From assembly GCA_015522635.1 (NCBI GenBank), contig WALW01000019.1, positions 1-64,000 on the forward strand: a stretch of 64,000 nucleotides of DNA, read 5' to 3'. The notes under the pieces were generated by a model. The model worked only from the letters and a program-made list of their open reading frames with translations. It was not told where the DNA came from and searched no databases. This DNA is from Candidatus Tiamatella incendiivivens. GTDB taxonomy: Archaea; Thermoproteota; Thermoprotei_A; Sulfolobales; Acidilobaceae. Of the stretch, positions 1 to 64,000 are shown one piece after another. The position numbers and the translations under genes are program-made. Numbering within the stretch: the stretch's first letter is position 1; the number at the start of each line of letters is the position of its first letter.

Positions 1-512
1 TGAGGCGGTATGTTGAGGCTTTGATTGAGTTGGATGGTAAGAATGGTTGGCGTGTTGTTAGGCGTTTGTCTAGGAATATTGGTTTGCCTAGTGAGGCTAT
101 TGCGGATCTCCGCGAGTTCCCGGAGCCTTTGACTGTTGAGGATATATTGTATATTGTTAAGGGTGTTATTTTGACTGCCGCGGTTGATCCTCATAGGCAG
201 GTTTTTGGTTATACTATTGTTGATAGTATAAGGGGTATTTTGACTTTGTCGGGTATGGAGTTTTATTATTTGCTTGGTATGACTAGTGAGCGTGTCGTGG
301 TGTTTACTAATGTTACTATTGGTAGGAGCCCTATGATCGCGGTCCGTGTTTCCCCGGTTAAGCCTAGTGTTATTGTTATCCACGGGCCTAGGGGTAGGGT
401 TGACCCGCTGGCTCTTAAGCTTGCTGAGTTGGAGAGGATTCCGCTTATTCTTAGTATGGCTAGGGATTTGGATGAGCTTAGGTGTAGGTTGGCTAGCGCG
501 GCTGAGGACTAG
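1..512 (+). CDS. C-terminal part of an unrecognised protein (5' end outside window)
   Basis: The frame is open from base 3 to the stop at 510-512, so the start lies upstream of the window. About 170 residues are visible. They look like a soluble alpha/beta protein: an N-terminal basic helical stretch, then alternating beta and helix segments, with a hydrophobic strand and a GPRGR turn near residue 125 of the visible part. This shape would suit the effector half of a small-molecule-responsive regulator, but that is only a guess. The codons end strongly in T or G, unlike most plus-strand genes further right. I do not recognise the family. Confidence 0.75.
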   Translation, partial: RRYVEALIELDGKNGWRVVRRLSRNIGLPSEAIADLREFPEPLTVEDILYIVKGVILTAAVDPHRQVFGYTIVDSIRGILTLSGMEFYYLLGMTSERVVVFTNVTIGRSPMIAVRVSPVKPSVIVIHGPRGRVDPLALKLAELERIPLILSMARDLDELRCRLASAAED

Positions 513-517
513 TTTGT

Positions 518-895
518 TTACCTGGTTTTCCGTTGTTCTATTTTCATTATTGCTTCCGCTAGGTCTCCTTTCGCTTCTATGAGTGCTTGCCTTGCTTCCT
601 CGGGGGTTACGCCAGTTTGCTGTGCTACTAACTGGACGTCCTCCTCGGACACCATTGCCTCTTCCTCCTCCGCCTCCTCCTCGGGCTGTTCTACTCGGAG
701 GAGCCCGGTGGCGGAGAGCATTACTTGGCCTGCACCTCCTGGTTTTATTAGTGTTGCCTGTGGTGACTCTAGTATGCTCCTCCTTCCATCGCTGTGTACT
801 ATGATGATTTCAGTGGCGTCTGAGAGGTCTTCTATTTCCGCTTTAACTCCCATTCGCTTGAACATTTTCTTGAGATCCCGCGGGTTTAGGCCCAT
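518..895 (-). CDS. nac: Nascent polypeptide-associated complex protein (archaeal NAC)
   Basis: Archaeal NAC is a homodimer that binds nascent chains at the ribosome exit. The protein (about 125 residues) begins MGLNPRDLKKM, has the NAC beta-barrel region through about residue 70 (GAGQVMLSATG near the end), an acidic linker of E residues at about 71-80, and a C-terminal UBA domain with the EDVQLVAQQTGV and ARQALIEAKGDLAEAI segments. This is the standard NAC-alpha architecture and length. ATG at 895 is preferred over the adjacent TTG at 898. It diverges from the ribonuclease gene, so the two share the intergenic promoter region. Confidence 0.95.
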   Translation of the reverse strand: MGLNPRDLKKMFKRMGVKAEIEDLSDATEIIIVHSDGRRSILESPQATLIKPGGAGQVMLSATGLLRVEQPEEEAEEEEAMVSEEDVQLVAQQTGVTPEEARQALIEAKGDLAEAIMKIEQRKTR

Positions 896-921
896 CAATA
901 CTTGTTCAGCCCCCGTTTATC

Positions 922-940
922 CTATCATTATATAACCTCC
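922..940 (+). promoter_or_regulatory. TATA-like promoter between nac and the beta-CASP ribonuclease gene
   Basis: An AT-rich run with CATTATATAA lies between the divergent genes, about 50-60 bases before the chosen ribonuclease start at 986. A TATA box here would place transcription start near 950-960. The near-symmetric TATATAA core could serve either strand. Confidence 0.45.
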
Positions 941-985
941 CCGTTAAAAGTGTATGAAGCTTGGTATATTGGGGTTGAATGGACT

Positions 986-2260
986 TTGACTAGTGTTGAG
1001 ATAACGATACTGGGTAGCGGCCGGGAAGTAGGGCGTGCTGCTATACTAGTTAGTGGTAAGGGAGAGAAGCCTTTGCTCCTGGATTACGGTGTGAACTTCG
1101 ACGAGGAGGACTTGCCGGTTTTCCCGGGTCATGTTAGGCCTAGGGATATTGAGGCTGTAGCTATTACTCATAGCCACTTAGACCATGTTGGCGCGGCGCC
1201 CAGCCTCTTCGTGTCGACTGTGCCTCAGTTGATTGCTACACCTGTTACCATTGAGGTTTCAAGGCTCTTATTATATGACTTCATTAAGCTGAATGGGGCG
1301 AACCTGCCTTTCGATAATTATGCCGTGGATACGTTGGTTAAGACTGGGACGAGGCTCGGGTTTAACGAGGAGGTGAAGGTCGGATCGTATGGTGTTAACC
1401 TTGTCGACTCTGGCCACATACCGGGTAGTAGTGCTATATACGTGGATGTAGGTGGACGCAAGGTGTTGTATACTGGTGACTTGAATAATATTGAGACTAG
1501 GCTTGTGGGGCCTCATAAGCTTGGTGGCTTGAAGGTTGACACATTGATTATAGAGTCCACGTATGGGGACTCTAATCACCCGCCGCGTAGTTTGACTGAG
1601 GATCGCTTCACAAGGGCTGTGAGGGAGGTTGTCGAGGCTGGGGGTACTGTGCTTGTGCCTGCGTTCAGTGTTAGTAGGGGTCAGGAGCTTATGATGTTGC
1701 TGGCTGAGAACGAGTGCGGCGGGCCTGTGTATATTGATGGTATGATTAGGGAGGTTGCGTTGATCTACCATAATTATAGCGAGTATATCCGGAGGCATGA
1801 TTTGCTGGATAGTGCTGTTAGGGATTATGTTATTGTTAATGGATGGAGGGATAGGAGGAAGGCCTCGAAGAAGCCTGGTGTTATTATTGCTAGTGCGGGC
1901 ATGCTGAAGGGCGGTCCGAGCCTGTATTATTTCAAGAAGATGGCTGATAATGAGGCTAACGGTGTGTTCCTAGTTAGCTATCAGGCTCCGGGTACTCCTG
2001 GTAGGGAGATATTGGAGACTGGTAGGTATGCTGAGGAGGATATTGAGGTTAAGGCTAGGTTGGAGTGGTTTGACTTTTCGAGCCATATTGATCAGAATGG
2101 GATTATTGAGGCTGTTAAGGGTTTGGAGGGTTTGAAGAGGGTTGTACTGGTCCACGGCGAGTATAAGGTTCAGAAGGCTTTGGAGGAGAGGCTTGTTGAG
2201 GAGGCCGGTGTTGAGGAAATAATTATTCCTGAGAATGGTGATACGTTAACTTTTGGTTAA
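986..2260 (+). CDS. Beta-CASP metallo-beta-lactamase ribonuclease (archaeal CPSF/RNase J-like)
   Basis: A zinc-dependent RNA nuclease of about 424 residues. Visible motifs are HSHLDHVG (motif 2, metal binding), GHIPGSSA (motif 3), TGDLN (motif 4), and the beta-CASP motifs VPAFSVSRGQE, ASAGMLKGGPS and a C-terminal HGE. There is no KH domain, so it resembles the short archaeal aCPSF2-type enzymes, which act in RNA processing or decay, rather than the KH-bearing aCPSF1. The longest ORF begins at ATG 902, but residues before TTG 986 do not look conserved and would span the promoter. TTG 986 (then TSVEITILGSGREVG) is the natural family start. Whether it acts as an exo- or endonuclease cannot be told from the sequence. 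Confidence 0.9.
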   Translation: MTSVEITILGSGREVGRAAILVSGKGEKPLLLDYGVNFDEEDLPVFPGHVRPRDIEAVAITHSHLDHVGAAPSLFVSTVPQLIATPVTIEVSRLLLYDFIKLNGANLPFDNYAVDTLVKTGTRLGFNEEVKVGSYGVNLVDSGHIPGSSAIYVDVGGRKVLYTGDLNNIETRLVGPHKLGGLKVDTLIIESTYGDSNHPPRSLTEDRFTRAVREVVEAGGTVLVPAFSVSRGQELMMLLAENECGGPVYIDGMIREVALIYHNYSEYIRRHDLLDSAVRDYVIVNGWRDRRKASKKPGVIIASAGMLKGGPSLYYFKKMADNEANGVFLVSYQAPGTPGREILETGRYAEEDIEVKARLEWFDFSSHIDQNGIIEAVKGLEGLKRVVLVHGEYKVQKALEERLVEEAGVEEIIIPENGDTLTFG

Positions 2261-2263
2261 CGT

Positions 2264-2479
2264 TCACTTTATTTCCACTAGGTTCTCGCATCCCAGCTCG
2301 TTCACCAGCTCGTCAGCCTTGTCTAGTGGGACTTTCACTGTGTAGAGGTAGCGTTTTGTCCTGGCTTTGATTTTGGCTATGCCTTTCTTCTCTTTTTTTA
2401 CTAGTCTGCACTCCAGGGCTTTCCCTGCTTTTTCCTTGAACTTATCCCATTGATCAGGGTATTTCAGCTCTACCGGCAT
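2264..2479 (-). CDS. rpl38e: Ribosomal protein L38e (eL38) homologue
   Basis: This is a 71-residue basic protein. The core KARTKRYLYTVKV followed by DKADELVNELG matches the eukaryotic L38 pattern (CSRYLYTL ... KAEKLKQSL). L38e is a large-subunit protein restricted to Crenarchaeota and eukaryotes, so it also helps place the organism. The ATG at 2479 is preceded on the minus strand by GGGTGA, a good ribosome binding site. It converges on the ribonuclease gene with a 3-base gap. Confidence 0.9.
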   Translation of the reverse strand: MPVELKYPDQWDKFKEKAGKALECRLVKKEKKGIAKIKARTKRYLYTVKVPLDKADELVNELGCENLVEIK

Positions 2480-2731
2480 GTTTGTTCACCCGATTATTGT
2501 CCCTGGGACTAATGTTTCTCGTTGTTCCCGGGTTTTAAGTCTAACCGTCCCTGGAGCGGGTCAGGTGCGTCGGGCATTCGACACTTGGTATTCCGTGTCG
2601 GTGGTTTTCTTCATCCCCATTACTATAGCTATTGATGGATTCTCTGGGGGCACTATTTTATTTTTGAGTAATCTGAATATGGTTTGATGTGCGATATGGG
2701 GTTTTAGAAGGGGGGCATTTGGTGTCTAGGG
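2480..2731. other. Intergenic stretch between rpl38e and trkH with GC-rich inverted repeats
   Basis: No convincing gene is present. The sequence holds a GTCCC-T-GGGAC palindrome near 2499-2509, and a hairpin CGACAC (2579-2584), 10-base loop, GTGTCG (2595-2600) followed by a T-rich run. A GC-rich patch in otherwise AT-rich intergenic DNA of a hyperthermophile can mark a structured RNA, but I cannot assign a class. The 69-codon plus-strand ORF in this stretch has no ribosome binding site and no recognisable protein character. Confidence 0.4.
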
Positions 2732-4204
2732 TTGGCTGCAGCTAAGTACCTTAACTATGTTGGCTTGATGCTGGTTGTTATTTCTTCTACTATGATAGTC
2801 CCTGGTATTTATGGTACGGCGTATTCCTGGGTGACTGGTGCTAATGAGGCTCTTATAAGCCTCTACCTTCTTATTTGGGGTGGCTTCACTTTCCTTCTCG
2901 GGGTGCTTCTGGGTAAGATTAAGAGTCACGAGGAGTTGAAGCCGTATGAGAGCCTTGTGTTAACCGTAATAGTATGGCTAGTCATCCCTATATACGAGAG
3001 TATACCGTTTAAGGAGATAGTTAACATACCCTTCATAGACGCGTTATTCGAAGTAACGAGCGGTTGGACGACCACGGGGCTGACCATCTTCTCAGGCCAA
3101 CCCAGCAGCTGGGGAGGCACTTTTGTACCTACCGTTGAGATGCTGCCTAAAACCATACTGTTATGGAGGAGTATGATACAGTGGGTAGGTGGACTGGGTA
3201 TAGTCGTGTTTACAATAGCGTTCCTAGCGCATCCGGGTGTGAGTGTTGCACAGCTCTACTTGGCTGAGGGGAAGTATGAGAAGCTTGAGCCCTCTTTTAA
3301 GAGGACAGCGTATAAGATGGGGTTAATATATATCCTGATAACCCTGATATCGACTCTGGGTTTTATTGAGGCAGGCATGCCTGTATTCGATAGTATTAAC
3401 CACGCCATGACGGGTGTGGCTACAGCTGGTTTCTCAGTTAAGAATAATAGTATCGGCGAGTATCATTCCATCCCGATTTACGCTGCTGCAGTGCTCTCAA
3501 TGGTTCTAGGAGCTGTTAGCTTCAGCGACCTCCGTTATCTTTTCGAGTTTAAACTGAGGAGGCTGGTGAAGAGCGTTGAGCTTAGAACTCAAATACTCAT
3601 CTGGTCCCTAGCGATTCTCACAGGTATCTACATATTCAAAGTTATGGGGATAAGGCATATGAGTGTGAACGCTATCTTCCAAGTTTTCAGTGCTTCAACG
3701 ACTTGTGGTTTCCAGACGATGAATATAGGGCATAGCCCGTCTAGCTTCGTTTTCCTATTGACAGTGCTAATGCTATTAGGAGGATCTGCTTTCTCTACTG
3801 CCGGTGGAATAAAAATCTACCGTATCGTTATTGCAGCTAAGGTTACTGCCAACGAGGTCAAGAACGTTTTCTCCCCGATTGGAAGGCTTGATGTAATAAA
3901 GGTTGGAGGGAGGATTATTTCTGACGATATGATTAAGAAGAGTCTCGCGGTGATATTCTCTTATATAGCTGCATGGATGGTTTCCTCCATATTTCTAGCA
4001 ATGTATTATTATAACATGGATTTCTCCGCTTCCGCTTTCGAGGTCGCTAGTGCACTAGCCAACACCGGGTTGACCTCCGGTATATCGAGCGCTGCAGCGC
4101 CTATTGGTGCTAAGGTTATACTGATTCTAGATATGCTTCTAGGACGTCTCGAGGTCATGTCATACTTAGTTATATTCTATATGATAGCTGAGAAGCTCAA
4201 GTGA
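2732..4204 (+). CDS. trkH: TrkH/KtrB-type potassium (cation) uptake membrane protein
   Basis: This is the 490-residue channel-like subunit of a Trk/Ktr potassium transporter in the cytoplasmic membrane. Four pore-loop motifs, each with the central glycine of the selectivity filter, are visible: TTTGLT (about residue 113), GVATAGFS (about 228), STTCGFQT (about 326) and ALANTGLTSG (about 440). There are at least eight hydrophobic spans, and the C-terminus LLGRLEV is typical of TrkH. The start is TTG 2732; upstream codons remain open, so it may begin slightly earlier. No TrkA NAD-binding partner is recognisable next to it. Confidence 0.93.
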   Translation: MAAAKYLNYVGLMLVVISSTMIVPGIYGTAYSWVTGANEALISLYLLIWGGFTFLLGVLLGKIKSHEELKPYESLVLTVIVWLVIPIYESIPFKEIVNIPFIDALFEVTSGWTTTGLTIFSGQPSSWGGTFVPTVEMLPKTILLWRSMIQWVGGLGIVVFTIAFLAHPGVSVAQLYLAEGKYEKLEPSFKRTAYKMGLIYILITLISTLGFIEAGMPVFDSINHAMTGVATAGFSVKNNSIGEYHSIPIYAAAVLSMVLGAVSFSDLRYLFEFKLRRLVKSVELRTQILIWSLAILTGIYIFKVMGIRHMSVNAIFQVFSASTTCGFQTMNIGHSPSSFVFLLTVLMLLGGSAFSTAGGIKIYRIVIAAKVTANEVKNVFSPIGRLDVIKVGGRIISDDMIKKSLAVIFSYIAAWMVSSIFLAMYYYNMDFSASAFEVASALANTGLTSGISSAAAPIGAKVILILDMLLGRLEVMSYLVIFYMIAEKLK

Positions 4205-4258
4205 ATAGATATTCTTTTATAACCGCATACGGATCCCTTGTTCCTCGGTGCTATATGT

Positions 4259-4711
4259 ATGGCAGCTAAGTATAAGACACTCGTGGTTCGGGCTGAGAGA
4301 GGCTCCAGCGCGGAGTCCCGATTGGTTGACGAGAGATTCTCAGTGGTAGTTAAGGATACGGCTAGAAGGGCTTTAGAGGAGTGGAATCCTCTTAAGAGCG
4401 ATTTCACTGCAATAAGGGATGACCGGGATGTTGAGATAGATTTACCCCTGAAGAACCCCAAGCTTTATGATATTCTGAAGAACCTCAACTTGGCTAAGAT
4501 ATCAGAGGATAAGGCTGTTTTCACGCTACCAGTATATGTTATCAGCTATGACAGCGAGTGGCTCTCTACAGAGGATTACGTTGATAACAGGGTTTACATT
4601 GTTTCAATATATGTTGACGATGAAATTAAGAGGCTTGTAGAGCAGGTGGCTTTGGACCTAGTATCAAAGGAGCCTGGTGAGGAGGAAGAGCTGGAGGGTA
4701 TAGAGGAATAA
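4259..4711 (+). CDS. Hypothetical protein, possibly crenarchaeal-specific
   Basis: The chosen start ATG 4259 follows CGGTG by 8 bases and gives 150 residues (MAAKYKTLVVRAERG). The longer TTG start would overlap that ribosome binding site. The protein is soluble and charged, with alternating beta and helix segments and an acidic tail (GEEEELEGIEE). There are no cysteines that would suggest metal binding and no membrane segment. It follows trkH by 54 bases in the same direction and could be cotranscribed, but there is no TrkA-type Rossmann motif, so a regulatory link to the transporter is not supported. I do not recognise the family. Confidence 0.75.
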   Translation: MAAKYKTLVVRAERGSSAESRLVDERFSVVVKDTARRALEEWNPLKSDFTAIRDDRDVEIDLPLKNPKLYDILKNLNLAKISEDKAVFTLPVYVISYDSEWLSTEDYVDNRVYIVSIYVDDEIKRLVEQVALDLVSKEPGEEEELEGIEE

Positions 4712-4726
4712 GATGTTTATATAAAA

Positions 4727-7399
4727 CTAGTCTATCCAGTCCCCTGTCTCTATTTTCGTTGGAATATACTCGAATGCAAGGAATTTCAGTCCTCTACTGG
4801 CCATGGCTTCTATTTCCAGTTTGGCCTGTGTTAAGAAGAATATTCCTATTTCCTTTATCCACTTCGACGTCTGGAACCACTCGTAACCCCCATGCTCCTT
4901 TGACCTCTCACCCCTACTCGTCTTAATCTTAACAGGCTTCCCTAGGAATTGTTTCGCCGTCTTCGTTCCAATTAGTTCAGCTGCTCTCGCTAAGTCCTGA
5001 GGTTTCGCTTTGATTATATAGTTCCTCCTCTCAGCCGGTGTTAGAAACGGCTTCTTCCCATCAAGTATGTACCTGTATTTTGAGCCGAAGACTTTTGATA
5101 AAACATCTTTCCTATTCAAGAGAGGTTCCTCACCAAAAACATCAGTCATACTAACACCAAGAAACTTAGCAGCAGGAGTAGCAAGCCTCTCACTCTCATA
5201 ACTAAGCGTAATACTACCAATCTTAAACACACTATAAATATACCACCCATAAGGGTCCGAGTTGTGATAAATTACACCATAACCTCCCACGAAGTTATTT
5301 CCTTTGGGAACTGCAAAGTCGTAGACATAACCTTCATATGTAGTGATTTTTATGCTCTTTACTTTCACTAAGGCAACGTCGCTATCTACAAAATAGTTAT
5401 AGTCAGAAGGTAGTTTGTCTGAGAGATTCTTTATCTTCTTTAACTTAGCCTTAGATATCGTTTTCTGAGATGGTTTGAAGGATACTTTCCCATTGTTCGC
5501 AAGATGAATCAAGATCTTCCTGAGTTCATTATCTATCGGCATTCCGTAAGTAGGTTCGGTCTTCAGTCCCGGAGTGGAAGATGAATTAATTATTCGTCCA
5601 GCTAGGTACTCATATATTTCTGAAGGGGTTCTCTGGGTAGATTTACCAATTCTTATTATTATGTCCTCTTTATTTTCTACAACAGAAGGCTGTATGCCTA
5701 ACATCAACAAAATATTTACTAATTGCTTAGAAAGAATGGTGCTTCTTGTTGATACGATAATGTCACCATACTCATCTATGTGCCCGTCTCCATCAATAAG
5801 CCCTTTTATATAACTGAGCATTACTCTCTTAGATGAATTTATGATTTCCTCAGGGATCTGTTTCATTCTTGTTAGGGTTGCTAGCTTAAGGCTCTTAAAG
5901 AGATCGTAGACTATTGAAGAACCTATCCATACCCTAATTTCTGGTTTATCCTTACGATAAAATAGGTAGGGTTTAAGCCCAAACATATCCTTGAGTATTT
6001 TTTGTACTTTTTCTACATAGTTAATTTCTTCTTTATTGAAGCTTAGGTTAATATACCTGGAATAGGCCGTTGAGCCCTCTGCTGTGTAGATCCCAAGCAA
6101 CCAAGATAGTTCTTCATCTAAAACTACTTTGCCGGGAATGTAATTCCTTCCTTTACTTAAAGCAACAAGCTCCGACTTGCCGTTCATTACGGTCTTAAAT
6201 TCCTTGGCTCCTACAGATTCCTTCACCTGAATTACGATAGGAGATTTTCTCTCTTCTGGACTAGGAAGTTTACTGGCAACAAGTATGTGGTCTCCTGGTC
6301 TGATGTCTTTGGCCGGTATGACTTGTATTTTCCCGTCCCTGAAGACGAATAGGCTGTGTGCTTTCGTTACTTTTACTGTTCCTCTTCCTCTGGTTTCTAT
6401 TTCGAGTATTTCCTCGTTTATTTTGTGTCTGTAAGCGTAGCCTATTGGGGTCCACTCTATCTTTCCTGTTTGAGGGTTCCATGAGGGTGCCCCGATGGGT
6501 GGCGTGACTCTCTCCTTCTTTTCCCCTGGAGTGAAGTAATTCCCTATTAGTTCCTCTACGGGGCCAATCATTACTTTGCCTGTGAGACTGTTCCTAACGA
6601 TAACCACTTCGTCTGCTGGTATGCTGTCTGTTAGTATGTATACTGGGAGGTCTAGTTCTTCGTGTATTCTCCTTACGAATCTTCTCGTCGCTCTGTCGGG
6701 TTGTCCAGCGCTGGTGACTAGGAGGGCTTTGTGTTTTTTCCAGTAGCCGACTCTGTGGAGCTGCTGGAATACAGCGTCTTTTTCTACCACTAGCACGTAT
6801 TCCGCATCTACGTCTTTGAATTCTATGAGGTCAGGTGTTGATTCTATAGCGTATGCTCCGTGCCCCATTTTGGAGAGGTCGATTACATCGTCTCCGCTTT
6901 TGATCTTCATGTTCCCTACGATTTTGCCTTTCTCCTTTGAGAGTATGAGCATGTTCTCCCTTAGGAGGCCTGTTATTACTTCTATGTCCCTTATCACGCT
7001 GTCACTTTCTTTCTGCTCGCTCCACGTCTCCTCTTCTCTTAACCGTCCCTTGTAGTCCACGTATTTTATAGTGTGTTTCCCCCTGTAGTATAGGTCTCTT
7101 ATTGTGGGGTACTCGTTCTCTACGAGGGCTTTGTATATTATCGACGCCATTAGCATTGTCTGCATGAATTTCTTTGCTTCACCCATATTGGTTAGTTCTC
7201 TCCTCAGTTTTTCTTCTCCTAGGAGTAGTAGTCTCCTAACATTGTCGTATACGGTGTTAGATAGTGTTCTTTTAGGTATAATCATTGCAGGCGTTTTCCC
7301 CTTCTCGACTTCTTTCACTATTTTGAGGAAGGATTTTCTAATTTGGTTAGCTGCTTTCTTCCTTGCCTCTACATCGACTTTGCTTATTTCGAAAGACAC
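4727..7399 (-). CDS. top6A: DNA topoisomerase VI subunit A, interrupted by an intein
   Basis: Subunit A is the Spo11-like DNA-cleaving half of the type IIB topoisomerase. In the 890-residue precursor, residues 1-258 and 714-890 are the extein (435 residues after splicing, somewhat longer than the usual about 390). The catalytic tyrosine is in RDLYYRG, probably Y105 by alignment with the RDIFY motif of Spo11. The TOPRIM domain supplies E206 (VVEKDAVF) and the DxD pair D258 and D715. The intein sits between those two aspartates. The start is GTG 7399, preceded on the minus strand by GAGGGGTGA and 16 bases after the stop of top6B, so A and B form an operon. Without splicing the TOPRIM metal site could not form, so the enzyme presumably depends on splicing. 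Confidence 0.95.
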   Translation of the reverse strand: MSFEISKVDVEARKKAANQIRKSFLKIVKEVEKGKTPAMIIPKRTLSNTVYDNVRRLLLLGEEKLRRELTNMGEAKKFMQTMLMASIIYKALVENEYPTIRDLYYRGKHTIKYVDYKGRLREEETWSEQKESDSVIRDIEVITGLLRENMLILSKEKGKIVGNMKIKSGDDVIDLSKMGHGAYAIESTPDLIEFKDVDAEYVLVVEKDAVFQQLHRVGYWKKHKALLVTSAGQPDRATRRFVRRIHEELDLPVYILTDSIPADEVVIVRNSLTGKVMIGPVEELIGNYFTPGEKKERVTPPIGAPSWNPQTGKIEWTPIGYAYRHKINEEILEIETRGRGTVKVTKAHSLFVFRDGKIQVIPAKDIRPGDHILVASKLPSPEERKSPIVIQVKESVGAKEFKTVMNGKSELVALSKGRNYIPGKVVLDEELSWLLGIYTAEGSTAYSRYINLSFNKEEINYVEKVQKILKDMFGLKPYLFYRKDKPEIRVWIGSSIVYDLFKSLKLATLTRMKQIPEEIINSSKRVMLSYIKGLIDGDGHIDEYGDIIVSTRSTILSKQLVNILLMLGIQPSVVENKEDIIIRIGKSTQRTPSEIYEYLAGRIINSSSTPGLKTEPTYGMPIDNELRKILIHLANNGKVSFKPSQKTISKAKLKKIKNLSDKLPSDYNYFVDSDVALVKVKSIKITTYEGYVYDFAVPKGNNFVGGYGVIYHNSDPYGWYIYSVFKIGSITLSYESERLATPAAKFLGVSMTDVFGEEPLLNRKDVLSKVFGSKYRYILDGKKPFLTPAERRNYIIKAKPQDLARAAELIGTKTAKQFLGKPVKIKTSRGERSKEHGGYEWFQTSKWIKEIGIFFLTQAKLEIEAMASRGLKFLAFEYIPTKIETGDWID
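5261..6625 (-). mobile_element. Intein with LAGLIDADG homing endonuclease in top6A
   Basis: The intein is 455 residues (259-713 of the precursor). Block A starts at Ser259 (SIPADEVVIVRN). Block B has the TxxH motif at T345-H348 (VTKAHSLF). Two LAGLIDADG-type motifs are present, LLGIYTAEG (434-442) and YIKGLIDGDG (530-539). The C-terminal block ends GVIYHN (His712-Asn713), followed by Ser714 as the +1 nucleophile. All splicing residues and both endonuclease acidic residues appear intact, so it is probably active in splicing and possibly in homing. The boundaries follow from restoring the uninterrupted motif LTD-SDPYGWYIY. Confidence 0.95.
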
Positions 7400-7415
7400 T
7401 CAAGTCACCCCTCGG

Positions 7416-9059
7416 TTAATCCATTTTAACTTTCTTTATCATTTCCACTAACTCTTCCTCCTCCACTCCCAAGTGATGGCTTATGGATGCAACCAGCTTA
7501 CCGAGGAAAACATCTTCCTCACCGTTACTAGGCGGCTGCCATTTCGCCGGCGGTTTCGAGAGCATTGCTAGGCTTAAAGCTATTTCCGGGAGGTACTTTG
7601 CTATGCTTGTTATCCTCCTCTTAACCTCGTATTCCCTATGCTTCTTTCCTAGGTAAACCCTAAGCCTCCTCGCTAGATCCTGTACAGCATTCCTTATCTC
7701 AGACTCTATCTCGGGTACATCACTTATGCTTTCCTTACCTACTCCCTTGTAAGGTATTTTCGTGCTGGCTATGTGGACTAATACTACCATGGGTGCTGGG
7801 AAGTCTACTTTGTATAGTTTCCAGTTTATATTATCGACTACTTTCCTCGATACGTCAGCCCCCTCATCGTATAGGAGGGGTATTTTGTTAGCATACCTTA
7901 ACAGGGCTGGCTGGGATGAGGAGGGGATCTTCCCCCCGTAGGCTATTCCAGCTTCAACTATGAACGCGTGTCCAGCGTATGCGGATGGTTTCCTCGTTAT
8001 AGCTGTCGCGAATTCAGGTACATACATTGATTCAAGCCCTATTTTTATAAGGTCCTCCCCTATGGGGGAGAGGTGTACTGCGCTTGGCGCCCTGAACTTG
8101 TACCTCTTCATTTCCCTGTATATTATCTCGAATTCCTTTCCAGTAAGTTTCTTCGGGTTCTTACCGGGATCTACGCCTCTCCCCTTGAGTATTTCAACGA
8201 AATCGTCTGCTGTCTTACCCCCGATTACCTGGAACTCCCTCATTAAGAATGTGCGGACACTATCGCTTCTAGTTGCTTTTGCCAGCATTTTTAACTGTTC
8301 TATATCGACTCCTTGAGGGTGAGGTTTAGCCTCGGTCGGCGGTTTAGGCATTTTCACAGTTTTCCTCGGGATGTAAAGGATGCTCCCGTCAGGGTCTTCG
8401 AACACTATCTCAGAGTAGGGTGAGATAACCGCTGTCCTCAGTATGTACTCGAGGATTCTTGATTTGGCCCTTCCCCAGTCTCCTTCGAGGCTTATAGAGA
8501 CTCTGGTTCCATGCCACTTACCTTTTTTCTTCCACTGCGCCGCCTCCATTATTTGAGGCTGGTTTTTCTTAACGTCTATCATTATTTTCCTCATATAGAC
8601 ATATTTCGAGTTCTTCGTTGAACTGAATACTACTACAGGCTGTCCAACAGTTGTCTGACCGTAGAGAATTGCCATCTTAGCTCCTAGACCATACATTCCC
8701 CTCGTCTGCCTTATCACATACTTTGAACTGAAGAAGACCCTCCCGAAAGCTTCGGGTATGACGTGTGGGGGAACACCGATCCCATTATCTTCCACTGTAA
8801 CCATGTATTTCCCAGTCTCCTCCTTCTCACCGGTTCTCCCGAGTAACGGGTCCTTCAGTTCTTGGATAGCTATTCTTATAGTGGGTAGAATAAGGTGTGT
8901 GTCAGTTGCATCGAAAGCGTTCTCGACGAATTCCCTTACTGTCTGGTATATTGCTCGTGTAGGGTTTTGGAAGCCTGCTATTTCCTTGTTTTTGAAGAAG
9001 AATTCTGATGGGCTAATGCTTTCATATCTCTCTGGCGTCAATTGCTGTACTGAACTCAA
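7416..9059 (-). CDS. top6B: DNA topoisomerase VI subunit B
   Basis: This is the ATP-binding GHKL subunit of topoisomerase VI, which relaxes and decatenates DNA with subunit A. The 547 residues have the N box ENAFDA (about 47-52), G1 box DNGIG (about 93-97), and G2 box GMYGLGAK (about 121-128). They are followed by the H2TH insert and a transducer domain with the switch-lysine region near [12 protein letters not shown]. Length and order match archaeal Top6B. The start is TTG 9059 with a GGGAG stretch just upstream on the minus strand. It is the first gene of the B-A operon. Confidence 0.96.
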
Positions 9060-9115
9060 TACTGCTCCCTAACTTAGATTCTGATAATTGCTGTTTTTAT
9101 ATTTGATAATTCCAT

Positions 9116-10075
9116 TTAGTTCCGGCTCCCCCATCTCTTCAAGAGGACATATGATAGTATTGGGATTATTATGGTAGCATCCCCGTAGATCACAGTTTTA
9201 CTGGCGGTAGGCTTCACCTTCCCCCATGATACGGCTTCCCTGGGGCGCGCCCCACTTAAGCTACCATCATACTCCGCCGCTGTTGTAACATAGATTACAT
9301 TATCTAAACCTTCCATGAACTGCGACCACCATATTGTATGGTGTTTACTTATTCCTCCCCCGATTATGAGTGCAAAACTCGATTGTTCTTGGAAGAATAT
9401 TGATGCCAGGTTCTTCATATCCTCGAAGTAGCTGATGTTTATTTTATACCCTTTCTGCCTAGCCATGAAGACGCTTGTTCCGAAAGCACCGTCAGGCCAT
9501 CCTGGGACGAATATAGGCGTCCTCCCTTCACTAGCTGCCTTGAGAATAGAGTTCTCATCATCTATTAGGGAGCCAGCTTCCCATAGGAACTCGTATAGAG
9601 GCCAGCTTTCTTTTTTCGCTGAAGCTTTACCAGCTAGGTTCATGACGAATTCCTCTACTTTCGGCCCGTAATCCTCTAAGGGGATGAATAAGTTTCCAAG
9701 CCTATGGTATCCTTTTTCATACAGCTCAGCATCATTAGCTTGGAATGATCCCTTCAAATATCTGCCGCCCATACTTCTAGCTATATCGTGGTCTAGAGTG
9801 CCACAAGTAGTGAATACCGCGTTGAATACCTGCTCCCGGATAAGCTGGGCAAATATGCTTCTCAGACCTGTTGAAACCAAGTTTGCTGTGAAGGAGAGAA
9901 TCCTCAATCTAGGGGGGTTCAGGTTTTTAATCATTTGTATAGCATCATAGAGATGCCCGCTCACGAACCCGTATACTTCCCCGTAGAGGTCTACTAGTTC
10001 GTCTAAACTCATTTCCCGTTTTAATTTAGGGTTGCCCACCTCCTCGAAGTCACTCCCTGTTAAATGCTTTTCCAC
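9116..10075 (-). CDS. dys: Deoxyhypusine synthase
   Basis: This enzyme transfers an aminobutyl group from spermidine to a lysine of aIF5A, the first step of hypusine formation. The protein (about 319 residues) shows the NAD-binding TANLVSTGLR segment, TTCGTLDHD, the substrate region PGWPDGAFGT, and the catalytic lysine in GGGISKHHTIWW. It ends with TAAEYDGSLSGARP, typical of the family. The chosen GTG start at 10075 lies 7 bases after GAGGTG; the longer TTG start at 10081 is too close to that site. Confidence 0.95.
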   Translation of the reverse strand: MEKHLTGSDFEEVGNPKLKREMSLDELVDLYGEVYGFVSGHLYDAIQMIKNLNPPRLRILSFTANLVSTGLRSIFAQLIREQVFNAVFTTCGTLDHDIARSMGGRYLKGSFQANDAELYEKGYHRLGNLFIPLEDYGPKVEEFVMNLAGKASAKKESWPLYEFLWEAGSLIDDENSILKAASEGRTPIFVPGWPDGAFGTSVFMARQKGYKINISYFEDMKNLASIFFQEQSSFALIIGGGISKHHTIWWSQFMEGLDNVIYVTTAAEYDGSLSGARPREAVSWGKVKPTASKTVIYGDATIIIPILSYVLLKRWGSRN

Positions 10076-10103
10076 TGTCAAACACCTCTAACTACGACCT
10101 GAC

Positions 10104-10138
10104 AGTATATAGGAATAGAACCAGCATAATAAGGTGAT
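10104..10138 (+). promoter_or_regulatory. Promoter and ribosome binding site of the pilus operon
   Basis: A TATA-like AGTATATAGG run begins near 10104, and AAGGTGAT at 10131-10138 lies just before the GTG start of the pilin. The spacing fits a short-leader archaeal transcript. Confidence 0.5.
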
Positions 10139-10143
10139 TTCGA

Positions 10144-10557
10144 GTGAAGAAAAGCGGGAAAGGACTCTCACCCCTTGTTTCAACAATGATACTGATCTCA
10201 GCAGCCATTATCGGAGGAATGTTCGTCTACAACTATTTCCAGACATCAGTTAACAAGATAACAGCTACATCTCAATCTCTCACTGTTAACGTGAAAACGA
10301 TCCCGACAGAGAACGGCAGCCTTGTCTACCTATCAATTACGAATGTGGGAAGAGATCCCGTTCAACTGGAGAAAGCCGTGTTCCTCTATCCTAATGGTAC
10401 CGCTATACAAAACCAGGGAAAAGACTTGAATACACTATTGAGGCCTGGAGGGAAGAACACGTTCATTTTGAATGCACCAACAGACGCGTCATTCATATAT
10501 ATAGACTATAAGAACGGGAAAACAGAGTTGCAGACAGATCCGATCCAACTATCATAA
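10144..10557 (+). CDS. Type IV pilin-like protein with class III signal peptide
   Basis: This 137-residue protein starts KKSGKG-LSPLVSTMILI. That is a basic leader ending in glycine followed by the hydrophobic assembly helix, the hallmark of archaeal prepilins and archaellins cut by the PibD/FlaK peptidase, with cleavage expected after Gly7. The hydrophobic helix runs to about residue 32. The rest is beta-rich (SLVYLSITNVGRDPVQ) with potential N-glycosylation sites. It is the first gene of a three-gene cassette with an assembly ATPase and a membrane platform protein, so it is probably the subunit of a cell-surface pilus. It is unlikely to be the main archaellin because none of the other archaellum genes are near. 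Confidence 0.88.
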   Translation: MKKSGKGLSPLVSTMILISAAIIGGMFVYNYFQTSVNKITATSQSLTVNVKTIPTENGSLVYLSITNVGRDPVQLEKAVFLYPNGTAIQNQGKDLNTLLRPGGKNTFILNAPTDASFIYIDYKNGKTELQTDPIQLS

Positions 10558-10567
10558 CCAATCCTTC

Positions 10568-11941
10568 ATGGAGGGTATGCAGTTGAAAAACAGCCTCCTC
10601 AAACTTTTTTCCCAAGAGAAACAGGGGGATACAGGTAAAGAGGAAACCGTCGAGGAAACCCGGGGATACTGCGAGGAAACTGTTCCTGTTTACAGGTATG
10701 AAAAGACCAACATAGAGTTCCTAATAGTTAGAAGCGAGTCCAGTTTCATGTACTGTGTACATGAGCCGGGTAGTGAAGAATACCTGGAGGAGAGGAGGAA
10801 AAGCGGTTACGGGCAGCTCTATCCTATTATACAAGATGATAATATTGAGGAGATATCTGTAAACGGTCCTAGCAGACCTGTTTTTGTGTTGAATAAGCTC
10901 CTACCTGGAATATGGCTTGAATCAAATATTATGCTAGATGGGAAAGAGGCGGATTCCATAGCCTACAACCTAGCGGTAAGGGCTAGGAGGGCTGTCAGCC
11001 TCTTAACCCCCATAGCAGAGGGGCTTACAAACGAAGGTTATAGGGTGTCAGTAACTTACTCCAGAGAGGTCTCCAGGTGGGGGAGTTCATTCGTTATAAG
11101 GAAATACCCGTCTAATCCTCCGAGTATAGTCCAGCTTATAGAGCAGAATGTGATTTCTAGTTTGATGGCGGCATACCTGTGGTTTGTAATAGATCATAAG
11201 AAGTTTATCTTGATAACGGGGGGAATGGGTGCAGGTAAAACTACGTTCCTCAATGCGTTGATAGAAATGATATCACCGTATAGTAGGGTTTTAACGTTAG
11301 AAGACACTCCTGAAATTAGAGTGGTAAATAAGAATTGGGATTCACTCATTACTAGACCGGTTTACCCCGGCTCTGAATACGCTGAGATCTCCTTGTTTGA
11401 CCTTGTTAAATTCAGTCTAAGGAGAAGAGCAGATTATCTTATCATAGGTGAAGTCCGTGGCAAAGAAGCCCAAGGCCTAGCACAGGCAGTCGCTACAGGC
11501 CAAGGATCTATAGCTACATTCCACGCTGATTCCCCCTCGAATGCTTTGGAAAGGCTGAAAATGGAGCCTATCAATCTGTCACCAGCCTTTATTTCACTAG
11601 TATCAGTCATCGTCCACCTGAAAAAGTCCATGAAACGTGGGGTTGTCGTTTCAAGGAGGGCAGAGGTTGTAATGGAGCAAAGTGGAGGGGAATTGATTCC
11701 CGTTTTTAAGTGGGATCCAAGGCTGGACTACTTCTCGCCTGAGAATATTGAAGAATTACTGCATAGTAGCCGTGTAATCGAAGCTATAGCCGATAGAGAA
11801 GGGTATTCTGTGTCTGAGATACTTGGAAATATGCTGTCAAGAGCTAGGCTACTAGAGATGAATACAGGGGCTAGTAGGTCGAGGTTTAGGGAGGAAGTGG
11901 AAAAGTTCTATATGTCCAGGTTGTCCGAGAGAGAGGCATAA
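10568..11941 (+). CDS. Type IV pilus assembly ATPase (GspE/TadA/UpsE-like)
   Basis: This is a secretion-type ATPase that powers pilus assembly at the inner face of the membrane. In about 457 residues there is an N-terminal domain, then Walker A GGMGAGKTT (about 217-225), the Asp box LEDTPEI, Walker B YLIIGEVRG, and the His box ATFHADSP. The longest ORF starts at ATG 10568. TTG 10583, which lies 6 bases after GGAGGGT, is an equally likely start. It follows the pilin by 10 bases and precedes the platform gene by 2 bases, so the three are cotranscribed. Confidence 0.93.
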   Translation: MEGMQLKNSLLKLFSQEKQGDTGKEETVEETRGYCEETVPVYRYEKTNIEFLIVRSESSFMYCVHEPGSEEYLEERRKSGYGQLYPIIQDDNIEEISVNGPSRPVFVLNKLLPGIWLESNIMLDGKEADSIAYNLAVRARRAVSLLTPIAEGLTNEGYRVSVTYSREVSRWGSSFVIRKYPSNPPSIVQLIEQNVISSLMAAYLWFVIDHKKFILITGGMGAGKTTFLNALIEMISPYSRVLTLEDTPEIRVVNKNWDSLITRPVYPGSEYAEISLFDLVKFSLRRRADYLIIGEVRGKEAQGLAQAVATGQGSIATFHADSPSNALERLKMEPINLSPAFISLVSVIVHLKKSMKRGVVVSRRAEVVMEQSGGELIPVFKWDPRLDYFSPENIEELLHSSRVIEAIADREGYSVSEILGNMLSRARLLEMNTGASRSRFREEVEKFYMSRLSEREA

Positions 11942-11943
11942 AG

Positions 11944-13170
11944 TTGCTCCGGGAAATATTAGAGGATAACGGTGGGAAGGAGGTACCTGTTCTTTTAACA
12001 TATCTAATTCCATTCACATTCAACCCCATATACCTGGTAAACGCACTGAGACACCTTGATCGAAAACTCTTCCCCCGAATGTCAAAATCCATATCGGAAT
12101 ACCTGAACGAACTATTAGCCAAAGGCTTAGACCCGCTCACAGCGCTACTAAACACTTCAGAGAAAATTAGAAACGACATAGTCTCAAGATTACTTGCAAA
12201 CTATGTGTACGTCGCGAGAAACGTTGGATCCGCCACCATGTTAACAGTAACTTTCCTCGAGAAAGCCCTTGAATCCATACAAAAGTCCTGGGAGGACTTC
12301 AGGAACTTCATGAACGTTATAATAGAAGTAGAGGTAGTCCTGGTGATGACGTCGATCATAGGAATGCTTTTAGCAATATTCAACCCTCAAGGAATAATGT
12401 ACCTCGCCATAATTCCATTGTCACTGTTTTTCTTAGCAATAGCGAGTCTAACCGGCTACGTGCTCTTTTCACCTAGCATAGGAAATCCATACAATGAATT
12501 CGGCTCGAGAAAGGGTTATGTTGTTCTCTACTACTCCATCATTACCGCAGCACTAGCAGGGTACATCGAGGCATCAGAATACTCCCTGCAAATAACAATC
12601 ACTACAATTCTAATAGGACTGATCCTAGAGTATAAGGTCCACATGATCGTGAAAACTTTTACAGGCTTCATTGACGAGCTATCAGCTATTCTAAATAACA
12701 TAGAAATAGGTTACCCCGGTACACCCTCGATAAACAGGTTACTCGGAAAATACAGGTTAAAAGGGAGAATAGGTAGGCTGCTGAAAGCATTGAATAAAGG
12801 GGTTTCAATAGCTGGCGAAACAGGGTTAAGGGGATCCTTTAATAGAATAGTTAATGTTCTCAACAGCAGCTATAGATCATTCATAAAGTATAAAGTAACG
12901 GCAAATACGTATATTCTCCTAATAATAACCGCTTATGCCATACTAGTCTATACAGCCCATAGCATCACCGGGTTCTATGGGAACAGCGCGCTGATCAGGG
13001 AAACTATAAAGCCCAACACCCTTGATATAGGCCGGTTGAATGATCTTACAGTAGTATCCGCTTTCCTGACACCGATATCTATAGGCTTGTCTTACAGGCC
13101 TCGTATGCCACCTATACTAACCGCGGGATTGAGCGCTTTAGCTATCTATATGATAACCCATTTTCTGTAG
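11944..13170 (+). CDS. Type IV pilus membrane platform protein (TadC/UpsF-like)
   Basis: This 408-residue integral membrane protein is the likely partner of the upstream ATPase. Hydrophobic spans are visible at about residues 118-135, 140-180, 195-240, 318-335, and two near the C-terminus. Between them are cytoplasmic segments with the T2SF-like pattern GYPGTPSINRLLG and LNKGVSIAGETGLRG. The start is TTG 11944. The codons prefer A endings, like the two genes before it. Its last 33 bases overlap the end of thyX on the other strand. Confidence 0.85.
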   Translation: MLREILEDNGGKEVPVLLTYLIPFTFNPIYLVNALRHLDRKLFPRMSKSISEYLNELLAKGLDPLTALLNTSEKIRNDIVSRLLANYVYVARNVGSATMLTVTFLEKALESIQKSWEDFRNFMNVIIEVEVVLVMTSIIGMLLAIFNPQGIMYLAIIPLSLFFLAIASLTGYVLFSPSIGNPYNEFGSRKGYVVLYYSIITAALAGYIEASEYSLQITITTILIGLILEYKVHMIVKTFTGFIDELSAILNNIEIGYPGTPSINRLLGKYRLKGRIGRLLKALNKGVSIAGETGLRGSFNRIVNVLNSSYRSFIKYKVTANTYILLIITAYAILVYTAHSITGFYGNSALIRETIKPNTLDIGRLNDLTVVSAFLTPISIGLSYRPRMPPILTAGLSALAIYMITHFL

Positions 13171-14238
13171 GAAAAGAATGTTTGACCTAACACATTTGGG
13201 AATACCCCCCTTTTCAATGTTCTCAGGGCATCTTTCCATTATAGGATTCTTACCATTAATTAGTTCAGCAAGCGTCATAGGCTCTTGCCTTATCGCGTTT
13301 TCATATAAAATACACCTAGGACCTGCATACCTAAAGAGCTTGGGGTGAATCGACTGAAGCTTCTTCCAAAGAAGCCACGCGACGATCCTAATCTCCCATT
13401 GAGCTTTCGTGCACATTCTTAAGGGGAGGAAACTCTGAATAAGCTCACGTGCATTCATAGTTATCACGAGTTTCGTCTGGACACCCATAGGTACAATGAA
13501 CCTAGCATCCTCTGGAGGTATACCTTTTGAAATCATCTTCCTATACGAAAGGAATAATCTGGATGTTTCCCTGATAAAATCCGAGGCAATACTGCTCCTG
13601 CTAGCTATTGAAGGAGGGATGACGAAATCTATCATCCTACAATACCTCCTGTAAACGTTCTCCAACGGTACTTTCAAACGGCCTAGACTCCGGGGAATTT
13701 CATTATCTATCATATCAAGGAACCAAGATTCAAGCAGTGCATCATCAAGGCTATCCCCAGATTCCCTATACCCGTCGATAAACGCGAAACCTTGTTTAAC
13801 ATGTAACCTCAACTGAGAGTCATTGCTGGAAACAGTAATCATATCATCATTCCAGCAAGCCTTTAGGCTTCTATTATCCATCACAGGCAGGTCAACGCAT
13901 TTTCCCCTATAAAGATTAGGGTCCAGGCACTTCCCGTCGAAACCTAGTTTAGCATAGCGAAGGCTTAGTTGTGTGAAACTAGCGATTCTATGCCTAACAA
14001 GCTGGTGGCTGCACACTCTACTACATCCTTCAACAGTCCAGGTGTAAACACTATGCTCCCACGGACTGAAATGCTGTCTTTTAAGAGTCTCTCTAACCCA
14101 AATATCTACCTCTTCATCACTCATCTTGGCAAGCTGTACATTCAAGTCTCTCCTACTCAGCGACCTCTTCGCTGCAGCGGCGATTATTCTGTCTCCACCG
14201 TTCGTAAACCTGACGACTTCTACCCTCACTCCCACCAT
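13138..14238 (-). CDS. thyX: FAD-dependent thymidylate synthase ThyX
   Basis: ThyX makes dTMP from dUMP with methylene-tetrahydrofolate (or an archaeal pterin) and FAD. The signature RHRxxSFxxxSxRY is present at residues 82-95, preceded by HFSPWEHSVYTW. The second conserved block RFIVPMGVQTKLVITMNARELIQSFLPLR lies further on and is split here only in description. At 366 residues it is longer than the usual 220-300. Extra sequence follows the signature (CLDPNLYRGKCVDLP and after), and there is a cysteine-containing tail (RCPENIEKGGIPKC). A TATA-like box lies about 35 bases upstream on the minus strand. Confidence 0.94.
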   Translation of the reverse strand: MVGVRVEVVRFTNGGDRIIAAAAKRSLSRRDLNVQLAKMSDEEVDIWVRETLKRQHFSPWEHSVYTWTVEGCSRVCSHQLVRHRIASFTQLSLRYAKLGFDGKCLDPNLYRGKCVDLPVMDNRSLKACWNDDMITVSSNDSQLRLHVKQGFAFIDGYRESGDSLDDALLESWFLDMIDNEIPRSLGRLKVPLENVYRRYCRMIDFVIPPSIASRSSIASDFIRETSRLFLSYRKMISKGIPPEDARFIVPMGVQTKLVITMNARELIQSFLPLRMCTKAQWEIRIVAWLLWKKLQSIHPKLFRYAGPRCILYENAIRQEPMTLAELINGKNPIMERCPENIEKGGIPKCVRSNILFLQKMGYHIDS

Positions 14239-14357
14239 TAGCCCCTCAACACGATGTCAAGTGGATTCATATAAATAGAAGTAATCTCAATCATATATGA
14301 AAACCCAACGCTTTATAACAGCTAAACCGTACATTTCCTAACCTGGTGTCGTAAAAC

Positions 14358-16811
14358 TTGGAATACGATAAACCCTTCATATTGTGGCTTGAGAACGTGG
14401 ACTCCACAAAGCACGACTTAGCTGGAGGAAAGGCCGTAGGATTAGGGGAGAACATTAAAGCGGGAATACCTGTTCCACCAGGCTTCGTTGTCACCAGTGA
14501 AGCTTACAGATCCTTTATCCTTGAAACCGAGCTTACCCAGAGAATACAGTCCATCCTAAAGGAAGAGATAAAGAGTGGCCTACCAGATGAATATGAGAGA
14601 GCATCAGCTAGAATCCGTAGCCTGATTATGAGGAGCACCATTCCCCCAAGTATTGTAGCCGCGGTAAAACAGGCATACAGGAAACTAGGTAAGATTATTG
14701 GAATAGATAACCCGAGAGTAGCAGTGAGGAGTAGTGCAACAGTGGAGGATCTACCTGAAGCTAGCTTCGCTGGCCAACAAGAGACATACCTTAACGTCCA
14801 GGGAGAAGAAGAAGTCATGGAGCATGTTAAAATGGCATGGGCAAGTTTATGGACAGCACGAGTACTAAGTTATAGGGATTCCTTAAATATCGAACACGAG
14901 TCAGCCTTAATGGCTGTAGTTGTTGAAAAAATGGTAAACAGTAGAACTAGCGGAGTAATGTTTACAATACACCCTGTCTCAGGCGATCCCTCTCAAATAG
15001 TTATCGAGTCGATATGGGGGCTTGGAGAGTATATTGTAGAAGGTAAAGTAACACCAGACGAATTCGTTTTAGATAAGGATACGCTGGAAACTATAGAAGA
15101 GAGAATTAGTACAGAGAAAAGAATAGGACTCTTCTACGACCCAGATTCTAGGTCAAATGTAGAAGTAAAAATACCGTCAACACCCGAAGAACTAGAAGCA
15201 TTAAAAAAACGGTATCCCAAAATAGCCAAGACAATAGAGGAGCTCGACATAAAACCTGATGAGCCTAGCCTAAAAGAAGATGAGATAAAACAACTAGGTG
15301 AACTAGGACTACGTATAGAAGAAGTGTTCGGCAGGCATATGGATGTAGAATGGGCTATTGATTTTGAGATGAAAGAGAATAACTTATTCATACTACAAGC
15401 AAGGCCGGAAACCTATTGGAGTCGAAGGAGAAAAGAACCCGTAGAAGAAGAGGAAATAGAGCCTGGAGCAGCTGAAGTCCTTGTCAGAGGGATACCTGCA
15501 AGTCCAGGTATAGCTATAGGTAAAGTGAAGGTAGCTTTTAAAGCGGATGATGCATCCAAACTAATGGAGAAGGGGGATATATTAGTAACGAGAATGACTG
15601 ATCCAGACTGGGTTCCGTATATGAAGATCGCTGGAGCAATAGTGACAGATGAAGGTGGAATGACAGCGCATGCAGCAATAGTGTCGCGAGAATTAGGGAT
15701 ACCCGCCATTGTTGGTAGTGGGAATGCGACGGAAGCCCTTAAAACAGGGATGCTAGTTACTGTGGATGGAACGCAAGGAGTAGTCTATAAGGGCAAGGTG
15801 AAAGCTAGGAAAGAGGTAAGGCCGGGAGTAGAACATGGTGTAGAGGTAACTGGAACACTCAGCCCAGAGGTAATGAGGGAAATCTACCCTATAACGGCGA
15901 CTAAAATTTACATGAACCTAGGTCAGCCCCAGGAGATTGATAGATACCTGCATCTACCATTCGATGGAATAGGGCTCATGAGGATAGAGTTCATAATATC
16001 AGACTGGATAGGTTATCATCCAATTTATCTAATAGACCAAGGGAGAGGAGTATACTTCGTAGACAAGCTGGCGGAGGGAATAGCAAAAGTGGCTAGACCC
16101 TTATACCCTAGGCCTGTGGTTGTGAGATTCAGCGACTTCAAGAGCAATGAATACAGGAAACTGAAGGGAGGAGAAAAATACGAGCCGGAAGACGAGAGGA
16201 ACCCCATGCTAGGATGGAGAGGAGTATCGAGATATGCGTCAAAGGAATACGAACCAGCTTTCCGCTTGGAAGTCCGTGCAATAAAGAAAGTGAGAGATGA
16301 ATGGGGGTTGAAGAATGTTTGGGTAATGTTCCCCTTCGTGAGAAACACCTGGGAGCTAAGGAAAGCATTAAAGATCATGGAGGATGAAGGGCTTGAGAGA
16401 AGGCATGACTTTAAAGTATGGATCATGAGCGAGGTACCGAGCACTGTAATTCTAGCAGAAGACTTCTCGAGAATGGTAGACGGATTCAGTGTAGGAAGCA
16501 ACGATCTGACTCAGCTAATACTAGGAGTAGACAGAGATTCGGGTAGGCTGTTTAAAATGGGGTACTTCGACGAGAGAGACCCGGCTGTAATGAAGGCCAT
16601 CGAGGCTTTGACCAACATTGCACATAAATACGGTAGAACTGTAAGCATCTGCGGTCAGGCGCCAAGTGTTTACCCAGAAGTAGTAGAATACCTTGTAAGA
16701 ATAGGTGTAGACAGTATCAGCGTCAATCCAGATGCGGTGGTAAGAGTCAGACGCCACGTAGCAAGCTTGGAGAAGAAGATGGTGCTCGACCTCCTTAGAG
16801 GGAAAGCCTAA
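14358..16811 (+). CDS. ppsA: Phosphoenolpyruvate synthase (pyruvate, water dikinase)
   Basis: This enzyme converts pyruvate and ATP to PEP, AMP and phosphate for gluconeogenesis, and may run in reverse in hyperthermophiles. The 817 residues start with the nucleotide-binding domain (GGKAVGLGENI, AVRSSATVEDLPEASFAGQQ), then the swivelling domain with the phospho-histidine H438 in GGMTAHAAIVSRE. The C-terminal PEP-binding barrel has FSVGSNDLTQ and the catalytic cysteine in SICGQAPS. The order and length are complete. The start is TTG 14358, with a TATA-like CTTTATAAC about 45 bases upstream. Confidence 0.97.
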   Translation: MEYDKPFILWLENVDSTKHDLAGGKAVGLGENIKAGIPVPPGFVVTSEAYRSFILETELTQRIQSILKEEIKSGLPDEYERASARIRSLIMRSTIPPSIVAAVKQAYRKLGKIIGIDNPRVAVRSSATVEDLPEASFAGQQETYLNVQGEEEVMEHVKMAWASLWTARVLSYRDSLNIEHESALMAVVVEKMVNSRTSGVMFTIHPVSGDPSQIVIESIWGLGEYIVEGKVTPDEFVLDKDTLETIEERISTEKRIGLFYDPDSRSNVEVKIPSTPEELEALKKRYPKIAKTIEELDIKPDEPSLKEDEIKQLGELGLRIEEVFGRHMDVEWAIDFEMKENNLFILQARPETYWSRRRKEPVEEEEIEPGAAEVLVRGIPASPGIAIGKVKVAFKADDASKLMEKGDILVTRMTDPDWVPYMKIAGAIVTDEGGMTAHAAIVSRELGIPAIVGSGNATEALKTGMLVTVDGTQGVVYKGKVKARKEVRPGVEHGVEVTGTLSPEVMREIYPITATKIYMNLGQPQEIDRYLHLPFDGIGLMRIEFIISDWIGYHPIYLIDQGRGVYFVDKLAEGIAKVARPLYPRPVVVRFSDFKSNEYRKLKGGEKYEPEDERNPMLGWRGVSRYASKEYEPAFRLEVRAIKKVRDEWGLKNVWVMFPFVRNTWELRKALKIMEDEGLERRHDFKVWIMSEVPSTVILAEDFSRMVDGFSVGSNDLTQLILGVDRDSGRLFKMGYFDERDPAVMKAIEALTNIAHKYGRTVSICGQAPSVYPEVVEYLVRIGVDSISVNPDAVVRVRRHVASLEKKMVLDLLRGKA

Positions 16812-16813
16812 GA

Positions 16814-17323
16814 TTAAACCTCCTTCAAATCAACATAATCTTCTTCTCTCACAATATATTCGCCTTTAGATAATACGCTCTTGACGACGTCTAATACTTC
16901 ATTCACCGAGCCATTAACGTATAATACACCCACCTCCTTATCCCTGATAACGTCACCTAGAAATAAGTAGCACAAGGGACCTAACCTGCCTTTCCTCGAG
17001 TAAACTATTAAAAGAGCCTTCAGACTCTTCTCTTCCTTATAATCAACCACCTCATCCACAATTGGAGTTATATCCTTGGCGAGAACAACGAGGCTGTCAC
17101 TGTACACAGCTATAAAAATGACTGTACCCCCCTTCTCAACTTTCAGCAAACCGGGATTACCTGCAGACGGTTCCTTAACCGCTTCCGGCGAATAATCCTT
17201 TAACAAACTGGAAAGCATCCTCAACCTCTCAGCTGCTATGCTAGGATCCAACCGCTTTACATTTAAGCTATCCTTATACTCTTCCTTCAACCCCTTCCAT
17301 CCTGCCACCCTAACTTCAGCCAT
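16814..17323 (-). CDS. Hypothetical protein
   Basis: This is a 169-residue soluble protein with an alpha-helical N-terminal third and an alternating beta-alpha C-terminal part (TVIFIAVYSDSLVVLAKD, KALLIVYSRKG, VGVLYVNGSVNEVLDVV). I see no catalytic motif, signal or membrane span. It converges on ppsA with a 2-base gap and diverges from hisS. I do not recognise the family. Confidence 0.75.
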   Translation of the reverse strand: MAEVRVAGWKGLKEEYKDSLNVKRLDPSIAAERLRMLSSLLKDYSPEAVKEPSAGNPGLLKVEKGGTVIFIAVYSDSLVVLAKDITPIVDEVVDYKEEKSLKALLIVYSRKGRLGPLCYLFLGDVIRDKEVGVLYVNGSVNEVLDVVKSVLSKGEYIVREEDYVDLKEV

Positions 17324-17405
17324 AATCTAAACCCATTACAAATTGAGTATGCTAGACCAAATATTATAATGCGTAACTATGAACCCTTGGTAGAGGGGAA
17401 AATAA

Positions 17406-18698
17406 TTGTACGAAGGTGAAAGACCTAAGGGGTTTAGAGACATCCCGCCGCGACTCATGATAGTCAGGAAGAAAGTGATCTCAATAATAGAGAAAGTTTT
17501 CCAGTCATTCGGATTCGACCCTATAGAAACGCCTGCAATAGAATATTGGGAGACGCTGGCCGGTAAATACGGTGACGAAGCTGAAAACAGGCTAATATGG
17601 AGATTCCAAGACCCTCTTAGCAATAGATGGTATGCTCTAAGATACGATTTAACAGTCCCTCTGGCAAGGTACATAAAATCGCATCAGGACATCCCCATGC
17701 CATTCAAAAGGTATCACATAGCACCAGTATGGAGACATGAAGAACCTCAAAGGGGAAGGTTCAGAGAATTCTACCAGTGTGACGCAGACATAGTAGGAAG
17801 CCAATACCCTGAGGCCGATGCAGAAGTCATAGATCTAGCGATAAAAGCAATAGATTCTATAGGATTCGCTGAATACACTTTCAGGGTCAATGACAGAAGA
17901 CTTCTCTCAGGCATATTCGAGGAAGATATAGGTGTAGATAACCCCCTACCGGTTTACAGGGTAATAGATAAACTGGATAAAATTGGTGAAGAAGAGGTTC
18001 GGAAAGAGCTTCATAACATTATGAGTGAATCTGTGGTCGAAAAGATTATGACAGCCATAAGCCTAAGGGGGAATCCCTCTGAAGTACTCCAAGAAATGAG
18101 GGTGAAATACGGTAGAAACGAGAGCATAGTGGAAACGCTGGATTATCTAGAAGAAATGTTTAACCTCGTCAAGGATCCGAGAGTAACTCTAGACTTAAGC
18201 TTAGTCAGGGGATTAGACTATTACACTGGACCCATCTTCGAAGTTTTCCTGGAGAAACCTAGGATAGGTGCTGTAGCAGGAGGAGGGAGATATGATAATC
18301 TTATTGGAATGTTTATGAAGAGAAGCATTCCCGCTACTGGGATAAGCCTAGGACTAGAACGGCTTATCGATGCCGTAATGGACTTGGGGTTCATAAAAGA
18401 CGATAAAGAATCATATACAGAAGCCTATGTTGTATACCTGAAGCCTGAGTTAATATGGAAAGCATGGGAGATAGCAAATGAATTGAGAAATGCAGGGATA
18501 CCTACAAGAGTTGACTTGATAAGGGGTTCTCCGAAAAAGCAGGCCAAAAGAGCGAACAGGCTTGGTGTTAGATATATAGTTTACATAGGAGAGAAAGAAA
18601 TTAAGGAGAATACTATAACGGTATATGATACGGTTACAGGAGAACGTAGCGAGCATGCTTTAGAAGAATTTATAGGAGGGCCCGCCGGAGGCAGGTAA
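17406..18698 (+). CDS. hisS: Histidyl-tRNA synthetase
   Basis: This is a class II synthetase charging tRNA-His. The 430 residues contain motif 1 (FDPIETPAIEYWE), motif 2 (HIAPVWRHEEPQRGRFREFYQ), the histidine-binding segments LVRGLDYYTGPIFEV and GGGRYDNLIG, and motif 3 (ATGISLGLERL). The C-terminal anticodon-binding domain begins at about residue 335. The start is TTG 17406, followed by YEGERPKGFRDIPP, the normal family N-terminus. Confidence 0.97.
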   Translation: MYEGERPKGFRDIPPRLMIVRKKVISIIEKVFQSFGFDPIETPAIEYWETLAGKYGDEAENRLIWRFQDPLSNRWYALRYDLTVPLARYIKSHQDIPMPFKRYHIAPVWRHEEPQRGRFREFYQCDADIVGSQYPEADAEVIDLAIKAIDSIGFAEYTFRVNDRRLLSGIFEEDIGVDNPLPVYRVIDKLDKIGEEEVRKELHNIMSESVVEKIMTAISLRGNPSEVLQEMRVKYGRNESIVETLDYLEEMFNLVKDPRVTLDLSLVRGLDYYTGPIFEVFLEKPRIGAVAGGGRYDNLIGMFMKRSIPATGISLGLERLIDAVMDLGFIKDDKESYTEAYVVYLKPELIWKAWEIANELRNAGIPTRVDLIRGSPKKQAKRANRLGVRYIVYIGEKEIKENTITVYDTVTGERSEHALEEFIGGPAGGR

Positions 18699-19073
18699 CA
18701 ATATTTTCCCTATCCTCGCGTCAAACAACGCGTATTCGTTTTTCTCCAAAGAGCCCTTACTCCCCTCCCCAGGGGGTCTGGGCCGCCCGCCCAGCAGTCG
18801 GGTTGGATAATATTACTGGAGTCCCATCATCCCTGGGCAGGCATTAAGACTTCCGGTATTCGACGTCTAGTTTCTAATACTGATACCTCCGGCGGACCCT
18901 TTATTATATTGGTATTTAACCTTTAAATTTTTTGTTCGATCCCCGGGTAATCCAGCCATATTATTCCTAGCTGTTCCACTGCTTATAGCGGCATGGCCCT
19001 TGTAAGATCACTGTCTTCTACAAGGTCGTCCAGCTAGACTCTCTTTGCTTCTTAAAAGAAGGGTTCTATAAGT
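18699..19073. other. Long intergenic region with a GC-rich inverted repeat
   Basis: No ORF is convincing here. About 18765-18850 is clearly GC-rich compared with its surroundings and contains the stem CTGGGC, 5-base loop, GCCCAG. A second CTGGGC follows near 18834. The rest is AT-rich, with a TTTAAATTTTTT run near 18920-18930. It lies between the ends of the convergent hisS and aor genes. A structured non-coding RNA or a termination region are both possible. It does not match a tRNA, and it lacks a full C/D box pair. Confidence 0.4.
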
Positions 19074-20900
19074 TTAGTTTAACCTTGCAATTTCCTCGAG
19101 GATGGGGATCGTGAAACCTAGTCCTAGACGTTCAAGCGTCTCTTTGGTCGGGACGCCTCTGCTGTCCCAGCCTCTTATTTCATAGTAGTAGTTGAGTAGT
19201 TGGTTGTATTTCTCATAGTCCAGGTGGCTTCCAGCTAGTGGTCCCTTGGTATAGGGTTTCTTGAACCATTTGGCTGGAGGCATATCCATTTCTCTACTCC
19301 AGGTCTTGTATTCCCTTATCCATAGCGCTCTTATTAGAGCGTAAACTCTGTCAGCTATAGTGTAGAGGTCATCCCATGTATAGGTTATACCTGTTGATGC
19401 CTTTAGGAATTTAGGGTAATAGTTGATGTTTAATCCTACCTCTACCCAGGGCAGACGACAGGCTACGAAGCTCTCAAATAAGCCGCCCCTTATTCTCTGT
19501 AACTCTATAACTTTCGCTGCTTTCTCCCTGTTATAGCTCCATCTGTTTGTTTGCACTTCCCAGCTTATAGCCCAAGCGTCCTTGTGGTGTGCTCCGATGG
19601 GACTCGTACCATAGGCTAATGCCATACCTGGAGCTGCATGGCAGTCGTATGCAGAGGTTTCAAGTCCTTTCACCTGTATGGCGAATTCAATGCTATCCTT
19701 TCCGAGAATTTCAGCCGCTCTCCTTGTTCCCAATGAGAGTAACGCTCCGATGCCTTTCCTATAGATTATGTCATGTACGATCTGCTTGTACTTCTCATAG
19801 TCCCCCCATTCCAGTTTTTCATCAAGTAATCCCTTTTGACTTGCTTCTGTGGCGAATGCTAGTACACTACCTAAGCTTATGGTATCAACTCCGAGCTTGT
19901 CAGCTGTTTTATTCAGTACTGCAACCTTACTCAGATCACCTAGCCCTATGTTACTACCTAGCATTGCAACGTTTTCATAGTCCAGTTCACTCCACTCCTT
20001 CTCTTCATCCTCGACAACATTTCCACAAGGCATGTTACAGTTAGGACATCCTCTCTGGTATACTTTCAGTTTTTCCAACATGAATCCATCAATCCCTTTG
20101 TAATCATCGAATACTCCTTCAGTGAAGTTATATGTAGGAAGAACGCTTACCTCTTGAGCCCATTGGACAGTCATCATTGTACCTTGCCGCATCCAGAATT
20201 CATAGGCTTTTGCTTTCCTTATATCATTGAAAGCCTGTGCACCTAGCTTCCTAAGCTCCATAGAGTCTACTGCCGGTATTTTACCCGTACCTTTAACAAC
20301 TACAGCCTTCAGCTTCTTGGATCCCATGACGGCGCCTATTCCCGGCCTTCCACCACTCCTGCCTTCCTGGCTTAGCACAGTTGCGAATCGGACAAGGTGC
20401 TCTCCTCCAGGACCAATCTGTAACACACCAACGTTCCTTCCATGCCGTTCTTTCAGCTTCTTCTCTGATTCGAATGTATCTATACCCCAGAGATTATCTG
20501 CAGGGAAAAGCTCTGCTTTACCGTCTTCCAAATATAAATACACTGGCTTCTCTGATTTGCCTTCGAATACTATGGCATCCCAGCCTGCCTTCCTGAGCTC
20601 TACGGAAGCCTGTGTTCCCACGTTTCCGTCACCATAACCCCCTGTCAACGGGCTTTTAGTAGCTATCTGAAGTTTACCACTGCTCGGTAAGGGTTGTCCA
20701 GTGAGTGGTCCCACAGCCATTATAAGGAGGTTGTAAGGTCCTAGTGGATCAGCTCCCGGGGGAAGATACTCCCATAGAATCCTGGCTGCTAGGCCTCTGC
20801 CTCCGAAATAGTTACGGGCCCAAAGACCCGGGTATTCCCATTTTTTAATCTCGCGTTTAGTTAGATTTATCCATAAGATCTTCCCATGCCATCCTGACAT
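19074..20900 (-). CDS. aor: Tungsten aldehyde:ferredoxin oxidoreductase
   Basis: AOR-family enzymes oxidise aldehydes from peptide or sugar fermentation to acids and reduce ferredoxin, using tungstopterin and a [4Fe-4S] cluster. The protein is about 608 residues. It has the pterin-binding GGRGLAARILWE segment, the glycine-rich GPGGEHLVRFA and EGRSGGRPGIGAVMGSKK, and the cluster cysteines C285, C288 and C292 in CPNCNMPC with the fourth, C481, in VACRLPW. The chosen ATG 20900 (MSGWHGKILWINLT) follows GAGGTG; the GTG at 20912 is part of that site. The exact substrate class (AOR, FOR or GOR) is not resolved. Confidence 0.95.
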   Translation of the reverse strand: MSGWHGKILWINLTKREIKKWEYPGLWARNYFGGRGLAARILWEYLPPGADPLGPYNLLIMAVGPLTGQPLPSSGKLQIATKSPLTGGYGDGNVGTQASVELRKAGWDAIVFEGKSEKPVYLYLEDGKAELFPADNLWGIDTFESEKKLKERHGRNVGVLQIGPGGEHLVRFATVLSQEGRSGGRPGIGAVMGSKKLKAVVVKGTGKIPAVDSMELRKLGAQAFNDIRKAKAYEFWMRQGTMMTVQWAQEVSVLPTYNFTEGVFDDYKGIDGFMLEKLKVYQRGCPNCNMPCGNVVEDEEKEWSELDYENVAMLGSNIGLGDLSKVAVLNKTADKLGVDTISLGSVLAFATEASQKGLLDEKLEWGDYEKYKQIVHDIIYRKGIGALLSLGTRRAAEILGKDSIEFAIQVKGLETSAYDCHAAPGMALAYGTSPIGAHHKDAWAISWEVQTNRWSYNREKAAKVIELQRIRGGLFESFVACRLPWVEVGLNINYYPKFLKASTGITYTWDDLYTIADRVYALIRALWIREYKTWSREMDMPPAKWFKKPYTKGPLAGSHLDYEKYNQLLNYYYEIRGWDSRGVPTKETLERLGLGFTIPILEEIARLN

Positions 20901-21035
20901 ATGGCAATACACCTCTTTTGAAGAATGTTTTGCTCTCCTCCGTATTGAAAGGTTCCATGTAAACTACTATATATTTCATATACCCTAAACGCATTCGGTG
21001 AACGTGATTGCCGTAAGAGAGTGCGGGTGTAGCTA

Positions 21036-21692
21036 ATGGGTAGTAAGAAGATTAAGCTTGTTTTATTTGACGTTGATGGTGTGCTTGTTGACTGTAAGAG
21101 TAGTTGGCAAGTAATACATGAGCTTTTAGGAGTTAGAGATGAAGCTGATATTGGCAGTAGGCTCTATATGGAAGGAATTATTGACTACTTAGGATGGATG
21201 CGGCATGATACAGGTTTATGGGTCAGGGGGAAGCGTGTTCATATAAGTGATCTAAGGAGGGCTTTCGAGAAAATTGAGGTTAAACATGAGGCCGTAGAGG
21301 CTTCCCGTCTTCTACATAGAATGGGTTTCATCATAGGTTTGGTAAGTGCTGGTATAGATCTTTTGGTTGGTAGAGTTGCTGAAGAAATCGGTGCTGATAT
21401 CTGGGTTGCCAACAAGTTATCATACGATAAGAGGGGTTATTTAGTTGAGGGTGGTGCACCCTTGGTTCCTGCTGAACGGAAGGATGTTACTGTGAGGAGG
21501 ATTATGGGCGAGCTCGACGTTAAGTCCTCTGAGACCGCTTTCATAGGGGATTCAGTATGGGATATCCCCGCATTCCTTGTAGTAGGGCTACCTATTGGTT
21601 ACGGTAATGATGCCAAGATTAGATCTTATGTGAAATATGTTATCAGGGATCTTAGGGAGCTCCCCGGTATTCTAGCAAGTTATGATATGTGA
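21036..21692 (+). CDS. HAD-family phosphatase, SerB-like
   Basis: This is a 218-residue haloacid-dehalogenase-type hydrolase. Motif I is FDVDGVL (the first Asp is the nucleophile), motif II is the serine in GLVSAG, motif III is likely the lysine at ERKDVT, and motif IV is GDSVWDIPAF. A small cap of about 60 residues follows motif I, as in phosphoserine phosphatase-like members. The substrate is unknown. A GGTG lies about 9 bases before the ATG. The codons end mainly in T or G, in contrast to the following suf genes. Confidence 0.88.
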   Translation: MGSKKIKLVLFDVDGVLVDCKSSWQVIHELLGVRDEADIGSRLYMEGIIDYLGWMRHDTGLWVRGKRVHISDLRRAFEKIEVKHEAVEASRLLHRMGFIIGLVSAGIDLLVGRVAEEIGADIWVANKLSYDKRGYLVEGGAPLVPAERKDVTVRRIMGELDVKSSETAFIGDSVWDIPAFLVVGLPIGYGNDAKIRSYVKYVIRDLRELPGILASYDM

Positions 21693-21772
21693 TTTTTATA
21701 GGATGATACTAGTCTAAAATTATGTTCTTGATAGTCTAGATGTGAGGTTTATTATCACTCAAACAGGTATAG

Positions 21773-21787
21773 TTTAACGGCGTTAAA
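21773..21787. promoter_or_regulatory. 15-bp palindrome at the suf operon leader
   Basis: TTTAAC-GGC-GTTAAA is a perfect 6-bp inverted repeat with a 3-base spacer. It lies about 20 bases downstream of a TATA-like GTTTATTAT and runs into the ribosome binding site AAGGTGG of sufC. Its place at the probable transcription start suggests an operator for a repressor of Fe-S assembly genes; that role is inferred. Confidence 0.5.
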
Positions 21788-21798
21788 GGTGGAGTATT

Positions 21799-22545
21799 GT
21801 GCTTGGCATTGAAAACTTAACCGTAGAAGTGGAGGGGAAAACAATACTTGAAAACCTAGACTTAAACCTAAACAAAGGAGAGTTACATGCAGTCATGGGC
21901 CCCAACGGATCGGGGAAATCCACACTAGCCTACACAATAGCGGGGAAAGAAGGATACAAAGTGAAGGATGGTAGAATACTATTAGGCGGAGAAGATATAA
22001 CAGGGCTTGAACCCGAAGAAAGGGCTCTCAAGGGAATATTTCTAGGATTCCAGGAACCCCCTGCTCTGCCAGGAATTAAACTATCGGCTCTTGTAATAGC
22101 AGCATTAAACAAGAGAAGGGGGGGAAGAGATCTAACTAAACTAACCAATATGAGAGACTATAAGGCTATCCTCGAAGGCCTCGAGAAAGTGGGTCTTTCG
22201 AAATCTTATGCGCTGAGAGAGGCCAATGTAGGTTTCAGTGGGGGAGAGAAAAAGAGGGCAGAAATATTTCAGGCAACACTTCTTGATCCCAAAATCATTA
22301 TTCTAGATGAGCCGGATTCAGGGTTAGACGTAGAGGGTGTAGCTACTATAGCAGAAATAATAGGAGAGCTCCGTAACCAAGGGAAAGGCCTTTTAGTTAT
22401 AACCCACTATGCAAGAATATTCAAACACATCAAACCAGACAGGGTATCAATACTATATAATGGTAGAATAGTTGCAACAGGCGGAGGAGATTTAGCTCAC
22501 AAAATAGATGACGAGGGGTATAAGAGCTTTGCAAATCAACGGTGA
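21799..22545 (+). CDS. sufC: Fe-S assembly ATPase SufC
   Basis: SufC is the cytoplasmic ABC-type ATPase of the SufBCD scaffold. The 248 residues have Walker A GPNGSGKST (about 34-42), a Q-loop within LGFQEPPALPG, signature FSGGEKKRAE, Walker B KIIILDEPDSGLD, and the H-loop TH. The start is GTG 21799, preceded by AAGGTGGAG. It is the first gene of the sufC-sufB-sufD operon, with 6 bases before sufB. Confidence 0.97.
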   Translation: MLGIENLTVEVEGKTILENLDLNLNKGELHAVMGPNGSGKSTLAYTIAGKEGYKVKDGRILLGGEDITGLEPEERALKGIFLGFQEPPALPGIKLSALVIAALNKRRGGRDLTKLTNMRDYKAILEGLEKVGLSKSYALREANVGFSGGEKKRAEIFQATLLDPKIIILDEPDSGLDVEGVATIAEIIGELRNQGKGLLVITHYARIFKHIKPDRVSILYNGRIVATGGGDLAHKIDDEGYKSFANQR

Positions 22546-22551
22546 TAACGA

Positions 22552-23976
22552 TTGACGACAGATGAAACTAGAGATCTTCTATCCGCCTACTCGCCAGAAG
22601 ATGTGCTTGGATACGCTAAGCCTGTTAAAACCTCTCTAGTTATAAAGGGAAAACTATCGAGAAGTACTGTGGAAGAGATTTCAAAAGCGAAAAAAGAACC
22701 CGGCTGGATGACCAGGCTGAGGCTTAAAGCACTAGAATTATTCGAGAAACTCCCCACTCCAAACTGGGTTATAGGAGTAGAAGAAATAGATATAGAGGAA
22801 CTAGCTTATTATGTGAAGCCGGATATCAAGAAGCCAGCAGCATCGTATGAGGATCTTCCCCCGGAGATTAGGGATTACTATGAGAGACTGGGTATACCTG
22901 AGATGGAGGCAAAGTTCCTTTCAGGTGTGACATTCCAGTTTGAAAGCGAGACCGTTTACCATAAAGCTAGGGAGATTCTTGAGAAGAAAGGAGTCATAAT
23001 GCTTCCTATGGAAGAGGCGGTTCACAAGTATCCCGAACTCGTGAAACAATATTTCAGTAAGGTCTATCCTATGGCTGATCACAAGTTTGCCGCTCTCCAC
23101 TATGCTTTATGGAGCGGTGGAGCCTTCGTATACATACCGTTGGGAGTTAAGGTAAGAGAGCCTATTGAAGCGTTTTTCCTCATAGGCCAAAGCTTGGAAG
23201 GACAATTCGAGCATACCGTAATAGTCGCAGAGGAAAACAGTTTCCTACACTTTATAGAGGGATGCAGTGCTCCAATGCTGAAGCATTACAGTTTCCACGA
23301 CGGTGCTGTAGAATTATACGCGCATAGAGGAAGTACAATAAAGTTTACTACAATACAGAACTGGAGTAAGAACGTAGTAAACTTCAATAATAAGAGAGGA
23401 ATAACAGAAGAGAACGCGAGGATAGACTGGATAGAAGGTGGGTTAGGGAGTAAGATAACGTACACTTATCCCAGCACGGTATTAAAAGGAGCTAACAGTT
23501 CTTCTTCAAGTATAGTTATACAAATGTCCAAAGGCCCTTATGTGAAGGATAGCGGGTCTAAAATGTACCACTTGGCCTCGAATACGAGGAGTAAGATAAT
23601 TAACAAGAGTATAAGCGTCGACGGAGGAGTAAACATTTACAGAGGGCTCGTAAAAATTAATAAAGGAGCGGTAAACTCTAAAAGCCACGTTGAGTGTCAG
23701 AGCCTTATACTAGATGACCACAGCTATGCCTATACATACCCTCATAACCAAGTAGAAGAACCGTCTGCTACTGTAACACACGAAGCTACAACTGGGCGAA
23801 TAGGGGAGGAACAACTCTTCTACCTTAGGCAGCGTGGCCTAACCGAGGAAGAGGCAACCAGTCTCCTCGCTATAGGGTTCATAGAGGATGTAATGAAAGA
23901 CATGCCCTTCGAATATGTAAATATTCTACGTAAGGTGATAGAAATTGAGTTCAGTAAAGTCGGAGGCCTCGGATAA
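22552..23976 (+). CDS. sufB: Fe-S cluster scaffold protein SufB
   Basis: SufB assembles Fe-S clusters with SufC and SufD. The 474 residues contain the family core: FQFESETVYHK, the beta-helix region (SFLHFIEGCSAPM, AHRGSTIKFTTIQNWSKNV), the conserved C-terminal cysteine in KSHVECQSL, and the terminal HEATTGRIGEEQLFYLRQRG. The start is TTG 22552, a few bases after the end of sufC. Confidence 0.97.
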   Translation: MTTDETRDLLSAYSPEDVLGYAKPVKTSLVIKGKLSRSTVEEISKAKKEPGWMTRLRLKALELFEKLPTPNWVIGVEEIDIEELAYYVKPDIKKPAASYEDLPPEIRDYYERLGIPEMEAKFLSGVTFQFESETVYHKAREILEKKGVIMLPMEEAVHKYPELVKQYFSKVYPMADHKFAALHYALWSGGAFVYIPLGVKVREPIEAFFLIGQSLEGQFEHTVIVAEENSFLHFIEGCSAPMLKHYSFHDGAVELYAHRGSTIKFTTIQNWSKNVVNFNNKRGITEENARIDWIEGGLGSKITYTYPSTVLKGANSSSSSIVIQMSKGPYVKDSGSKMYHLASNTRSKIINKSISVDGGVNIYRGLVKINKGAVNSKSHVECQSLILDDHSYAYTYPHNQVEEPSATVTHEATTGRIGEEQLFYLRQRGLTEEEATSLLAIGFIEDVMKDMPFEYVNILRKVIEIEFSKVGGLG

Positions 23977-25093
23977 ACCTCTCGTTAACCTAAGAATAAG
24001 CGAGCTAAAATCTCTCGCTGATTCCATACAGGTGCAAAAGTACGGTGACTCTCCAACCATAAAACACTACACTAATTGGAACAAGTTGCTTAAGATAAGA
24101 GATGCAGAGAAAGCAACTAGGAGTGTTCAAGGGGTTCTCAATAGAGTTCTTAAAGCATCCATTATCCTTAAACCCGGGGATGTATCTATAGATAACGATG
24201 CTAATGCATACACTTCCCTTTTATCGAATAGCGGTGATTATGAGTGGAAAATCCCTGTCGAGAACAAGCTGCAGGCTATACACTCGTATAAATGGTATCA
24301 AGGGGCTTCCATTAGACTGAGCGATGAAAAAGAGGTTTCTATGTATCTTTCGCCAGGAGACGGTTATGTAGGATATCATGTTGAAATCAATGTTGAGGAT
24401 AATTCCAATGCGAATATATTATTGGGGATAGATAACTCGGTAAAGTCGAGCCTTCATTCCTCAAGCATTCTATTAAATATAGGTTCAAACTCGCAAGTCT
24501 TCATTACCACAATAGAGAAAAGCGGAGGACCGACTTATCATTACAAGTACGTTAGAATAGGTAGAGGTAGTAAAGTCAACTCCAGAATCCTTTCAAGCGG
24601 CGGGAATATGACGAGGCTTAGGGAAGACTACTTGCTTGAAGGCTGTAAGGGTGTTGCACTAATTAGAGGATCAAGTGTTTCAAAAGTAAATGAAAGGCTT
24701 GATCTCATAATTAATACTATACACAGAGCTCCCTCTACGTTGAGTGAAGTGAAAACTAGGGGGATAGTGTCTGGAGAATCTATTGTAGCCCACAGAGGAG
24801 TAGCTAAAGTGCATAAAACAGCAGAATGGTCTAGTGTTGATGTTGAGAGCTTCCTCTACATCACGTCTAATAAAGCTAGAGCGTACAGCGTCCCAGTATT
24901 AGAGGTGGATACAGGTATTGTTGACTCCGCTAGACACTCCACAGCTGTAACGAATATTCCAAGTGATATAGAATTCTACCTCAGGCAAAGGGGGTTCTCT
25001 AGAAGCGATATTATTAGACTAATATCTCTGGGATTACTTGAAATCGTTACGGAAAAGCCGGAGTTAAGTGGATTAGAAAAAGTTTACCTGTAG
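23945..25093 (+). CDS. sufD: Fe-S assembly protein SufD
   Basis: This 382-residue SufB paralogue is a partner in the SufBCD complex. The N-terminal third is divergent, while the C-terminal part has RGVAKVHKTAEWSS, the SARHSTAVTNI segment in place of the SufB cysteine region, and EFYLRQRGFSRSDIIRLISLG. TTG 23945 overlaps the end of sufB by 32 bases, so translation is probably coupled. Its last 10 bases overlap the opposing secreted-protein gene. Confidence 0.92.
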   Translation: MSSVKSEASDKPLVNLRISELKSLADSIQVQKYGDSPTIKHYTNWNKLLKIRDAEKATRSVQGVLNRVLKASIILKPGDVSIDNDANAYTSLLSNSGDYEWKIPVENKLQAIHSYKWYQGASIRLSDEKEVSMYLSPGDGYVGYHVEINVEDNSNANILLGIDNSVKSSLHSSSILLNIGSNSQVFITTIEKSGGPTYHYKYVRIGRGSKVNSRILSSGGNMTRLREDYLLEGCKGVALIRGSSVSKVNERLDLIINTIHRAPSTLSEVKTRGIVSGESIVAHRGVAKVHKTAEWSSVDVESFLYITSNKARAYSVPVLEVDTGIVDSARHSTAVTNIPSDIEFYLRQRGFSRSDIIRLISLGLLEIVTEKPELSGLEKVYL

Positions 25094-26451
25094 AACTCCG
25101 ATAAATCTATCTCTACTTTCTTGCACCAAGGCATTGTTATATAAACAGGAATCTTCCCCCCCTTCTTGTAGGGTGCTTCAACTATAGCCCATCCTCTAGA
25201 TTTAATGTGGTATTTAGATCCAATAGTTATCTCTAATGCGAGAGAATTATTAATACTGACAGGCTTTACCATTTTTGATGTAACATTGAGAACTAGCCAT
25301 GACGGATAATAGTTTCCCGAACTGAACTTGATCGCTGGTATAGGATATTCCTTAGTCGGACTGCAGGGGATTAGACTTTTGAATGTTACATTAGTATTAG
25401 ACGGATTGTAAAGGTCACCATCCCTAATCACAAGTATGTATCCATTGTATGCGAACTCTATTTTGAGCGTCAAACCGTTATCGAGGTCTATCTTATACTG
25501 TCCTGCAACCCATTTTCCCGGAGTAGTGTCAGGCCAGGGTTTAGTGGAATACTCTTTCTTATACCCCTGTGCCTGTACACCATTAGTATTGAAGGAGTTG
25601 AACACTTCTATCGTATATGGCTCCCCTCTTATTTGACCTGCTGAAACTCCGAGAACCAGCAAACCATTGAAACTAAAAGACTTCTCAAAATATATAGGAG
25701 ACTCGAGTAATTGAATAAGCACACCACGGTTATCGTATATAGACGCCCTATATACTGTACCATCATCTCCGGTAATATTAATAGTTGCCTGCTCACCGTT
25801 CGATTCTATATATGATTCAAAAACAGTTAAACCTTCCAATAGTGTAACCCACCTTTCAACGAGCACTGCCCCATCTAAATTCTCGGCATTCGACCCGCAG
25901 ACACCTCTCAACTCATTGAAATTCTTCATCCAAGCACTCAACCTAATAGAGGCTCTAGGTATAACCAACATCGAGTACACAGGGTCTGTCACTGAAAGGT
26001 GAAGTTTAAACACAATAATAGAGCTTAACCCTGAGGCTACAATTCTAGACTCCTGCCTCACAATAAGAGGTTTCTGATCTATGAAGCCATATTTGTCAAA
26101 GACAACTACAATCATATCGCCTTTACTATTCTGATATGACCCTAGAATAGTATCTAGATTAAAAGCGGCTCTTCCATTATTGTGGAATATGACCTTTAGA
26201 ACAAAGTCACCAAGCTCACTTACCTTTGTTAGCGAATATGCCACTGTTATTTGCGGGTAACCCGGTACTACCGATTGGTTTAGACTAGGAGGAGTCCACT
26301 TCCCGCACTCTAGGCCTGTTTGACCCGTTAAACCTCCTGTACGCCCTCTTGACCCCATAAAGAAGAACACAGCTAATTCTCCAATAATTATAGCTAGAAG
26401 GAATGCTCCAAATACCAGTACAATGAACCTTCTCTTATCTACCCGCAACAA
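25084..26451 (-). CDS. Membrane-anchored extracellular protein of unknown function
   Basis: This 455-residue protein has a basic N-terminus followed by a single hydrophobic anchor (about 9-31), then a low-complexity GRTGGLTGQTG stretch and a long beta-rich domain. It has several potential N-glycosylation sites (NQS, NIT, NVT, NNS). A few cysteines, including LECGKW, GVCGSN and PWCKK, could form disulfides. This suggests a pseudoperiplasmic or surface protein. I do not recognise the fold. It is convergent with sufD, and its start region faces the icd promoter. Confidence 0.8.
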   Translation of the reverse strand: MLRVDKRRFIVLVFGAFLLAIIIGELAVFFFMGSRGRTGGLTGQTGLECGKWTPPSLNQSVVPGYPQITVAYSLTKVSELGDFVLKVIFHNNGRAAFNLDTILGSYQNSKGDMIVVVFDKYGFIDQKPLIVRQESRIVASGLSSIIVFKLHLSVTDPVYSMLVIPRASIRLSAWMKNFNELRGVCGSNAENLDGAVLVERWVTLLEGLTVFESYIESNGEQATINITGDDGTVYRASIYDNRGVLIQLLESPIYFEKSFSFNGLLVLGVSAGQIRGEPYTIEVFNSFNTNGVQAQGYKKEYSTKPWPDTTPGKWVAGQYKIDLDNGLTLKIEFAYNGYILVIRDGDLYNPSNTNVTFKSLIPCSPTKEYPIPAIKFSSGNYYPSWLVLNVTSKMVKPVSINNSLALEITIGSKYHIKSRGWAIVEAPYKKGGKIPVYITMPWCKKVEIDLSEFYR

Positions 26452-26589
26452 GAACCACCATACACTCCGCTAGAGTAAGAATACCTAGTAAATAGTTTAT
26501 TAACGAAACCCCCGCTTCAAATACCCTTTTTTCTATGAAAACAATCTTAGTAGATTTAAATTACTCGACATTAACCGTTCAAAGTGGAA

Positions 26590-26607
26590 AGCGTCCGAAT
26601 GGACGCT
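26590..26607. promoter_or_regulatory. Hairpin or operator in the icd leader
   Basis: AGCGTCC-GAAT-GGACGCT is a perfect 7-bp inverted repeat with a 4-base loop. It sits about 30 bases after a TATA-like GATTTAAATT and 16 bases before the GAGGTG site of icd. It may be an operator at the transcription start or a leader hairpin. Confidence 0.45.
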
Positions 26608-26631
26608 AACAATTAGCTAGAGGTGAATATA

Positions 26632-27903
26632 ATGTCTAAGATACCGTGTACACCGGAAGAGATTAAGTTACCTGCTGAGGGTGAACTGATAAAATTTGAA
26701 AATGGACACTACGTAGTTCCCGACAAACCAATAATAGCCTACATTGAAGGAGACGGCATAGGACCTGAAATCGTTAATCACAGCATTAATGTGATCAATG
26801 CAGCTGTAGAGAAAGCTTACGGAGGCAAAAGAAAGATTATATGGTATGAATTAGCGGCTGGTGAAAAAGCTAAACAACTCTGCGGCGAGCTACTGCCAAA
26901 GGGAACCCTTGAAGGGATTAAGGTAACGAAACTAGCTGCAAAAGGACCGCTGACCACACCAATCGGCGGAGGATACAGAAGCCTTAACGTCGCGATTAGA
27001 ATGGCCCTCGATCTATATGCTAACATTAGGCCTGTAAGATTCTACGGGCAGCCTGCTCCTAGCAAGTACGCTGACAAGGTTGACTTTATCATATTCAGAG
27101 AAAACACAGAGGACCTCTATAGGGGGATAGAGTGGGAAATGGGAACCACTGAGGCACTTAAGATCATCGAGTTCGTAAAGAAAGAGTTCGGGGTAGAAAT
27201 TAGGAATGACTCTGGAGTAGGTATAAAACCTATATCCGAGTTCGCGACAAAGAGGCTTATGAGAAAGGCTTTACAATGGGCTATTAAGAACAAGATCCCG
27301 ACTGTAACGATCATGCACAAAGGTAACATAATGAAATATACTGAAGGCGCCTTCATGAGATGGGCCTATGAAGTCGCCGTCAACGAGTTCAGGGATCACA
27401 TTGTAACAGAAGATGAATTGCGGGATAAGTATAACTGGCAAATGCCGGAAGGGAAAATCGTAGTTAACGATAGAATAGCTGACAACATGCTCCAGCAGAT
27501 AATAACAAGGCCTTGGGACTATAAGATGATTGTAGCGCCAAACATTAACGGAGACTATATAAGCGATGAGGCAAACGCTTTGGTTGGAGGAATTGGAATG
27601 GCCGCCGGTCTCAACGCAGGAGACGAGCAAGCAGTAGCAGAGCCGGTTCACGGAACAGCCCCCAAATACGCTGGTAAAGACGTAGCGAACCCCACAGCGG
27701 AACTCCTATCAATGAGCCATATGATAAGCCAACTCATGGACTGGAAGGAAGTAGGGCACCTAGTAGAGGAAGCACTCAGAAAAGCCATTAAAGACAAGAA
27801 AGTCACCCAGGATCTAACGAGACATATGCCCGGCGTCACACCGTTAAAAGCGAGCGAGTATACAGACGTGTTAACCGGATATATAGAGGAAATGGAACTC
27901 TAA
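26632..27903 (+). CDS. icd: Isocitrate dehydrogenase
   Basis: This enzyme oxidises isocitrate to 2-oxoglutarate in the TCA cycle. About 423 residues are seen, with IEGDGIGPEIV near the N-terminus, KGPLTTPIGGG, the substrate-binding NVAIRMALDLYANIRP, the conserved FRENTEDLYRGIEWE, HKGNIMKYTEGAF and the C-terminal AEPVHGTAPKYAGK. The cofactor (NADP or NAD) is not decided from sequence alone. ATG 26632 follows GAGGTG at 26620-26625; the GTG at 26623 belongs to that site. A T-rich run after the stop (27908-27955) probably terminates the transcript. Confidence 0.96.
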   Translation: MSKIPCTPEEIKLPAEGELIKFENGHYVVPDKPIIAYIEGDGIGPEIVNHSINVINAAVEKAYGGKRKIIWYELAAGEKAKQLCGELLPKGTLEGIKVTKLAAKGPLTTPIGGGYRSLNVAIRMALDLYANIRPVRFYGQPAPSKYADKVDFIIFRENTEDLYRGIEWEMGTTEALKIIEFVKKEFGVEIRNDSGVGIKPISEFATKRLMRKALQWAIKNKIPTVTIMHKGNIMKYTEGAFMRWAYEVAVNEFRDHIVTEDELRDKYNWQMPEGKIVVNDRIADNMLQQIITRPWDYKMIVAPNINGDYISDEANALVGGIGMAAGLNAGDEQAVAEPVHGTAPKYAGKDVANPTAELLSMSHMISQLMDWKEVGHLVEEALRKAIKDKKVTQDLTRHMPGVTPLKASEYTDVLTGYIEEMEL

Positions 27904-27907
27904 CCTC

Positions 27908-27955
27908 TCCTCCTTTTTCCATTTTTAAGATAGTACTTTTAATACCCTTTTTAAT
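27908..27955 (+). terminator. T-rich terminator region after icd
   Basis: Several T-runs (CCTTTTTCC, ATTTTTAAG, ACTTTTAA, CCTTTTTAA) follow the icd stop, the usual archaeal termination signal. Confidence 0.45.
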
Positions 27956-27966
27956 ACCCCATTCAA

Positions 27967-28019
27967 TTCCCACTAATTATTTATCTACACGAAATATACG
28001 CATTTTACACTAGTGGGAA
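27967..28019. promoter_or_regulatory. Spaced 9-bp inverted repeat upstream of the peptide ABC operon
   Basis: TTCCCACTA at 27967-27975 and TAGTGGGAA at 28011-28019 are exact inverted copies 35 bases apart. A TATA-like CATATAAATA follows at about 28028-28037, and the first gene starts at 28101. The pair could be two half-sites of a regulator just upstream of the promoter. Confidence 0.4.
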
Positions 28020-28100
28020 ACGAAACACATATAAATACAGGAAAAACCAACATTAACCAACGCACACATAAAAATAAACCCTTAAGAGGGTGATTTAATC

Positions 28101-29750
28101 GTGAGAAGAAAGGAAAGAGCAATGTCAACTACGGCTATAGCGGCCATTATAGTCATACTCATAATAATTGGTGTAGTTGCTGCTTACTTCGCGACTAAAA
28201 GCGGAGGACCAGCCACTACAACCCAGACAAGCACAACTTCACCTATTGGAACGCAGACAACGACGTCAACTGCTCAAGCAAAGTTTAAGGACACACTGGT
28301 TATAGGCGTCACGGATAAAGTTACTGATCTTGATCCATCAAACGCTTACGACTTCTACACATGGGAAGTACTCTACAACGTTATGAGTGGACTAGTTAAA
28401 TACAAGCCTGGAACTTCTCAAATAATCCCAGACCTCGCGACAAACTGGACTGTATCACAAGGTGGTAAAGTATGGACATTCAACCTAAGACACGACGCTA
28501 AATTCGCCGATGGAACACCATGCACTGCCCAGGATGTTGTGAGAAGCATTAAGAGGGTAATGACTATACAGGGCGATCCTTCATGGCTTGTAACGTCCTT
28601 CGTTCAGGACGTTAAAGCCCTAAACGATTATACAGTGCAGTTTACATTGAAGAAGCCCGTTAGCTACTTCCTCGCACTCCTAGCAACACCGCCATACTAC
28701 CCTGTAAGCCCGCAATACCCGAATGATAAGATAGTCAGCGACGCTACATGGGGTGGCTGTGGACCGTATATGATTCAGAGTTGGGAGAGGGACGTACAAC
28801 TAGTCCTTAAAGCGAATCCATACTATTATGGGCCCAAGCCTAAGACTGAGACTATTGTCATAAAGTTCTATAGTGATGCAAACAGCCTCGAACTAGCTCT
28901 AAGAAACCATGAGATAGATATAGCTTGGAGAACGTTAAACCCTGAACAAATACAGAACTTTAAGAAAGACCAGAACTTTAAGGTTATAGAAGTTCCTGGA
29001 AGCTTCATTAGATATGTTGTGGTTAACACTAAGATGAACCCGACGGATAATGTGCTTGTAAGGGAGGCACTAGCCGCAGCGATAAATAGAACAGATATAG
29101 CAAATACAGTATTTCTAGGAATGGTAGATCCTCTCTACAGCATGGTGCCTATGGGATTATGGAGTCACATTGATATCTTCAAAGACAAGTATGGAGACAA
29201 CAATATACAACTAGCCAAACAATTACTTACGAAGGCAGGATATAGTGAACAGAACAAGCTTGATATAACCCTCTGGTACACGCCGACACATTATGGCGAC
29301 ACTGAAGCAGACCTAGCACAGGTTCTGGCAAGCCAGTGGGAAGCAACTGGTATGATAAAGGTGAACATAAAGAGTGCAGAGTGGAGCCAGTATGTCAGCC
29401 AGCTCAGAAACGGCACTCAAATGGTTAGCCTCCTAGGATGGTACCCGGACTACATAGATCCAGACGACTATTTGACACCCTTCCTACATACAGTAGATAA
29501 CAAGTGGACTGGAACAGGATATAGTAATCCTCAAGTCGACAAACTCCTTGACCAAGCTTCAGTTCTAACAGATCTGAACCAGAGAACACAGTTATACGAT
29601 CAAGTGCAACAAATACTAGCTAATGATGCACCCTTCATCCCACTGATTCAAGGAAAACTGTTTATGGTAACAACTCCTAACGTTGGTGGCATAACTCTAG
29701 GACCTACTATGCTACTCCCATACTATCTATTATACGCTACAGCCGGCTAA
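28101..29750 (+). CDS. Peptide ABC transporter substrate-binding protein
   Basis: This 549-residue SBP_bac_5 (family 5) binding protein probably captures oligopeptides outside the membrane. The N-terminus is a hydrophobic anchor (about 10-28) followed by a Ser/Thr-rich linker (TTTQTSTTSPIGTQ), the usual archaeal arrangement. The binding domain follows with DLDPSNAYD, the ATNWTVSQGGKVWTFNLR block and YYPVSPQYP. The start is GTG 28101 with GGGTGAT upstream; an internal ATG at 28122 is a weaker choice. It heads a five-gene importer operon. Confidence 0.93.
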   Translation: MRRKERAMSTTAIAAIIVILIIIGVVAAYFATKSGGPATTTQTSTTSPIGTQTTTSTAQAKFKDTLVIGVTDKVTDLDPSNAYDFYTWEVLYNVMSGLVKYKPGTSQIIPDLATNWTVSQGGKVWTFNLRHDAKFADGTPCTAQDVVRSIKRVMTIQGDPSWLVTSFVQDVKALNDYTVQFTLKKPVSYFLALLATPPYYPVSPQYPNDKIVSDATWGGCGPYMIQSWERDVQLVLKANPYYYGPKPKTETIVIKFYSDANSLELALRNHEIDIAWRTLNPEQIQNFKKDQNFKVIEVPGSFIRYVVVNTKMNPTDNVLVREALAAAINRTDIANTVFLGMVDPLYSMVPMGLWSHIDIFKDKYGDNNIQLAKQLLTKAGYSEQNKLDITLWYTPTHYGDTEADLAQVLASQWEATGMIKVNIKSAEWSQYVSQLRNGTQMVSLLGWYPDYIDPDDYLTPFLHTVDNKWTGTGYSNPQVDKLLDQASVLTDLNQRTQLYDQVQQILANDAPFIPLIQGKLFMVTTPNVGGITLGPTMLLPYYLLYATAG

Positions 29751-29873
29751 CCTCATATGTAACCCGCTTTTTTACCAGTTAAACCTTACTTTGTTTTTCA
29801 GAGGAAACCGTTTCTTTTAATAACTCCAGATCGACTTGTGGTTAATTAGTTAAAGGGCTTACGGTGGGATCTC

Positions 29874-30890
29874 ATGGCAAGAGGTATTGGGCAATACATT
29901 CTAGTTAGATCACTAATGATTATACCAACAGTCCTTATACTGTACACCATAGTATTCTTCATCCTCAGAGTACTACCAGGAGACCCCATCACTGCAATAC
30001 TTGGAACGAAGAACATTCCACCTGAACAGCTTGCCGCCCTACGGAAACAGCTTGGTTTAGATCAAAGCTATGTTGCACAGTACTTCAACTACTTGTATAA
30101 TGTAGTCTTCCACTTAAACTTCGGTACTAGTATGGCTATAAGAGGGAGGCCTATATGGGAGGATATAAAAACAAGGTTCCCTAGAACATTAGAATTAACC
30201 CTATACGGCTTCACCATAAGCGTTATCCTAGGTGTTCTTACAGGACTCGTCGCGGCTAAGAAGGGAGGTAAAATAGACCTTTCCATGAGGCTCTACAGTA
30301 TAATAGCTTACACCCTATTCATACCATGGTTCGGACTTATGCTACAGTTAGTATTCGGTATATGGCTTGGTTGGCTACCTACTAGCGGTATACTAGATGC
30401 TGGAGTGCATATAAAGCACATTACCGGCATGAACACTGTAGACGCGTTACTAACAGGTAATTGGGTAGGATTCGTAAGCGCTATACGTCACATAATACTG
30501 CCTAGCTTAACCTTAGGCATTGTTTTAAGCGGTGCATATACCCGTCTTGTCAGAGCCAATGTTGCTGAAGCTCTTTCCATGGATTACATAAGAGCCTATA
30601 GAGTACACGGTATACCTGAGTATAAAGTAACGTACTACGCGTTGAAAAATGCGTTTGTTCCCATAGTTACATTGATGGGCCTCCAGTTCGCCATACTTCT
30701 AGGCGGTGCTGTTCTAACAGAGACAACATTCAGTTGGCCTGGAATGGGTAGGTATTTAGTTGAAGCTATTGAGAACAGGGATTACACTGCTATACAAGGG
30801 ACGGTTATATTCTTCGCCTTCCTAGTGGGATTGATAAGCTTGATCGTGGACGTGGTGTACGCGCTGATAGATCCTAGGATAAAGTATTAG
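29874..30890 (+). CDS. Peptide ABC transporter permease (DppB type)
   Basis: This is a 338-residue inner-membrane permease of the Dpp/Opp class. It has a first transmembrane helix at about 12-30, then VFFILRVLPGDPI and LGLDQSYVAQYFNYL typical of DppB, and the EAA loop ADNVxEAL-like segment VAEALSMDYIRAYRVHGIP. The remaining spans follow, ending YALIDPRIKY. ATG 29874 is preceded by GGTGGGA. Confidence 0.94.
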   Translation: MARGIGQYILVRSLMIIPTVLILYTIVFFILRVLPGDPITAILGTKNIPPEQLAALRKQLGLDQSYVAQYFNYLYNVVFHLNFGTSMAIRGRPIWEDIKTRFPRTLELTLYGFTISVILGVLTGLVAAKKGGKIDLSMRLYSIIAYTLFIPWFGLMLQLVFGIWLGWLPTSGILDAGVHIKHITGMNTVDALLTGNWVGFVSAIRHIILPSLTLGIVLSGAYTRLVRANVAEALSMDYIRAYRVHGIPEYKVTYYALKNAFVPIVTLMGLQFAILLGGAVLTETTFSWPGMGRYLVEAIENRDYTAIQGTVIFFAFLVGLISLIVDVVYALIDPRIKY

Positions 30891-30901
30891 AGGTGATATT
30901 A

Positions 30902-31747
30902 GTGTTCTACGAATACCTCTTGAGACCATTCCGCAAGGCTCCAGCCAGAGCGTTGTTACTCACAGGGCTAGTGATAGTCACTATAGTAATTATTATGGCG
31001 ATATTCGCTCCGTGGATAGCTCCGTACAATCCTGTTCAGAGGACCCCGGAAAGATTTTCTCCCCCCAGCTGGAAACATCTCATGGGAACCAATAAGCTGG
31101 GATACGATGTGTTTTCTAGAATAGTATACGGCTCCCGCGTAATTCTGGAGGTGGTTTTCATCGCAGCAATAATCTCGAGTTCGATTGGTATTCCAGTAGG
31201 ACTAGTATCCGGTTATTATGGCGGAAAAGCTGATAGAGCACTATCAATGATAATGGACTCTATCTACGCGTTTCCCAGCCTGATACTAGCTATAACAGTG
31301 GCAGCCATACTAGGACCAAGCCCTATGAATACCGCTCTATCAATTTCAGTAGTGTACATCCCAACGTACTTCAGAATGGTTAGAGGTAAGGTGATAGCAC
31401 TAAAAGGAACTCCTCTTATAGAAGCCCTCCAGAGTCTTGGCTTGAAAACGAAAAACATATTACTGAAGCATGTCACGCCGAATATTGCACCCACAATACT
31501 CGTGGTATTCAGCTTAAGCGTTGCTGATGCGATTCTTACTGAGGCAGGACTGAGCTTTCTAGGGCTTTCAGTCGTACCACCCACCCCTGACTGGGGTTAC
31601 GATCTAAGAGTAGGTAAATCATTCCTCACCGGAGGCTATTGGTGGCTCGTATTCTTCCCAGGCTTGATGATAATCTTGCTAGCTATAGGCTTCGCATTGA
31701 TCGGCGAAGCACTCTCAGAGAGATTTAACATTTCTAGGGAGGTGTAA
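30902..31747 (+). CDS. Peptide ABC transporter permease (DppC type)
   Basis: This is the second permease of the importer, about 281 residues. Diagnostic parts are the N-terminal helix, the KHLMGTNKLGYDVFSRIVYGSR block of DppC proteins, and the EAA region TPLIEALQSLGLKTKN followed by HVTPNI. GTG 30902 follows GAGGTG at 30891-30896; the GTG at 30893 belongs to that site. Confidence 0.94.
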   Translation: MFYEYLLRPFRKAPARALLLTGLVIVTIVIIMAIFAPWIAPYNPVQRTPERFSPPSWKHLMGTNKLGYDVFSRIVYGSRVILEVVFIAAIISSSIGIPVGLVSGYYGGKADRALSMIMDSIYAFPSLILAITVAAILGPSPMNTALSISVVYIPTYFRMVRGKVIALKGTPLIEALQSLGLKTKNILLKHVTPNIAPTILVVFSLSVADAILTEAGLSFLGLSVVPPTPDWGYDLRVGKSFLTGGYWWLVFFPGLMIILLAIGFALIGEALSERFNISREV

Positions 31748-31750
31748 GGA

Positions 31751-32722
31751 ATGGATACTATTCTAAGCGTCAAAGACCTTTCAGTATACTATTACACATT
31801 ATCGGGAGTAGTGAGAGCTGTAGACAATGTTAGCTTTGAGCTTGGAAAAGGGGAATGGATGAGTCTAGTAGGAGAATCCGGTTCGGGTAAAAGTACACTA
31901 GGGTTCGCCTTACTGAGACTGGTTCCTCCGCCAGGAAGAATAGTATCAGGCAAAATAATACTTGGAGGAACAGGGGTTACTAATCTTCCAGAAGGAGATA
32001 TGAGGAAGATTCGTGGAAGTAAAATTAGCATGGTTCTCCAAGATCCCCTGACCAGTCTTGATCCTCTAAGGAAGATCGGCGAACAATTGGAGGAGATTTT
32101 AGAGGTACACGACATAAAAGATGACGCTGAGAAGGAGCATAGGATCAAGGAGGCCATGAGAAACGTTGGACTCCCCTATGATTATATTGAATATTACCCC
32201 CATCAACTCAGCGGCGGTCAAAGGCAGAGAATAGCAATTGCTTCCAGTATAATACTTAATCCCAGCATACTGGTTGCAGATGAACCTACGACAGCTCTCG
32301 ACGTTATCGTCCAGAGCAAGATAATGGATTTACTCGATGACCTTAGGAGAAACCTTGGCATATCAATTATCCTCATTACACATGACCTGGCTTTGGCTTT
32401 AGAGCGTAGTGACAAAATAGCAGTAATGTATGCGGGTGAAATAGTTGAGGAAGCCTCTGGCAAAAGTATTGCCAGTGATCCCTTACATCCGTATACGAAG
32501 GGGTTAATTAACAGTATTCCCCGGCTTTATGGACCAAAGAATATCGAGGAGATCCCTGGTTTTCCTCCTGATCTGAGAGATCCTCCTCCTGGATGCAGGT
32601 TTCATCCAAGATGTAAGTATGCGATGGATGTTTGTAAGGAGAAGTCTCCGGATTATAGGATGATTGACGGTAGAAAGGTTCGTTGCTGGCTATATTCTAA
32701 GAGGGAGGATGGGGAGAATTGA
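31751..32722 (+). CDS. Peptide ABC transporter ATPase (DppD type)
   Basis: This 323-residue ATPase energises peptide import. It has Walker A GESGSGKST, a Q-loop at VLQDPLTSLDPL, signature LSGGQRQR, Walker B ILVADEPTTALD, and the C-terminal oligopeptide-transporter extension with the cysteines CRFHPRCKYAMDVC. ATG 31751 follows GAGGTG. Its end overlaps the start of the next ATPase gene by 4 bases. Confidence 0.95.
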   Translation: MDTILSVKDLSVYYYTLSGVVRAVDNVSFELGKGEWMSLVGESGSGKSTLGFALLRLVPPPGRIVSGKIILGGTGVTNLPEGDMRKIRGSKISMVLQDPLTSLDPLRKIGEQLEEILEVHDIKDDAEKEHRIKEAMRNVGLPYDYIEYYPHQLSGGQRQRIAIASSIILNPSILVADEPTTALDVIVQSKIMDLLDDLRRNLGISIILITHDLALALERSDKIAVMYAGEIVEEASGKSIASDPLHPYTKGLINSIPRLYGPKNIEEIPGFPPDLRDPPPGCRFHPRCKYAMDVCKEKSPDYRMIDGRKVRCWLYSKREDGEN

Positions 32723-33699
32723 GCCTGCTTGAAGTTAATGATCTAAAGAAATACTTCCCCGTAGAAGGAGGCGTCTTTGATAGAGTACTTGGAAGAGTGA
32801 GAGGTTATGTTAAAGCAGTGGATGGAATATCCTTCACCGTTGAAAGAGGAGAGACCTTGGGACTTATAGGCGAAAGCGGCTGCGGAAAGACTACTACCGG
32901 GAAAGTTGTTCTACGTCTTCTAGAGCCTACTGCTGGTAAGATAGTTTTTGACGATATGGATATCACTAGATTGAAGGGTGAGGGACTCAGGAGGCTCAGG
33001 CGGAGAATGCAAATGATATTCCAAGATCCGTTTGCCAACCTGGATCCGAGAATGCCTGTGGGAGATCAGATTGCTGAACCGCTTATAGAACATGGACTGA
33101 CGAGTGAAGAGGAGGCTAAGGAGTTCGCGTATAAGATGCTTAGCAGGGTTGGTTTGACCCCGGTGGAAGATTTCTATGAACGTCTTCCTCTTAACTTAAG
33201 CGGTGGTCAGAGGCAGAGGGTTGTCATCGCAAGGGCAATGTCGTTAAAACCTGATTTCGTAGTAGCAGATGAAGCCGTTAGTATGATAGATGTATCGATG
33301 AGGGCAAGCATAGTGAAACTCCTATTGGAATTCAAAAGAGAACTAAACCAAGCAATGATATTTATAACACATGACATTAGCATAGGCAGGCTAGTTGCCG
33401 ATAGAATAGCAGTAATGTATCTCGGGAAAATAGTGGAAATAGGTAGAACAGAGGACATCATTAATAATCCAGCCCACCCGTATACTCAAGCATTACTTGC
33501 AGCTGTCCCAACAATAGAGGATAAGAAGTTAAAGGTTAACATTAAGATAAAAGGAGAAGTAGCTGACCCGAAGAACGTTCCGCCAGGATGCAGGTTCCAC
33601 CCGAGATGCCCTTTAGCCTCAGATATATGCATGAAAGAAGAGCCGAGGATGATTGAGATCGGAAAAGATCACTTCGTAGCTTGTCATCATCATATTTAA
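32719..33699 (+). CDS. Peptide ABC transporter ATPase (DppF type)
   Basis: This is the second ATPase of the importer, 326 residues: Walker A GESGCGKTT, FQDPFANLDPR, signature LSGGQRQR, Walker B FVVADEAVSMID (Ala replaces Pro of the usual DEP, a common variant), and the CRFHPRCPLASDIC tail. TTG 32719 overlaps the preceding stop, which indicates translational coupling. Its last 4 bases overlap mtnA on the other strand. Confidence 0.95.
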   Translation: MSLLEVNDLKKYFPVEGGVFDRVLGRVRGYVKAVDGISFTVERGETLGLIGESGCGKTTTGKVVLRLLEPTAGKIVFDDMDITRLKGEGLRRLRRRMQMIFQDPFANLDPRMPVGDQIAEPLIEHGLTSEEEAKEFAYKMLSRVGLTPVEDFYERLPLNLSGGQRQRVVIARAMSLKPDFVVADEAVSMIDVSMRASIVKLLLEFKRELNQAMIFITHDISIGRLVADRIAVMYLGKIVEIGRTEDIINNPAHPYTQALLAAVPTIEDKKLKVNIKIKGEVADPKNVPPGCRFHPRCPLASDICMKEEPRMIEIGKDHFVACHHHI

Positions 33700-34787
33700 G
33701 GTTCTTTTACTCTCTTCAAATTCTCTGGGTACGGCGGATAAACTACTCCTTTTTCAGTTATGAAAGCTGTTACCAGGTCGGGAGGGGTAATATCAAATGC
33801 AAAATTATAGACCGGAACATCCTCCACTGTTATAAAGAGTTTACCCATAACTTTCCTAATTTCAACAGGGTTCCTTTCCTCTATTACAATACTCTCAGGA
33901 TCCATTGTTGCCTGAATAGTGCTCGTAGGGAGAGCTACATAGAAAGGTTTCCCCGCTCTCTTTGCAGATAGGGCTACCATATAGGTACCTATCTTGTTGG
34001 CAGTATGCCCTGTATATATAACTCTATCAGCCCCGACTATTACTACATCAGCCAAGCCTTTCGAGAGAACTAGCCCAGCTGTGTTATCGGTGATTAATCT
34101 AACGGGTATTCCTTCCTTCCACAGTTCCCAGACCGTCAGTCTGGCTCCTTGCAGTAATGGTCTTGTTTCATCTGCTATCACACTAATCTTCTTACCGTCA
34201 TACCATGCATATCTAATTACACCAAGGGCTGTCCCGAAACCGCTTGTTGCAACAGCACCTGCATTACAGTGAGTTAGGACAGTCATGCCTTCTTCTAGGA
34301 GTTTTGATCCATGCCTCCCCATCTCGATGTTAGAGGTTATATCTTCAACCATAAGGTTGATAGCTTCGTTTTCAACTGCAAATCTTATCTCATCGATATC
34401 GCCTTCTTCCGAGGCTTTCCTTGCAGCATTCCATATCTTGTCAAGTGCATAGAACAAGTTGTAGGCAGTAGGCCTTGTGTTTCTAAGTACGTTATATACT
34501 TCCCTAAACTTCGAAATGAAATCATCTATGCCTGTAGTTTTTAACCGATACGCTGCTGCGGCCATTCCGAATCCTGCCGTAACGCCTATAGCTGGTGCTC
34601 CTCTGACTTCCATGTCTTTGATTGCTATAGCTATTCTCCGATAATCCCCTGACTTATTGTAAACCTCTTCGTGTGGTAGAAGCCTCGTATCAAGCCATTC
34701 CAATTCCTTCTTATCCGAATGCCATATTAATGGCTTTATTTTTAGGAGCTCACCGTATTTATTGAATAAGTCATCTAGTGCCGACAT
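33696..34787 (-). CDS. mtnA: S-methyl-5-thioribose-1-phosphate isomerase (MtnA/aIF2B-like)
   Basis: MtnA isomerises methylthioribose-1-phosphate in methionine salvage. Family motifs are MEVRGAPAIGV, RNTRPTAYNLF, the catalytic-cysteine segment LTHCNAGAVATSGFG, ADETRPLLQGARLT, and the Asp segment VVIVGADRVIYTGHTANKIGTY. The chosen ATG 34787 (MSALDDLFNKY, about 363 residues) follows AAAGGTGG; longer forms extend into the promoter. The related ribose-1,5-bisphosphate isomerases are usually shorter, so MtnA is preferred. Confidence 0.9.
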   Translation of the reverse strand: MSALDDLFNKYGELLKIKPLIWHSDKKELEWLDTRLLPHEEVYNKSGDYRRIAIAIKDMEVRGAPAIGVTAGFGMAAAAYRLKTTGIDDFISKFREVYNVLRNTRPTAYNLFYALDKIWNAARKASEEGDIDEIRFAVENEAINLMVEDITSNIEMGRHGSKLLEEGMTVLTHCNAGAVATSGFGTALGVIRYAWYDGKKISVIADETRPLLQGARLTVWELWKEGIPVRLITDNTAGLVLSKGLADVVIVGADRVIYTGHTANKIGTYMVALSAKRAGKPFYVALPTSTIQATMDPESIVIEERNPVEIRKVMGKLFITVEDVPVYNFAFDITPPDLVTAFITEKGVVYPPYPENLKRVKEP

Positions 34788-34921
34788 TTTTTCCACCTTT
34801 AATCTAGGTATTGTATTTTTTATATTTGGTTTAATGGATATTATAACTGTGAATCTCATATCCTATGTAGTTAACAGTTCATAACAAGAAATGTCTAGAA
34901 CCACAAGGGGGGGGTTAATTA

Positions 34922-35422
34922 ATGGAAAACCATGTGGAAACCGTTCAGATCAAAGCTGAAATAGAATCAGATAAACTAAAGGTTATTGAATGCTTATCTG
35001 AAAGGCTATGTAGCAAACTAGAAGAGTACGGGAAAATTCAGGATAATGGTCTAGACGTATATGAGGCAGGATTCCTTGCCTATAAAGGCCTATTAGAGGT
35101 TAACGGTAAAACGGGAGAGGATGCTTTTGAAAAGATTCTTCCTCTAATCGATGACTTCCTCGTATTCCAGGTTTACCTAGACCTTAGAAAGAGAGGCAAG
35201 AGAGTCATAAGAGGTCCCATCAGGAGATCCCTTCTATTAATTGAAGGATCCCGTATCTATGAGATCCATGTACTAGGGGAAGGAGAGTTTACTACGCCGA
35301 AGGATATTGTAAAATTAGCTGAATATAGTAGCGTTAATGCAAGACATCCTGTTGTCGCAATAGTGGACTCCACTGGTATAATAACCTATTATACGATGAG
35401 AAAGAGTGATTCGATAAGATAG
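34922..35422 (+). CDS. tRNA splicing endonuclease-like structural subunit
   Basis: This is a 166-residue protein. The C-terminal half fits the tRNA-intron endonuclease fold: VYLDLRKRGKRVIRGP, then the strand YEIHVLGEG, and the terminal VVAIVDSTGIITYYTMRK, which resembles the end of EndA proteins. The catalytic Tyr, His and Lys positions do not seem to be retained (no histidine before the YEIHVL strand, NARH where the lysine is expected). This matches the non-catalytic beta subunit of the heterotetrameric crenarchaeal enzyme. The catalytic subunit is not in the window. Confidence 0.7.
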   Translation: MENHVETVQIKAEIESDKLKVIECLSERLCSKLEEYGKIQDNGLDVYEAGFLAYKGLLEVNGKTGEDAFEKILPLIDDFLVFQVYLDLRKRGKRVIRGPIRRSLLLIEGSRIYEIHVLGEGEFTTPKDIVKLAEYSSVNARHPVVAIVDSTGIITYYTMRKSDSIR

Positions 35423-35440
35423 GTGTAAAATAAACTTCGG

Positions 35441-35629
35441 GTGGTAGAAGCAAGATTAGAGTTGACTCCGGAGAGAATAGGAGAATATAGGTATGGGCCA
35501 AGTAGACTTCCATTGCTCGCGATAGTTGATGCCCACAAGGGTGATACTATAATTGCCTAGGGATTAGAGAAGTTAATTCGATTCAGCATCGTTAAAGGTG
35601 TTCTAGAAGGAGAAGGTTTTTTATATTGA
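35441..35629 (+). pseudogene. Short ORF interrupted by an in-frame TAG
   Basis: From GTG 35441 the frame encodes 39 protein-like codons (VEARLELTPERIGEYRYG, then PSRLPLLAIVDAHKGDTIIA), meets TAG at 35558-35560, and continues for 22 more codons (GLEKLIRFSIVKGVLEGEGF) to TGA at 35627-35629. Both halves look like real protein, and a single TGG-to-TAG change would explain the break. It follows the endonuclease-like gene in the same direction by 18 bases. The ribosome binding site is weak. I do not recognise the family. Confidence 0.45.
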
Positions 35630-35669
35630 GGTTTTAGAAGTGGCTCTCCTTTCTATTTTGTGAAAGCGG

Positions 35670-36776
35670 TTAAAGTGTAGTAGACGCCGCTTCTCCTAGC
35701 AGATTCACAACTCCGTTAACACCGTACTCTCTCAGGAGCCAAGGGGTAATGGCTAACCGTAAACCTTTACTTTGCAGGCACTTGTATATATTGTAACCTG
35801 ATTTACGCAGATTCCTGAATACCTTATTGATTTCACTGTGCAATAAACATACTATAGGTGTCTCTACATTATGGGGAACTGAATAATCATATTCAGATAA
35901 TTGTTCAACTATGCTCTTAGAGGCGTCCATCAATTTAGAAGCTAGTGACTCGATCCCGCCCTTATCCTCAATTCTTGCAAGACTTAAAGCTCCAGCGATA
36001 ATGGTCCAGCCTGGTCTGGTTCCCAGTAACCCGAACTGCCTACCACTTGGAATATATTCAGCTTCAAAGAAAAGATTCTCTAATAAGTCTGGGGTTGAAA
36101 CGAATAAAAACCCTGAGGGTGAGGGTGCCTCTGGAATCTTATGTAAATCTACAGTGTATGTCCTAACACAGTCATCTAATACTCTTGGAATCTTATGAGG
36201 AGTAAGACGTTTTTGTATTACGCCGGCAAAGGCACCGTCAACGTGGACTTTGGCGCCTAACCTACACGCAGTACTTGCAGCTTCTAACACGGGATCTATA
36301 AATCCTGTTTCAGTAGTGCCTATGGTTAACACGAGTAGGGATTTATCGTCCAAAGCATCCTCGAGTAAGTCGATCCTAGGAATATATCCTTTCTCTACAG
36401 TCAACCTAACGGGTTTCATTCCAAGGATCTCGGCAGTTTTCCAAATACTATAGTGTGCTGTTTCAAATGCAACAATCTTGCTAGCTCCCTTGATCTTAGC
36501 GAGGAAAGCTGCGAGAAAGTTACCTTCGGTCCCACCACTAGTTGCCATTCCAGGATATTTACTGGAAAACATCCATTCTGAGAGTTTCTTAGATATGTAT
36601 TCTATGGCCTTTCCGGTTGCTGGAAAGTCATTCAAGTCCCCTAGATTTTCATCGATAAACCCTATAGAGTCTCTGATTATCTGGGGGTCCGGATGGGGTA
36701 TCATTCCTCCCAGAACCGTTGGACCATTGAGTTTCTCTTCTAATAGTGTTTCCAGTAGTTTCTTGTATTCTCCCAA
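35670..36776 (-). CDS. mfnA: PLP-dependent tyrosine/aspartate decarboxylase (MfnA-like)
   Basis: MfnA-type enzymes decarboxylate L-aspartate to beta-alanine for coenzyme A, or L-tyrosine to tyramine. The 368 residues carry MATSGGTEGNFLA, the PLP-contact histidine in ETAHYSIWK, GTTETGFIDPV, the Asp in HVDGAFAG, and the PLP lysine in VDLHKIPEAPSPSG. In a non-methanogen the CoA role is the more likely one. The start is TTG 36776. Confidence 0.9.
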   Translation of the reverse strand: MGEYKKLLETLLEEKLNGPTVLGGMIPHPDPQIIRDSIGFIDENLGDLNDFPATGKAIEYISKKLSEWMFSSKYPGMATSGGTEGNFLAAFLAKIKGASKIVAFETAHYSIWKTAEILGMKPVRLTVEKGYIPRIDLLEDALDDKSLLVLTIGTTETGFIDPVLEAASTACRLGAKVHVDGAFAGVIQKRLTPHKIPRVLDDCVRTYTVDLHKIPEAPSPSGFLFVSTPDLLENLFFEAEYIPSGRQFGLLGTRPGWTIIAGALSLARIEDKGGIESLASKLMDASKSIVEQLSEYDYSVPHNVETPIVCLLHSEINKVFRNLRKSGYNIYKCLQSKGLRLAITPWLLREYGVNGVVNLLGEAASTTL

Positions 36777-36878
36777 ACCCGGATCCCCCTATATATCGCA
36801 CACCTGGATATAATCGGGGTGTATATAGTGTTATTAATAATAATGACCCATTCTAGTAAGAACCAGGTGAACATTAGT

Positions 36879-37979
36879 TTGGTTTATATGATCAGGACTA
36901 TAACTGTTCATGTGTCCCAGAAAATTCTAGATAATACTGGTAAACTGAAGGATACTGTGGAGAGTATTGCTTTGAAATTAATGGAGGCGGCTGATAGAGT
37001 TCTTAGCGAGACCGGTTTGAAGACTGGAATGGTTAGAGTCACGCTTCCGGATCCGCCTCAAGATCGGGCTCTCGAAATTGCTAAACATGCCAACGTAGAA
37101 GAGGGGGATAATAGTTTCCTCGTGTCCATGGGTAATGTGCCTGTTTATCATCCCCTCCTAGAAGACATAGTGTTCGAAGCTGTTTCCAAAGGTTTGTTTA
37201 TATCAATATTGAACCGGCCGCCGTTAGAGGATTCTGTTATAAAATTCTCTAAACTGATCCATAAACTCTCACATACCGATATAAACCTCCCTACTCGGGT
37301 GGGCTTCAACGTGTATGGGAGACCGGTTTATACGCCTTATTATCCATTAAGCAGCAGTCCTGGTGATAGAGACTTATTCTCTATAGCTCTAACGTATCCC
37401 AACTATCTAAGAGGAGTGATTGAAAGGAGGAATACGAAAGAAGCCGAAAAGGAGTTGTCTAATATAGTTGCTAGAGTGGAAAATGCTGCTAGAATCGTTA
37501 GAGAAGTAACAGGAATAGAGTATTTAGGAGTAGACCTCAGTCTTTCCCCTTGGATGGATGAAAGTGTCGCCAGGCTAGTTGAAGCAATTTCAGGTAGAAA
37601 AATCCCTGAAGCAGGAAGTGCTTATGGAGTATTCGTGCTAAATACACTGCTCTCCAACACAGCTGATAAGATTTTGTCTACAGGTTTTAATGAAGTTCAA
37701 TTGCCTTTAGCAGAGGATAATATATTGAAGGAGAGGGGGCGGGAAGGATTACTTACAGCGTCAAGTATGGCCCGCTTGACAGGTGTCTGTTTAGCTGGTC
37801 TTGATTTGGTAGTTGTTCCTTCAGATATTGAGAAAGTCAGGGATTTGACTCTTGAAGTATTCAGTTATTCTCTGACGAAAAACCGTCCCCTAGGTGTTAG
37901 GATAGTTCCCGTGGAGCAAGAGCCTGGGAGTATTGTCAGGTTTGAAAAGTTCGGTGAAACTCCTGTTATACCTTTCTAA
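36879..37979 (+). CDS. DUF711 (UPF0210) family protein
   Basis: The protein (about 366 residues) has the family pattern IRTITVHV at the N-terminus, YLGVDLSLSPWMDESVARLVEAI near the middle, EVQLPLAEDNIL, the ARLTGVCLAGLDLVVVPSD block, and the ending RPLGVRIVPV. DUF711 proteins resemble pyruvate formate-lyase-like folds but have no settled reaction. TTG 36879 lies 8 bases after AGGTGA; ATG 36888 is possible, and the GTG at 36819 gives a poor extension. It is divergent from mfnA. Confidence 0.82.
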   Translation: MVYMIRTITVHVSQKILDNTGKLKDTVESIALKLMEAADRVLSETGLKTGMVRVTLPDPPQDRALEIAKHANVEEGDNSFLVSMGNVPVYHPLLEDIVFEAVSKGLFISILNRPPLEDSVIKFSKLIHKLSHTDINLPTRVGFNVYGRPVYTPYYPLSSSPGDRDLFSIALTYPNYLRGVIERRNTKEAEKELSNIVARVENAARIVREVTGIEYLGVDLSLSPWMDESVARLVEAISGRKIPEAGSAYGVFVLNTLLSNTADKILSTGFNEVQLPLAEDNILKERGREGLLTASSMARLTGVCLAGLDLVVVPSDIEKVRDLTLEVFSYSLTKNRPLGVRIVPVEQEPGSIVRFEKFGETPVIPF

Positions 37980-37991
37980 ATATAGATAGAG

Positions 37992-38258
37992 CTAATGAGC
38001 TCTCCGGGAAACCTCTTCACTTACTTTCTTCATCGTCTTTATAGTCTTCCACAGTGTTGGCTGTACCCATAATATCCATGCAGGTACATTTCTAATGAAC
38101 TCGTATCCCTCCCTCCAGTCCGATAATCCTAGCTCTTTTGCTAGATCTTCAAGGCTCATTTCCCTATGGACATATTCTCTTAGTACATTAAGCACCTCCT
38201 CGTCTATGACTATCTCTTTCTCTCCTACTTTGACAGCGTATACCTTTTCTTCACTCAC
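37992..38258 (-). CDS. Small hypothetical protein
   Basis: GTG 38258 gives 88 residues (VSEEKVYAVKVGEKEIVID, then EEVLNVLREYVHREMS and a predicted helical EDLAKELGLSDWREGYEF). A short beta strand pair is followed by helices, which could suit a small DNA-binding or antitoxin-like protein, but there is no toxin gene beside it. A longer reading frame that runs through the antisense of the tRNA gene is not credible. A TATA-like TTTATATTC lies about 35 bases upstream on the minus strand. Confidence 0.65.
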   Translation of the reverse strand: MSEEKVYAVKVGEKEIVIDEEVLNVLREYVHREMSLEDLAKELGLSDWREGYEFIRNVPAWILWVQPTLWKTIKTMKKVSEEVSRRAH

Positions 38259-38320
38259 CTTGTCACACCGGTGAAGGATAGAGTATGATAGAGAATATAA
38301 ATACCACTCTCGGAGCGAGT

Positions 38321-38332
38321 AAAAGAAATAAA
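38321..38332 (+). promoter_or_regulatory. TATA-like box for the tRNA-Pro gene
   Basis: AAAAGAAATAAA lies about 31-42 bases upstream of the mature tRNA 5' end, the usual distance for a tRNA promoter in archaea. A small CTCG-GAG-CGAG repeat at 38309-38319 separates it from the divergent promoter of the 88-residue ORF. Confidence 0.45.
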
Positions 38333-38362
38333 TCGCCCTATCCAAAGTGTTGGTATGGGTAA

Positions 38363-38440
38363 GGGGCCGTCGTCTAGCATGGCCAGGATGCGAGGCTTGG
38401 GCCCTCGTGGTCCGGGGTTCAAATCCCCGCGGCCCCACCA
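38363..38440 (+). tRNA. tRNA-Pro (anticodon UGG), CCA encoded
   Basis: The acceptor stem GGGGCCG pairs with CGGCCCC. The anticodon stem CGAGG/CCTCG closes the loop CTTGGGC, giving anticodon TGG (proline, codon CCA). The T stem CGGGG/CCCCG holds the loop TTCAAAT. The discriminator A is followed by an encoded CCA. No intron is seen. Confidence 0.95.
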
Positions 38441-38474
38441 GTAACTCTCATAAATATATTCTGGGTGGTATTCA

Positions 38475-39314
38475 GTGGCTAAGGTCAGAATCTCAATACT
38501 GGTGGATAACTCTATTCCATTACCAACGAAGATGCTAGGTGAATACGGGTTTTCCGCATTAGTAGAAGATCTTGAGCATGATAAAAGAATACTGTTTGAC
38601 ACAGGTAGCACTGGGAAGCCTTTGCTCTATAATTTAGGTGTTATTGGAGTAGACCCGGATGATATAGACTACGTAGTACTGAGTCACCGTCATTATGACC
38701 ATACAGGTGGATTAAAAGAGCTTCTCCAGAAAAGATCATCGAGTATAACTATAATATCACATCCAGATCTATTCGTCCCAGCATATACTAATATCTTGGA
38801 TGGAGTTCTAAGGGATATAGGCATACCATTTACGAGAGATCAGTTGGAGTCGTTAGGAGCTAAGTTTCTCTTCTCCCGGGAGTCTGTACAGATAACACCA
38901 AATGTTAAAACAATGGGTGAAATACCTAGGGATGCCGGCCCCAGTCATACTAGTGGTATGGCTAGGGTTATAGATGGTAATGTAGTTGAGGACAGCTTAC
39001 CTGATGATACTGGTGTGGGGATAATTACTGGAAAAGGCGTTGTCGTCATGACGGGATGCGGGCACTCTGGTGTCGAAAATATTATGAGCCATGCTGATAA
39101 GCTGTTCGGGAATGTCTACGGCTTAGTTGGCGGTCTTCACTTGTTGGGCGCTAGCGAGTCGAGGCTAAGGGAGGTTTCATCGTATCTAGCTGGTAGAAAT
39201 CTTGGTCTCCTAGTCGCTGGGCATTGCACGGGACCCTTAGCTCAATGGCTGCTCCTTAATGCTGCACCGAATGCATATAGGATTGGCGGAGTTGGTTTTT
39301 CAATTGAAATCTAA
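38475..39314 (+). CDS. Metallo-beta-lactamase-fold protein (COG1237, dihydropterin phosphate synthase-like)
   Basis: This 279-residue metal-dependent hydrolase has the signature SHRHYDHTGG. The surrounding pattern (ILFDTGSTGKPLLYNL, MTGCGHSGVENI, VGGLHLLGA and a late histidine in VAGHCTG) is that of the COG1237 group. Members are annotated as dihydropterin-aminobenzene phosphate synthases linked to methanopterin-type cofactors, but the reaction in crenarchaea is not settled. The start is GTG 38475 with GGGTGG upstream, 34 bases after the tRNA. Confidence 0.85.
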   Translation: MAKVRISILVDNSIPLPTKMLGEYGFSALVEDLEHDKRILFDTGSTGKPLLYNLGVIGVDPDDIDYVVLSHRHYDHTGGLKELLQKRSSSITIISHPDLFVPAYTNILDGVLRDIGIPFTRDQLESLGAKFLFSRESVQITPNVKTMGEIPRDAGPSHTSGMARVIDGNVVEDSLPDDTGVGIITGKGVVVMTGCGHSGVENIMSHADKLFGNVYGLVGGLHLLGASESRLREVSSYLAGRNLGLLVAGHCTGPLAQWLLLNAAPNAYRIGGVGFSIEI

Positions 39315-39317
39315 TTA

Positions 39318-39345
39318 TTTATTTTTTTAACTTTCTTTATTTGTA
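39318..39345 (+). terminator. Poly-T terminator after the COG1237 gene
   Basis: TTATTTATTTTTTTAAC and further T-rich sequence directly follow the stop codon. Confidence 0.5.
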
Positions 39346-39425
39346 TATAAAATAATATCATAAAATTTTTAACACTTCAACTTCATTAACATAATCAAAT
39401 ATAGGAACACTGTAAGGTGGTTAAA

Positions 39426-40037
39426 ATGCCTCTAACCACATTCGAGGAAGAAATCTATCTGAGAGTCCTTACAGGAAGAATAGTGGGGAAAGCTGCCAGC
39501 GACCTAGGAGTGAATAAGTTAGCAGTAATTGCTCCAGGAAACATTATTTGCAGTAGTATAGCAGCAGCCACAGAAGCCTCCTTCATAGACTGCAGCGGAG
39601 GAGTCACTTATCACTTCCTTGTAAAACCAGGTGAGAACGAGGCGGAGTTAGCGGAGAAACTAGTATCATTCAACCCTCAGACTACACTCCTACAGTTCGG
39701 AGGAGAAACCCCGATCGAAGATAATGTGAAAAGCTTTGTAAATTTAATGAAGCAAATTGCGAAAAGGAACCTGCCAGGCGATATAATAGTACATGTCAGA
39801 ATATTTGCTGCAGGAGGATTAATTGAAGCTGTGAAAGACGCTGATGTCAAAAAGTACCTATCTTCGAGAAACGTTTTCATATACACTGTCGACTTCGATA
39901 AAGGGAAAGTTATATTGAACAAAATCAAGTTAAACGACGAGATTAAATTAGTTGCGATCAGCGAGTACCATTTGACTCTAGAACACGCAGACCTACTTAA
40001 TAGAAGCTTGAAAAACCGGGGAATACGTTTCCAGTAA
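39426..40037 (+). CDS. Hypothetical protein
   Basis: ATG 39426 follows AAGGTGG and gives 203 residues; the GTG at 39417 belongs to the ribosome binding site. The protein is soluble and mixed alpha/beta, with NKLAVIAPGNIICSS, TTLLQFGGETPIED, and DIIVHVRIFAAGGLIEAV segments. It has two cysteines and no metal motif. The upstream 39315-39425 stretch is very AT-rich, contains the poly-T end of the preceding gene and a TATA-like AAATTTTTAAC. I do not recognise the family. Confidence 0.78.
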   Translation: MPLTTFEEEIYLRVLTGRIVGKAASDLGVNKLAVIAPGNIICSSIAAATEASFIDCSGGVTYHFLVKPGENEAELAEKLVSFNPQTTLLQFGGETPIEDNVKSFVNLMKQIAKRNLPGDIIVHVRIFAAGGLIEAVKDADVKKYLSSRNVFIYTVDFDKGKVILNKIKLNDEIKLVAISEYHLTLEHADLLNRSLKNRGIRFQ

Positions 40038-40243
40038 ACCACGAATCACTCCTTTCTCCCCTCCTATAGCCAGTAAATTACATCCCGTACCTAAACGAGA
40101 GAATCGCTAGTCAAAATAGATTGGTCTTCTACCCTTCAAATGTACCTGTATTGACACATTGATAGCCTACTGTTCAGCTAATTATAATAGTCTTTAAAAG
40201 GAGGCTCAAACATCTTTGTTAATCATTGAATGAGGTGTAAAGT

Positions 40244-41083
40244 TTGAAATATAACGTTCAAACAAGCAATGGCGGGTTTGTTGAAATAGAAGAAAAGAAC
40301 TCCGTATTAATAACTATTGGAGCAATTATTTCCGGGTTAACTGCACTTATATTAATCATAGAGGGACTCCTCGTTTTCAACCAGAATACTGGAACAGGAC
40401 TCTCCTTCTTTATAGCCGGTATAGTAGCAGGAATATACACTGCCGTTTTGTCTCACCTAAAACATAAAGCTGACATGAAGCCGAGTGAAGCCCTCATATC
40501 AACAGTATCCGGCAGCTCAGTTAGAGTTTGGAAAGATTCTAGTATATGGATATCCATACTTCTAGCATTCATATATCTCGGTATACTAGCGTCACTAGGA
40601 CTACTAGGATACGGTTTCTACGCGTACAAAGTTAATCCCGTAGCAAGTGAATCGTTCATTACAATGGGCATTCTAGGCCTTATAACAGGCGTTATCTTCG
40701 CTAGAATCTTCGGATTTCTAAGGACAAAACTAGAATTCAAGGGTGAAAAAGTTATAACAGTTGCCAGTAGCGGAGATAATATAGAATTATATAAAGACCG
40801 GTCAGTTTGGCTGACAATAGGGTTTATAGTCACGCTCCTAGGTGGAATAGCCTTTATAATTATACCTATCCTATCACTATTAGGGTTCATGTCGTTCTCA
40901 CCGATACCACTATTAACTAAGCCAGGTCATATACATAGTGCAGCGCACGATTATCTCACCGGATTTAGGGAATGGACGGGAATTCTAGGGTTGTTTATAT
41001 ATGGTATAGTATTGCTAGTTAATGCAGCAGTATTGAACTTCCTAAGAGTTCGAACCCAGATAAGGCTTTACAATAAAGTTTGA
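40244..41083 (+). CDS. Membrane protein with three internal repeats
   Basis: This 279-residue protein has about six or seven hydrophobic spans. The same unit appears three times: a short polar strand (GGFVEIEEKNSVLITI; GSSVRVWKDSSIWISI; GDNIELYKDRSVWLTI) followed by a hydrophobic helix pair. The units start near residues 10, 85 and 178. There is no known transporter motif. TTG 40244 follows GAGGTG, and a TATA-like CTTTAAAA lies about 50 bases upstream. It overlaps the open frame of the radical SAM gene only if that gene uses a very early start. Confidence 0.8.
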   Translation: MKYNVQTSNGGFVEIEEKNSVLITIGAIISGLTALILIIEGLLVFNQNTGTGLSFFIAGIVAGIYTAVLSHLKHKADMKPSEALISTVSGSSVRVWKDSSIWISILLAFIYLGILASLGLLGYGFYAYKVNPVASESFITMGILGLITGVIFARIFGFLRTKLEFKGEKVITVASSGDNIELYKDRSVWLTIGFIVTLLGGIAFIIIPILSLLGFMSFSPIPLLTKPGHIHSAAHDYLTGFREWTGILGLFIYGIVLLVNAAVLNFLRVRTQIRLYNKV

Positions 41084-41157
41084 ACTCATTCCACTTAAAC
41101 CCTATCTTATGTCATTATTTTATATTGTACCCTGGAAATGTAGACCCGGTGAACTCC

Positions 41158-42105
41158 TTGGAAATTGCCTTTGGACCAGTCCCTAGTAGGAGGCTGGGGC
41201 GTAGTTTGGGTGTTAATAATATTCCGCCAAAACACTGCAGTTACTCTTGCATCTATTGCCAGCTTGGCAGGACTCGTTGGCTTGAGGCTACTAGGAGGAG
41301 TTTTTACGACTGGAGATCCATCTTTGATGCTGTGAAGAGTAAAGTGGAGAAAGTCAGTTTAGAGAATATTGACTATGTAACATTCGTACCGGACGGAGAG
41401 CCTACACTTGATATTAATCTAGGAAAAGAAATTCAACAAATAAAGGAAAATATCAATGCTAATATAGCAGTCATCACTAATGGCTCACTCCTATGGATGG
41501 AAGATGTGAGAAACGATTTATTTAACGCTGACTGGGTTTCTGTTAAAATAGATGCAGTATCCAATGAGATCTACAAGAAAATAGATAGACCCCATCCTAG
41601 CCTAGACTTGAATAGTGTCTTAAACGGCGTACTAGAATTTGCCTCTTCATACTCTGGCACCCTAGTCACTGAGACAATGTTAGTAGCTGGTGTAAATGAC
41701 AGTGTTGAAGAGTTAGATAGTATAGCAGGGTTCATTGGAAAAGTGGATCCGACAATAGCTTACATAGCTGTCCCAACAAGACCTCCAGCTGAGCCTTGGG
41801 TATCACCTCCCAGCGAGAAAACAATTCTAATAGCATATAATATATTCACTGACCATCTAGGCGATAAAGTTGAGTTATTGATTGGCTTCGAAGGAGGGGA
41901 ATTCAACATTGACCCGGAAAAACCTGTCGAAAGTATTCTAGGAATAATTAGTGTTCATCCTATGAGAATAGATGTTTTAGAGAAACTCTTAGAAGAGAAA
42001 AGCTTGAATCCAAAAACTATACTAGAGGAAATAGAATCCTGTGGAGACGCGTTAATAGTAGAGTACAGAGGAAAAGCATTTCTGGTTAGAAGGCTAAACC
42101 GGTAA
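41158..42105 (+). CDS. Radical SAM protein (COG0731, wyosine-synthase-like group)
   Basis: The CxxxCxxC radical SAM cluster motif is CSYSCIYC, after FGPVPSRRLGRSLGVNNIPP, the standard N-terminus of COG0731 proteins. FVPDGEPTLD and the AVITNGSLL segment follow, with a C-terminal extra domain containing a winged-helix-like SLNPKTILEEIESCGD. The substrate is unknown. TTG 41158 follows GGTGA by 5 bases; GTG 41149 is an alternative. The longest ORF start at 41080 overlaps the previous gene and is unlikely. Confidence 0.88.
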   Translation: MEIAFGPVPSRRLGRSLGVNNIPPKHCSYSCIYCQLGRTRWLEATRRSFYDWRSIFDAVKSKVEKVSLENIDYVTFVPDGEPTLDINLGKEIQQIKENINANIAVITNGSLLWMEDVRNDLFNADWVSVKIDAVSNEIYKKIDRPHPSLDLNSVLNGVLEFASSYSGTLVTETMLVAGVNDSVEELDSIAGFIGKVDPTIAYIAVPTRPPAEPWVSPPSEKTILIAYNIFTDHLGDKVELLIGFEGGEFNIDPEKPVESILGIISVHPMRIDVLEKLLEEKSLNPKTILEEIESCGDALIVEYRGKAFLVRRLNR

Positions 42106-42135
42106 GAAACCTTTATGTCATAGATACATCACTAA

Positions 42136-43161
42136 TTGAAATACGGGCTCAGGGTGTTGAAACAAGCAACCAGTATAGGAATCCTTGCATTGCTAATGAT
42201 TTTGCTGGCATCAAATTCAATAGACACATATTCTCAATCATCATTAACTCCCAATGAACTAGAACGTCACGCACCTTTACTGGGAAATATTACTGTGAGT
42301 ATCGAGGAATTACAGAAAATACTAGCAACACTAAACACAACATCCTCTAATCCCGAGTTAAACCAAATACTGGAAGACATGAATAATAGTCTACAAACCA
42401 GGAACTATGAGAATTACGAGAAAGCAAGAGAAGCACTCAACTTGTACCTCCAAAACTTAACCCAACAGGAAAATGTTCCATTTGACATAAATACCATTGA
42501 GAAACTCGCCCTTCTAGCTTCTACATTTCTTAATGAGACTAATGGATCAGTTGACATGGCTAAATTCGCTCAACTATTATCGGATCTCTCAGAAAACAAA
42601 GGCAGGAATTCCATTAGCTATGGAACAGACCTTAATCGAATGCTAAACAGGACTGGTAGTGAACAGCAAGGAAGCCAGCAGTCGAGTACACCTAAAATAC
42701 CTCAAGTACCGAGTTTTACAGGTAAACCTTCGATAAACTTCTCATACGGGATTAGCTTGTTGGATATCCTTAAGTACTCGATTTTAATCGGCCTACTTGC
42801 AAGTGGAGTATACCTACTTTACAGGTACAAACATTACATAAATGCAAAACTATCATTCTTAACTGGGAAAATTGTGAACAGATTCAAATACAGGATATAT
42901 AATCCTCAGAATCCTAAAGAGGCTATAATGCTCTGCTTCCAACAACTCGTAAAAATATTTAGCTGGCTCGGATACCCTATGAACTCCTGGGAGACGCCTC
43001 GAGAATATCTTAGTAAAATAAGATTACCACCCCTAGTTGAGACGCGGGATACCATTGTAGAGTTGATTGAGAAGGCAAAGTACTCGCCACGGGAACCGAC
43101 AGGAAGTGACGCAGAGAAGTGCAGAAACATTCTTATGAGGGTGGAGGAAAGTGAACTTTAA
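42136..43161 (+). CDS. DUF4129-domain membrane protein
   Basis: This 341-residue protein has an N-terminal hydrophobic signal (about 13-27), an extracellular helical region with many N-glycosylation sites, a transmembrane helix at about 212-230, and a cytoplasmic DUF4129 domain recognised by CFQQLVKIFSWLGYP and the WETPREYL motif. It starts a tightly packed operon. TTG 42136 has no ribosome binding site but a TATA-like CTTTATG lies about 25 bases upstream, so a leaderless transcript is plausible. Confidence 0.82.
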   Translation: MKYGLRVLKQATSIGILALLMILLASNSIDTYSQSSLTPNELERHAPLLGNITVSIEELQKILATLNTTSSNPELNQILEDMNNSLQTRNYENYEKAREALNLYLQNLTQQENVPFDINTIEKLALLASTFLNETNGSVDMAKFAQLLSDLSENKGRNSISYGTDLNRMLNRTGSEQQGSQQSSTPKIPQVPSFTGKPSINFSYGISLLDILKYSILIGLLASGVYLLYRYKHYINAKLSFLTGKIVNRFKYRIYNPQNPKEAIMLCFQQLVKIFSWLGYPMNSWETPREYLSKIRLPPLVETRDTIVELIEKAKYSPREPTGSDAEKCRNILMRVEESEL

Positions 43162-44638
43162 GACATTTATCCTTGGCCTCTTACTGGTTGCATTAGTGGC
43201 CTCTATATATTCCGCTCCCAAATCATTATTCATCAATATAGCATTTGAGGGAACCCCTTCTCCATACAATACCAATTGGCTTGGCACCAGCGATCTCTAC
43301 AATCTACTTACAAGAGAAAACTACACTGTATACTCCCCAACTACATGGGGTCAACTCCTAGAGTCCATTAACAAGTCAGAAACTAATAATGTTATCCTAG
43401 TTTTCATATCGCCAGACTATCCCATCTCCACCAATGAAGCAACCGAACTATTCGGCAGTATCAGAAATCGAAACGTTTCACTTCTAGTAGGAGACGAAAA
43501 TATAACTAGCAACCAGTTACTAAGCCCACTAGGAATAAAAGTAACGGGTAATCTTTTAAAAGGGCCAGATGGCTCACCATACGATCCTGCTGTACTGAAT
43601 GTTCCATCCATCTATACATTCTCCTGGAAGGAGAATAGTATACAAAAATTCACATTAATGCTTAGCATAGCATCAAACATATCTCTCAACAAGTATTATA
43701 AAAACGCTATTCTATCCGTGGACTATAAAGGACGCCTGATCGGGGTATTCATACCCTCTAATACTGGAAGCGAATATAGGAGTATAGCTGTTTTCGGTGA
43801 CGGCACCATTTTCCTCAACACGGCATTGAGATCCTCCACCAGAGAAATGAACTACACTCGTTTTGCATTAATCGTTTTCAAGGCATTATCCCATGGAGAT
43901 GATCCTAAGAATGTAACTGTTATAATTGATTCATCCCATTACCACAAGTATATTCCCCAAATCCCCCAAAACGCTAATACTACAGAAGCAACAGAATCGT
44001 ACTTGAAAGTGCCTCTACCAATAATGCTTCATCCTGCAATGTTGACATACTTCTTCCTCGTGCTTGAGAAGGGGGCGGAACGGGAGTTTCTGTCATATCT
44101 AGCTAAGATGCCCTTGCTAAGCGTCCCCATAGTAGGATTAGCATCCTATCTAGCTTACAGGCTTTTGAAGATGGGCTTCCCATACGAGTCGGTTGATGAC
44201 GATAAAGACTATACTATATCAGAGGTAACAGTACTAACCCAATCAAGATATAGGCAGACAATTGTTTCAGCAAAGAAATTGAGCAAGGATGAAATCAGGA
44301 AGGCATTATACAACCTTAATTTCATATTAGACGAGGTGTTTAAAGAACATTTTGGGATTACTCTCAAAGAAATTTCTCAAGATCCCCCCAAAGCTGAAGC
44401 TGTTGGGAGGATCCTCAACCTTAGCCCGGTATACCTCCTTGATTTTTCTAGGTGGATGGTTTCTTATAGGGATAAATATGAAGGTAAAAGAAGGTTTACC
44501 CCACTAGTGTTAAGGTGGAGTAAGACGTTGGAGAACCGGGCTCGTGAGGCCGAGTTTATACTTGAGAAACTCGGCTACACGCTTGAAAGCAGCAAAAAAG
44601 GTTTTAAGGGTGTAGAATATGGCGTCAGGAAATACTAG
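43151..44638 (+). CDS. DUF4350-like membrane-anchored protein
   Basis: The 495 residues start with a signal anchor (about 4-20). An extracellular Rossmann-like domain follows, with [18 protein letters not shown] and [10 protein letters not shown] as in DUF4350 proteins of MoxR operons. A transmembrane stretch near 310-340 comes next, and the C-terminal cytoplasmic part is about 150 residues. It overlaps the DUF4129 gene by 11 bases and the MoxR gene by 20. The role is unknown, probably structural within a membrane-linked MoxR system. Confidence 0.75.
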
Positions 44639-45578
44639 TATTCCAGACCCGACCATAGGTAAAGAATTCTCTACAAAGGTACTAGGAGAAGTGGAAAAGG
44701 TTGTAGTAGGAAAGCGGGAGGATATAATGATAATGCTTTCCTCTCTAATCGCCCGCGGGCATATCTTACTAGAAGGTGTCCCTGGCATAGCTAAAACCAC
44801 CATGGCTAAGGCAGTCTCATCTGCTCTAGACTTGTCTTTCAAGAGAATTCAGTTTACACCAGACCTTCTTCCCTCTGATATAGTGGGGACAATGGTCTAC
44901 GACCCTAGAAGCGGTGATTTCCGCCTCCGGAAAGGCCCTATATTTACAAACATAATCTTGGCAGATGAGATAAATAGAGCTAGCCCCAGAACTCAATCCG
45001 CCTTACTTGAAGCAATGCAGGAAAAGCAGGTTACAATAGAAGGAAACACATTGCCTCTGCCTGAACCCTTCATGGTGATTGCAACGGAGAACCCTATAGA
45101 GTTAGAAGGAACTTTCCCCTTACCAGAAGCGCAAACTGATAGATTCCTAGTCAAACTCGAAATAACTTATCCTACGAGAAACGAGCTGATGGATGTCCTG
45201 AAAAGGCTTAGAGAAATCGAAGAATGGCCCATTAAACCTGTTGCGGGAAAAGAAGAACTCTCATCTCTAATGAATAATTTATGGAATATTCACGTCTCAG
45301 AAGAACTTCTAGAATATATCGTTGACATAATCGAAGAGACTAAGAAGCATCCCTCTGTAAAGCTAGGCGGTTCTCCTAGAGCAGCTATATCATTGCTCCA
45401 AGTATCAAGAAGCCTTGCCTTTTTAAATGGAAGGGAATATATCATACCGGATGACATTAAAAAGGCAGCCAAACCAGTCCTTGTTCACAGAGTCATACTT
45501 AAACCTGAAGCAGAAATAGAAGGACAAACATCTAGTCAAGTTATCGATGAGGTATTGAAAAAGGTTCCCGTGCCATGA
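44619..45578 (+). CDS. moxR: MoxR-type AAA+ ATPase
   Basis: This is a 319-residue chaperone-like ATPase. Walker A is GVPGIAKTT (about 48-56), Walker B is [16 protein letters not shown], with [14 protein letters not shown] and sensor 1 in [10 protein letters not shown], then the lid with SPRAAISLL. MoxR proteins are thought to activate or mature VWA or other partner proteins, typically encoded next to a DUF58 gene, as here. ATG 44619 overlaps the upstream gene; its end overlaps the DUF58 start by 4 bases. Confidence 0.95.
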
Positions 45579-46942
45579 TGGGAAGTATTGGTAAATGGGG
45601 TCTAACTAGGAGAGGAAAAGGAATCCTCATAGCATCCGCCCTATTATATGGTATGGTATTCATTGTCCCCGATAGTGCTGTCTGGTCGACAACAGCTATT
45701 GCATCATTCCTCGTTATATTCCTCCTTACCTCCAAGATAGTTTTTGAATTCAAAATTAGAGCAGCATCGGATCTAAAACCACTAAGAATATTCAGTAGAC
45801 CAGCTATTGAAAATAAGCTATTGGACGTATCGGTTAGACTAGTCAATGACTCGGTAACTCCTTTAGAATCTATCGAAATACACGATTCGTACCCCCCTAT
45901 GTTCAAGCTTATTGACGGTTCCAGCATAGGTGTCATACTTGTACCCTCAAAAGGTTATGTTGAATTATCGTATAAGGTTAACCCGGTTCTTGGAAGACAT
46001 TGCTTTAAGGGTCCCATAATTAGAGTTCGGGATCCTGCAGGCCTTTTTTCGGAGGATATAGAATTAAATGCTGAGAATTGTATCATGGTGCAACCACTCT
46101 ATGAGCCGATCGTGAAAAAGACTATCCTTCCAGGAGCAATTTACATGCCTGGTGGAAGATCCGTCTCTAGACGAAGGGGAATTGGAACCCAATTCATTGA
46201 GACTAGAGAATATGTACCCGGAGACGATTATAGGCTGATAGAATGGAAAGCCACCGCAAGGACGGGAAGGCTTATGGTTAAGGAATTCGAGCAGGAAACT
46301 AGTTTAGAAGTCATCCTAGTATTAGACACGAGGAGTTCCATGGGATACGGTACTATTGGAAAAACTAAGTTCGAGTACATGGTCAGGGGTGCAGCAGCTA
46401 TTGCCGATCATCTTATTAGAAGGGGAGATCTCATTGGACTTGCATATTCCTCGAAAGAAAGGGCAGTTATAGTAAGACCTGCTAGAGGTAGAACTCACAT
46501 ATTTTCTATAATAAGAACTTTATCCGCTGTTGACTGGCCGCATAATGATTGGTCACCTGACTTCCCGCGTCTTGTTAAACAAGTATTCACAAGCATAGGA
46601 AGTAGGGGGAGGAGGCTATACATTATTTTCAGTGATTTAGAGATGGGTGAAGAAGAGTTCGATGAACTTATAGATATTCTAGTTAAAATTCGAAGCCTAA
46701 GAAATGATATCATAATCATATCTCCCTTTACCCCTTATTTCGAGTTAGAGGGGTTGCGCGGAATACAAGGATTAGTCTACCGGCTATATGCGTCACGTTC
46801 TGTTAAAGAGAGAGAAGCCCTTGTAATGAAACTGATGAAGCTAGGTATAACTGTAGTGAATGTCGGTCCTGAAGATTTTGTCTCAAAAACATTATTGCGT
46901 ATTGAAGCTTTGAGAACGGGTGTAACTGGCCTTGGTTCTTAG
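45575..46942 (+). CDS. DUF58-domain protein (vWA-like)
   Basis: This 455-residue protein has two N-terminal membrane helices (about 15-50), then an extended region, and the DUF58 motif [20 protein letters not shown]. The vWA-like domain follows, with the MIDAS-type [12 protein letters not shown]. This is the standard partner of MoxR. The ATG at 45575 overlaps the moxR stop, and its end overlaps the next gene by 11 bases. Confidence 0.93.
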
Positions 46943-48245
46943 AACAAGGAAAGTGATTCCACTGGTCAGCATCGGGAACTTGAAAAGAAAATATATTAAC
47001 AGACAGGTATTAATTATAGGAATAGGAATATTATTCCTCCTAGCAATAGTGAGTTATACCTCATATATTCTCTATATCGATATCAAAATAGGGTATACTC
47101 CACATACTCCTCCCTTAGATATGCTCTCAAATCAAGTGATTTTCCATGCTCCTCTTCTCGGAAGCATTTCCACTGCAAAATTATTCATTTTGACGATAAG
47201 AGCCCTCTCCCTCCTAGTAATTTTACTTGAACTAGTAGTCATTCTTAAAGGAGAAAACACTGGGCGAATAATAGTATTGTTATATGGTCTCCTGCTTTTA
47301 GCTCTAGGATCGGGTAGGGTGGGATTCCGGGAAGTATACCTTATCCTATTGACCACACTAATACTACTGTACCTTCACCCATTCACACGTGGTTGGAGGC
47401 AGATACTAAGAAAACGTGTACCTAGAATCGGAATGAAAGGATCTCTCCTACTCACAAGTTTCACTATAATTCTATACTATGTTTTACCTATTGCACTTTC
47501 TATAGGAACTGCCGGTGTAATTGTTGGATTATCTGAAGCGGTTAAAGCTAAGCAACTGAGTGTTCCTCCTCCACTACCTGATATTTGGAGCGTTTTCACG
47601 GAGTCCCGGCTTGCAATTCTAATAGTATCTCTCGTGGTTATAGGTATATTCTCCTGGTTCATAAGGGAGTTTGGTGAGACGCTAATTAATCTCCTACTAT
47701 TAACTCCTGAGGAAGCTTTTAGGAGAATTAAGGGCATTATTAGAAGAGATATCCTAGAGTTGGAGATGGATAAAGCCTGGCACCAATCAATTCCAATAGG
47801 ATTATTCGTAGCAGTCGCATCAATTTTTGCATATGGATATATAGTTATAATTTCAGATAGAATCAACTATGTTTTCCAGCAATGGTTTGGCAGCGCTCCC
47901 AGGTATATCCCTGAAATCTTAGGTTTAGGATTTCTAATATTTGCATGGGGCCTCATACGAAGAGAGTTCAGAAGAATGTTCACTCTGAAAGGAAAAGGAG
48001 GGTTCAGTGTGAAATCAATGGTAACACTCCTTGGACTCTTAGCTTTGATATTTTACTACTGGTACAAAGGCCAAACTACCTTGGATCCCATCTATTACGC
48101 ACTCGGTCTCAAAGAACCTTCGGTTAATGGGGACATCATACGTAATTTGGGGTTATGGCCTAGTAACTTTTACGATAAACTTGAAGGTATGTTTAAAAGT
48201 TTCGAGTCCACAGCTAGATTGGTGGTTAGGTTCCTATGGGGGTAA
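46932..48245 (+). CDS. Polytopic membrane protein of the MoxR operon
   Basis: This 437-residue protein has roughly eight hydrophobic spans, at about 26-50, 83-105, 111-130, 137-150, 168-200, 228-247, 288-310 and 340-385. The remainder is basic loops. No known enzymatic motif is visible. TTG 46932 lies inside the end of the DUF58 gene, so expression is coupled. It may be the membrane component that MoxR/DUF58 act on, but this is inference from position. Confidence 0.75.
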   Translation: MVLRTRKVIPLVSIGNLKRKYINRQVLIIGIGILFLLAIVSYTSYILYIDIKIGYTPHTPPLDMLSNQVIFHAPLLGSISTAKLFILTIRALSLLVILLELVVILKGENTGRIIVLLYGLLLLALGSGRVGFREVYLILLTTLILLYLHPFTRGWRQILRKRVPRIGMKGSLLLTSFTIILYYVLPIALSIGTAGVIVGLSEAVKAKQLSVPPPLPDIWSVFTESRLAILIVSLVVIGIFSWFIREFGETLINLLLLTPEEAFRRIKGIIRRDILELEMDKAWHQSIPIGLFVAVASIFAYGYIVIISDRINYVFQQWFGSAPRYIPEILGLGFLIFAWGLIRREFRRMFTLKGKGGFSVKSMVTLLGLLALIFYYWYKGQTTLDPIYYALGLKEPSVNGDIIRNLGLWPSNFYDKLEGMFKSFESTARLVVRFLWG

Positions 48246-48475
48246 AAATTAGTAGTGACATGATCAAGGAAGGAATACTAGCCACTATATCGGTATTTCT
48301 ACTTGGGAGTAGCATTTACTTTTTCCTGTTAAGCATAAACCTCGCTGTGAGCCAGCCACCTAATATAACTGCATCACTATTAGCAGCCTTGATAGGCTTT
48401 TCAGTACTATCCGCTGGTGTAACGATACTTAAATCCTGGACTGTAGCAAGGGCAGCTGAGAAAATACAGGTATAG
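48236..48475 (+). CDS. Small two-helix membrane protein
   Basis: This 79-residue protein has hydrophobic spans at about 13-36 and 45-65. It overlaps the previous gene by 10 bases and ends the MoxR operon. No family is recognised. Confidence 0.7.
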   Translation: MGVKISSDMIKEGILATISVFLLGSSIYFFLLSINLAVSQPPNITASLLAALIGFSVLSAGVTILKSWTVARAAEKIQV

Positions 48476-48482
48476 AATTCTA

Positions 48483-49271
48483 TCATATTACCTTGCAAGA
48501 TATGTGTATTAGACTGCCTCTTATATCATGGTAACCTCGACCAAGTTTTATCTCATGGAACACCTTTTCATGGTCAAGAATTATACTCGTTTCCAAATGA
48601 GTTAAACCTGTTGAGGCTAGGTATTTTGGTGGTAGCGATAAGCTGGGGCCTATCTCTATCCTGTATTCAGCATTTTTTGATAGATTTAATATTAGATCTA
48701 CGTCTGGTCTAGAAAAAGCGGCACCTGTAATGTATACCACTTTTGCCTTTGGAAGAACTTTATAGGCATAGAAATCAGGAAGTATATATCTTCCTGACTG
48801 CCACCTGTCGAGTATGTATACCTTGTATCCTTCTGACTCATACAAGTTTGGTATTTTCTTTAGTGCACCTATAAAAACTACAATATCATTTCTACTTAAA
48901 GAACCAAAAATCCTATCAACAAGTTCCTTCTTACCACAATCCGTTTTACCCAGATAATATTGCCCAATAGCATTGAAGGCCGCCTGTCCTAGAGTTCTCT
49001 CCGCAATACAATCGGATGAAAGAAGTGGAATGAAATTCCATATCCTTGCAAAATCTCTCGCCGATGGAGTGCATTTTTCCTCCATCACATAACTATAGGC
49101 AATACCCACTTTACCGCTCGAGAGCTTAACAGCAGAATACCTAGCGCCAATAACATAGTCGTCTACAAACATATCCAAGGCTTCAGGAGTAGTTGATTTA
49201 ATGTTATCAATTACCTTTCGCCAAAATATAGTGTCTAAAAAACCTATTACCCGAGGATTTTTTTCTCCCAT
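48483..49271 (-). CDS. DUF364 (heavy-metal chelation domain-like) protein
   Basis: This 262-residue protein has an N-terminal DUF4213-like part (YVIGARYSAVKLSSGKVGIAYS) and a Rossmann-like DUF364 part with VVYITGAAFSRPDVDLIL, IEIGPSLSLPPKYLASTGL and a final GRGYHDIRGS. Structures of this family suggest a metal- or small-molecule-binding role without a settled function. The start ATG 49271 overlaps the upstream small membrane gene by 25 bases. Confidence 0.75.
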   Translation of the reverse strand: MGEKNPRVIGFLDTIFWRKVIDNIKSTTPEALDMFVDDYVIGARYSAVKLSSGKVGIAYSYVMEEKCTPSARDFARIWNFIPLLSSDCIAERTLGQAAFNAIGQYYLGKTDCGKKELVDRIFGSLSRNDIVVFIGALKKIPNLYESEGYKVYILDRWQSGRYILPDFYAYKVLPKAKVVYITGAAFSRPDVDLILNLSKNAEYRIEIGPSLSLPPKYLASTGLTHLETSIILDHEKVFHEIKLGRGYHDIRGSLIHISCKVI

Positions 49272-49591
49272 TTTTGAAGCCTCTTTTTGAAAGACCGTTT
49301 AGTTTTATCTCTATATGCATACTCTCCCAGTGAGGCAACAATAAAGCTAGCAATCATCGTGTAGAAACTGGAGGCATTAGCAGTATACAGGCTATACAAG
49401 TATACGGTAAGTATTGATAGAACTATTAGTAAGCTTAGAATTATTATAATACTTTGAGAAGCGTTGATCCGATCTGATAGTTTATAGTGATAGAGAATGA
49501 CACCCATGTTTCCACCCAGACCTATCAATGAAAATACGCTTGAGCCTATAATTATCCTGACAGCCATTGAAGTAGCTTCAATTAAACCCAT
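49247..49591 (-). CDS. Small membrane protein of unknown function
   Basis: This 114-residue protein has hydrophobic spans at about 10-33, 46-68 and 74-90, followed by a strongly basic cytoplasmic tail (RDKTKRSFKKRLQKWEKK). It overlaps the DUF364 gene by 25 bases and so is probably cotranslated with it. No family is recognised. Confidence 0.6.
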   Translation of the reverse strand: MGLIEATSMAVRIIIGSSVFSLIGLGGNMGVILYHYKLSDRINASQSIIIILSLLIVLSILTVYLYSLYTANASSFYTMIASFIVASLGEYAYRDKTKRSFKKRLQKWEKKILG

Positions 49592-49639
49592 TCTATCCTC
49601 TTTCCCTCATCTCCTCCTTCACCAGGTTATGATAGAGGT

Positions 49640-50608
49640 TTATGAGATACTGAATTTATAGATCCCGTTAAATTCGTCCAGCGATATTCTCCCTTTTCCC
49701 ACGAGATATTTCAAGTGGCTGAGAGCCTCTCCTATAGCAAAATATTTCTGCGCTATTGGGAATTCACTCCATTTTTTGAATGCTACATCCCAGGTCATTT
49801 GGGATGCTACCTCATAAGCTGTTAACGGTTCCTTCGACTTGTCTAGGATTCCTAGTACCTCTCCGAGCCTATGATTATGATGAACCATTAATTCACTGAT
49901 TCTCTTTTTTGGATCCTCTATTACTTCACGATGCCCTGGATAAAGCCTAACCGGATTTAGCTCTGAGAGCTTTCTTAGGGATTTAAGGTAATCGTTAAGG
50001 GGATTTGTTGACCAGTCTATTAGAGCTATATTCGGTGTTATATTAGAGAGTACTGTATCACCGATAATGTACTGGCGATCTCCTATGTGGATAGCCATGC
50101 TTCCTGGCGTATGGCCCGGTGTATGGATCACTTGGAATGTACAGTCTCCTATTGTGAACTCTTCGGGTACTGGTTGTGGTTCTAACGCTCTTAGGCTTCG
50201 GAAAACGTCTATTCTACTCATTGCAGGATGCTTCTTATCAAGGAGATCAACCTCTTCTCTTGGCATTCCTCCTTTACTAAAAACGTTCTTCATAACGTCT
50301 AGTACATGAGGCCATTCATCTACCATTCTTAGGATATGATTTCTATCATCTCTATGCATGTACACCTCATCTGGGTTAAGGTGTGGTGTAGCAGCTACGT
50401 GGTCTACGTGGAAATGTGTTAGAATAACGATTAGATGACGTGGGAAATTATTCCTTTCTAAGTAGCTCATTATGTTTGATGCTCCTTCCATGGTCATGCC
50501 TGGATCGAAAAGAACAGTCCTTGACCCGCAGTTTATTATATACGTATTGATCGTTTTTAATGCCGGGATAGGGATTTCATTGACTAATCTGTGCAAACGT
50601 ATGGTCAT
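49640..50608 (-). CDS. Metallo-beta-lactamase hydrolase with C-terminal winged helix (LACTB2-like)
   Basis: About 322 residues. Metal ligands are in THFHVDHVAA, HTPGHTPGSM, IIGDTVLS and LYPGHREVI. The C-terminal part (about 240-322) fits the winged-helix domain of LACTB2-type proteins, some of which are RNA endonucleases or thioester hydrolases. The substrate is unknown. ATG 50608 follows GGTGGA on the minus strand; the longer start at 50620 is within that site. Confidence 0.88.
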   Translation of the reverse strand: MTIRLHRLVNEIPIPALKTINTYIINCGSRTVLFDPGMTMEGASNIMSYLERNNFPRHLIVILTHFHVDHVAATPHLNPDEVYMHRDDRNHILRMVDEWPHVLDVMKNVFSKGGMPREEVDLLDKKHPAMSRIDVFRSLRALEPQPVPEEFTIGDCTFQVIHTPGHTPGSMAIHIGDRQYIIGDTVLSNITPNIALIDWSTNPLNDYLKSLRKLSELNPVRLYPGHREVIEDPKKRISELMVHHNHRLGEVLGILDKSKEPLTAYEVASQMTWDVAFKKWSEFPIAQKYFAIGEALSHLKYLVGKGRISLDEFNGIYKFSIS

Positions 50609-51151
50609 TGATTCCACCAATTACGTTAAAACATAATGCCATCCTAAACAATATATTGTTACTATATTATTCATAAGACAGGATGCAATCGCTTATTTGT
50701 ATCTGCTAGATGCCGGATATACGCCTCTTCGCCCAGCTAGTTGGTGGTAAGGGTTATGATTAGGAAGTCGACTTGCTGGAAAAGCTGCCATTATATGGGA
50801 CTTGTAGAGCACTTCTAAGCAGCCATCTTAAAGCTATGGTGAACATAACGACAATTCTAATTTCTTATAGAATGGCGTAGAACTTCTAAAACGAATTGGC
50901 GTATTTGGCAGTTGCCTCTAACTTGTTTGTTAGACTAACACAGGATTAGCGCACCCCCAGATATCAAGAATCATTAATGAATAAGTGTATATCTGGAGGA
51001 GAGCCTGTTTATAACAGGATGTGGATAAAACCTATTTTCTTGTCATCCTATATAAATCGTAGCAAAGCACGCCTCTTATCCTACGCATGAAATAGAAGAC
51101 AAACCAGATATATAGTGTTAAGAAAACTAACCAGAGTTGTGGTGCTCTGAT
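50609..51151. other. Gene-poor region with inverted repeats and a decayed ORF
   Basis: No intact gene is seen. The stretch contains TGTTAG-A-CTAACA (50928-50940). A long inverted repeat, CCCCCAGATAT (50954-50964) with ATATCTGGAGG (50989-50999), has one mismatch and encloses the palindrome TCATTAATGA (50971-50980). A third repeat is CCTGTT-TAT-AACAGG (51004-51018). Such clustering suggests a structured RNA, a regulatory region or the remains of a small mobile element. TATA-like ATCCTATATAAATC near 51045-51057 may drive the following HD gene. Confidence 0.5.
50710..50880 (+). pseudogene. Possible decayed ORF with an in-frame TAG
   Basis: From ATG 50710 the frame reads MPDIRLFAQLVGGKGYD, hits TAG at 50761-50763, then continues EVDLLEKLPLYGTCRALLSS and on to TAG at 50878-50880. 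The sequence looks protein-like on both sides of the stop, but it is short, has no clear ribosome binding site and no recognised family. Confidence 0.25.
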
Positions 51152-51760
51152 TTGATATCACTCTTCGAGACTAATGAGAAGGTGAAGTTCATTAAGGATT
51201 TCTCTAAGATGACGATGGGGAATGATCCTTGCCATGGATGGCCTCATGTTGAGAGAGTCGCCGCCTATGCGTTAAAATTAATAGGAAACGATGACTCTAT
51301 AGATTACGAAGCACTCGCTATTGCCGTTCTACTACATGACATAGGAAGATTCTACCAGAGTGACCTTCACCACGCCATTACTAGTTCGAAGATATCGGAA
51401 ATACTATTACGGGGACTTGAATACCCTGATGACTTCATTGAAAACGTCTCGCACGCCATTATAGCACATAGTTTTTCTCTAGGAGTAACAGCTAAAACCA
51501 AGGAAGCCATGATTTTGAGCGATGCTGACAAACTAGATGCTATAGGAGCTATTGGAATATACCGTGTCATTTATACCAGTGGGTTATATCACAGGAGTTT
51601 CTCTGACTCCATTAATCACTTTGGAGAGAAGATAACAAGGCTCAAGGAGAAATTGTATTTGCCAGAATCAAAGCGGATTGCAGAGGAACTCCATAGAAGA
51701 GTGGAACTCTACGTGAAGTGGCTGAAAGAGGAACTCATACAAGTAGGATATTTCTCCTAG
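51152..51760 (+). CDS. HD-domain phosphohydrolase
   Basis: About 203 residues. The metal-binding pattern is H of CHGWPHVERV, HD of LLHDIGRF, later histidines (HAIIAHSF) and the final Asp in LSDADKLDAIG. This is the HD superfamily of nucleotidases/phosphodiesterases acting on nucleotides; the substrate is unknown. TTG 51152 lies 7 bases after TGGTG; the TTG at 51137 precedes that site and is less likely. Confidence 0.9.
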   Translation: MISLFETNEKVKFIKDFSKMTMGNDPCHGWPHVERVAAYALKLIGNDDSIDYEALAIAVLLHDIGRFYQSDLHHAITSSKISEILLRGLEYPDDFIENVSHAIIAHSFSLGVTAKTKEAMILSDADKLDAIGAIGIYRVIYTSGLYHRSFSDSINHFGEKITRLKEKLYLPESKRIAEELHRRVELYVKWLKEELIQVGYFS

Positions 51761-51820
51761 TTCCTTCTTCTAACGTTTATTGCCTCTATAATCAATCTAT
51801 ATATAACAAATAGCTATAAA

Positions 51821-51842
51821 CCGCTCATTCCATATAGAGCGG
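51821..51842. promoter_or_regulatory. Inverted repeat overlapping the gapN leader and ribosome binding site
   Basis: CCGCTC, a 10-base loop, then GAGCGG is a perfect 6-bp inverted repeat. It lies just after a TATA-like CTATATATAAC (about 51797-51807), near the expected transcription start. It ends at the first bases of the site GGAGGTGG. It could be an operator or a hairpin that hides the ribosome binding site. Confidence 0.45.
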
Positions 51843-51853
51843 AGGTGGTATTT

Positions 51854-53404
51854 TTGAATATAGAGGAATCAATTAAAGAAAAACCCATCCTGAAAATAAA
51901 GAGCAAATCGCTAACTGATACATTTACACTGGAAAAAGACCTACCTGTATTCAAAGCTTATATAAATGAAAGATGGGTAGAGTCCCCCAAGAAAAGGAAT
52001 ATATACTCACCAATAGATGACTCCGTGATTGCAGGAATTTACGAGCTAGATTATGATGAATCCCTAAAGGCTCTGAGGAATTTATATGAGAAGGGCAGGT
52101 GGAATGCTAGGAACACTCCTGGATCCAAGAGACTCGGAATCTTACAACGACTAGCAGATCTTATGGAGAAGCATAAACAAGAACTTATAGACGCTTTAGT
52201 GCTGAACTCTGGTAAGCCGATAAAAGCTGCAAAAGGAGAAGTTGAGGCTTCAATCGATAGACTAAGAAGGGCCCCTCTCGACCTTAGAAAACTCCTAGGA
52301 GACTATATCCCCGGCGACTGGGACGAGCATACTCTCGAAAGCGAGGGCATTGTTAGAAGAGAGCCCTTCGGTGTAGTTTTCGCTATTATCCCCTTCAACT
52401 ACCCGCTATTCGACTCAGTCAACAAGATGGTTTACAGCTTCCTTCCAGGAAACGCTATAGCTGTAAAACCACCTAGTGCAGATCCTATTCCAATAATACT
52501 CATGGTAAGGCTAGCATTAGAAGCTGGCTTCCCTAAGGATGCAATAACTCTATTAACTGTGCCCGGGAGAGTTGCCGGAGAGCTCTCTTCCTCTAAATAT
52601 GTAAATGTAATCAGCCTAACGGGAAGCACTAAAACAGGATTGAAGCTAATTCAGAAAGCTGGTATCAAGCAATACGTAATGGAACTTGGAGGCGGGGATC
52701 CAGCTATTGTTTTAGAGGATGCTGACCTAGAATTATCTGCTTCAAAGATAGCAACTGGAATAGCAAGCTATACCGGGCAAAGATGCGATTCTATCAAGCT
52801 TATACTAGCGGAGGAGCCTATCTACGATGGATTGAAGAAGAAACTAGCCTCTAAACTAGCTGACTTCAAAATAGGTGACCCTAGAGATCCTAGTATTGAA
52901 TTAGGTCCTGTAATAGATAATGCAACCGTTGACGAGTGGGAGGAGGCTGTCAGAGAAGCACTCGCGAATGGAGGTAGTCTATTGGCTGGAGGTAGGAGAC
53001 TTGGTGTGAGATATATAGAACCAGCTCTCATTGAGGTGCTAGATCACGAGAAACTCTCTAGGCTGAAGCTCTATAAGGGTGAAGTATTCGCAAGTGTAGC
53101 TCTCATAACATCAGTTAAGAATGTTGACGAAGCTCTAAGGCTGGCTAACAAGAGGAGATACGGGTTAGATGCAGCTATATTTGGAAAGGACCTTAATAAA
53201 ATCAGAAAACTTATCCGTCTCTTGGAGGTTGGAGCAATATATATCAACGAGTATCCAAGGCATGGAGTAGGGTACTATCCTTTCGGGGGCAGAAAAGATT
53301 CAGGTATAGGAAGAGAAGGAATAGGATATAGTGTTGAACAGGTCACTGCCTTAAAATCAATTGTCTATAACTATAAAGGATACGGTATATGGGAGTACAT
53401 GTAA
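51854..53404 (+). CDS. gapN: NAD(P)-dependent aldehyde dehydrogenase, probably non-phosphorylating GAPDH (GAPN)
   Basis: GAPN oxidises glyceraldehyde-3-phosphate directly to 3-phosphoglycerate in the archaeal modified glycolysis. About 516 residues carry the ALDH core: VVFAIIPFNYPL, the Rossmann GSTKTG motif, the general-base glutamate in VMELGGGDPAIVL, and the catalytic cysteine in GQRCDSIK. The C-terminal part has FGGRKDSGIGREG. The ELGGGDPAIV and GQRC pattern and the length resemble crenarchaeal GAPN, but other aldehyde substrates are possible. TTG 51854 follows GGAGGTGG. Confidence 0.85.
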   Translation: MNIEESIKEKPILKIKSKSLTDTFTLEKDLPVFKAYINERWVESPKKRNIYSPIDDSVIAGIYELDYDESLKALRNLYEKGRWNARNTPGSKRLGILQRLADLMEKHKQELIDALVLNSGKPIKAAKGEVEASIDRLRRAPLDLRKLLGDYIPGDWDEHTLESEGIVRREPFGVVFAIIPFNYPLFDSVNKMVYSFLPGNAIAVKPPSADPIPIILMVRLALEAGFPKDAITLLTVPGRVAGELSSSKYVNVISLTGSTKTGLKLIQKAGIKQYVMELGGGDPAIVLEDADLELSASKIATGIASYTGQRCDSIKLILAEEPIYDGLKKKLASKLADFKIGDPRDPSIELGPVIDNATVDEWEEAVREALANGGSLLAGGRRLGVRYIEPALIEVLDHEKLSRLKLYKGEVFASVALITSVKNVDEALRLANKRRYGLDAAIFGKDLNKIRKLIRLLEVGAIYINEYPRHGVGYYPFGGRKDSGIGREGIGYSVEQVTALKSIVYNYKGYGIWEYM

Positions 53405-53450
53405 CCTTATTTTTCTAATCATACAATCATATTAATTGCGGGTGATTTTT

Positions 53451-54086
53451 TTGAGCTTACTCGAAGAAATCCGTGAATGGCTTGAGAAAGGCGTAGAAGA
53501 AGCCCAAGATATCTCTGAGATATCATGGGATGTAGGAGAAATAAAGGATCCAAAGATAAAAGGCCTCATTGCTGTTAACCCGAAACTTCCTGTAAAGCTT
53601 TATATAACCGATAACGAGGAATTTAACACGATAAGAATCACTGTTCCGACAGGTGTATTAACAGCCGATCTCCCCCCAGGGGATAAACTCAAAATCTATA
53701 GAGCCCTGCTTGTACTTAACAAAACCCCCCTAGCCAAGATATACATTGATGGTATCAATGGAGAAGTAGTTGTTGCATCCGATCTAAGCACTAAGACACT
53801 AGGAGAGGATGAGTTCCATGACTCCATAAGCTTCACAATAAGTACAGTTATATCACTCTATAATAGATTCGGGCTTCCGAAGGACGTTAGAGTTGAGATG
53901 CTTGAGAATCTAGTATGGCTTATTCAGAGAAGGCTGCAGAAAGGATGGAGTAGGGAGAAACTCGAAGAATTCCTCGTTAATAAAGTTGGTATGGGTAAAC
54001 CGGAAGCTGAGCATCTACTTGAGACAATATTTCCGACCAAGAAAAAAGAAAAGAAACCCGGTGTTTCCGAACAAATGTACATGTAA
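53451..54086 (+). CDS. Hypothetical protein
   Basis: This protein has about 211 residues, beginning MSLLEEIREWLEKGVEEA. The first half is beta-rich (PVKLYITDNEEFNTIRITVP), the second half helical, with a C-terminal helical bundle (RRLQKGWSREKLEEFLVNK) and a lysine-rich tail. TTG 53451 follows GCGGGTGA. There is no membrane span or catalytic motif. I do not recognise the family; it looks like a conserved archaeal soluble protein. Confidence 0.75.
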   Translation: MSLLEEIREWLEKGVEEAQDISEISWDVGEIKDPKIKGLIAVNPKLPVKLYITDNEEFNTIRITVPTGVLTADLPPGDKLKIYRALLVLNKTPLAKIYIDGINGEVVVASDLSTKTLGEDEFHDSISFTISTVISLYNRFGLPKDVRVEMLENLVWLIQRRLQKGWSREKLEEFLVNKVGMGKPEAEHLLETIFPTKKKEKKPGVSEQMYM

Positions 54087-54154
54087 TATTCATATTACAT
54101 CCCATCTTTTTTAGAGATGATCTCCATAAATAGACTCTTAGGAGTTGTTAGTGA

Positions 54155-55759
54155 TTGAAATCAAGGAAAATAGGGTTCCCAGAGGCCTTCGCTATAGGAG
54201 TCGGTGGAATGATAGGTGGTGGCATCTTTGCAGTTTTAGGATTAAGTATATCAATTAGCAAATATGGCGCGCCAATCGCATTTATGGTTGCGGGACTCGT
54301 GGCTATAGCAACAGGGTACAGCTACGCCAAACTGTCAGTTAGATATCCCAGCAGAGGAGGAACTATAGAATTCGTTGTGAAAGGCTTTGGATCTGGGGTT
54401 TTTTCCGGAGGCCTAAACATCCTATTATATCTAAGCTATACAGTCATGATAGCATTATACAGCTTCGCCTTCGGACACTACGCTGCTGCAGCTTTCAACG
54501 CTGGTTACCCGTGGCCTCAGATCTTTTCAGTAATTGTCATACTAGCATTCACATCAGTAAATGCACTCGGCGCATATGTCAGCGGAAAAGTTGAGGATTT
54601 ACTCGTATATATAAAACTGAGTATACTCCTCATAGTAGCTGGAGTAGGATTCCTATACGTAAACTATTCAAAGCTCTCTCCAGGTAACTGGCCTTCTAAC
54701 ATTAATATAATAGCCGGCGGAATGTTAATCTTCGTTGCATACGAAGGCTTCGAACTCATCGCAAATGCCTCACAAGACGTTTATGACCATAGAATTATTC
54801 CTAAAGCACTGTATTCATCCATTATCGTTACAACACTAATTTACATTGGAATAGCGATAGTCTCAGTTGGCGTTCTTCCATTAAGCGAAGTTATAAAAGC
54901 AAAAGACTATGCTCTTGCAATAGTAGCCAAACCCGTCCTCGGATCTGCTGGATTCTGGTTAGTTATAATAGGTGCGCTTCTATCCACTGCAAGCGCTATA
55001 AACGCTACTTTATATGGCACAGCTGGCATAACATACCTTATCTCAAAAATAGGATACCTTCCATCCGAACTAGAGAAAACATTATGGAAAAATGCGTCGG
55101 AAGGGCTGTTCTTCATTGCCATTATGTCGATAATACTCGCCGTTTATGCGCCACTCCAAACAATATCAGTAATTGGAAGCCTAGGCTTCCTTACAGTATT
55201 CACGAGTGTAAATATAACTGCATATCGCCTTAGGAAGGAGGCGAAGGCCAACCCATATATTGGCTTAGTAGCGATATTATTATCATCATTCTCACTGGGC
55301 GTACTAATATATAACCAAGCCCGTAGTAGTCTAGGTTCACTTCTCCTATTCCTAGGAGTGTTAAGCGGTGGTTTCCTATACGAATATTTATATAGAAATG
55401 TGACCGGTCGCAGAATACATGAATACGTTGATGAAAACCTAGAAAAAAGAATTAAGCTAATTGATGAATGGAGAATATGGGTGCCCCCATTCATTTCCGA
55501 GCTCAAGAAACTAACCGGTGAAGCTAAATTTTACCTGATCGGTAGTATAGCCAGGGGGGAGAAAGCTATATCCCATGATATTGATATACTTGTTGTAATG
55601 GAGAAGAAGCCTAGTGAGAAGAAGCAAAGGATCCTAGTAAACAACGCAATAAACAACGCCGGTCTCACATCTCTTCATCCCATTCATATTCACTTCGCTT
55701 CAAAAGAAGAGGAAGAAGAATACAAGTCTCGAAGCAAGAAGTATCGTAAGCTAGATTAA
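54155..55759 (+). CDS. APC-family amino-acid permease fused to a nucleotidyltransferase domain
   Basis: Residues about 1-415 form an APC-type permease with around twelve hydrophobic spans and the family motif GVGGMIGGGIFAVLG in the first span. The C-terminal cytoplasmic part (about 430-534) contains YLIGSIARGEKAISHDIDILV, split here as GSIARGEKAISH and DIDILV. That is an exact G-S-x10-D-x-D nucleotidyltransferase motif of the minimal MNT type, with a following KKPSEKKQRILVNNAINN helix. One continuous frame links the two. The transferase half may modify the transporter or sense nucleotides; this is inference. TTG 54155 lacks a strong GGTG site. It overlaps the opposing nuclease gene by 9 bases. 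Confidence 0.88.
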   Translation: MKSRKIGFPEAFAIGVGGMIGGGIFAVLGLSISISKYGAPIAFMVAGLVAIATGYSYAKLSVRYPSRGGTIEFVVKGFGSGVFSGGLNILLYLSYTVMIALYSFAFGHYAAAAFNAGYPWPQIFSVIVILAFTSVNALGAYVSGKVEDLLVYIKLSILLIVAGVGFLYVNYSKLSPGNWPSNINIIAGGMLIFVAYEGFELIANASQDVYDHRIIPKALYSSIIVTTLIYIGIAIVSVGVLPLSEVIKAKDYALAIVAKPVLGSAGFWLVIIGALLSTASAINATLYGTAGITYLISKIGYLPSELEKTLWKNASEGLFFIAIMSIILAVYAPLQTISVIGSLGFLTVFTSVNITAYRLRKEAKANPYIGLVAILLSSFSLGVLIYNQARSSLGSLLLFLGVLSGGFLYEYLYRNVTGRRIHEYVDENLEKRIKLIDEWRIWVPPFISELKKLTGEAKFYLIGSIARGEKAISHDIDILVVMEKKPSEKKQRILVNNAINNAGLTSLHPIHIHFASKEEEEEYKSRSKKYRKLD

Positions 55760-56263
55760 GTCATATTTGACCCATCTAACCTTACACTCTTCGATCAGTT
55801 TCCTGACTTCTTTTTCTCTAGACGAGAGCTTAGCGTTTTTACCCGCTTTAACCTCTACAAATAAAATCTCTCTCGGTTTCCCGTCATATAATCCTTTGAA
55901 AATAATATAATCAATAGGGCTGCCAATGAACCTCGCATCCTTAGGGTTTATACCCGTTTTAACGGCAAATTCTAGTGGTGCGAGTTGCTCAGCCACTTTA
56001 CCCAGAACAACAGCGCTACTTTTCTCTACTGCATCCTTTCTTATCTTATTCTCCTCCATCTTTTTCCAAGAATCAAAAGCCAATCTATACTTCTCCTCTA
56101 GGATAATTCCAAGCTTAGACGCTTCGCTTTTTAGCTCCTTAGTCTTCCATTCCTCCAGAAGCTTCCTGTACTTTTCCTCCAGCGACAATTCTCTCTTTCT
56201 GATTCTAATATTCATAGTCAGTCTGTCATAGACGAGCAAAGCTACTAATAAAACTGTAATCAC
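55751..56263 (-). CDS. Membrane-anchored endonuclease related to archaeal Holliday junction resolvase (COG4741)
   Basis: This 170-residue protein has a short N-terminal hydrophobic anchor (about 2-12) and a basic, charged coiled-coil-like stretch to about residue 75. The C-terminal nuclease domain has the PD-(D/E)xK-type pattern GSPIDYIIF ... EILFVEVKAG ... REKEVRKLIEE. The group has been described as a predicted secreted or anchored nuclease; the substrate is not established. It converges on the permease-transferase gene with a 9-base overlap. Confidence 0.8.
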   Translation of the reverse strand: MITVLLVALLVYDRLTMNIRIRKRELSLEEKYRKLLEEWKTKELKSEASKLGIILEEKYRLAFDSWKKMEENKIRKDAVEKSSAVVLGKVAEQLAPLEFAVKTGINPKDARFIGSPIDYIIFKGLYDGKPREILFVEVKAGKNAKLSSREKEVRKLIEECKVRWVKYDLI

Positions 56264-56454
56264 GAGTAATAATTCACTAGAAGTTATAGTCTATCCCCTC
56301 CCTCGATCATTTAAAAACGAATCCCTTTTATAGGGTCGGAGAAAGTATGGAACATTCATTCCTCTCACTCAAAAATATTATCTTGAACCTACAATATAGT
56401 TATCCAGTAACATTATACCCCTGTCAATCAAACCGTATCTTAGAGGTGTCAATA

Positions 56455-57462
56455 TTGAGTAGTGTGTTCACAATAGTCTCTATGAGTCCTCTACCAGAGT
56501 CATTCATGGAGGGACTCTTCGCACCCGTCAAAGACAAGATACCTGGAGATGTGAAAATAGTAGGCGTCTTCGGCAAACCTAAAGACGAAATCAAAGCTGT
56601 TCTAAAAAACGCGGATATCATAATAGGCGACTATAGCTTCCAAATGAAAATAGATGCAGAGCTATGTGAAGCAATGGAAAAAGTAAAACTTATTCAACAA
56701 CCAAGCACCGGATTTGACCATATAGACGTCGAGGCTTGTAGGAAGAAAGGGATACCTGTAGCGAATGCTGGCAAATCGAATAGTATTAGCGTAGCAGAGT
56801 ATACTGTTATGGCAGCTTTAGCATTACTAAAGAGGCTCGTCTACGCCCACGAGTATACAAGGAGCGGAGTATGGCCTCAATGGAAACTCATGGACATGGG
56901 TACCTTCGATTTATACGGTAAAACCTGGGGAGTAATTGGAATAGGTAGAATAGGTAGAGAAGTCGCTAAAAGAGCCAGAACCTTTGATGCTGAAGTAATC
57001 TACTATGATATCAGGAAACTTTCAACTGAAGATGAGGAGAAACTAGGTATTAAATACTCAAGATTCTCAAAACTGCTCAGGAACAGTGATGTAGTAAGTA
57101 TCCATATACCATTAACACCCGAAACTGAAAAGTTCATAGGAGAACAGGAACTTAGAAGCATGAAACCAGGGGCCGTTCTAATAAATCCATCGAGAGGAAA
57201 ACTTATTGATGAAGAAGCTCTAGCCAAAGCGATTAGAGAAGGATGGATAAGCGGTGCAGCTGTCGACGTGTATAATAAAGAACCTCCCAGCCCAGATCAC
57301 CCGTTACTCAGACTAGCAAGGGAAGGAGACTATAACATTGTGTTAACTCCCCATATAGCTGGAGCGAACTCTGATGCCAGAACTAGGATCATAATGCATA
57401 GTATAGAGAATATTGTAAGAGTCCTAGCCGGCGGCAAGCCTATCGCCGTTGTAAACATGTAA
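56455..57462 (+). CDS. D-2-hydroxyacid dehydrogenase (PGDH/glyoxylate reductase-like)
   Basis: About 335 residues. NAD-binding GVIGIGRIGREVAKRA, the catalytic arginine in INPSRGKLIDEEAL, glutamate in VYNKEPPSPDHP, and histidine in LTPHIAGAN are all present. The substrate cannot be told, though phosphoglycerate or glyoxylate are typical. TTG 56455 lies after GAGGTG (56443-56448); the ATG at 56347 adds 36 residues that read like leader sequence. The TPP-enzyme gene follows by 17 bases. Confidence 0.88.
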   Translation: MSSVFTIVSMSPLPESFMEGLFAPVKDKIPGDVKIVGVFGKPKDEIKAVLKNADIIIGDYSFQMKIDAELCEAMEKVKLIQQPSTGFDHIDVEACRKKGIPVANAGKSNSISVAEYTVMAALALLKRLVYAHEYTRSGVWPQWKLMDMGTFDLYGKTWGVIGIGRIGREVAKRARTFDAEVIYYDIRKLSTEDEEKLGIKYSRFSKLLRNSDVVSIHIPLTPETEKFIGEQELRSMKPGAVLINPSRGKLIDEEALAKAIREGWISGAAVDVYNKEPPSPDHPLLRLAREGDYNIVLTPHIAGANSDARTRIIMHSIENIVRVLAGGKPIAVVNM

Positions 57463-57479
57463 AACCAGGGTGCACTAAA

Positions 57480-59165
57480 TTGAAAATGAGTATAGGTGAT
57501 CTACTTGCAAGAACGTTAATTGAGCTTGATGTACAACATGTCTACGGTATAATAGGTACAAGTGTAGTAGATTTCTATGATAAGCTATATAATTACCAAG
57601 ACAAACTAAATATTCATACAACAAGACACGAACAAGCAGCTGTATCTGCAGCCGATTCTGTTTATAGAGTATCTAAAAAGCCTGCTGCAGCAATAGTACA
57701 TGCTGGTCCCGGTTTTCTAAACTCCATGATAGCCCTAGGCATAGCCTCCAAGGATAGAGTACCATTAATTCTAATAAGCGGAGGAGTCAGGAGAAGACTT
57801 AGAGATACAGATTCTTGGTTAGAAGTCGATCAAACCACTATAGCAGATCGTCTAAGCCGATCCTACCAGGTAATAGTTAATCCCAGAAATGCACCAGATC
57901 AAATTATACATGCAGTTAAATCCATATATAACCCTCCTATGGGACCGATCATTATTGAAGTAGCTGAAGACCTCTGGAAAGCAGATACCGATGTTCCACA
58001 AGATTTCTTCAGTAACATTAGAAGCATAAGATATAACAGAGGGGAAGTTGAAGAAGCTGATATTAGAGACGTGATTGATCTTCTCGGTGAAGCCAGGAAA
58101 CCGTTAATACTTGTAAGCGGAGAAGCTGTCTATCCTCCAGGGTTCAAACAAGAGAAGTTATCATTAATTGCGGAAAGGTTCAATGCCTATATCATTACGA
58201 GTGGGAATGGGAGAGGTTCCTGTAACGAGTCTGAAGATAGATATTGTTTAGGACGAGTAGGATTCGGAGGCGGAAGCCTTCCAGCTGACAAGGCGCTTGA
58301 GGAGACAGACGCTCTCCTCGTATTAGGCAACGAGTTCGATGATATTTCAACCTATGGATACACCCTTCTACCTAAGGGAGATATACTTGTTGTTAGCAGA
58401 GATCCATGGGTTAAGAAGAGGCCTAGATACTATGATATAATAGAAGCAGACCCTAATACGCTATTGAGCAAACTATTGGCCATCTCGGAAGGTGTCAATA
58501 ACGATAGAAGCAAATGGATAGAGGGGATAGAAAGGTACAAGGGTGAATGGAGAAGCATTCTAAAGACCTCCATAGAGAAAGACACTGAGCTGGTAAATCC
58601 TAATCTATTCTTCCATTTAGCGGATCAAGTAATAGGTAAAAACAGGATAATTACAGCGGGTCAAGGCACACACATAGTGTACACATACAATCATATGACC
58701 ATAACTAAACCCGGTACATATCTAGCTGCCACGAATCTGGGGGCAATGGGCTATGCTCTTCCCGCAGCATTAGGAGCCTGCCATGCGAGTCCCTCATCTG
58801 ACATTGTGGCGGTTACAGGTGATGGTGAGATCCTTATGGTTGTACAAGAGCTTGAAACCATGGTTAGAACTGGATGTAAAACCAAAATAATAGTTGTAAA
58901 TGATAATAGTTATAGAGTCCTTTACCTGAGACAGATTCTTCAAAAGCAGGGAAGAATAATTGAAACCATCCTCGGGAATCCTGATTTCAAGGCACTAGCG
59001 GAATCCTTTGGCTTAACAGCTTATTCTGCAGGTAACAACGATGAGGCCCGAAAGGCACTGAGGCTTCTCGAGGAAGAAGGGCCGGTTTTAATTGAAATAA
59101 AGGTTGACAGAAACGAAATTCCACCGCTTAACCTAGACTATACATTGAAAATGAACGCGGTATAA
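57480..59165 (+). CDS. TPP-dependent enzyme of the acetolactate synthase/pyruvate oxidase family
   Basis: This 561-residue enzyme has three domains. The first contains the TPP-activating glutamate in TTRHEQAAVSAADS, the second is a NAD/FAD-fold, and the last has the TPP signature VTGDGEILM ... IIVVNDNSYRV. It looks catalytically complete. It differs from a standard acetolactate synthase in lacking a nearby regulatory subunit, and its partner upstream is a hydroxyacid dehydrogenase. This suggests a 2-oxoacid carboligase or decarboxylase paired with a reductase. The exact reaction is unknown. Confidence 0.85.
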   Translation: MKMSIGDLLARTLIELDVQHVYGIIGTSVVDFYDKLYNYQDKLNIHTTRHEQAAVSAADSVYRVSKKPAAAIVHAGPGFLNSMIALGIASKDRVPLILISGGVRRRLRDTDSWLEVDQTTIADRLSRSYQVIVNPRNAPDQIIHAVKSIYNPPMGPIIIEVAEDLWKADTDVPQDFFSNIRSIRYNRGEVEEADIRDVIDLLGEARKPLILVSGEAVYPPGFKQEKLSLIAERFNAYIITSGNGRGSCNESEDRYCLGRVGFGGGSLPADKALEETDALLVLGNEFDDISTYGYTLLPKGDILVVSRDPWVKKRPRYYDIIEADPNTLLSKLLAISEGVNNDRSKWIEGIERYKGEWRSILKTSIEKDTELVNPNLFFHLADQVIGKNRIITAGQGTHIVYTYNHMTITKPGTYLAATNLGAMGYALPAALGACHASPSSDIVAVTGDGEILMVVQELETMVRTGCKTKIIVVNDNSYRVLYLRQILQKQGRIIETILGNPDFKALAESFGLTAYSAGNNDEARKALRLLEEEGPVLIEIKVDRNEIPPLNLDYTLKMNAV

Positions 59166-59169
59166 AACT

Positions 59170-60231
59170 TCAATTCTTTTTTTCATTCTTAACTAAATCA
59201 TATTTCCATAAAGTCAGCGGAGAGAGCCCGTTCTCTTTCATAGGGCAGATCTTACCCTCCTTGACTCTCAACAAAGCAGTTGAATATCTCTCCGCGTCCA
59301 GGAGAACAGTTAAGAAAAAGACAGCTAAACCAGCATCGGAACCGAACCTTTTCAAAAACTCCTCTTCTACACTATCAGGTTTAGGCGGGACTCTATAAGC
59401 ATAGGATGCCAATCTAATCGTCCATCTGTCAAGGGGGGGAAATCTAAATCTCCCATATGCAAGGAGGGTTGCTAATCTAGAAGAATACTGGCCAAAGCCT
59501 TTCACTTGTTTTAAGGTATAATAGAACTTATCTGGGCTCGAGGTATCCACTTGACCGGAAGCGAAACTATATGCAAGTACTAGGAGAGTATTGGCACGAT
59601 AACCTAATCCCGTTATCCCCCTCAGCTCCTTGATTTGTTTCTCTATTTCTCTTTTCACTAAAGGAAGCCTGTTCATCATCTCATATCTTCTTATGCATTC
59701 ATCTGGACCATGGAAAAGCCCCCTGTAACCAGTAAGTTTACAGAGCATTCGGGCGGGATCGTAAAGGATATATATATCCCTCCCGAGGAGCCTCTGAATA
59801 TCGCTGTAGTGTGCTATTAGCTTAGCCAGAGATCTCCATGCTAGTGCAAAGCTATTGTTCTGTTGTGCTAAAGCTACAATCGCCGCGTTCCAGTGTGATA
59901 ATCTCCTTATCCTGAGGCTCCCATATTCCTCAGCACATCCGAGGAGAGGATCACCTCTCGTTGCCTCAACAAATTTTTGTATATTATCAAAGTAACCTAG
60001 CGCTATCTTTATTCTCCGGACGACATTGTCACTGCATACGAATCTTTTAATTACAGCATTCCCCTTATTCGATATTCTGATTACAGTCGTATCTTCATGC
60101 ATGGAGTCGGTTCGTTCTACTAGAAAAGCAGTATTCCCAGTATAATAGAAGTTAAAATTGTAAGTAGACAATATCCTTGGCGGACTATAATTCGCCGACG
60201 CCTTTATGGAGCCGCATGTCGTTAGTAGCAA
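59170..60231 (-). CDS. HhH-GPD DNA glycosylase-like protein
   Basis: The C-terminal half of this 353-residue protein has ITGLGYRANTLLVLAYS, the helix-hairpin-helix loop VKGFGQYSSRLATLLAYG, and the conserved aspartate in FRFPPLDRW. This is the core of base-excision glycosylases such as AlkA or OGG. No Fe-S cysteine cluster is seen, so it is not Nth/MutY. The first 36 residues to MHEDT may be extra leader; the start is uncertain. It diverges from the RND gene. Confidence 0.8.
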   Translation of the reverse strand: MLLTTCGSIKASANYSPPRILSTYNFNFYYTGNTAFLVERTDSMHEDTTVIRISNKGNAVIKRFVCSDNVVRRIKIALGYFDNIQKFVEATRGDPLLGCAEEYGSLRIRRLSHWNAAIVALAQQNNSFALAWRSLAKLIAHYSDIQRLLGRDIYILYDPARMLCKLTGYRGLFHGPDECIRRYEMMNRLPLVKREIEKQIKELRGITGLGYRANTLLVLAYSFASGQVDTSSPDKFYYTLKQVKGFGQYSSRLATLLAYGRFRFPPLDRWTIRLASYAYRVPPKPDSVEEEFLKRFGSDAGLAVFFLTVLLDAERYSTALLRVKEGKICPMKENGLSPLTLWKYDLVKNEKKN

Positions 60232-60316
60232 AGACCAATCACAAGTTTGATGTATTGCCTTGCTGTAATATTATAATCTAATCTCATGGTAAAGTATAGG
60301 AGTAATGTTTTTAATC

Positions 60317-60339
60317 ACTATATCGAATATCGATATAGT
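60317..60339. promoter_or_regulatory. 23-bp palindromic operator upstream of the RND exporter gene
   Basis: ACTATATCGA, spacer ATA, TCGATATAGT form a perfect 10-bp inverted repeat. It lies 30 bases before the start codon, between a TATA-like GTTTTTAAT (60307-60315) and the ribosome binding site AAGGTGA (60357-60363). That is the typical place for a repressor of TetR, PadR or MarR type to block transcription. The regulator is not identified. Confidence 0.7.
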
Positions 60340-60368
60340 TTGGATAGAGATATAACAAGGTGACCAGC

Positions 60369-63300
60369 TTGGGTGCATCACACTTTATAGCAAGGAAACC
60401 CTTGCTAATTATCGCAATATGGTTCATAATAGCCGCCGCATCAGCACCATTATTCATGAAGCTGGACAATGTTCTAGTAACGCAGGAACAAGGGCTACTC
60501 CCACCTAATACAGAGAGCCAACAGGCAGAGAAGTTGCTTAAAAATATAACTGGAAGTACTGGGGAAAGCTCTGCTATTATCCTAGTAGATAACGTTAATG
60601 TATCGTCTCCCGATACAGCGTTGAAAATGGGCTTATGGTACATGAATGAAAAGCAGGAACTATCCAAGTATGCAGAGAAAACTATGGGTTATCCTGTAAT
60701 AATTGCAGAAGTCTACAACAGTATTAGAAACCAATCACACAAGGGGCTCAACCAGTCCGTCTTTACGGTCACGAAAAGCATTGAGGCAGCAGAAATTGTG
60801 AATAAAACAATACAGAACGCCTGGCATTTAGATTATGCTCTATTCGATGGAACGAAAGATACTCAGAAACAATTATTACAAGCAGATAGAGCGTATGTTA
60901 ATGTTTACGGAAACCTAACCCTTCTCAGGCAATCCTATCTAAATCTCAATAATACTGTATACGCGCTATCATACGCTTGGAATACTATACCCGACTTATA
61001 CAGTAAAACGTGGTTTGATATTAGTAGAACTAATTACTTCCTTATGACGAATACCACTGCTTATCAAACGGGCAACTTGACACCTAGCGATATAGCTTTA
61101 GTAGCAAAGCTAACTAACACCACCGGAATAGGTTCCGTTAACCCTGAAGCAGTTGCATTATACTATAAGCTGATAATGAATATGACTCAAGGCAATCCGC
61201 TGAATGCTGATTATAAAATTATATCTCAAGCTACAATGCTAGTATGCCTTCAGAAAATGCAGCAGCAAGGGAATGCTCGAAACATTCAAATGATTGAGGG
61301 CGCATTAAAGGCCTATGATACTGTGTGGGAGAAATCTCTCGAGATAGCAAATCTTACTAATCTACCTTACCTATATCAATTCATAAGCCAGCAAAACATA
61401 TACAATGTCATAAAGGACGTTGAATCTAAGTCGACACCATATGCGATTAAGGCGTTCTCAGCAGTCATGGCCGAGGGAATGGCCGTAAAAACAAGGATCA
61501 ACTCTACTCTCCTAGTAAAATTCATAGAAAACGCCAGCAACCTCAAATACCCCCCAGACCCCTCAGATGCCGACAAACTGATTTCAGGTCTGCTTATCTC
61601 CAATGCTGGCACGGAGGAGGAAAAATCGTTCCTAGCACAAGCTCTTACACTGGTTTCTAAACGAGATCCTGCGCCTCAGGACGCACTCAAAATGATAATG
61701 TATACTATAGAAAAGGAAACCGAGAATCCAGGGATAGCTGCAAATATGGGTTCAATACTAGCACATTATGACCCACAAGCCAACGGGGCGATTTTAACTA
61801 ACAATGAGACATTAGCCAATGGTGTAGCTGACTTGTTTACAGTGATGGCTCCCGCTAATCTGACGTCGATACTAAATACGACCATGATACACGAGATTGT
61901 TTACTCATTTGCCCGTATTATAGGTGGAAAGAATATTACAGAGAATGAGGCTTTATCAGCTATTAACCAGACATATAATATTATTATCAAAGAATTCAGC
62001 AAAGAAGTATTAAACAAAACACCGGAAAATTCTAGGCCTTTTATGTTATATTTATTCAATGCAGCTGGAAACTCCGGTATCTACAGTTACAATATAAGGC
62101 AAATACTAATGAGTTTTCTGGTAAAACAAGTTGGAAACTTGCCTGCTGAAGAAGTAAATGGTAATGTACCGGTAGAACTTATTAAAGCAAATCTATGGGA
62201 GGCGTTCAACGTCGCATACTATCATAATGAAACATTCGATGTAGCCGTTGAGAAGCTCAGTAAACAAACATTCTATAATACTTATGGAGAACTGCTCGAT
62301 TCGTTGAAAGGAAATGCTATATCGAATGATGCCATGGCCTTTATAGTAACACTAAAGCCGTATGCTAAACCAAGCGAGGAGGATCCCACGTATTATTATC
62401 AGGCTGAGAACTTTACTCAAATAGTAAACAATTCCCTGAAGAATTATGTTAAGAATTATAAGGTATATCTGACTGGTTCTGGAATAATAGAATACGAAAC
62501 ACACCAGCTTACAGGTAAGGATATGAAACGGGTTGATATCCTTAGCAACACGATGGTTGTGATATTCCTGTTCCTAGTCTTAGAGAGTATTGCCGCGGTA
62601 ATTATACCGTTTATAGGTATTTTAGTTGCTATTCTTATTGCAGGGGCATTGGCATATCTAATTGTGACAGGCGGAATCATTGACTTGTCTTCTTGGGCTA
62701 GAGTTGTGATGATAACTACAAGCCTGGGGTTGGGAGCAGACTATGCTGGATTCATATCGTATAGGTTTAGAGAGGAATTCCATAATATTAAGGACTCCAA
62801 GCTGGCTGCAGAGAAAGCGCTATCAAGAACATACACAGCAATATTAACCAGTGCTACAACAGCCATCATCGGCTTCGGTAGCCTATCCCTTGCCCATGAC
62901 TTCCCATTCCTGTTAAGCTTCGGAGTAGCAATACCACTGGCAATATTCGTAACAATGCTAGCTGGAGTCACTCTTATCCCAGCCCTACTATCTCTGCTAG
63001 GAGGCCACAGTAAGTTCTGGTGGCCTAAAACTCCAGAGAAACTATCTGTGAGAGCTAGGAGTTGGCTAGGAGGAAAAGTAGTTAAATACGCTAAGATAGT
63101 AATCATAGTATGGATACTGGTTTCAATTCCATCGGCATACGCATATGCGACATTTAAGGGAAGCAATAACATGCAAATATTCCTACCTGAGAATAGTGAA
63201 GCTGTAAAAAACTTCAACATAGTATCCGAGAAATTCGGTGCTGGAATTATATACCAAACATACATTGTCGTTGAATTGAATGAACCATGGAATACTACTA

Positions 63301-64000
63301 ATTCCATTAACTCTTTGAAGATTATGGATCATATACTGAAGTCTAAAGACTACGTAGCCGGTGTCTCAGGACCACTTGAGTATGTCAACTCAACGAAAAT
63401 ACTAGGCTCATGTGAAGCTAATCCGTATGTTAATAAGGATGGTACACTACTGTATATTTCGGTTTTCCAAAAAGATAATCCACTCAGTAACAAAGGAATT
63501 AACGAGGTTAAGGAACTGAGAGAAACGCTCCACGCCATCAATCTAGGAACTAGTGTAAAGAAGGTTCTCGTAGGAGGTACCGCTGCATCTATGCTAGAAA
63601 TGGAAAGCCTGTTAAACGAAAGATTCTACCATAGGGTTCTACCAGTAGCAGTTATATTAATGATTATAGCTTTTGCAATAGCTTTCAACAGCATAGTAGC
63701 GGCATTAGCCGCCATAACGGTCATTGTGACATCCGCTATGATAGCTATAGCTAGTACCGAGATAATATTCCAAGACTGGATAGGTAAACCTGTCTTATGG
63801 TTCTTACCGATAATGGTTCTAACCGCAATTCTAGGAGTCGGTATGGACTACAACAGCTTCTATCTAAGTAGAGCAAAAGAAGAATGCCTTAAGAAATGCA
63901 GTGACAATAGTATAATACTAGCTACAGCCAGGGTGGGATTGCTCGTATTCGGGCTCTCCCTAATACTCGGTAGCGCATATTTATCAATGATATCATCCCA
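60369..64000 (+). CDS. Large RND/MMPL-family membrane exporter (3' end outside window)
   Basis: The frame is open from TTG 60369 to the end of the window (more than 1,210 codons). After an N-terminal transmembrane helix (about 11-27) comes a very large extracytoplasmic region (about residues 30-725) rich in N-glycosylation sites. Five membrane spans follow, with the MMPL motif GADYAGFISYRFREE (about 790), then a second helix, a smaller ectodomain of about 130 residues, and a second transmembrane block with GMDYNSFYLSRAKEE. The paired aspartates are the proton-relay residues. The second half is complete only to the third or fourth span. AAGGTGA lies 5 bases before the TTG. Confidence 0.92.
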   Translation, partial: MGASHFIARKPLLIIAIWFIIAAASAPLFMKLDNVLVTQEQGLLPPNTESQQAEKLLKNITGSTGESSAIILVDNVNVSSPDTALKMGLWYMNEKQELSKYAEKTMGYPVIIAEVYNSIRNQSHKGLNQSVFTVTKSIEAAEIVNKTIQNAWHLDYALFDGTKDTQKQLLQADRAYVNVYGNLTLLRQSYLNLNNTVYALSYAWNTIPDLYSKTWFDISRTNYFLMTNTTAYQTGNLTPSDIALVAKLTNTTGIGSVNPEAVALYYKLIMNMTQGNPLNADYKIISQATMLVCLQKMQQQGNARNIQMIEGALKAYDTVWEKSLEIANLTNLPYLYQFISQQNIYNVIKDVESKSTPYAIKAFSAVMAEGMAVKTRINSTLLVKFIENASNLKYPPDPSDADKLISGLLISNAGTEEEKSFLAQALTLVSKRDPAPQDALKMIMYTIEKETENPGIAANMGSILAHYDPQANGAILTNNETLANGVADLFTVMAPANLTSILNTTMIHEIVYSFARIIGGKNITENEALSAINQTYNIIIKEFSKEVLNKTPENSRPFMLYLFNAAGNSGIYSYNIRQILMSFLVKQVGNLPAEEVNGNVPVELIKANLWEAFNVAYYHNETFDVAVEKLSKQTFYNTYGELLDSLKGNAISNDAMAFIVTLKPYAKPSEEDPTYYYQAENFTQIVNNSLKNYVKNYKVYLTGSGIIEYETHQLTGKDMKRVDILSNTMVVIFLFLVLESIAAVIIPFIGILVAILIAGALAYLIVTGGIIDLSSWARVVMITTSLGLGADYAGFISYRFREEFHNIKDSKLAAEKALSRTYTAILTSATTAIIGFGSLSLAHDFPFLLSFGVAIPLAIFVTMLAGVTLIPALLSLLGGHSKFWWPKTPEKLSVRARSWLGGKVVKYAKIVIIVWILVSIPSAYAYATFKGSNNMQIFLPENSEAVKNFNIVSEKFGAGIIYQTYIVVELNEPWNTTNSINSLKIMDHILKSKDYVAGVSGPLEYVNSTKILGSCEANPYVNKDGTLLYISVFQKDNPLSNKGINEVKELRETLHAINLGTSVKKVLVGGTAASMLEMESLLNERFYHRVLPVAVILMIIAFAIAFNSIVAALAAITVIVTSAMIAIASTEIIFQDWIGKPVLWFLPIMVLTAILGVGMDYNSFYLSRAKEECLKKCSDNSIILATARVGLLVFGLSLILGSAYLSMISS

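Follow-up and report, generated by a model that had tools for sequence, protein, structure and literature searches.

An archaeal ApcT-like permease fused to an MNT-type nucleotidyltransferase domain

Why would an amino-acid permease carry a nucleotidyltransferase (NTase) domain at its C-terminus? The question is raised by one open reading frame in a 64,000-nucleotide stretch of DNA from Candidatus Tiamatella incendiivivens, referred to here as the window. The first-pass annotation, made from the letters alone, had described this frame as a permease joined to an MNT-type domain with an exact GS-x10-DxD motif. Profiles, relatives and structure bear out the fusion, and the motif is present exactly as claimed (G463-S464-x10-D475-I-D477). 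We therefore considered what the two halves are, where the fused domain came from and what it may do to transport.

An uninterrupted frame with two recognizable halves

The frame comprises 534 codons without an internal stop (Table 1), and AlphaFold2 models the full-length protein confidently (pLDDT 87, pTM 0.87). The AGGAG upstream of its TTG start has weak support as a ribosome-binding site, a similar pattern occurring in a relative at near chance frequency. Directly 5' of the gene lies a 216-aa ORF (53436-54086) with no above-cut-off match in Pfam or NCBIfam; the sister genome (L031) keeps this ORF and its neighbors. On the opposite strand, a convergent gene for a PF10107 Holliday-junction-resolvase-like endonuclease (55751-56263, -) overlaps the 3' end of the fused gene by a few bases. 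No RNA elements were found near the fused gene at Rfam gathering scores.

Table 1 Positions of the fused gene and its parts within the window
Feature	Position	Strand	Remarks
Fused gene: ApcT-like APC permease + MNT-type nucleotidyltransferase	54155..55759	+	534 aa, TTG start
Shine-Dalgarno-like AGGAG	54140..54144	+	10 nt 5' of TTG; read from sequence
APC permease domain, residues 6-403, 12 TM LeuT fold	54170..55363	+	PF13520, ApcT match
Junction, residues 410-432	55382..55450	+	Sequence comparison, fused vs permease-only
MNT-type nucleotidyltransferase domain, residues 447-529, presumed cytosolic	55493..55741	+	PF01909, AlphaFold2 + Foldseek
GS-x10-DxD active-site motif (G463, S464, D475, D477)	55541..55585	+	Conserved in archaeal fused copies
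HPIHIH strand, residues 508-513	55676..55693	+	511 = presumed third metal ligand

The N-terminal half is a member of the APC family (PF13520, ApcT-like) by its profile, its LeuT-type fold and its TM5 lysine. AA_permease_2 (PF13520) matches residues 6-403 with 118 bits (cut-off 27), the profile match to ApcT MJ0609 (3gi9) reaches 380 bits over residues 2-425, and Foldseek returns ApcT 3GI9 as the closest solved structure (E 9e-23, TMt 0.88). K154 in TM5, a lysine in 40 of 40 fused proteins, aligns with K158 of ApcT, the proton-coupling lysine of that transporter (PMC12764776). The fused protein thus has the APC fold and the proton-coupling lysine in common with ApcT (MJ0609; 3GI9, 3GI8), a Na-independent amino-acid transporter, and by this analogy we predict it to be a proton-coupled amino-acid transporter as well. 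The two differ at the C-terminus, where ApcT stops after TM12 and lacks the NTase. Since homology to ApcT places the region after TM12 in the cytosol, the fused C-terminus is expected there. They also differ in TM6, where ApcT has YMGFG and the fused clade has YEGFE (E197, E200). The latter motif is common to the nearest permease-only relatives (from Rhodococcus and the archaeal genome G512) and absent from the other ApcT-like proteins compared; as a pointer to the substrate, the two glutamates are suggestive only.

For the C-terminal half, the domain search that had been proposed at the outset places NTP_transf_2 (PF01909) above its cut-off of 21 at residues 447-529, with 36.2 bits in the full-length protein and 40.6 bits for the domain alone; PF18765 Polbeta exceeds its cut-off for the isolated domain only (28.2 versus 26.9). 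An AlphaFold2 model of the domain alone (pLDDT 89, pTM 0.79) retrieves 1YLQ in Foldseek (E 5e-5), followed by 2RFF, MntA and pol beta. The motif falls inside this NTase fold, so that the refuting case named at the outset, a motif outside such a fold, does not apply. The PF01909 profile, the pol-beta fold and the hG[GS] and DxD elements together identify a minimal nucleotidyltransferase, whereas the MntA equivalog model NF047752 scores 15-18 bits, below its 60-bit threshold. Nucleotidyltransferase folds were reportedly classified by Kuchta et al. in 2009.

The first-pass annotation had allowed for a sequencing error joining two adjacent genes near 55430 and had asked for the fusion in relatives. 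Among 197 genomes sampled from the same order, 36 encode a full-length fusion in an uninterrupted frame, with identities of 46-80% across 500+ residues; among 398 genomes sampled across the phylum, every full-length fusion fell within that one order. The same junction is intact in named, independently assembled records (L031-L035). Named archaeal carriers are Candidatus Tiamatella (assigned to the Acidilobaceae by NCBI taxonomy), a Desulfurococcales MAG and an Acidilobaceae MAG; the bacterial ones are Thermodesulfatator autotrophicus and a Deltaproteobacteria MAG. Against this unbroken junction we found no point in support of a sequencing or assembly artefact, which is refuted and can be discounted. 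One candidate for a second fusion, in genome G007 (L119, 99 extra residues), was rejected; its tail contains no recognizable NTase and looks like read-through of a GC-rich frame.

Conservation of the active site and descent from HEPN/MNT modules

Mean column identity in the alignment of the NTase domain is only ~33%, and G463, D475, D477 and H513 are invariant in 38 of 38 archaeal fused copies. Position 511 is variable: it is His in 23 of the 38, the window's copy included, and Asp in the remaining 15. Asp and His have replaced one another about six times on the tree, with at least three of these switches forced by well-supported branches. In 21 free-standing relatives the same position holds Glu (15), Asp (3), Gln (2) or His (1), and it aligns with the Glu of the third core strand of 1YLQ. 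From this strand position, residue 511 is presumed to be the third metal ligand, equivalent to D71 of MntA (PMC7641770). The window's protein, with H511, does not show the canonical three-carboxylate arrangement (h[DE]h), and because most copies have His here, full two-metal binding is uncertain. Among class II MNT proteins of the same order (L093-L112), a His two residues past the third acid is nearly invariant.

Both bacterial copies have lost GS, DxD, the ligand at 511 and H513, and their domain profile match is still strong. As the domain persists in them after loss of the active site, not every copy needs to bind a nucleotide. This retention of a fold stripped of all motif residues, together with the faster evolution of the NTase part compared with the permease, would suit a structural remnant that merely stabilizes the permease or caps it for oligomerization. 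Fixation of G463, D475, D477 and H513 across the archaeal copies is unexpected for a scaffold, however, and we regard this explanation as quite improbable. Estimates of dN/dS for the NTase part are about 0.04-0.32 where estimable, several pairs being saturated; by this measure it is under purifying selection, usually weaker than that on the permease.

Where did the domain come from? The fused copies form one clade in the permease trees (99; 99/97), and a separate tree built from the NTase domain parts them from the free-standing copies (100/98). As both domains group the fused copies, their history is most simply explained by one fusion event within one archaeal order. Within this archaeal clade fall the two bacterial copies (L034:5001-6626, Thermodesulfatator; L035:90-1700, Deltaproteobacteria MAG), an arrangement that indicates transfer from archaea, after which the active site was lost.

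A PF05168 HEPN gene accounts for 18 of the 20 genes adjoining the nearest free-standing NTases of the same order, and these relatives therefore form the MNT side of class II HEPN/MNT pairs. Descent of the fused domain from HEPN/MNT modules had not been seen in the first-pass annotation. Such pairs are numerous in the order (L093-L112), with up to 23 PF05168 matches per genome (G056). At the fusion itself, the MNT component of a type VII toxin-antitoxin pair is present with its GS-x10-DxD motif and the adjacent HEPN is not: in a scan of 25 loci (23 fused; L090 and L091 permease-only), no HEPN gene was found by profile beside the fusion in the window or in the fetched fused loci. Searches with working controls, covering the families PF05168 and PF01934, likewise found no HEPN in the window's genome, the sister genome or four further fused genomes. 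Given fused loci and six genomes in which no HEPN was found, the domain has, on this comparison, left the HEPN partnership, and its partner now seems to be the permease instead of HEPN.

The same searches bear on whether the domain could be a tethered antitoxin that neutralizes a HEPN toxin in trans, keeping the HEPN/MNT function at the membrane. The nearest free-standing relatives do pair with HEPN, and 22 of 28 fused genomes encode a PF05168 HEPN somewhere. With neither HEPN family found in those six genomes or at the fused loci, this account is largely refuted for the window's genome and very improbable overall, and a HEPN toxin was rejected as the domain's target there. The earlier interpretation is supported in part: the frame is fused, its second half is of MNT type, and that half folds as an NTase, but its activity as a transferase on proteins is a possibility only. 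A HEPN-antitoxin role is unlikely. Membership in a known defense system was rejected, the comparison giving weak matches only, to the candidate NTase models PDC-S09/M05A/M63A.

How the domain may act on the permease

These observations led us to propose that the domain is a domesticated MNT module acting as a cytosolic, in-cis, Mg-NTP-binding regulator of a proton-coupled amino-acid permease, a proposal to which we give about an even chance. In this scheme, the permease would have taken HEPN's place as MNT partner and the GS/DxD pocket would bind Mg-NTP. Nucleotide occupancy or turnover, possibly including AMPylation of the permease itself, would then set transport activity, so that transport could be tuned to the energy or nucleotide state of the cell. 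The signal could pass through the conserved D426-L429-R432 segment that joins TM12 to the domain. D426 and L429 occur in 40 of 40 fused proteins and R432 in 39 of 40, and all three are rare in permease-only relatives, with which the fused proteins have E410 in common; this pattern is what a coupling element between TM12 and the NTase would show.

Genomic context was considered as well. No conserved neighbor genes were found at the fused loci beyond the closest relatives, which makes the permease, in cis, the simplest target; for the same reason operon context was dropped as a clue to substrate. Universal stress protein (Usp) genes adjoin the nearest permease-only relatives. The nearest archaeal one, in G512 (same phylum, other class), has four Pfam-confirmed Usp genes nearby, and the relative on a Rhodococcus plasmid has two annotated Usp genes adjoining it. 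In G512 (L090:7374-11347), three of the four lie 5' of the permease and the fourth is next to another APC permease in the same neighborhood. Nucleotide binding is common among Usp proteins. Their adjacency fits a regulatory role, but as Usp genes are common it is modest evidence.

Does the domain bind nucleotides, or does it also catalyze? Catalysis (AMPylation) is possible, being compatible with the retained GS-x10-DxD, but is made less certain by the Asp/His switching at position 511. Regulation through nucleotide binding seems at least as likely as catalysis, because 23 of the 38 archaeal copies have His at 511 and the bacterial active sites are lost. An active membrane-tethered AMPylase could move AMP, or another NMP, to a soluble partner (perhaps an enzyme that metabolizes the amino acid taken up) or to the permease and so link uptake to the state of an enzyme, on the model of GlnE/GlnD-type NTases. 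AMPylation by MntA requires the GS-x10-DxD motif (PMC7641770) that the archaeal copies keep exactly, the third Asp is present in 15 of 38, and MNT-derived protein-modifying regulators are known (PMC3710099). The histidine that replaces the third carboxylate in most copies, the inactive motifs of the bacterial ones, the lack of a conserved neighbor gene as target and the lack of a detected HEPN in the window's genome all speak against it, and we consider such an enzyme possible, though on the unlikely side. The narrower idea that the MNT domain, its third catalytic Asp replaced by His in many members, AMPylates or otherwise nucleotidylates its own permease in cis and so switches uptake off or on appears unlikely.

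Known systems and what the fusion may mean

The proposed regulator resembles several characterized systems in part. Class II HEPN/MNT modules (PF05168/PF01909) of archaea share the GS-x10-DxD motif and a P-x-x-x-H strand with the fused NTase, but their third acid is usually Glu, whereas the fused domain has Asp or His, is joined to a permease and is without a HEPN partner. MntA of the HepT/MntA pair (type VII; PMC7641770) is likewise a minimal NTase with GSX10DXD and a similar fold (6M6W, 7BXO); it AMPylates an adjacent RX4HXY HEPN, while the fused protein has none and carries His at the equivalent of D71. GlnE/GlnD-type enzymes are also NTases of the pol-beta superfamily and regulate metabolism through protein modification, yet they are soluble and larger, contain NTase-HEPN-like helical domains and have no transporter joined. 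KimA (8B70) is an APC-superfamily carrier that was solved with c-di-AMP and has a C-terminal cytosolic domain for nucleotide binding; it counts in favor of the proposed regulator. Its cytoplasmic domains have been compared to nucleotide-binding folds (PMC6994465), but the C-terminal one has a different fold and is not an NTase, and KimA carries potassium. Anantharaman et al. proposed that MNT/HEPN modules have been domesticated into protein-modifying regulators (PMC3710099); when the paper was searched for these terms, neither permeases nor transporters turned up. Our search of the open-access literature, with subscription papers outside its scope, found no report of a permease-NTase fusion.

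Hyperthermophilic archaea are rich in class II HEPN/MNT modules, of which, according to a paper from 2020, its authors were aware of no biochemical work (PMC7641770). The fusion permanently joins an MNT domain of this lineage to a known type of client, a transporter with measurable activity, and therefore makes a role of the lineage directly testable. If in-cis nucleotidylation were true, the protein would be a transporter controlled by covalent modification from its own NTase. More broadly, the fusion suggests that, in this group of heat-loving archaea, the uptake of a nutrient is now controlled by what was once part of a toxin-antitoxin pair. We found no other PF13520 permease in the window's genome, which is one of 19 fused genomes, out of 28 examined, where the search for PF13520 yielded the fused protein alone; a principal route by which amino acids are taken up may thus be under the control of the NTase domain.

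Follow-up and report, generated by a model that had tools for sequence, protein, structure and literature searches.

The perfect inverted repeat at 60317-60339 of the window (the whole stretch of DNA analysed, 64,000 nucleotides in length) is very probably the operator through which an exporter-padR operon regulates itself and would be bound by the operon's own PadR protein acting as a repressor, with binding, repression, co-transcription and release by a ligand all to be taken as predicted. The type of circuit, a repressor placed on its own exporter operon, is ordinary and well known. With this assignment, an unannotated palindrome becomes part of a regulator-operator pair that can be tested, in a lineage of hyperthermophilic archaea for which the literature searched yielded no characterised PadR regulator and no paper on archaeal PadR-MMPL pairs, and the operator together with the repressor's ligand would point to the cargo of the exporter.

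The main candidate operator, to which no strand is assigned, reads ACTATATCGA-ATA-TCGATATAGT, that is, two perfect arms of 10 bp around a spacer of 3 bp, 23 bp in total. The preliminary description of this DNA had placed a perfect 10-bp inverted repeat with a 3-base spacer between a TATA box and a start codon, and the sequence confirms it at these positions. Its core is TATC-N7-GATA, with half-sites at 60321-60324 and 60332-60335 whose centres are 11 bp apart. On the + strand, the exporter operon has a BRE/TATA-like promoter element at 60302-60315 (GTAATG TTTTTAAT); GTAA...TTTAAT is invariant in three species, and the TATA-like box TTTTTAAT itself, at 60308-60315, is kept in the congeners. The palindrome begins one base past this box and ends at about the predicted start of transcription, which is placed near 60338 from the usual archaeal spacing between TATA box and start. 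A Shine-Dalgarno sequence, GGTGA (60359-60363, + strand), precedes the codon TTG at 60369-60371, which is probably the start of the exporter and is preferred over GTG 60360 because the starts of the congeners align at 60369; GTG 60360 overlaps the Shine-Dalgarno sequence.

Among perfect repeats with arms of at least 10 bp and a spacer of at most 10, the palindrome is the only one in the 64-kb window. Chance expectation was derived from dinucleotide shuffles of the window, which gave 0.75 such repeats per window (0.38 for spacers of at most 3); for the intergenic stretch of 137 bp, the chance of containing one came to 0.003. With up to 3 mismatches allowed, the palindrome is still present as a single copy in the window, with 0 expected. 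Genome-wide counts were obtained by pattern searches with the 16 specified bases of TATATCGA-N3-TCGATATA, and the 1.45-Mb genome holds a single copy, the next best place carrying 2 mismatches in these 16 bases; the search for further copies that had been proposed earlier has thus been run, and many random copies are excluded. Uniqueness in the window is by itself modest evidence and not overwhelming, and the palindrome is significant because of its position and its conservation.

The exporter gene, of the RND/MMPL family, runs on the + strand from 60369 to 64000 and continues beyond the window end, and its frame of 1257 aa matches Pfam MMPL with an E of 2e-55. It shares MMPL domains with the MmpL/HAE3-type RND exporters (TIGR00833 and TIGR00921, E 1e-47 to 1e-67) but scores under the cut-offs of these subfamilies. 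The gene for a PadR-family regulator of 165 aa lies outside the window on the same + strand, at 64141-64638 in contig numbering (L016:5142-5639); it starts 7 bp past the exporter stop and 141 bp beyond the window end, and was therefore invisible when the preliminary description was made. Its protein scores 68.5 bits against Pfam PadR, above the cut-off of 27, and a profile search matches it to LmrR/PadR structures, with Rv3488 among the PadR structures it is grouped with. The AlphaFold model (pLDDT 83) matches PadR structures with Z about 13, and the predicted helices and strands (H10-23, H30-39, H49-61, E65-68, E77-80, H82-114 and H123-151) give, at the level of the model, the winged helix-turn-helix and long C-terminal dimerisation helix of the PadR fold. 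A search of genome contigs found only two congeners and distant bacterial PadR fragments. Identity of the PadR protein to the two congeners is 80% and 72%, and the recognition-helix region GPSTIYPILHRLE is invariant.

Among named genomes, those of Candidatus Tiamatella sp. and of a Desulfurococcales MAG are nearest, and both congeners retain the glycosylase-like gene, the exporter, padR and the palindrome. The site reads ACTATATCGAATATCGATATAGT here, AACTATATCGGCTATCGATATAGTT in G002 and ACTATATCGAAAGACGATATACT in G001, where a single change falls in the outer right arm and the half-sites are otherwise retained. Across the three-species alignment ACTATATCG...CGATATA is retained, the middle five bases are variable and the flanks have diverged; because the half-sites are kept amid a variable middle and diverged flanks, the pattern resembles the footprint of a protein dimer and is as expected of a dimer-bound operator.

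Across 48 genomes of the family, an exporter followed directly by padR is a common arrangement, and a search of these genomes for the full site gave full matches in the genus only. Outside the genus, matches with 1-2 mismatches to the full site were about as frequent as those of a reversed-pattern control, so the half-sites and their spacing were tested out of sample; the strict consensus CTATATCG-N5-CGATATAG scored poorly in the other genera, and the shorter TATC-N7-GATA core was therefore submitted to a spacing scan. When spacings of 0-15 were scanned in the out-of-genus promoters, the summed best TATC...GATA match had its maximum at a spacing of 7, precisely that of the window site. TATC-N7-GATA was matched at 7 or more of its 8 positions in 7 of 13 out-of-genus exporter-padR promoters, compared with 3 of the 95 promoters drawn as controls from the same genomes (Fisher 1e-5, with loci within genera not independent). 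N7 was the best of 14 spacings tested, and otherwise only a weaker N9 signal came near; weaker enrichment over controls was also seen at other odd spacings, partly from TA-rich promoters. One exporter-padR pair of another genus (L128) carries a perfect TATCGGTAGCCGATA, which that genus' exporters without padR lack. A good N7 match was not found in the exporter-padR promoters L057, L059, L073, L074, L075 and L077 of other genera, and the exporters L062, L069 (perfect) and L090 have a TATC-N7-GATA-like site yet no adjacent padR; these sites are perhaps controlled by a padR encoded elsewhere.

In published cases, PadR operators take the form of inverted repeats located in the regulators' own promoters and in those of exporters, and their half-sites are separated by near one helical turn (PMC3506622, PMC5428041, PMC5050560). 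The palindrome is likewise an inverted repeat in the promoter of an exporter-padR operon, and the 11 bp between its half-site centres amount to about one helical turn, compared with 12 bp for the canonical N8 spacing (PMC5428041). The canonical half-sites ATGT/ACAT (PMC3506622) are absent from the palindrome, whose half-sites are TATC/GATA, and the claim is therefore lowered to a site that would work like a PadR operator with a non-canonical half-site; other tested PadR operators deviate from the canonical form too, that of cdPadR1 having TACT/AGTA (PMC5050560). Literature on PadR with ATCGAT motifs turned up only primer sequences.

Sites closer to the canonical half-site were seen elsewhere. 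The window holds a further strong inverted repeat, ATGTAATAT-TC-ATATTACAT at 54081-54100, which lies shortly 5' of a 534-aa frame at 54155 and has ends, ATGT/ACAT, similar to the canonical PadR half-site. In another family of the order, the exporter promoters L061 (about 1980-2005) and L063 (about 1880-1905) carry ATATGT-CTGAAACAA-ACATAT directly 5' of the exporter start. This ATGT-N9-ACAT site is close to the canonical PadR form, and a convergent padR lies downstream.

A PadR dimer on the palindrome would set one winged helix-turn-helix on each half-site, and TATC/GATA cores about one helical turn apart would fit such a dimer. As the site adjoins the TATA-like box and extends to about where transcription is predicted to start, a dimer bound directly downstream of TATA would block the recruitment of RNA polymerase. 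The product of the second gene, padR, would then keep its own operon repressed until a ligand, perhaps the exporter's substrate, loosened PadR and allowed exporter and repressor to be made together, as for LmrR. A possible second, weaker operator box (60336-60354, no strand assigned; TAGTTTGGATAGAGATATA, 9/12 core positions) lies 17 bp downstream of the main site in the same register and overlaps its right arm, and a second dimer on it might cover the start region. The right half of this box, AGATATAA, is invariant in three species, and in the promoters of relatives a 17-bp tandem shift between boxes scores best of 24 shifts, which is suggestive only. Tentatively, and with more doubt than confidence, the design may be extended to a Pyrodictiaceae-wide PadR operator, in which two tandem TATC-N7-GATA boxes with a 17-bp period lie between TATA box and start codon and PadR, as sensor of a signal from membrane or lipids, controls the RND exporter through them; if true, archaea would have an operator architecture not described before.

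The preliminary description had named TetR, PadR or MarR as the repressor at an exporter operator. Of these, PadR is supported, with padR in the same operon, the site conserved with the operon in the genus and a degenerate form of it in other genera, and TetR and MarR appear to fall away, the operon's regulator gene being a PadR; no cognate TetR or MarR gene adjoins the site, the flanking genes being a divergent glycosylase-like gene and a convergent gene that, on reading its sequence alone, resembles a DNA methyltransferase. It is improbable that a different regulator, either another PadR-like protein encoded in this genome or a trans-acting factor of TetR/MarR type, binds the palindrome: the genome encodes at least three further PadR-like proteins and a similar motif occurs at some exporter genes lacking an adjacent padR, but the adjacent padR is conserved together with exporter and site, and by eye no matching palindrome is seen in the promoter of L018, the next best PadR. 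An activator that recruits TFB has to bind upstream of the BRE, and the palindrome sits downstream of TATA, the position of a repressor. We accordingly regard an activator site, or a PadR acting here as activator, as a little less probable again, even though activation is known for some winged-helix regulators and archaea do have activators, such as TFB-RF1, which recruits TFB at weak BRE elements (PMC5937170).

A hairpin formed by the 5' leader RNA, serving as attenuator or protection element, is very unlikely and was rejected. The 10-bp stem could form at 37 C (predicted -9.9 kcal/mol), but it is predicted to be unfolded at 85 C, pairing is weaker in the congener G001 (-5.2) although the half-site sequences are conserved, and the predicted start near the 3' end of the palindrome would leave most of it untranscribed. 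Least probable of all is a palindrome arisen by chance in an AT-rich intergenic region: the shuffled sequence does yield about 0.4-0.75 such repeats per 64 kb, but the low probability for this very stretch, the conserved position of the site across three species whose flanking sequences have diverged and the related sites in other genera speak against it. The operator of the operon's own PadR is thus the preferred reading.

The divergent gene (59170-60231, - strand) has no Pfam or NCBIfam match, and its product is only weakly similar to AlkA 3-methyladenine DNA glycosylase, so it possibly represents an undescribed glycosylase-like family. The suggestion made earlier that this gene might also respond to the palindrome is possible but unsupported: a conserved TATA-like element of its own, ATTATAATCT, lies at 60270-60279 (+ strand), separated from the palindrome by about 40 bp, and the gene adjoins the exporter in this genus only, not in other genera with the exporter-padR pair.

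Among characterised systems, LmrR-lmrCD of Lactococcus lactis (PadR-s2; PMC5428041, PMC4534193) is comparable in that both regulators are PadR winged-helix proteins and that LmrR acts on inverted repeats to repress a drug exporter together with its own gene; the fold of LmrR also matches the model of the present PadR. That system differs in its ABC exporter, separate lmrR promoter and ATGT-N8/10-ACAT half-sites, whereas an RND/MMPL exporter, a single predicted operon, TATC-N7-GATA half-sites, an archaeal promoter and a longer two-helix C-terminal part are found here. cdPadR1 of Clostridioides difficile is a similar case, a PadR that regulates its own expression and has two inverted-repeat boxes in its promoter, with recognition helices about 34 A apart; it differs in its TACT/AGTA half-sites with an 11-12 bp spacer and in its bacterial promoter, and no RND partner is described in the portion of the report available (PMC5050560). 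Within the archaea, RosR of Halobacterium (PadR-like fold, 6ez1/6qfd) has a winged-helix fold similar to that modelled for the present PadR, with Z about 12 at about 15% identity.
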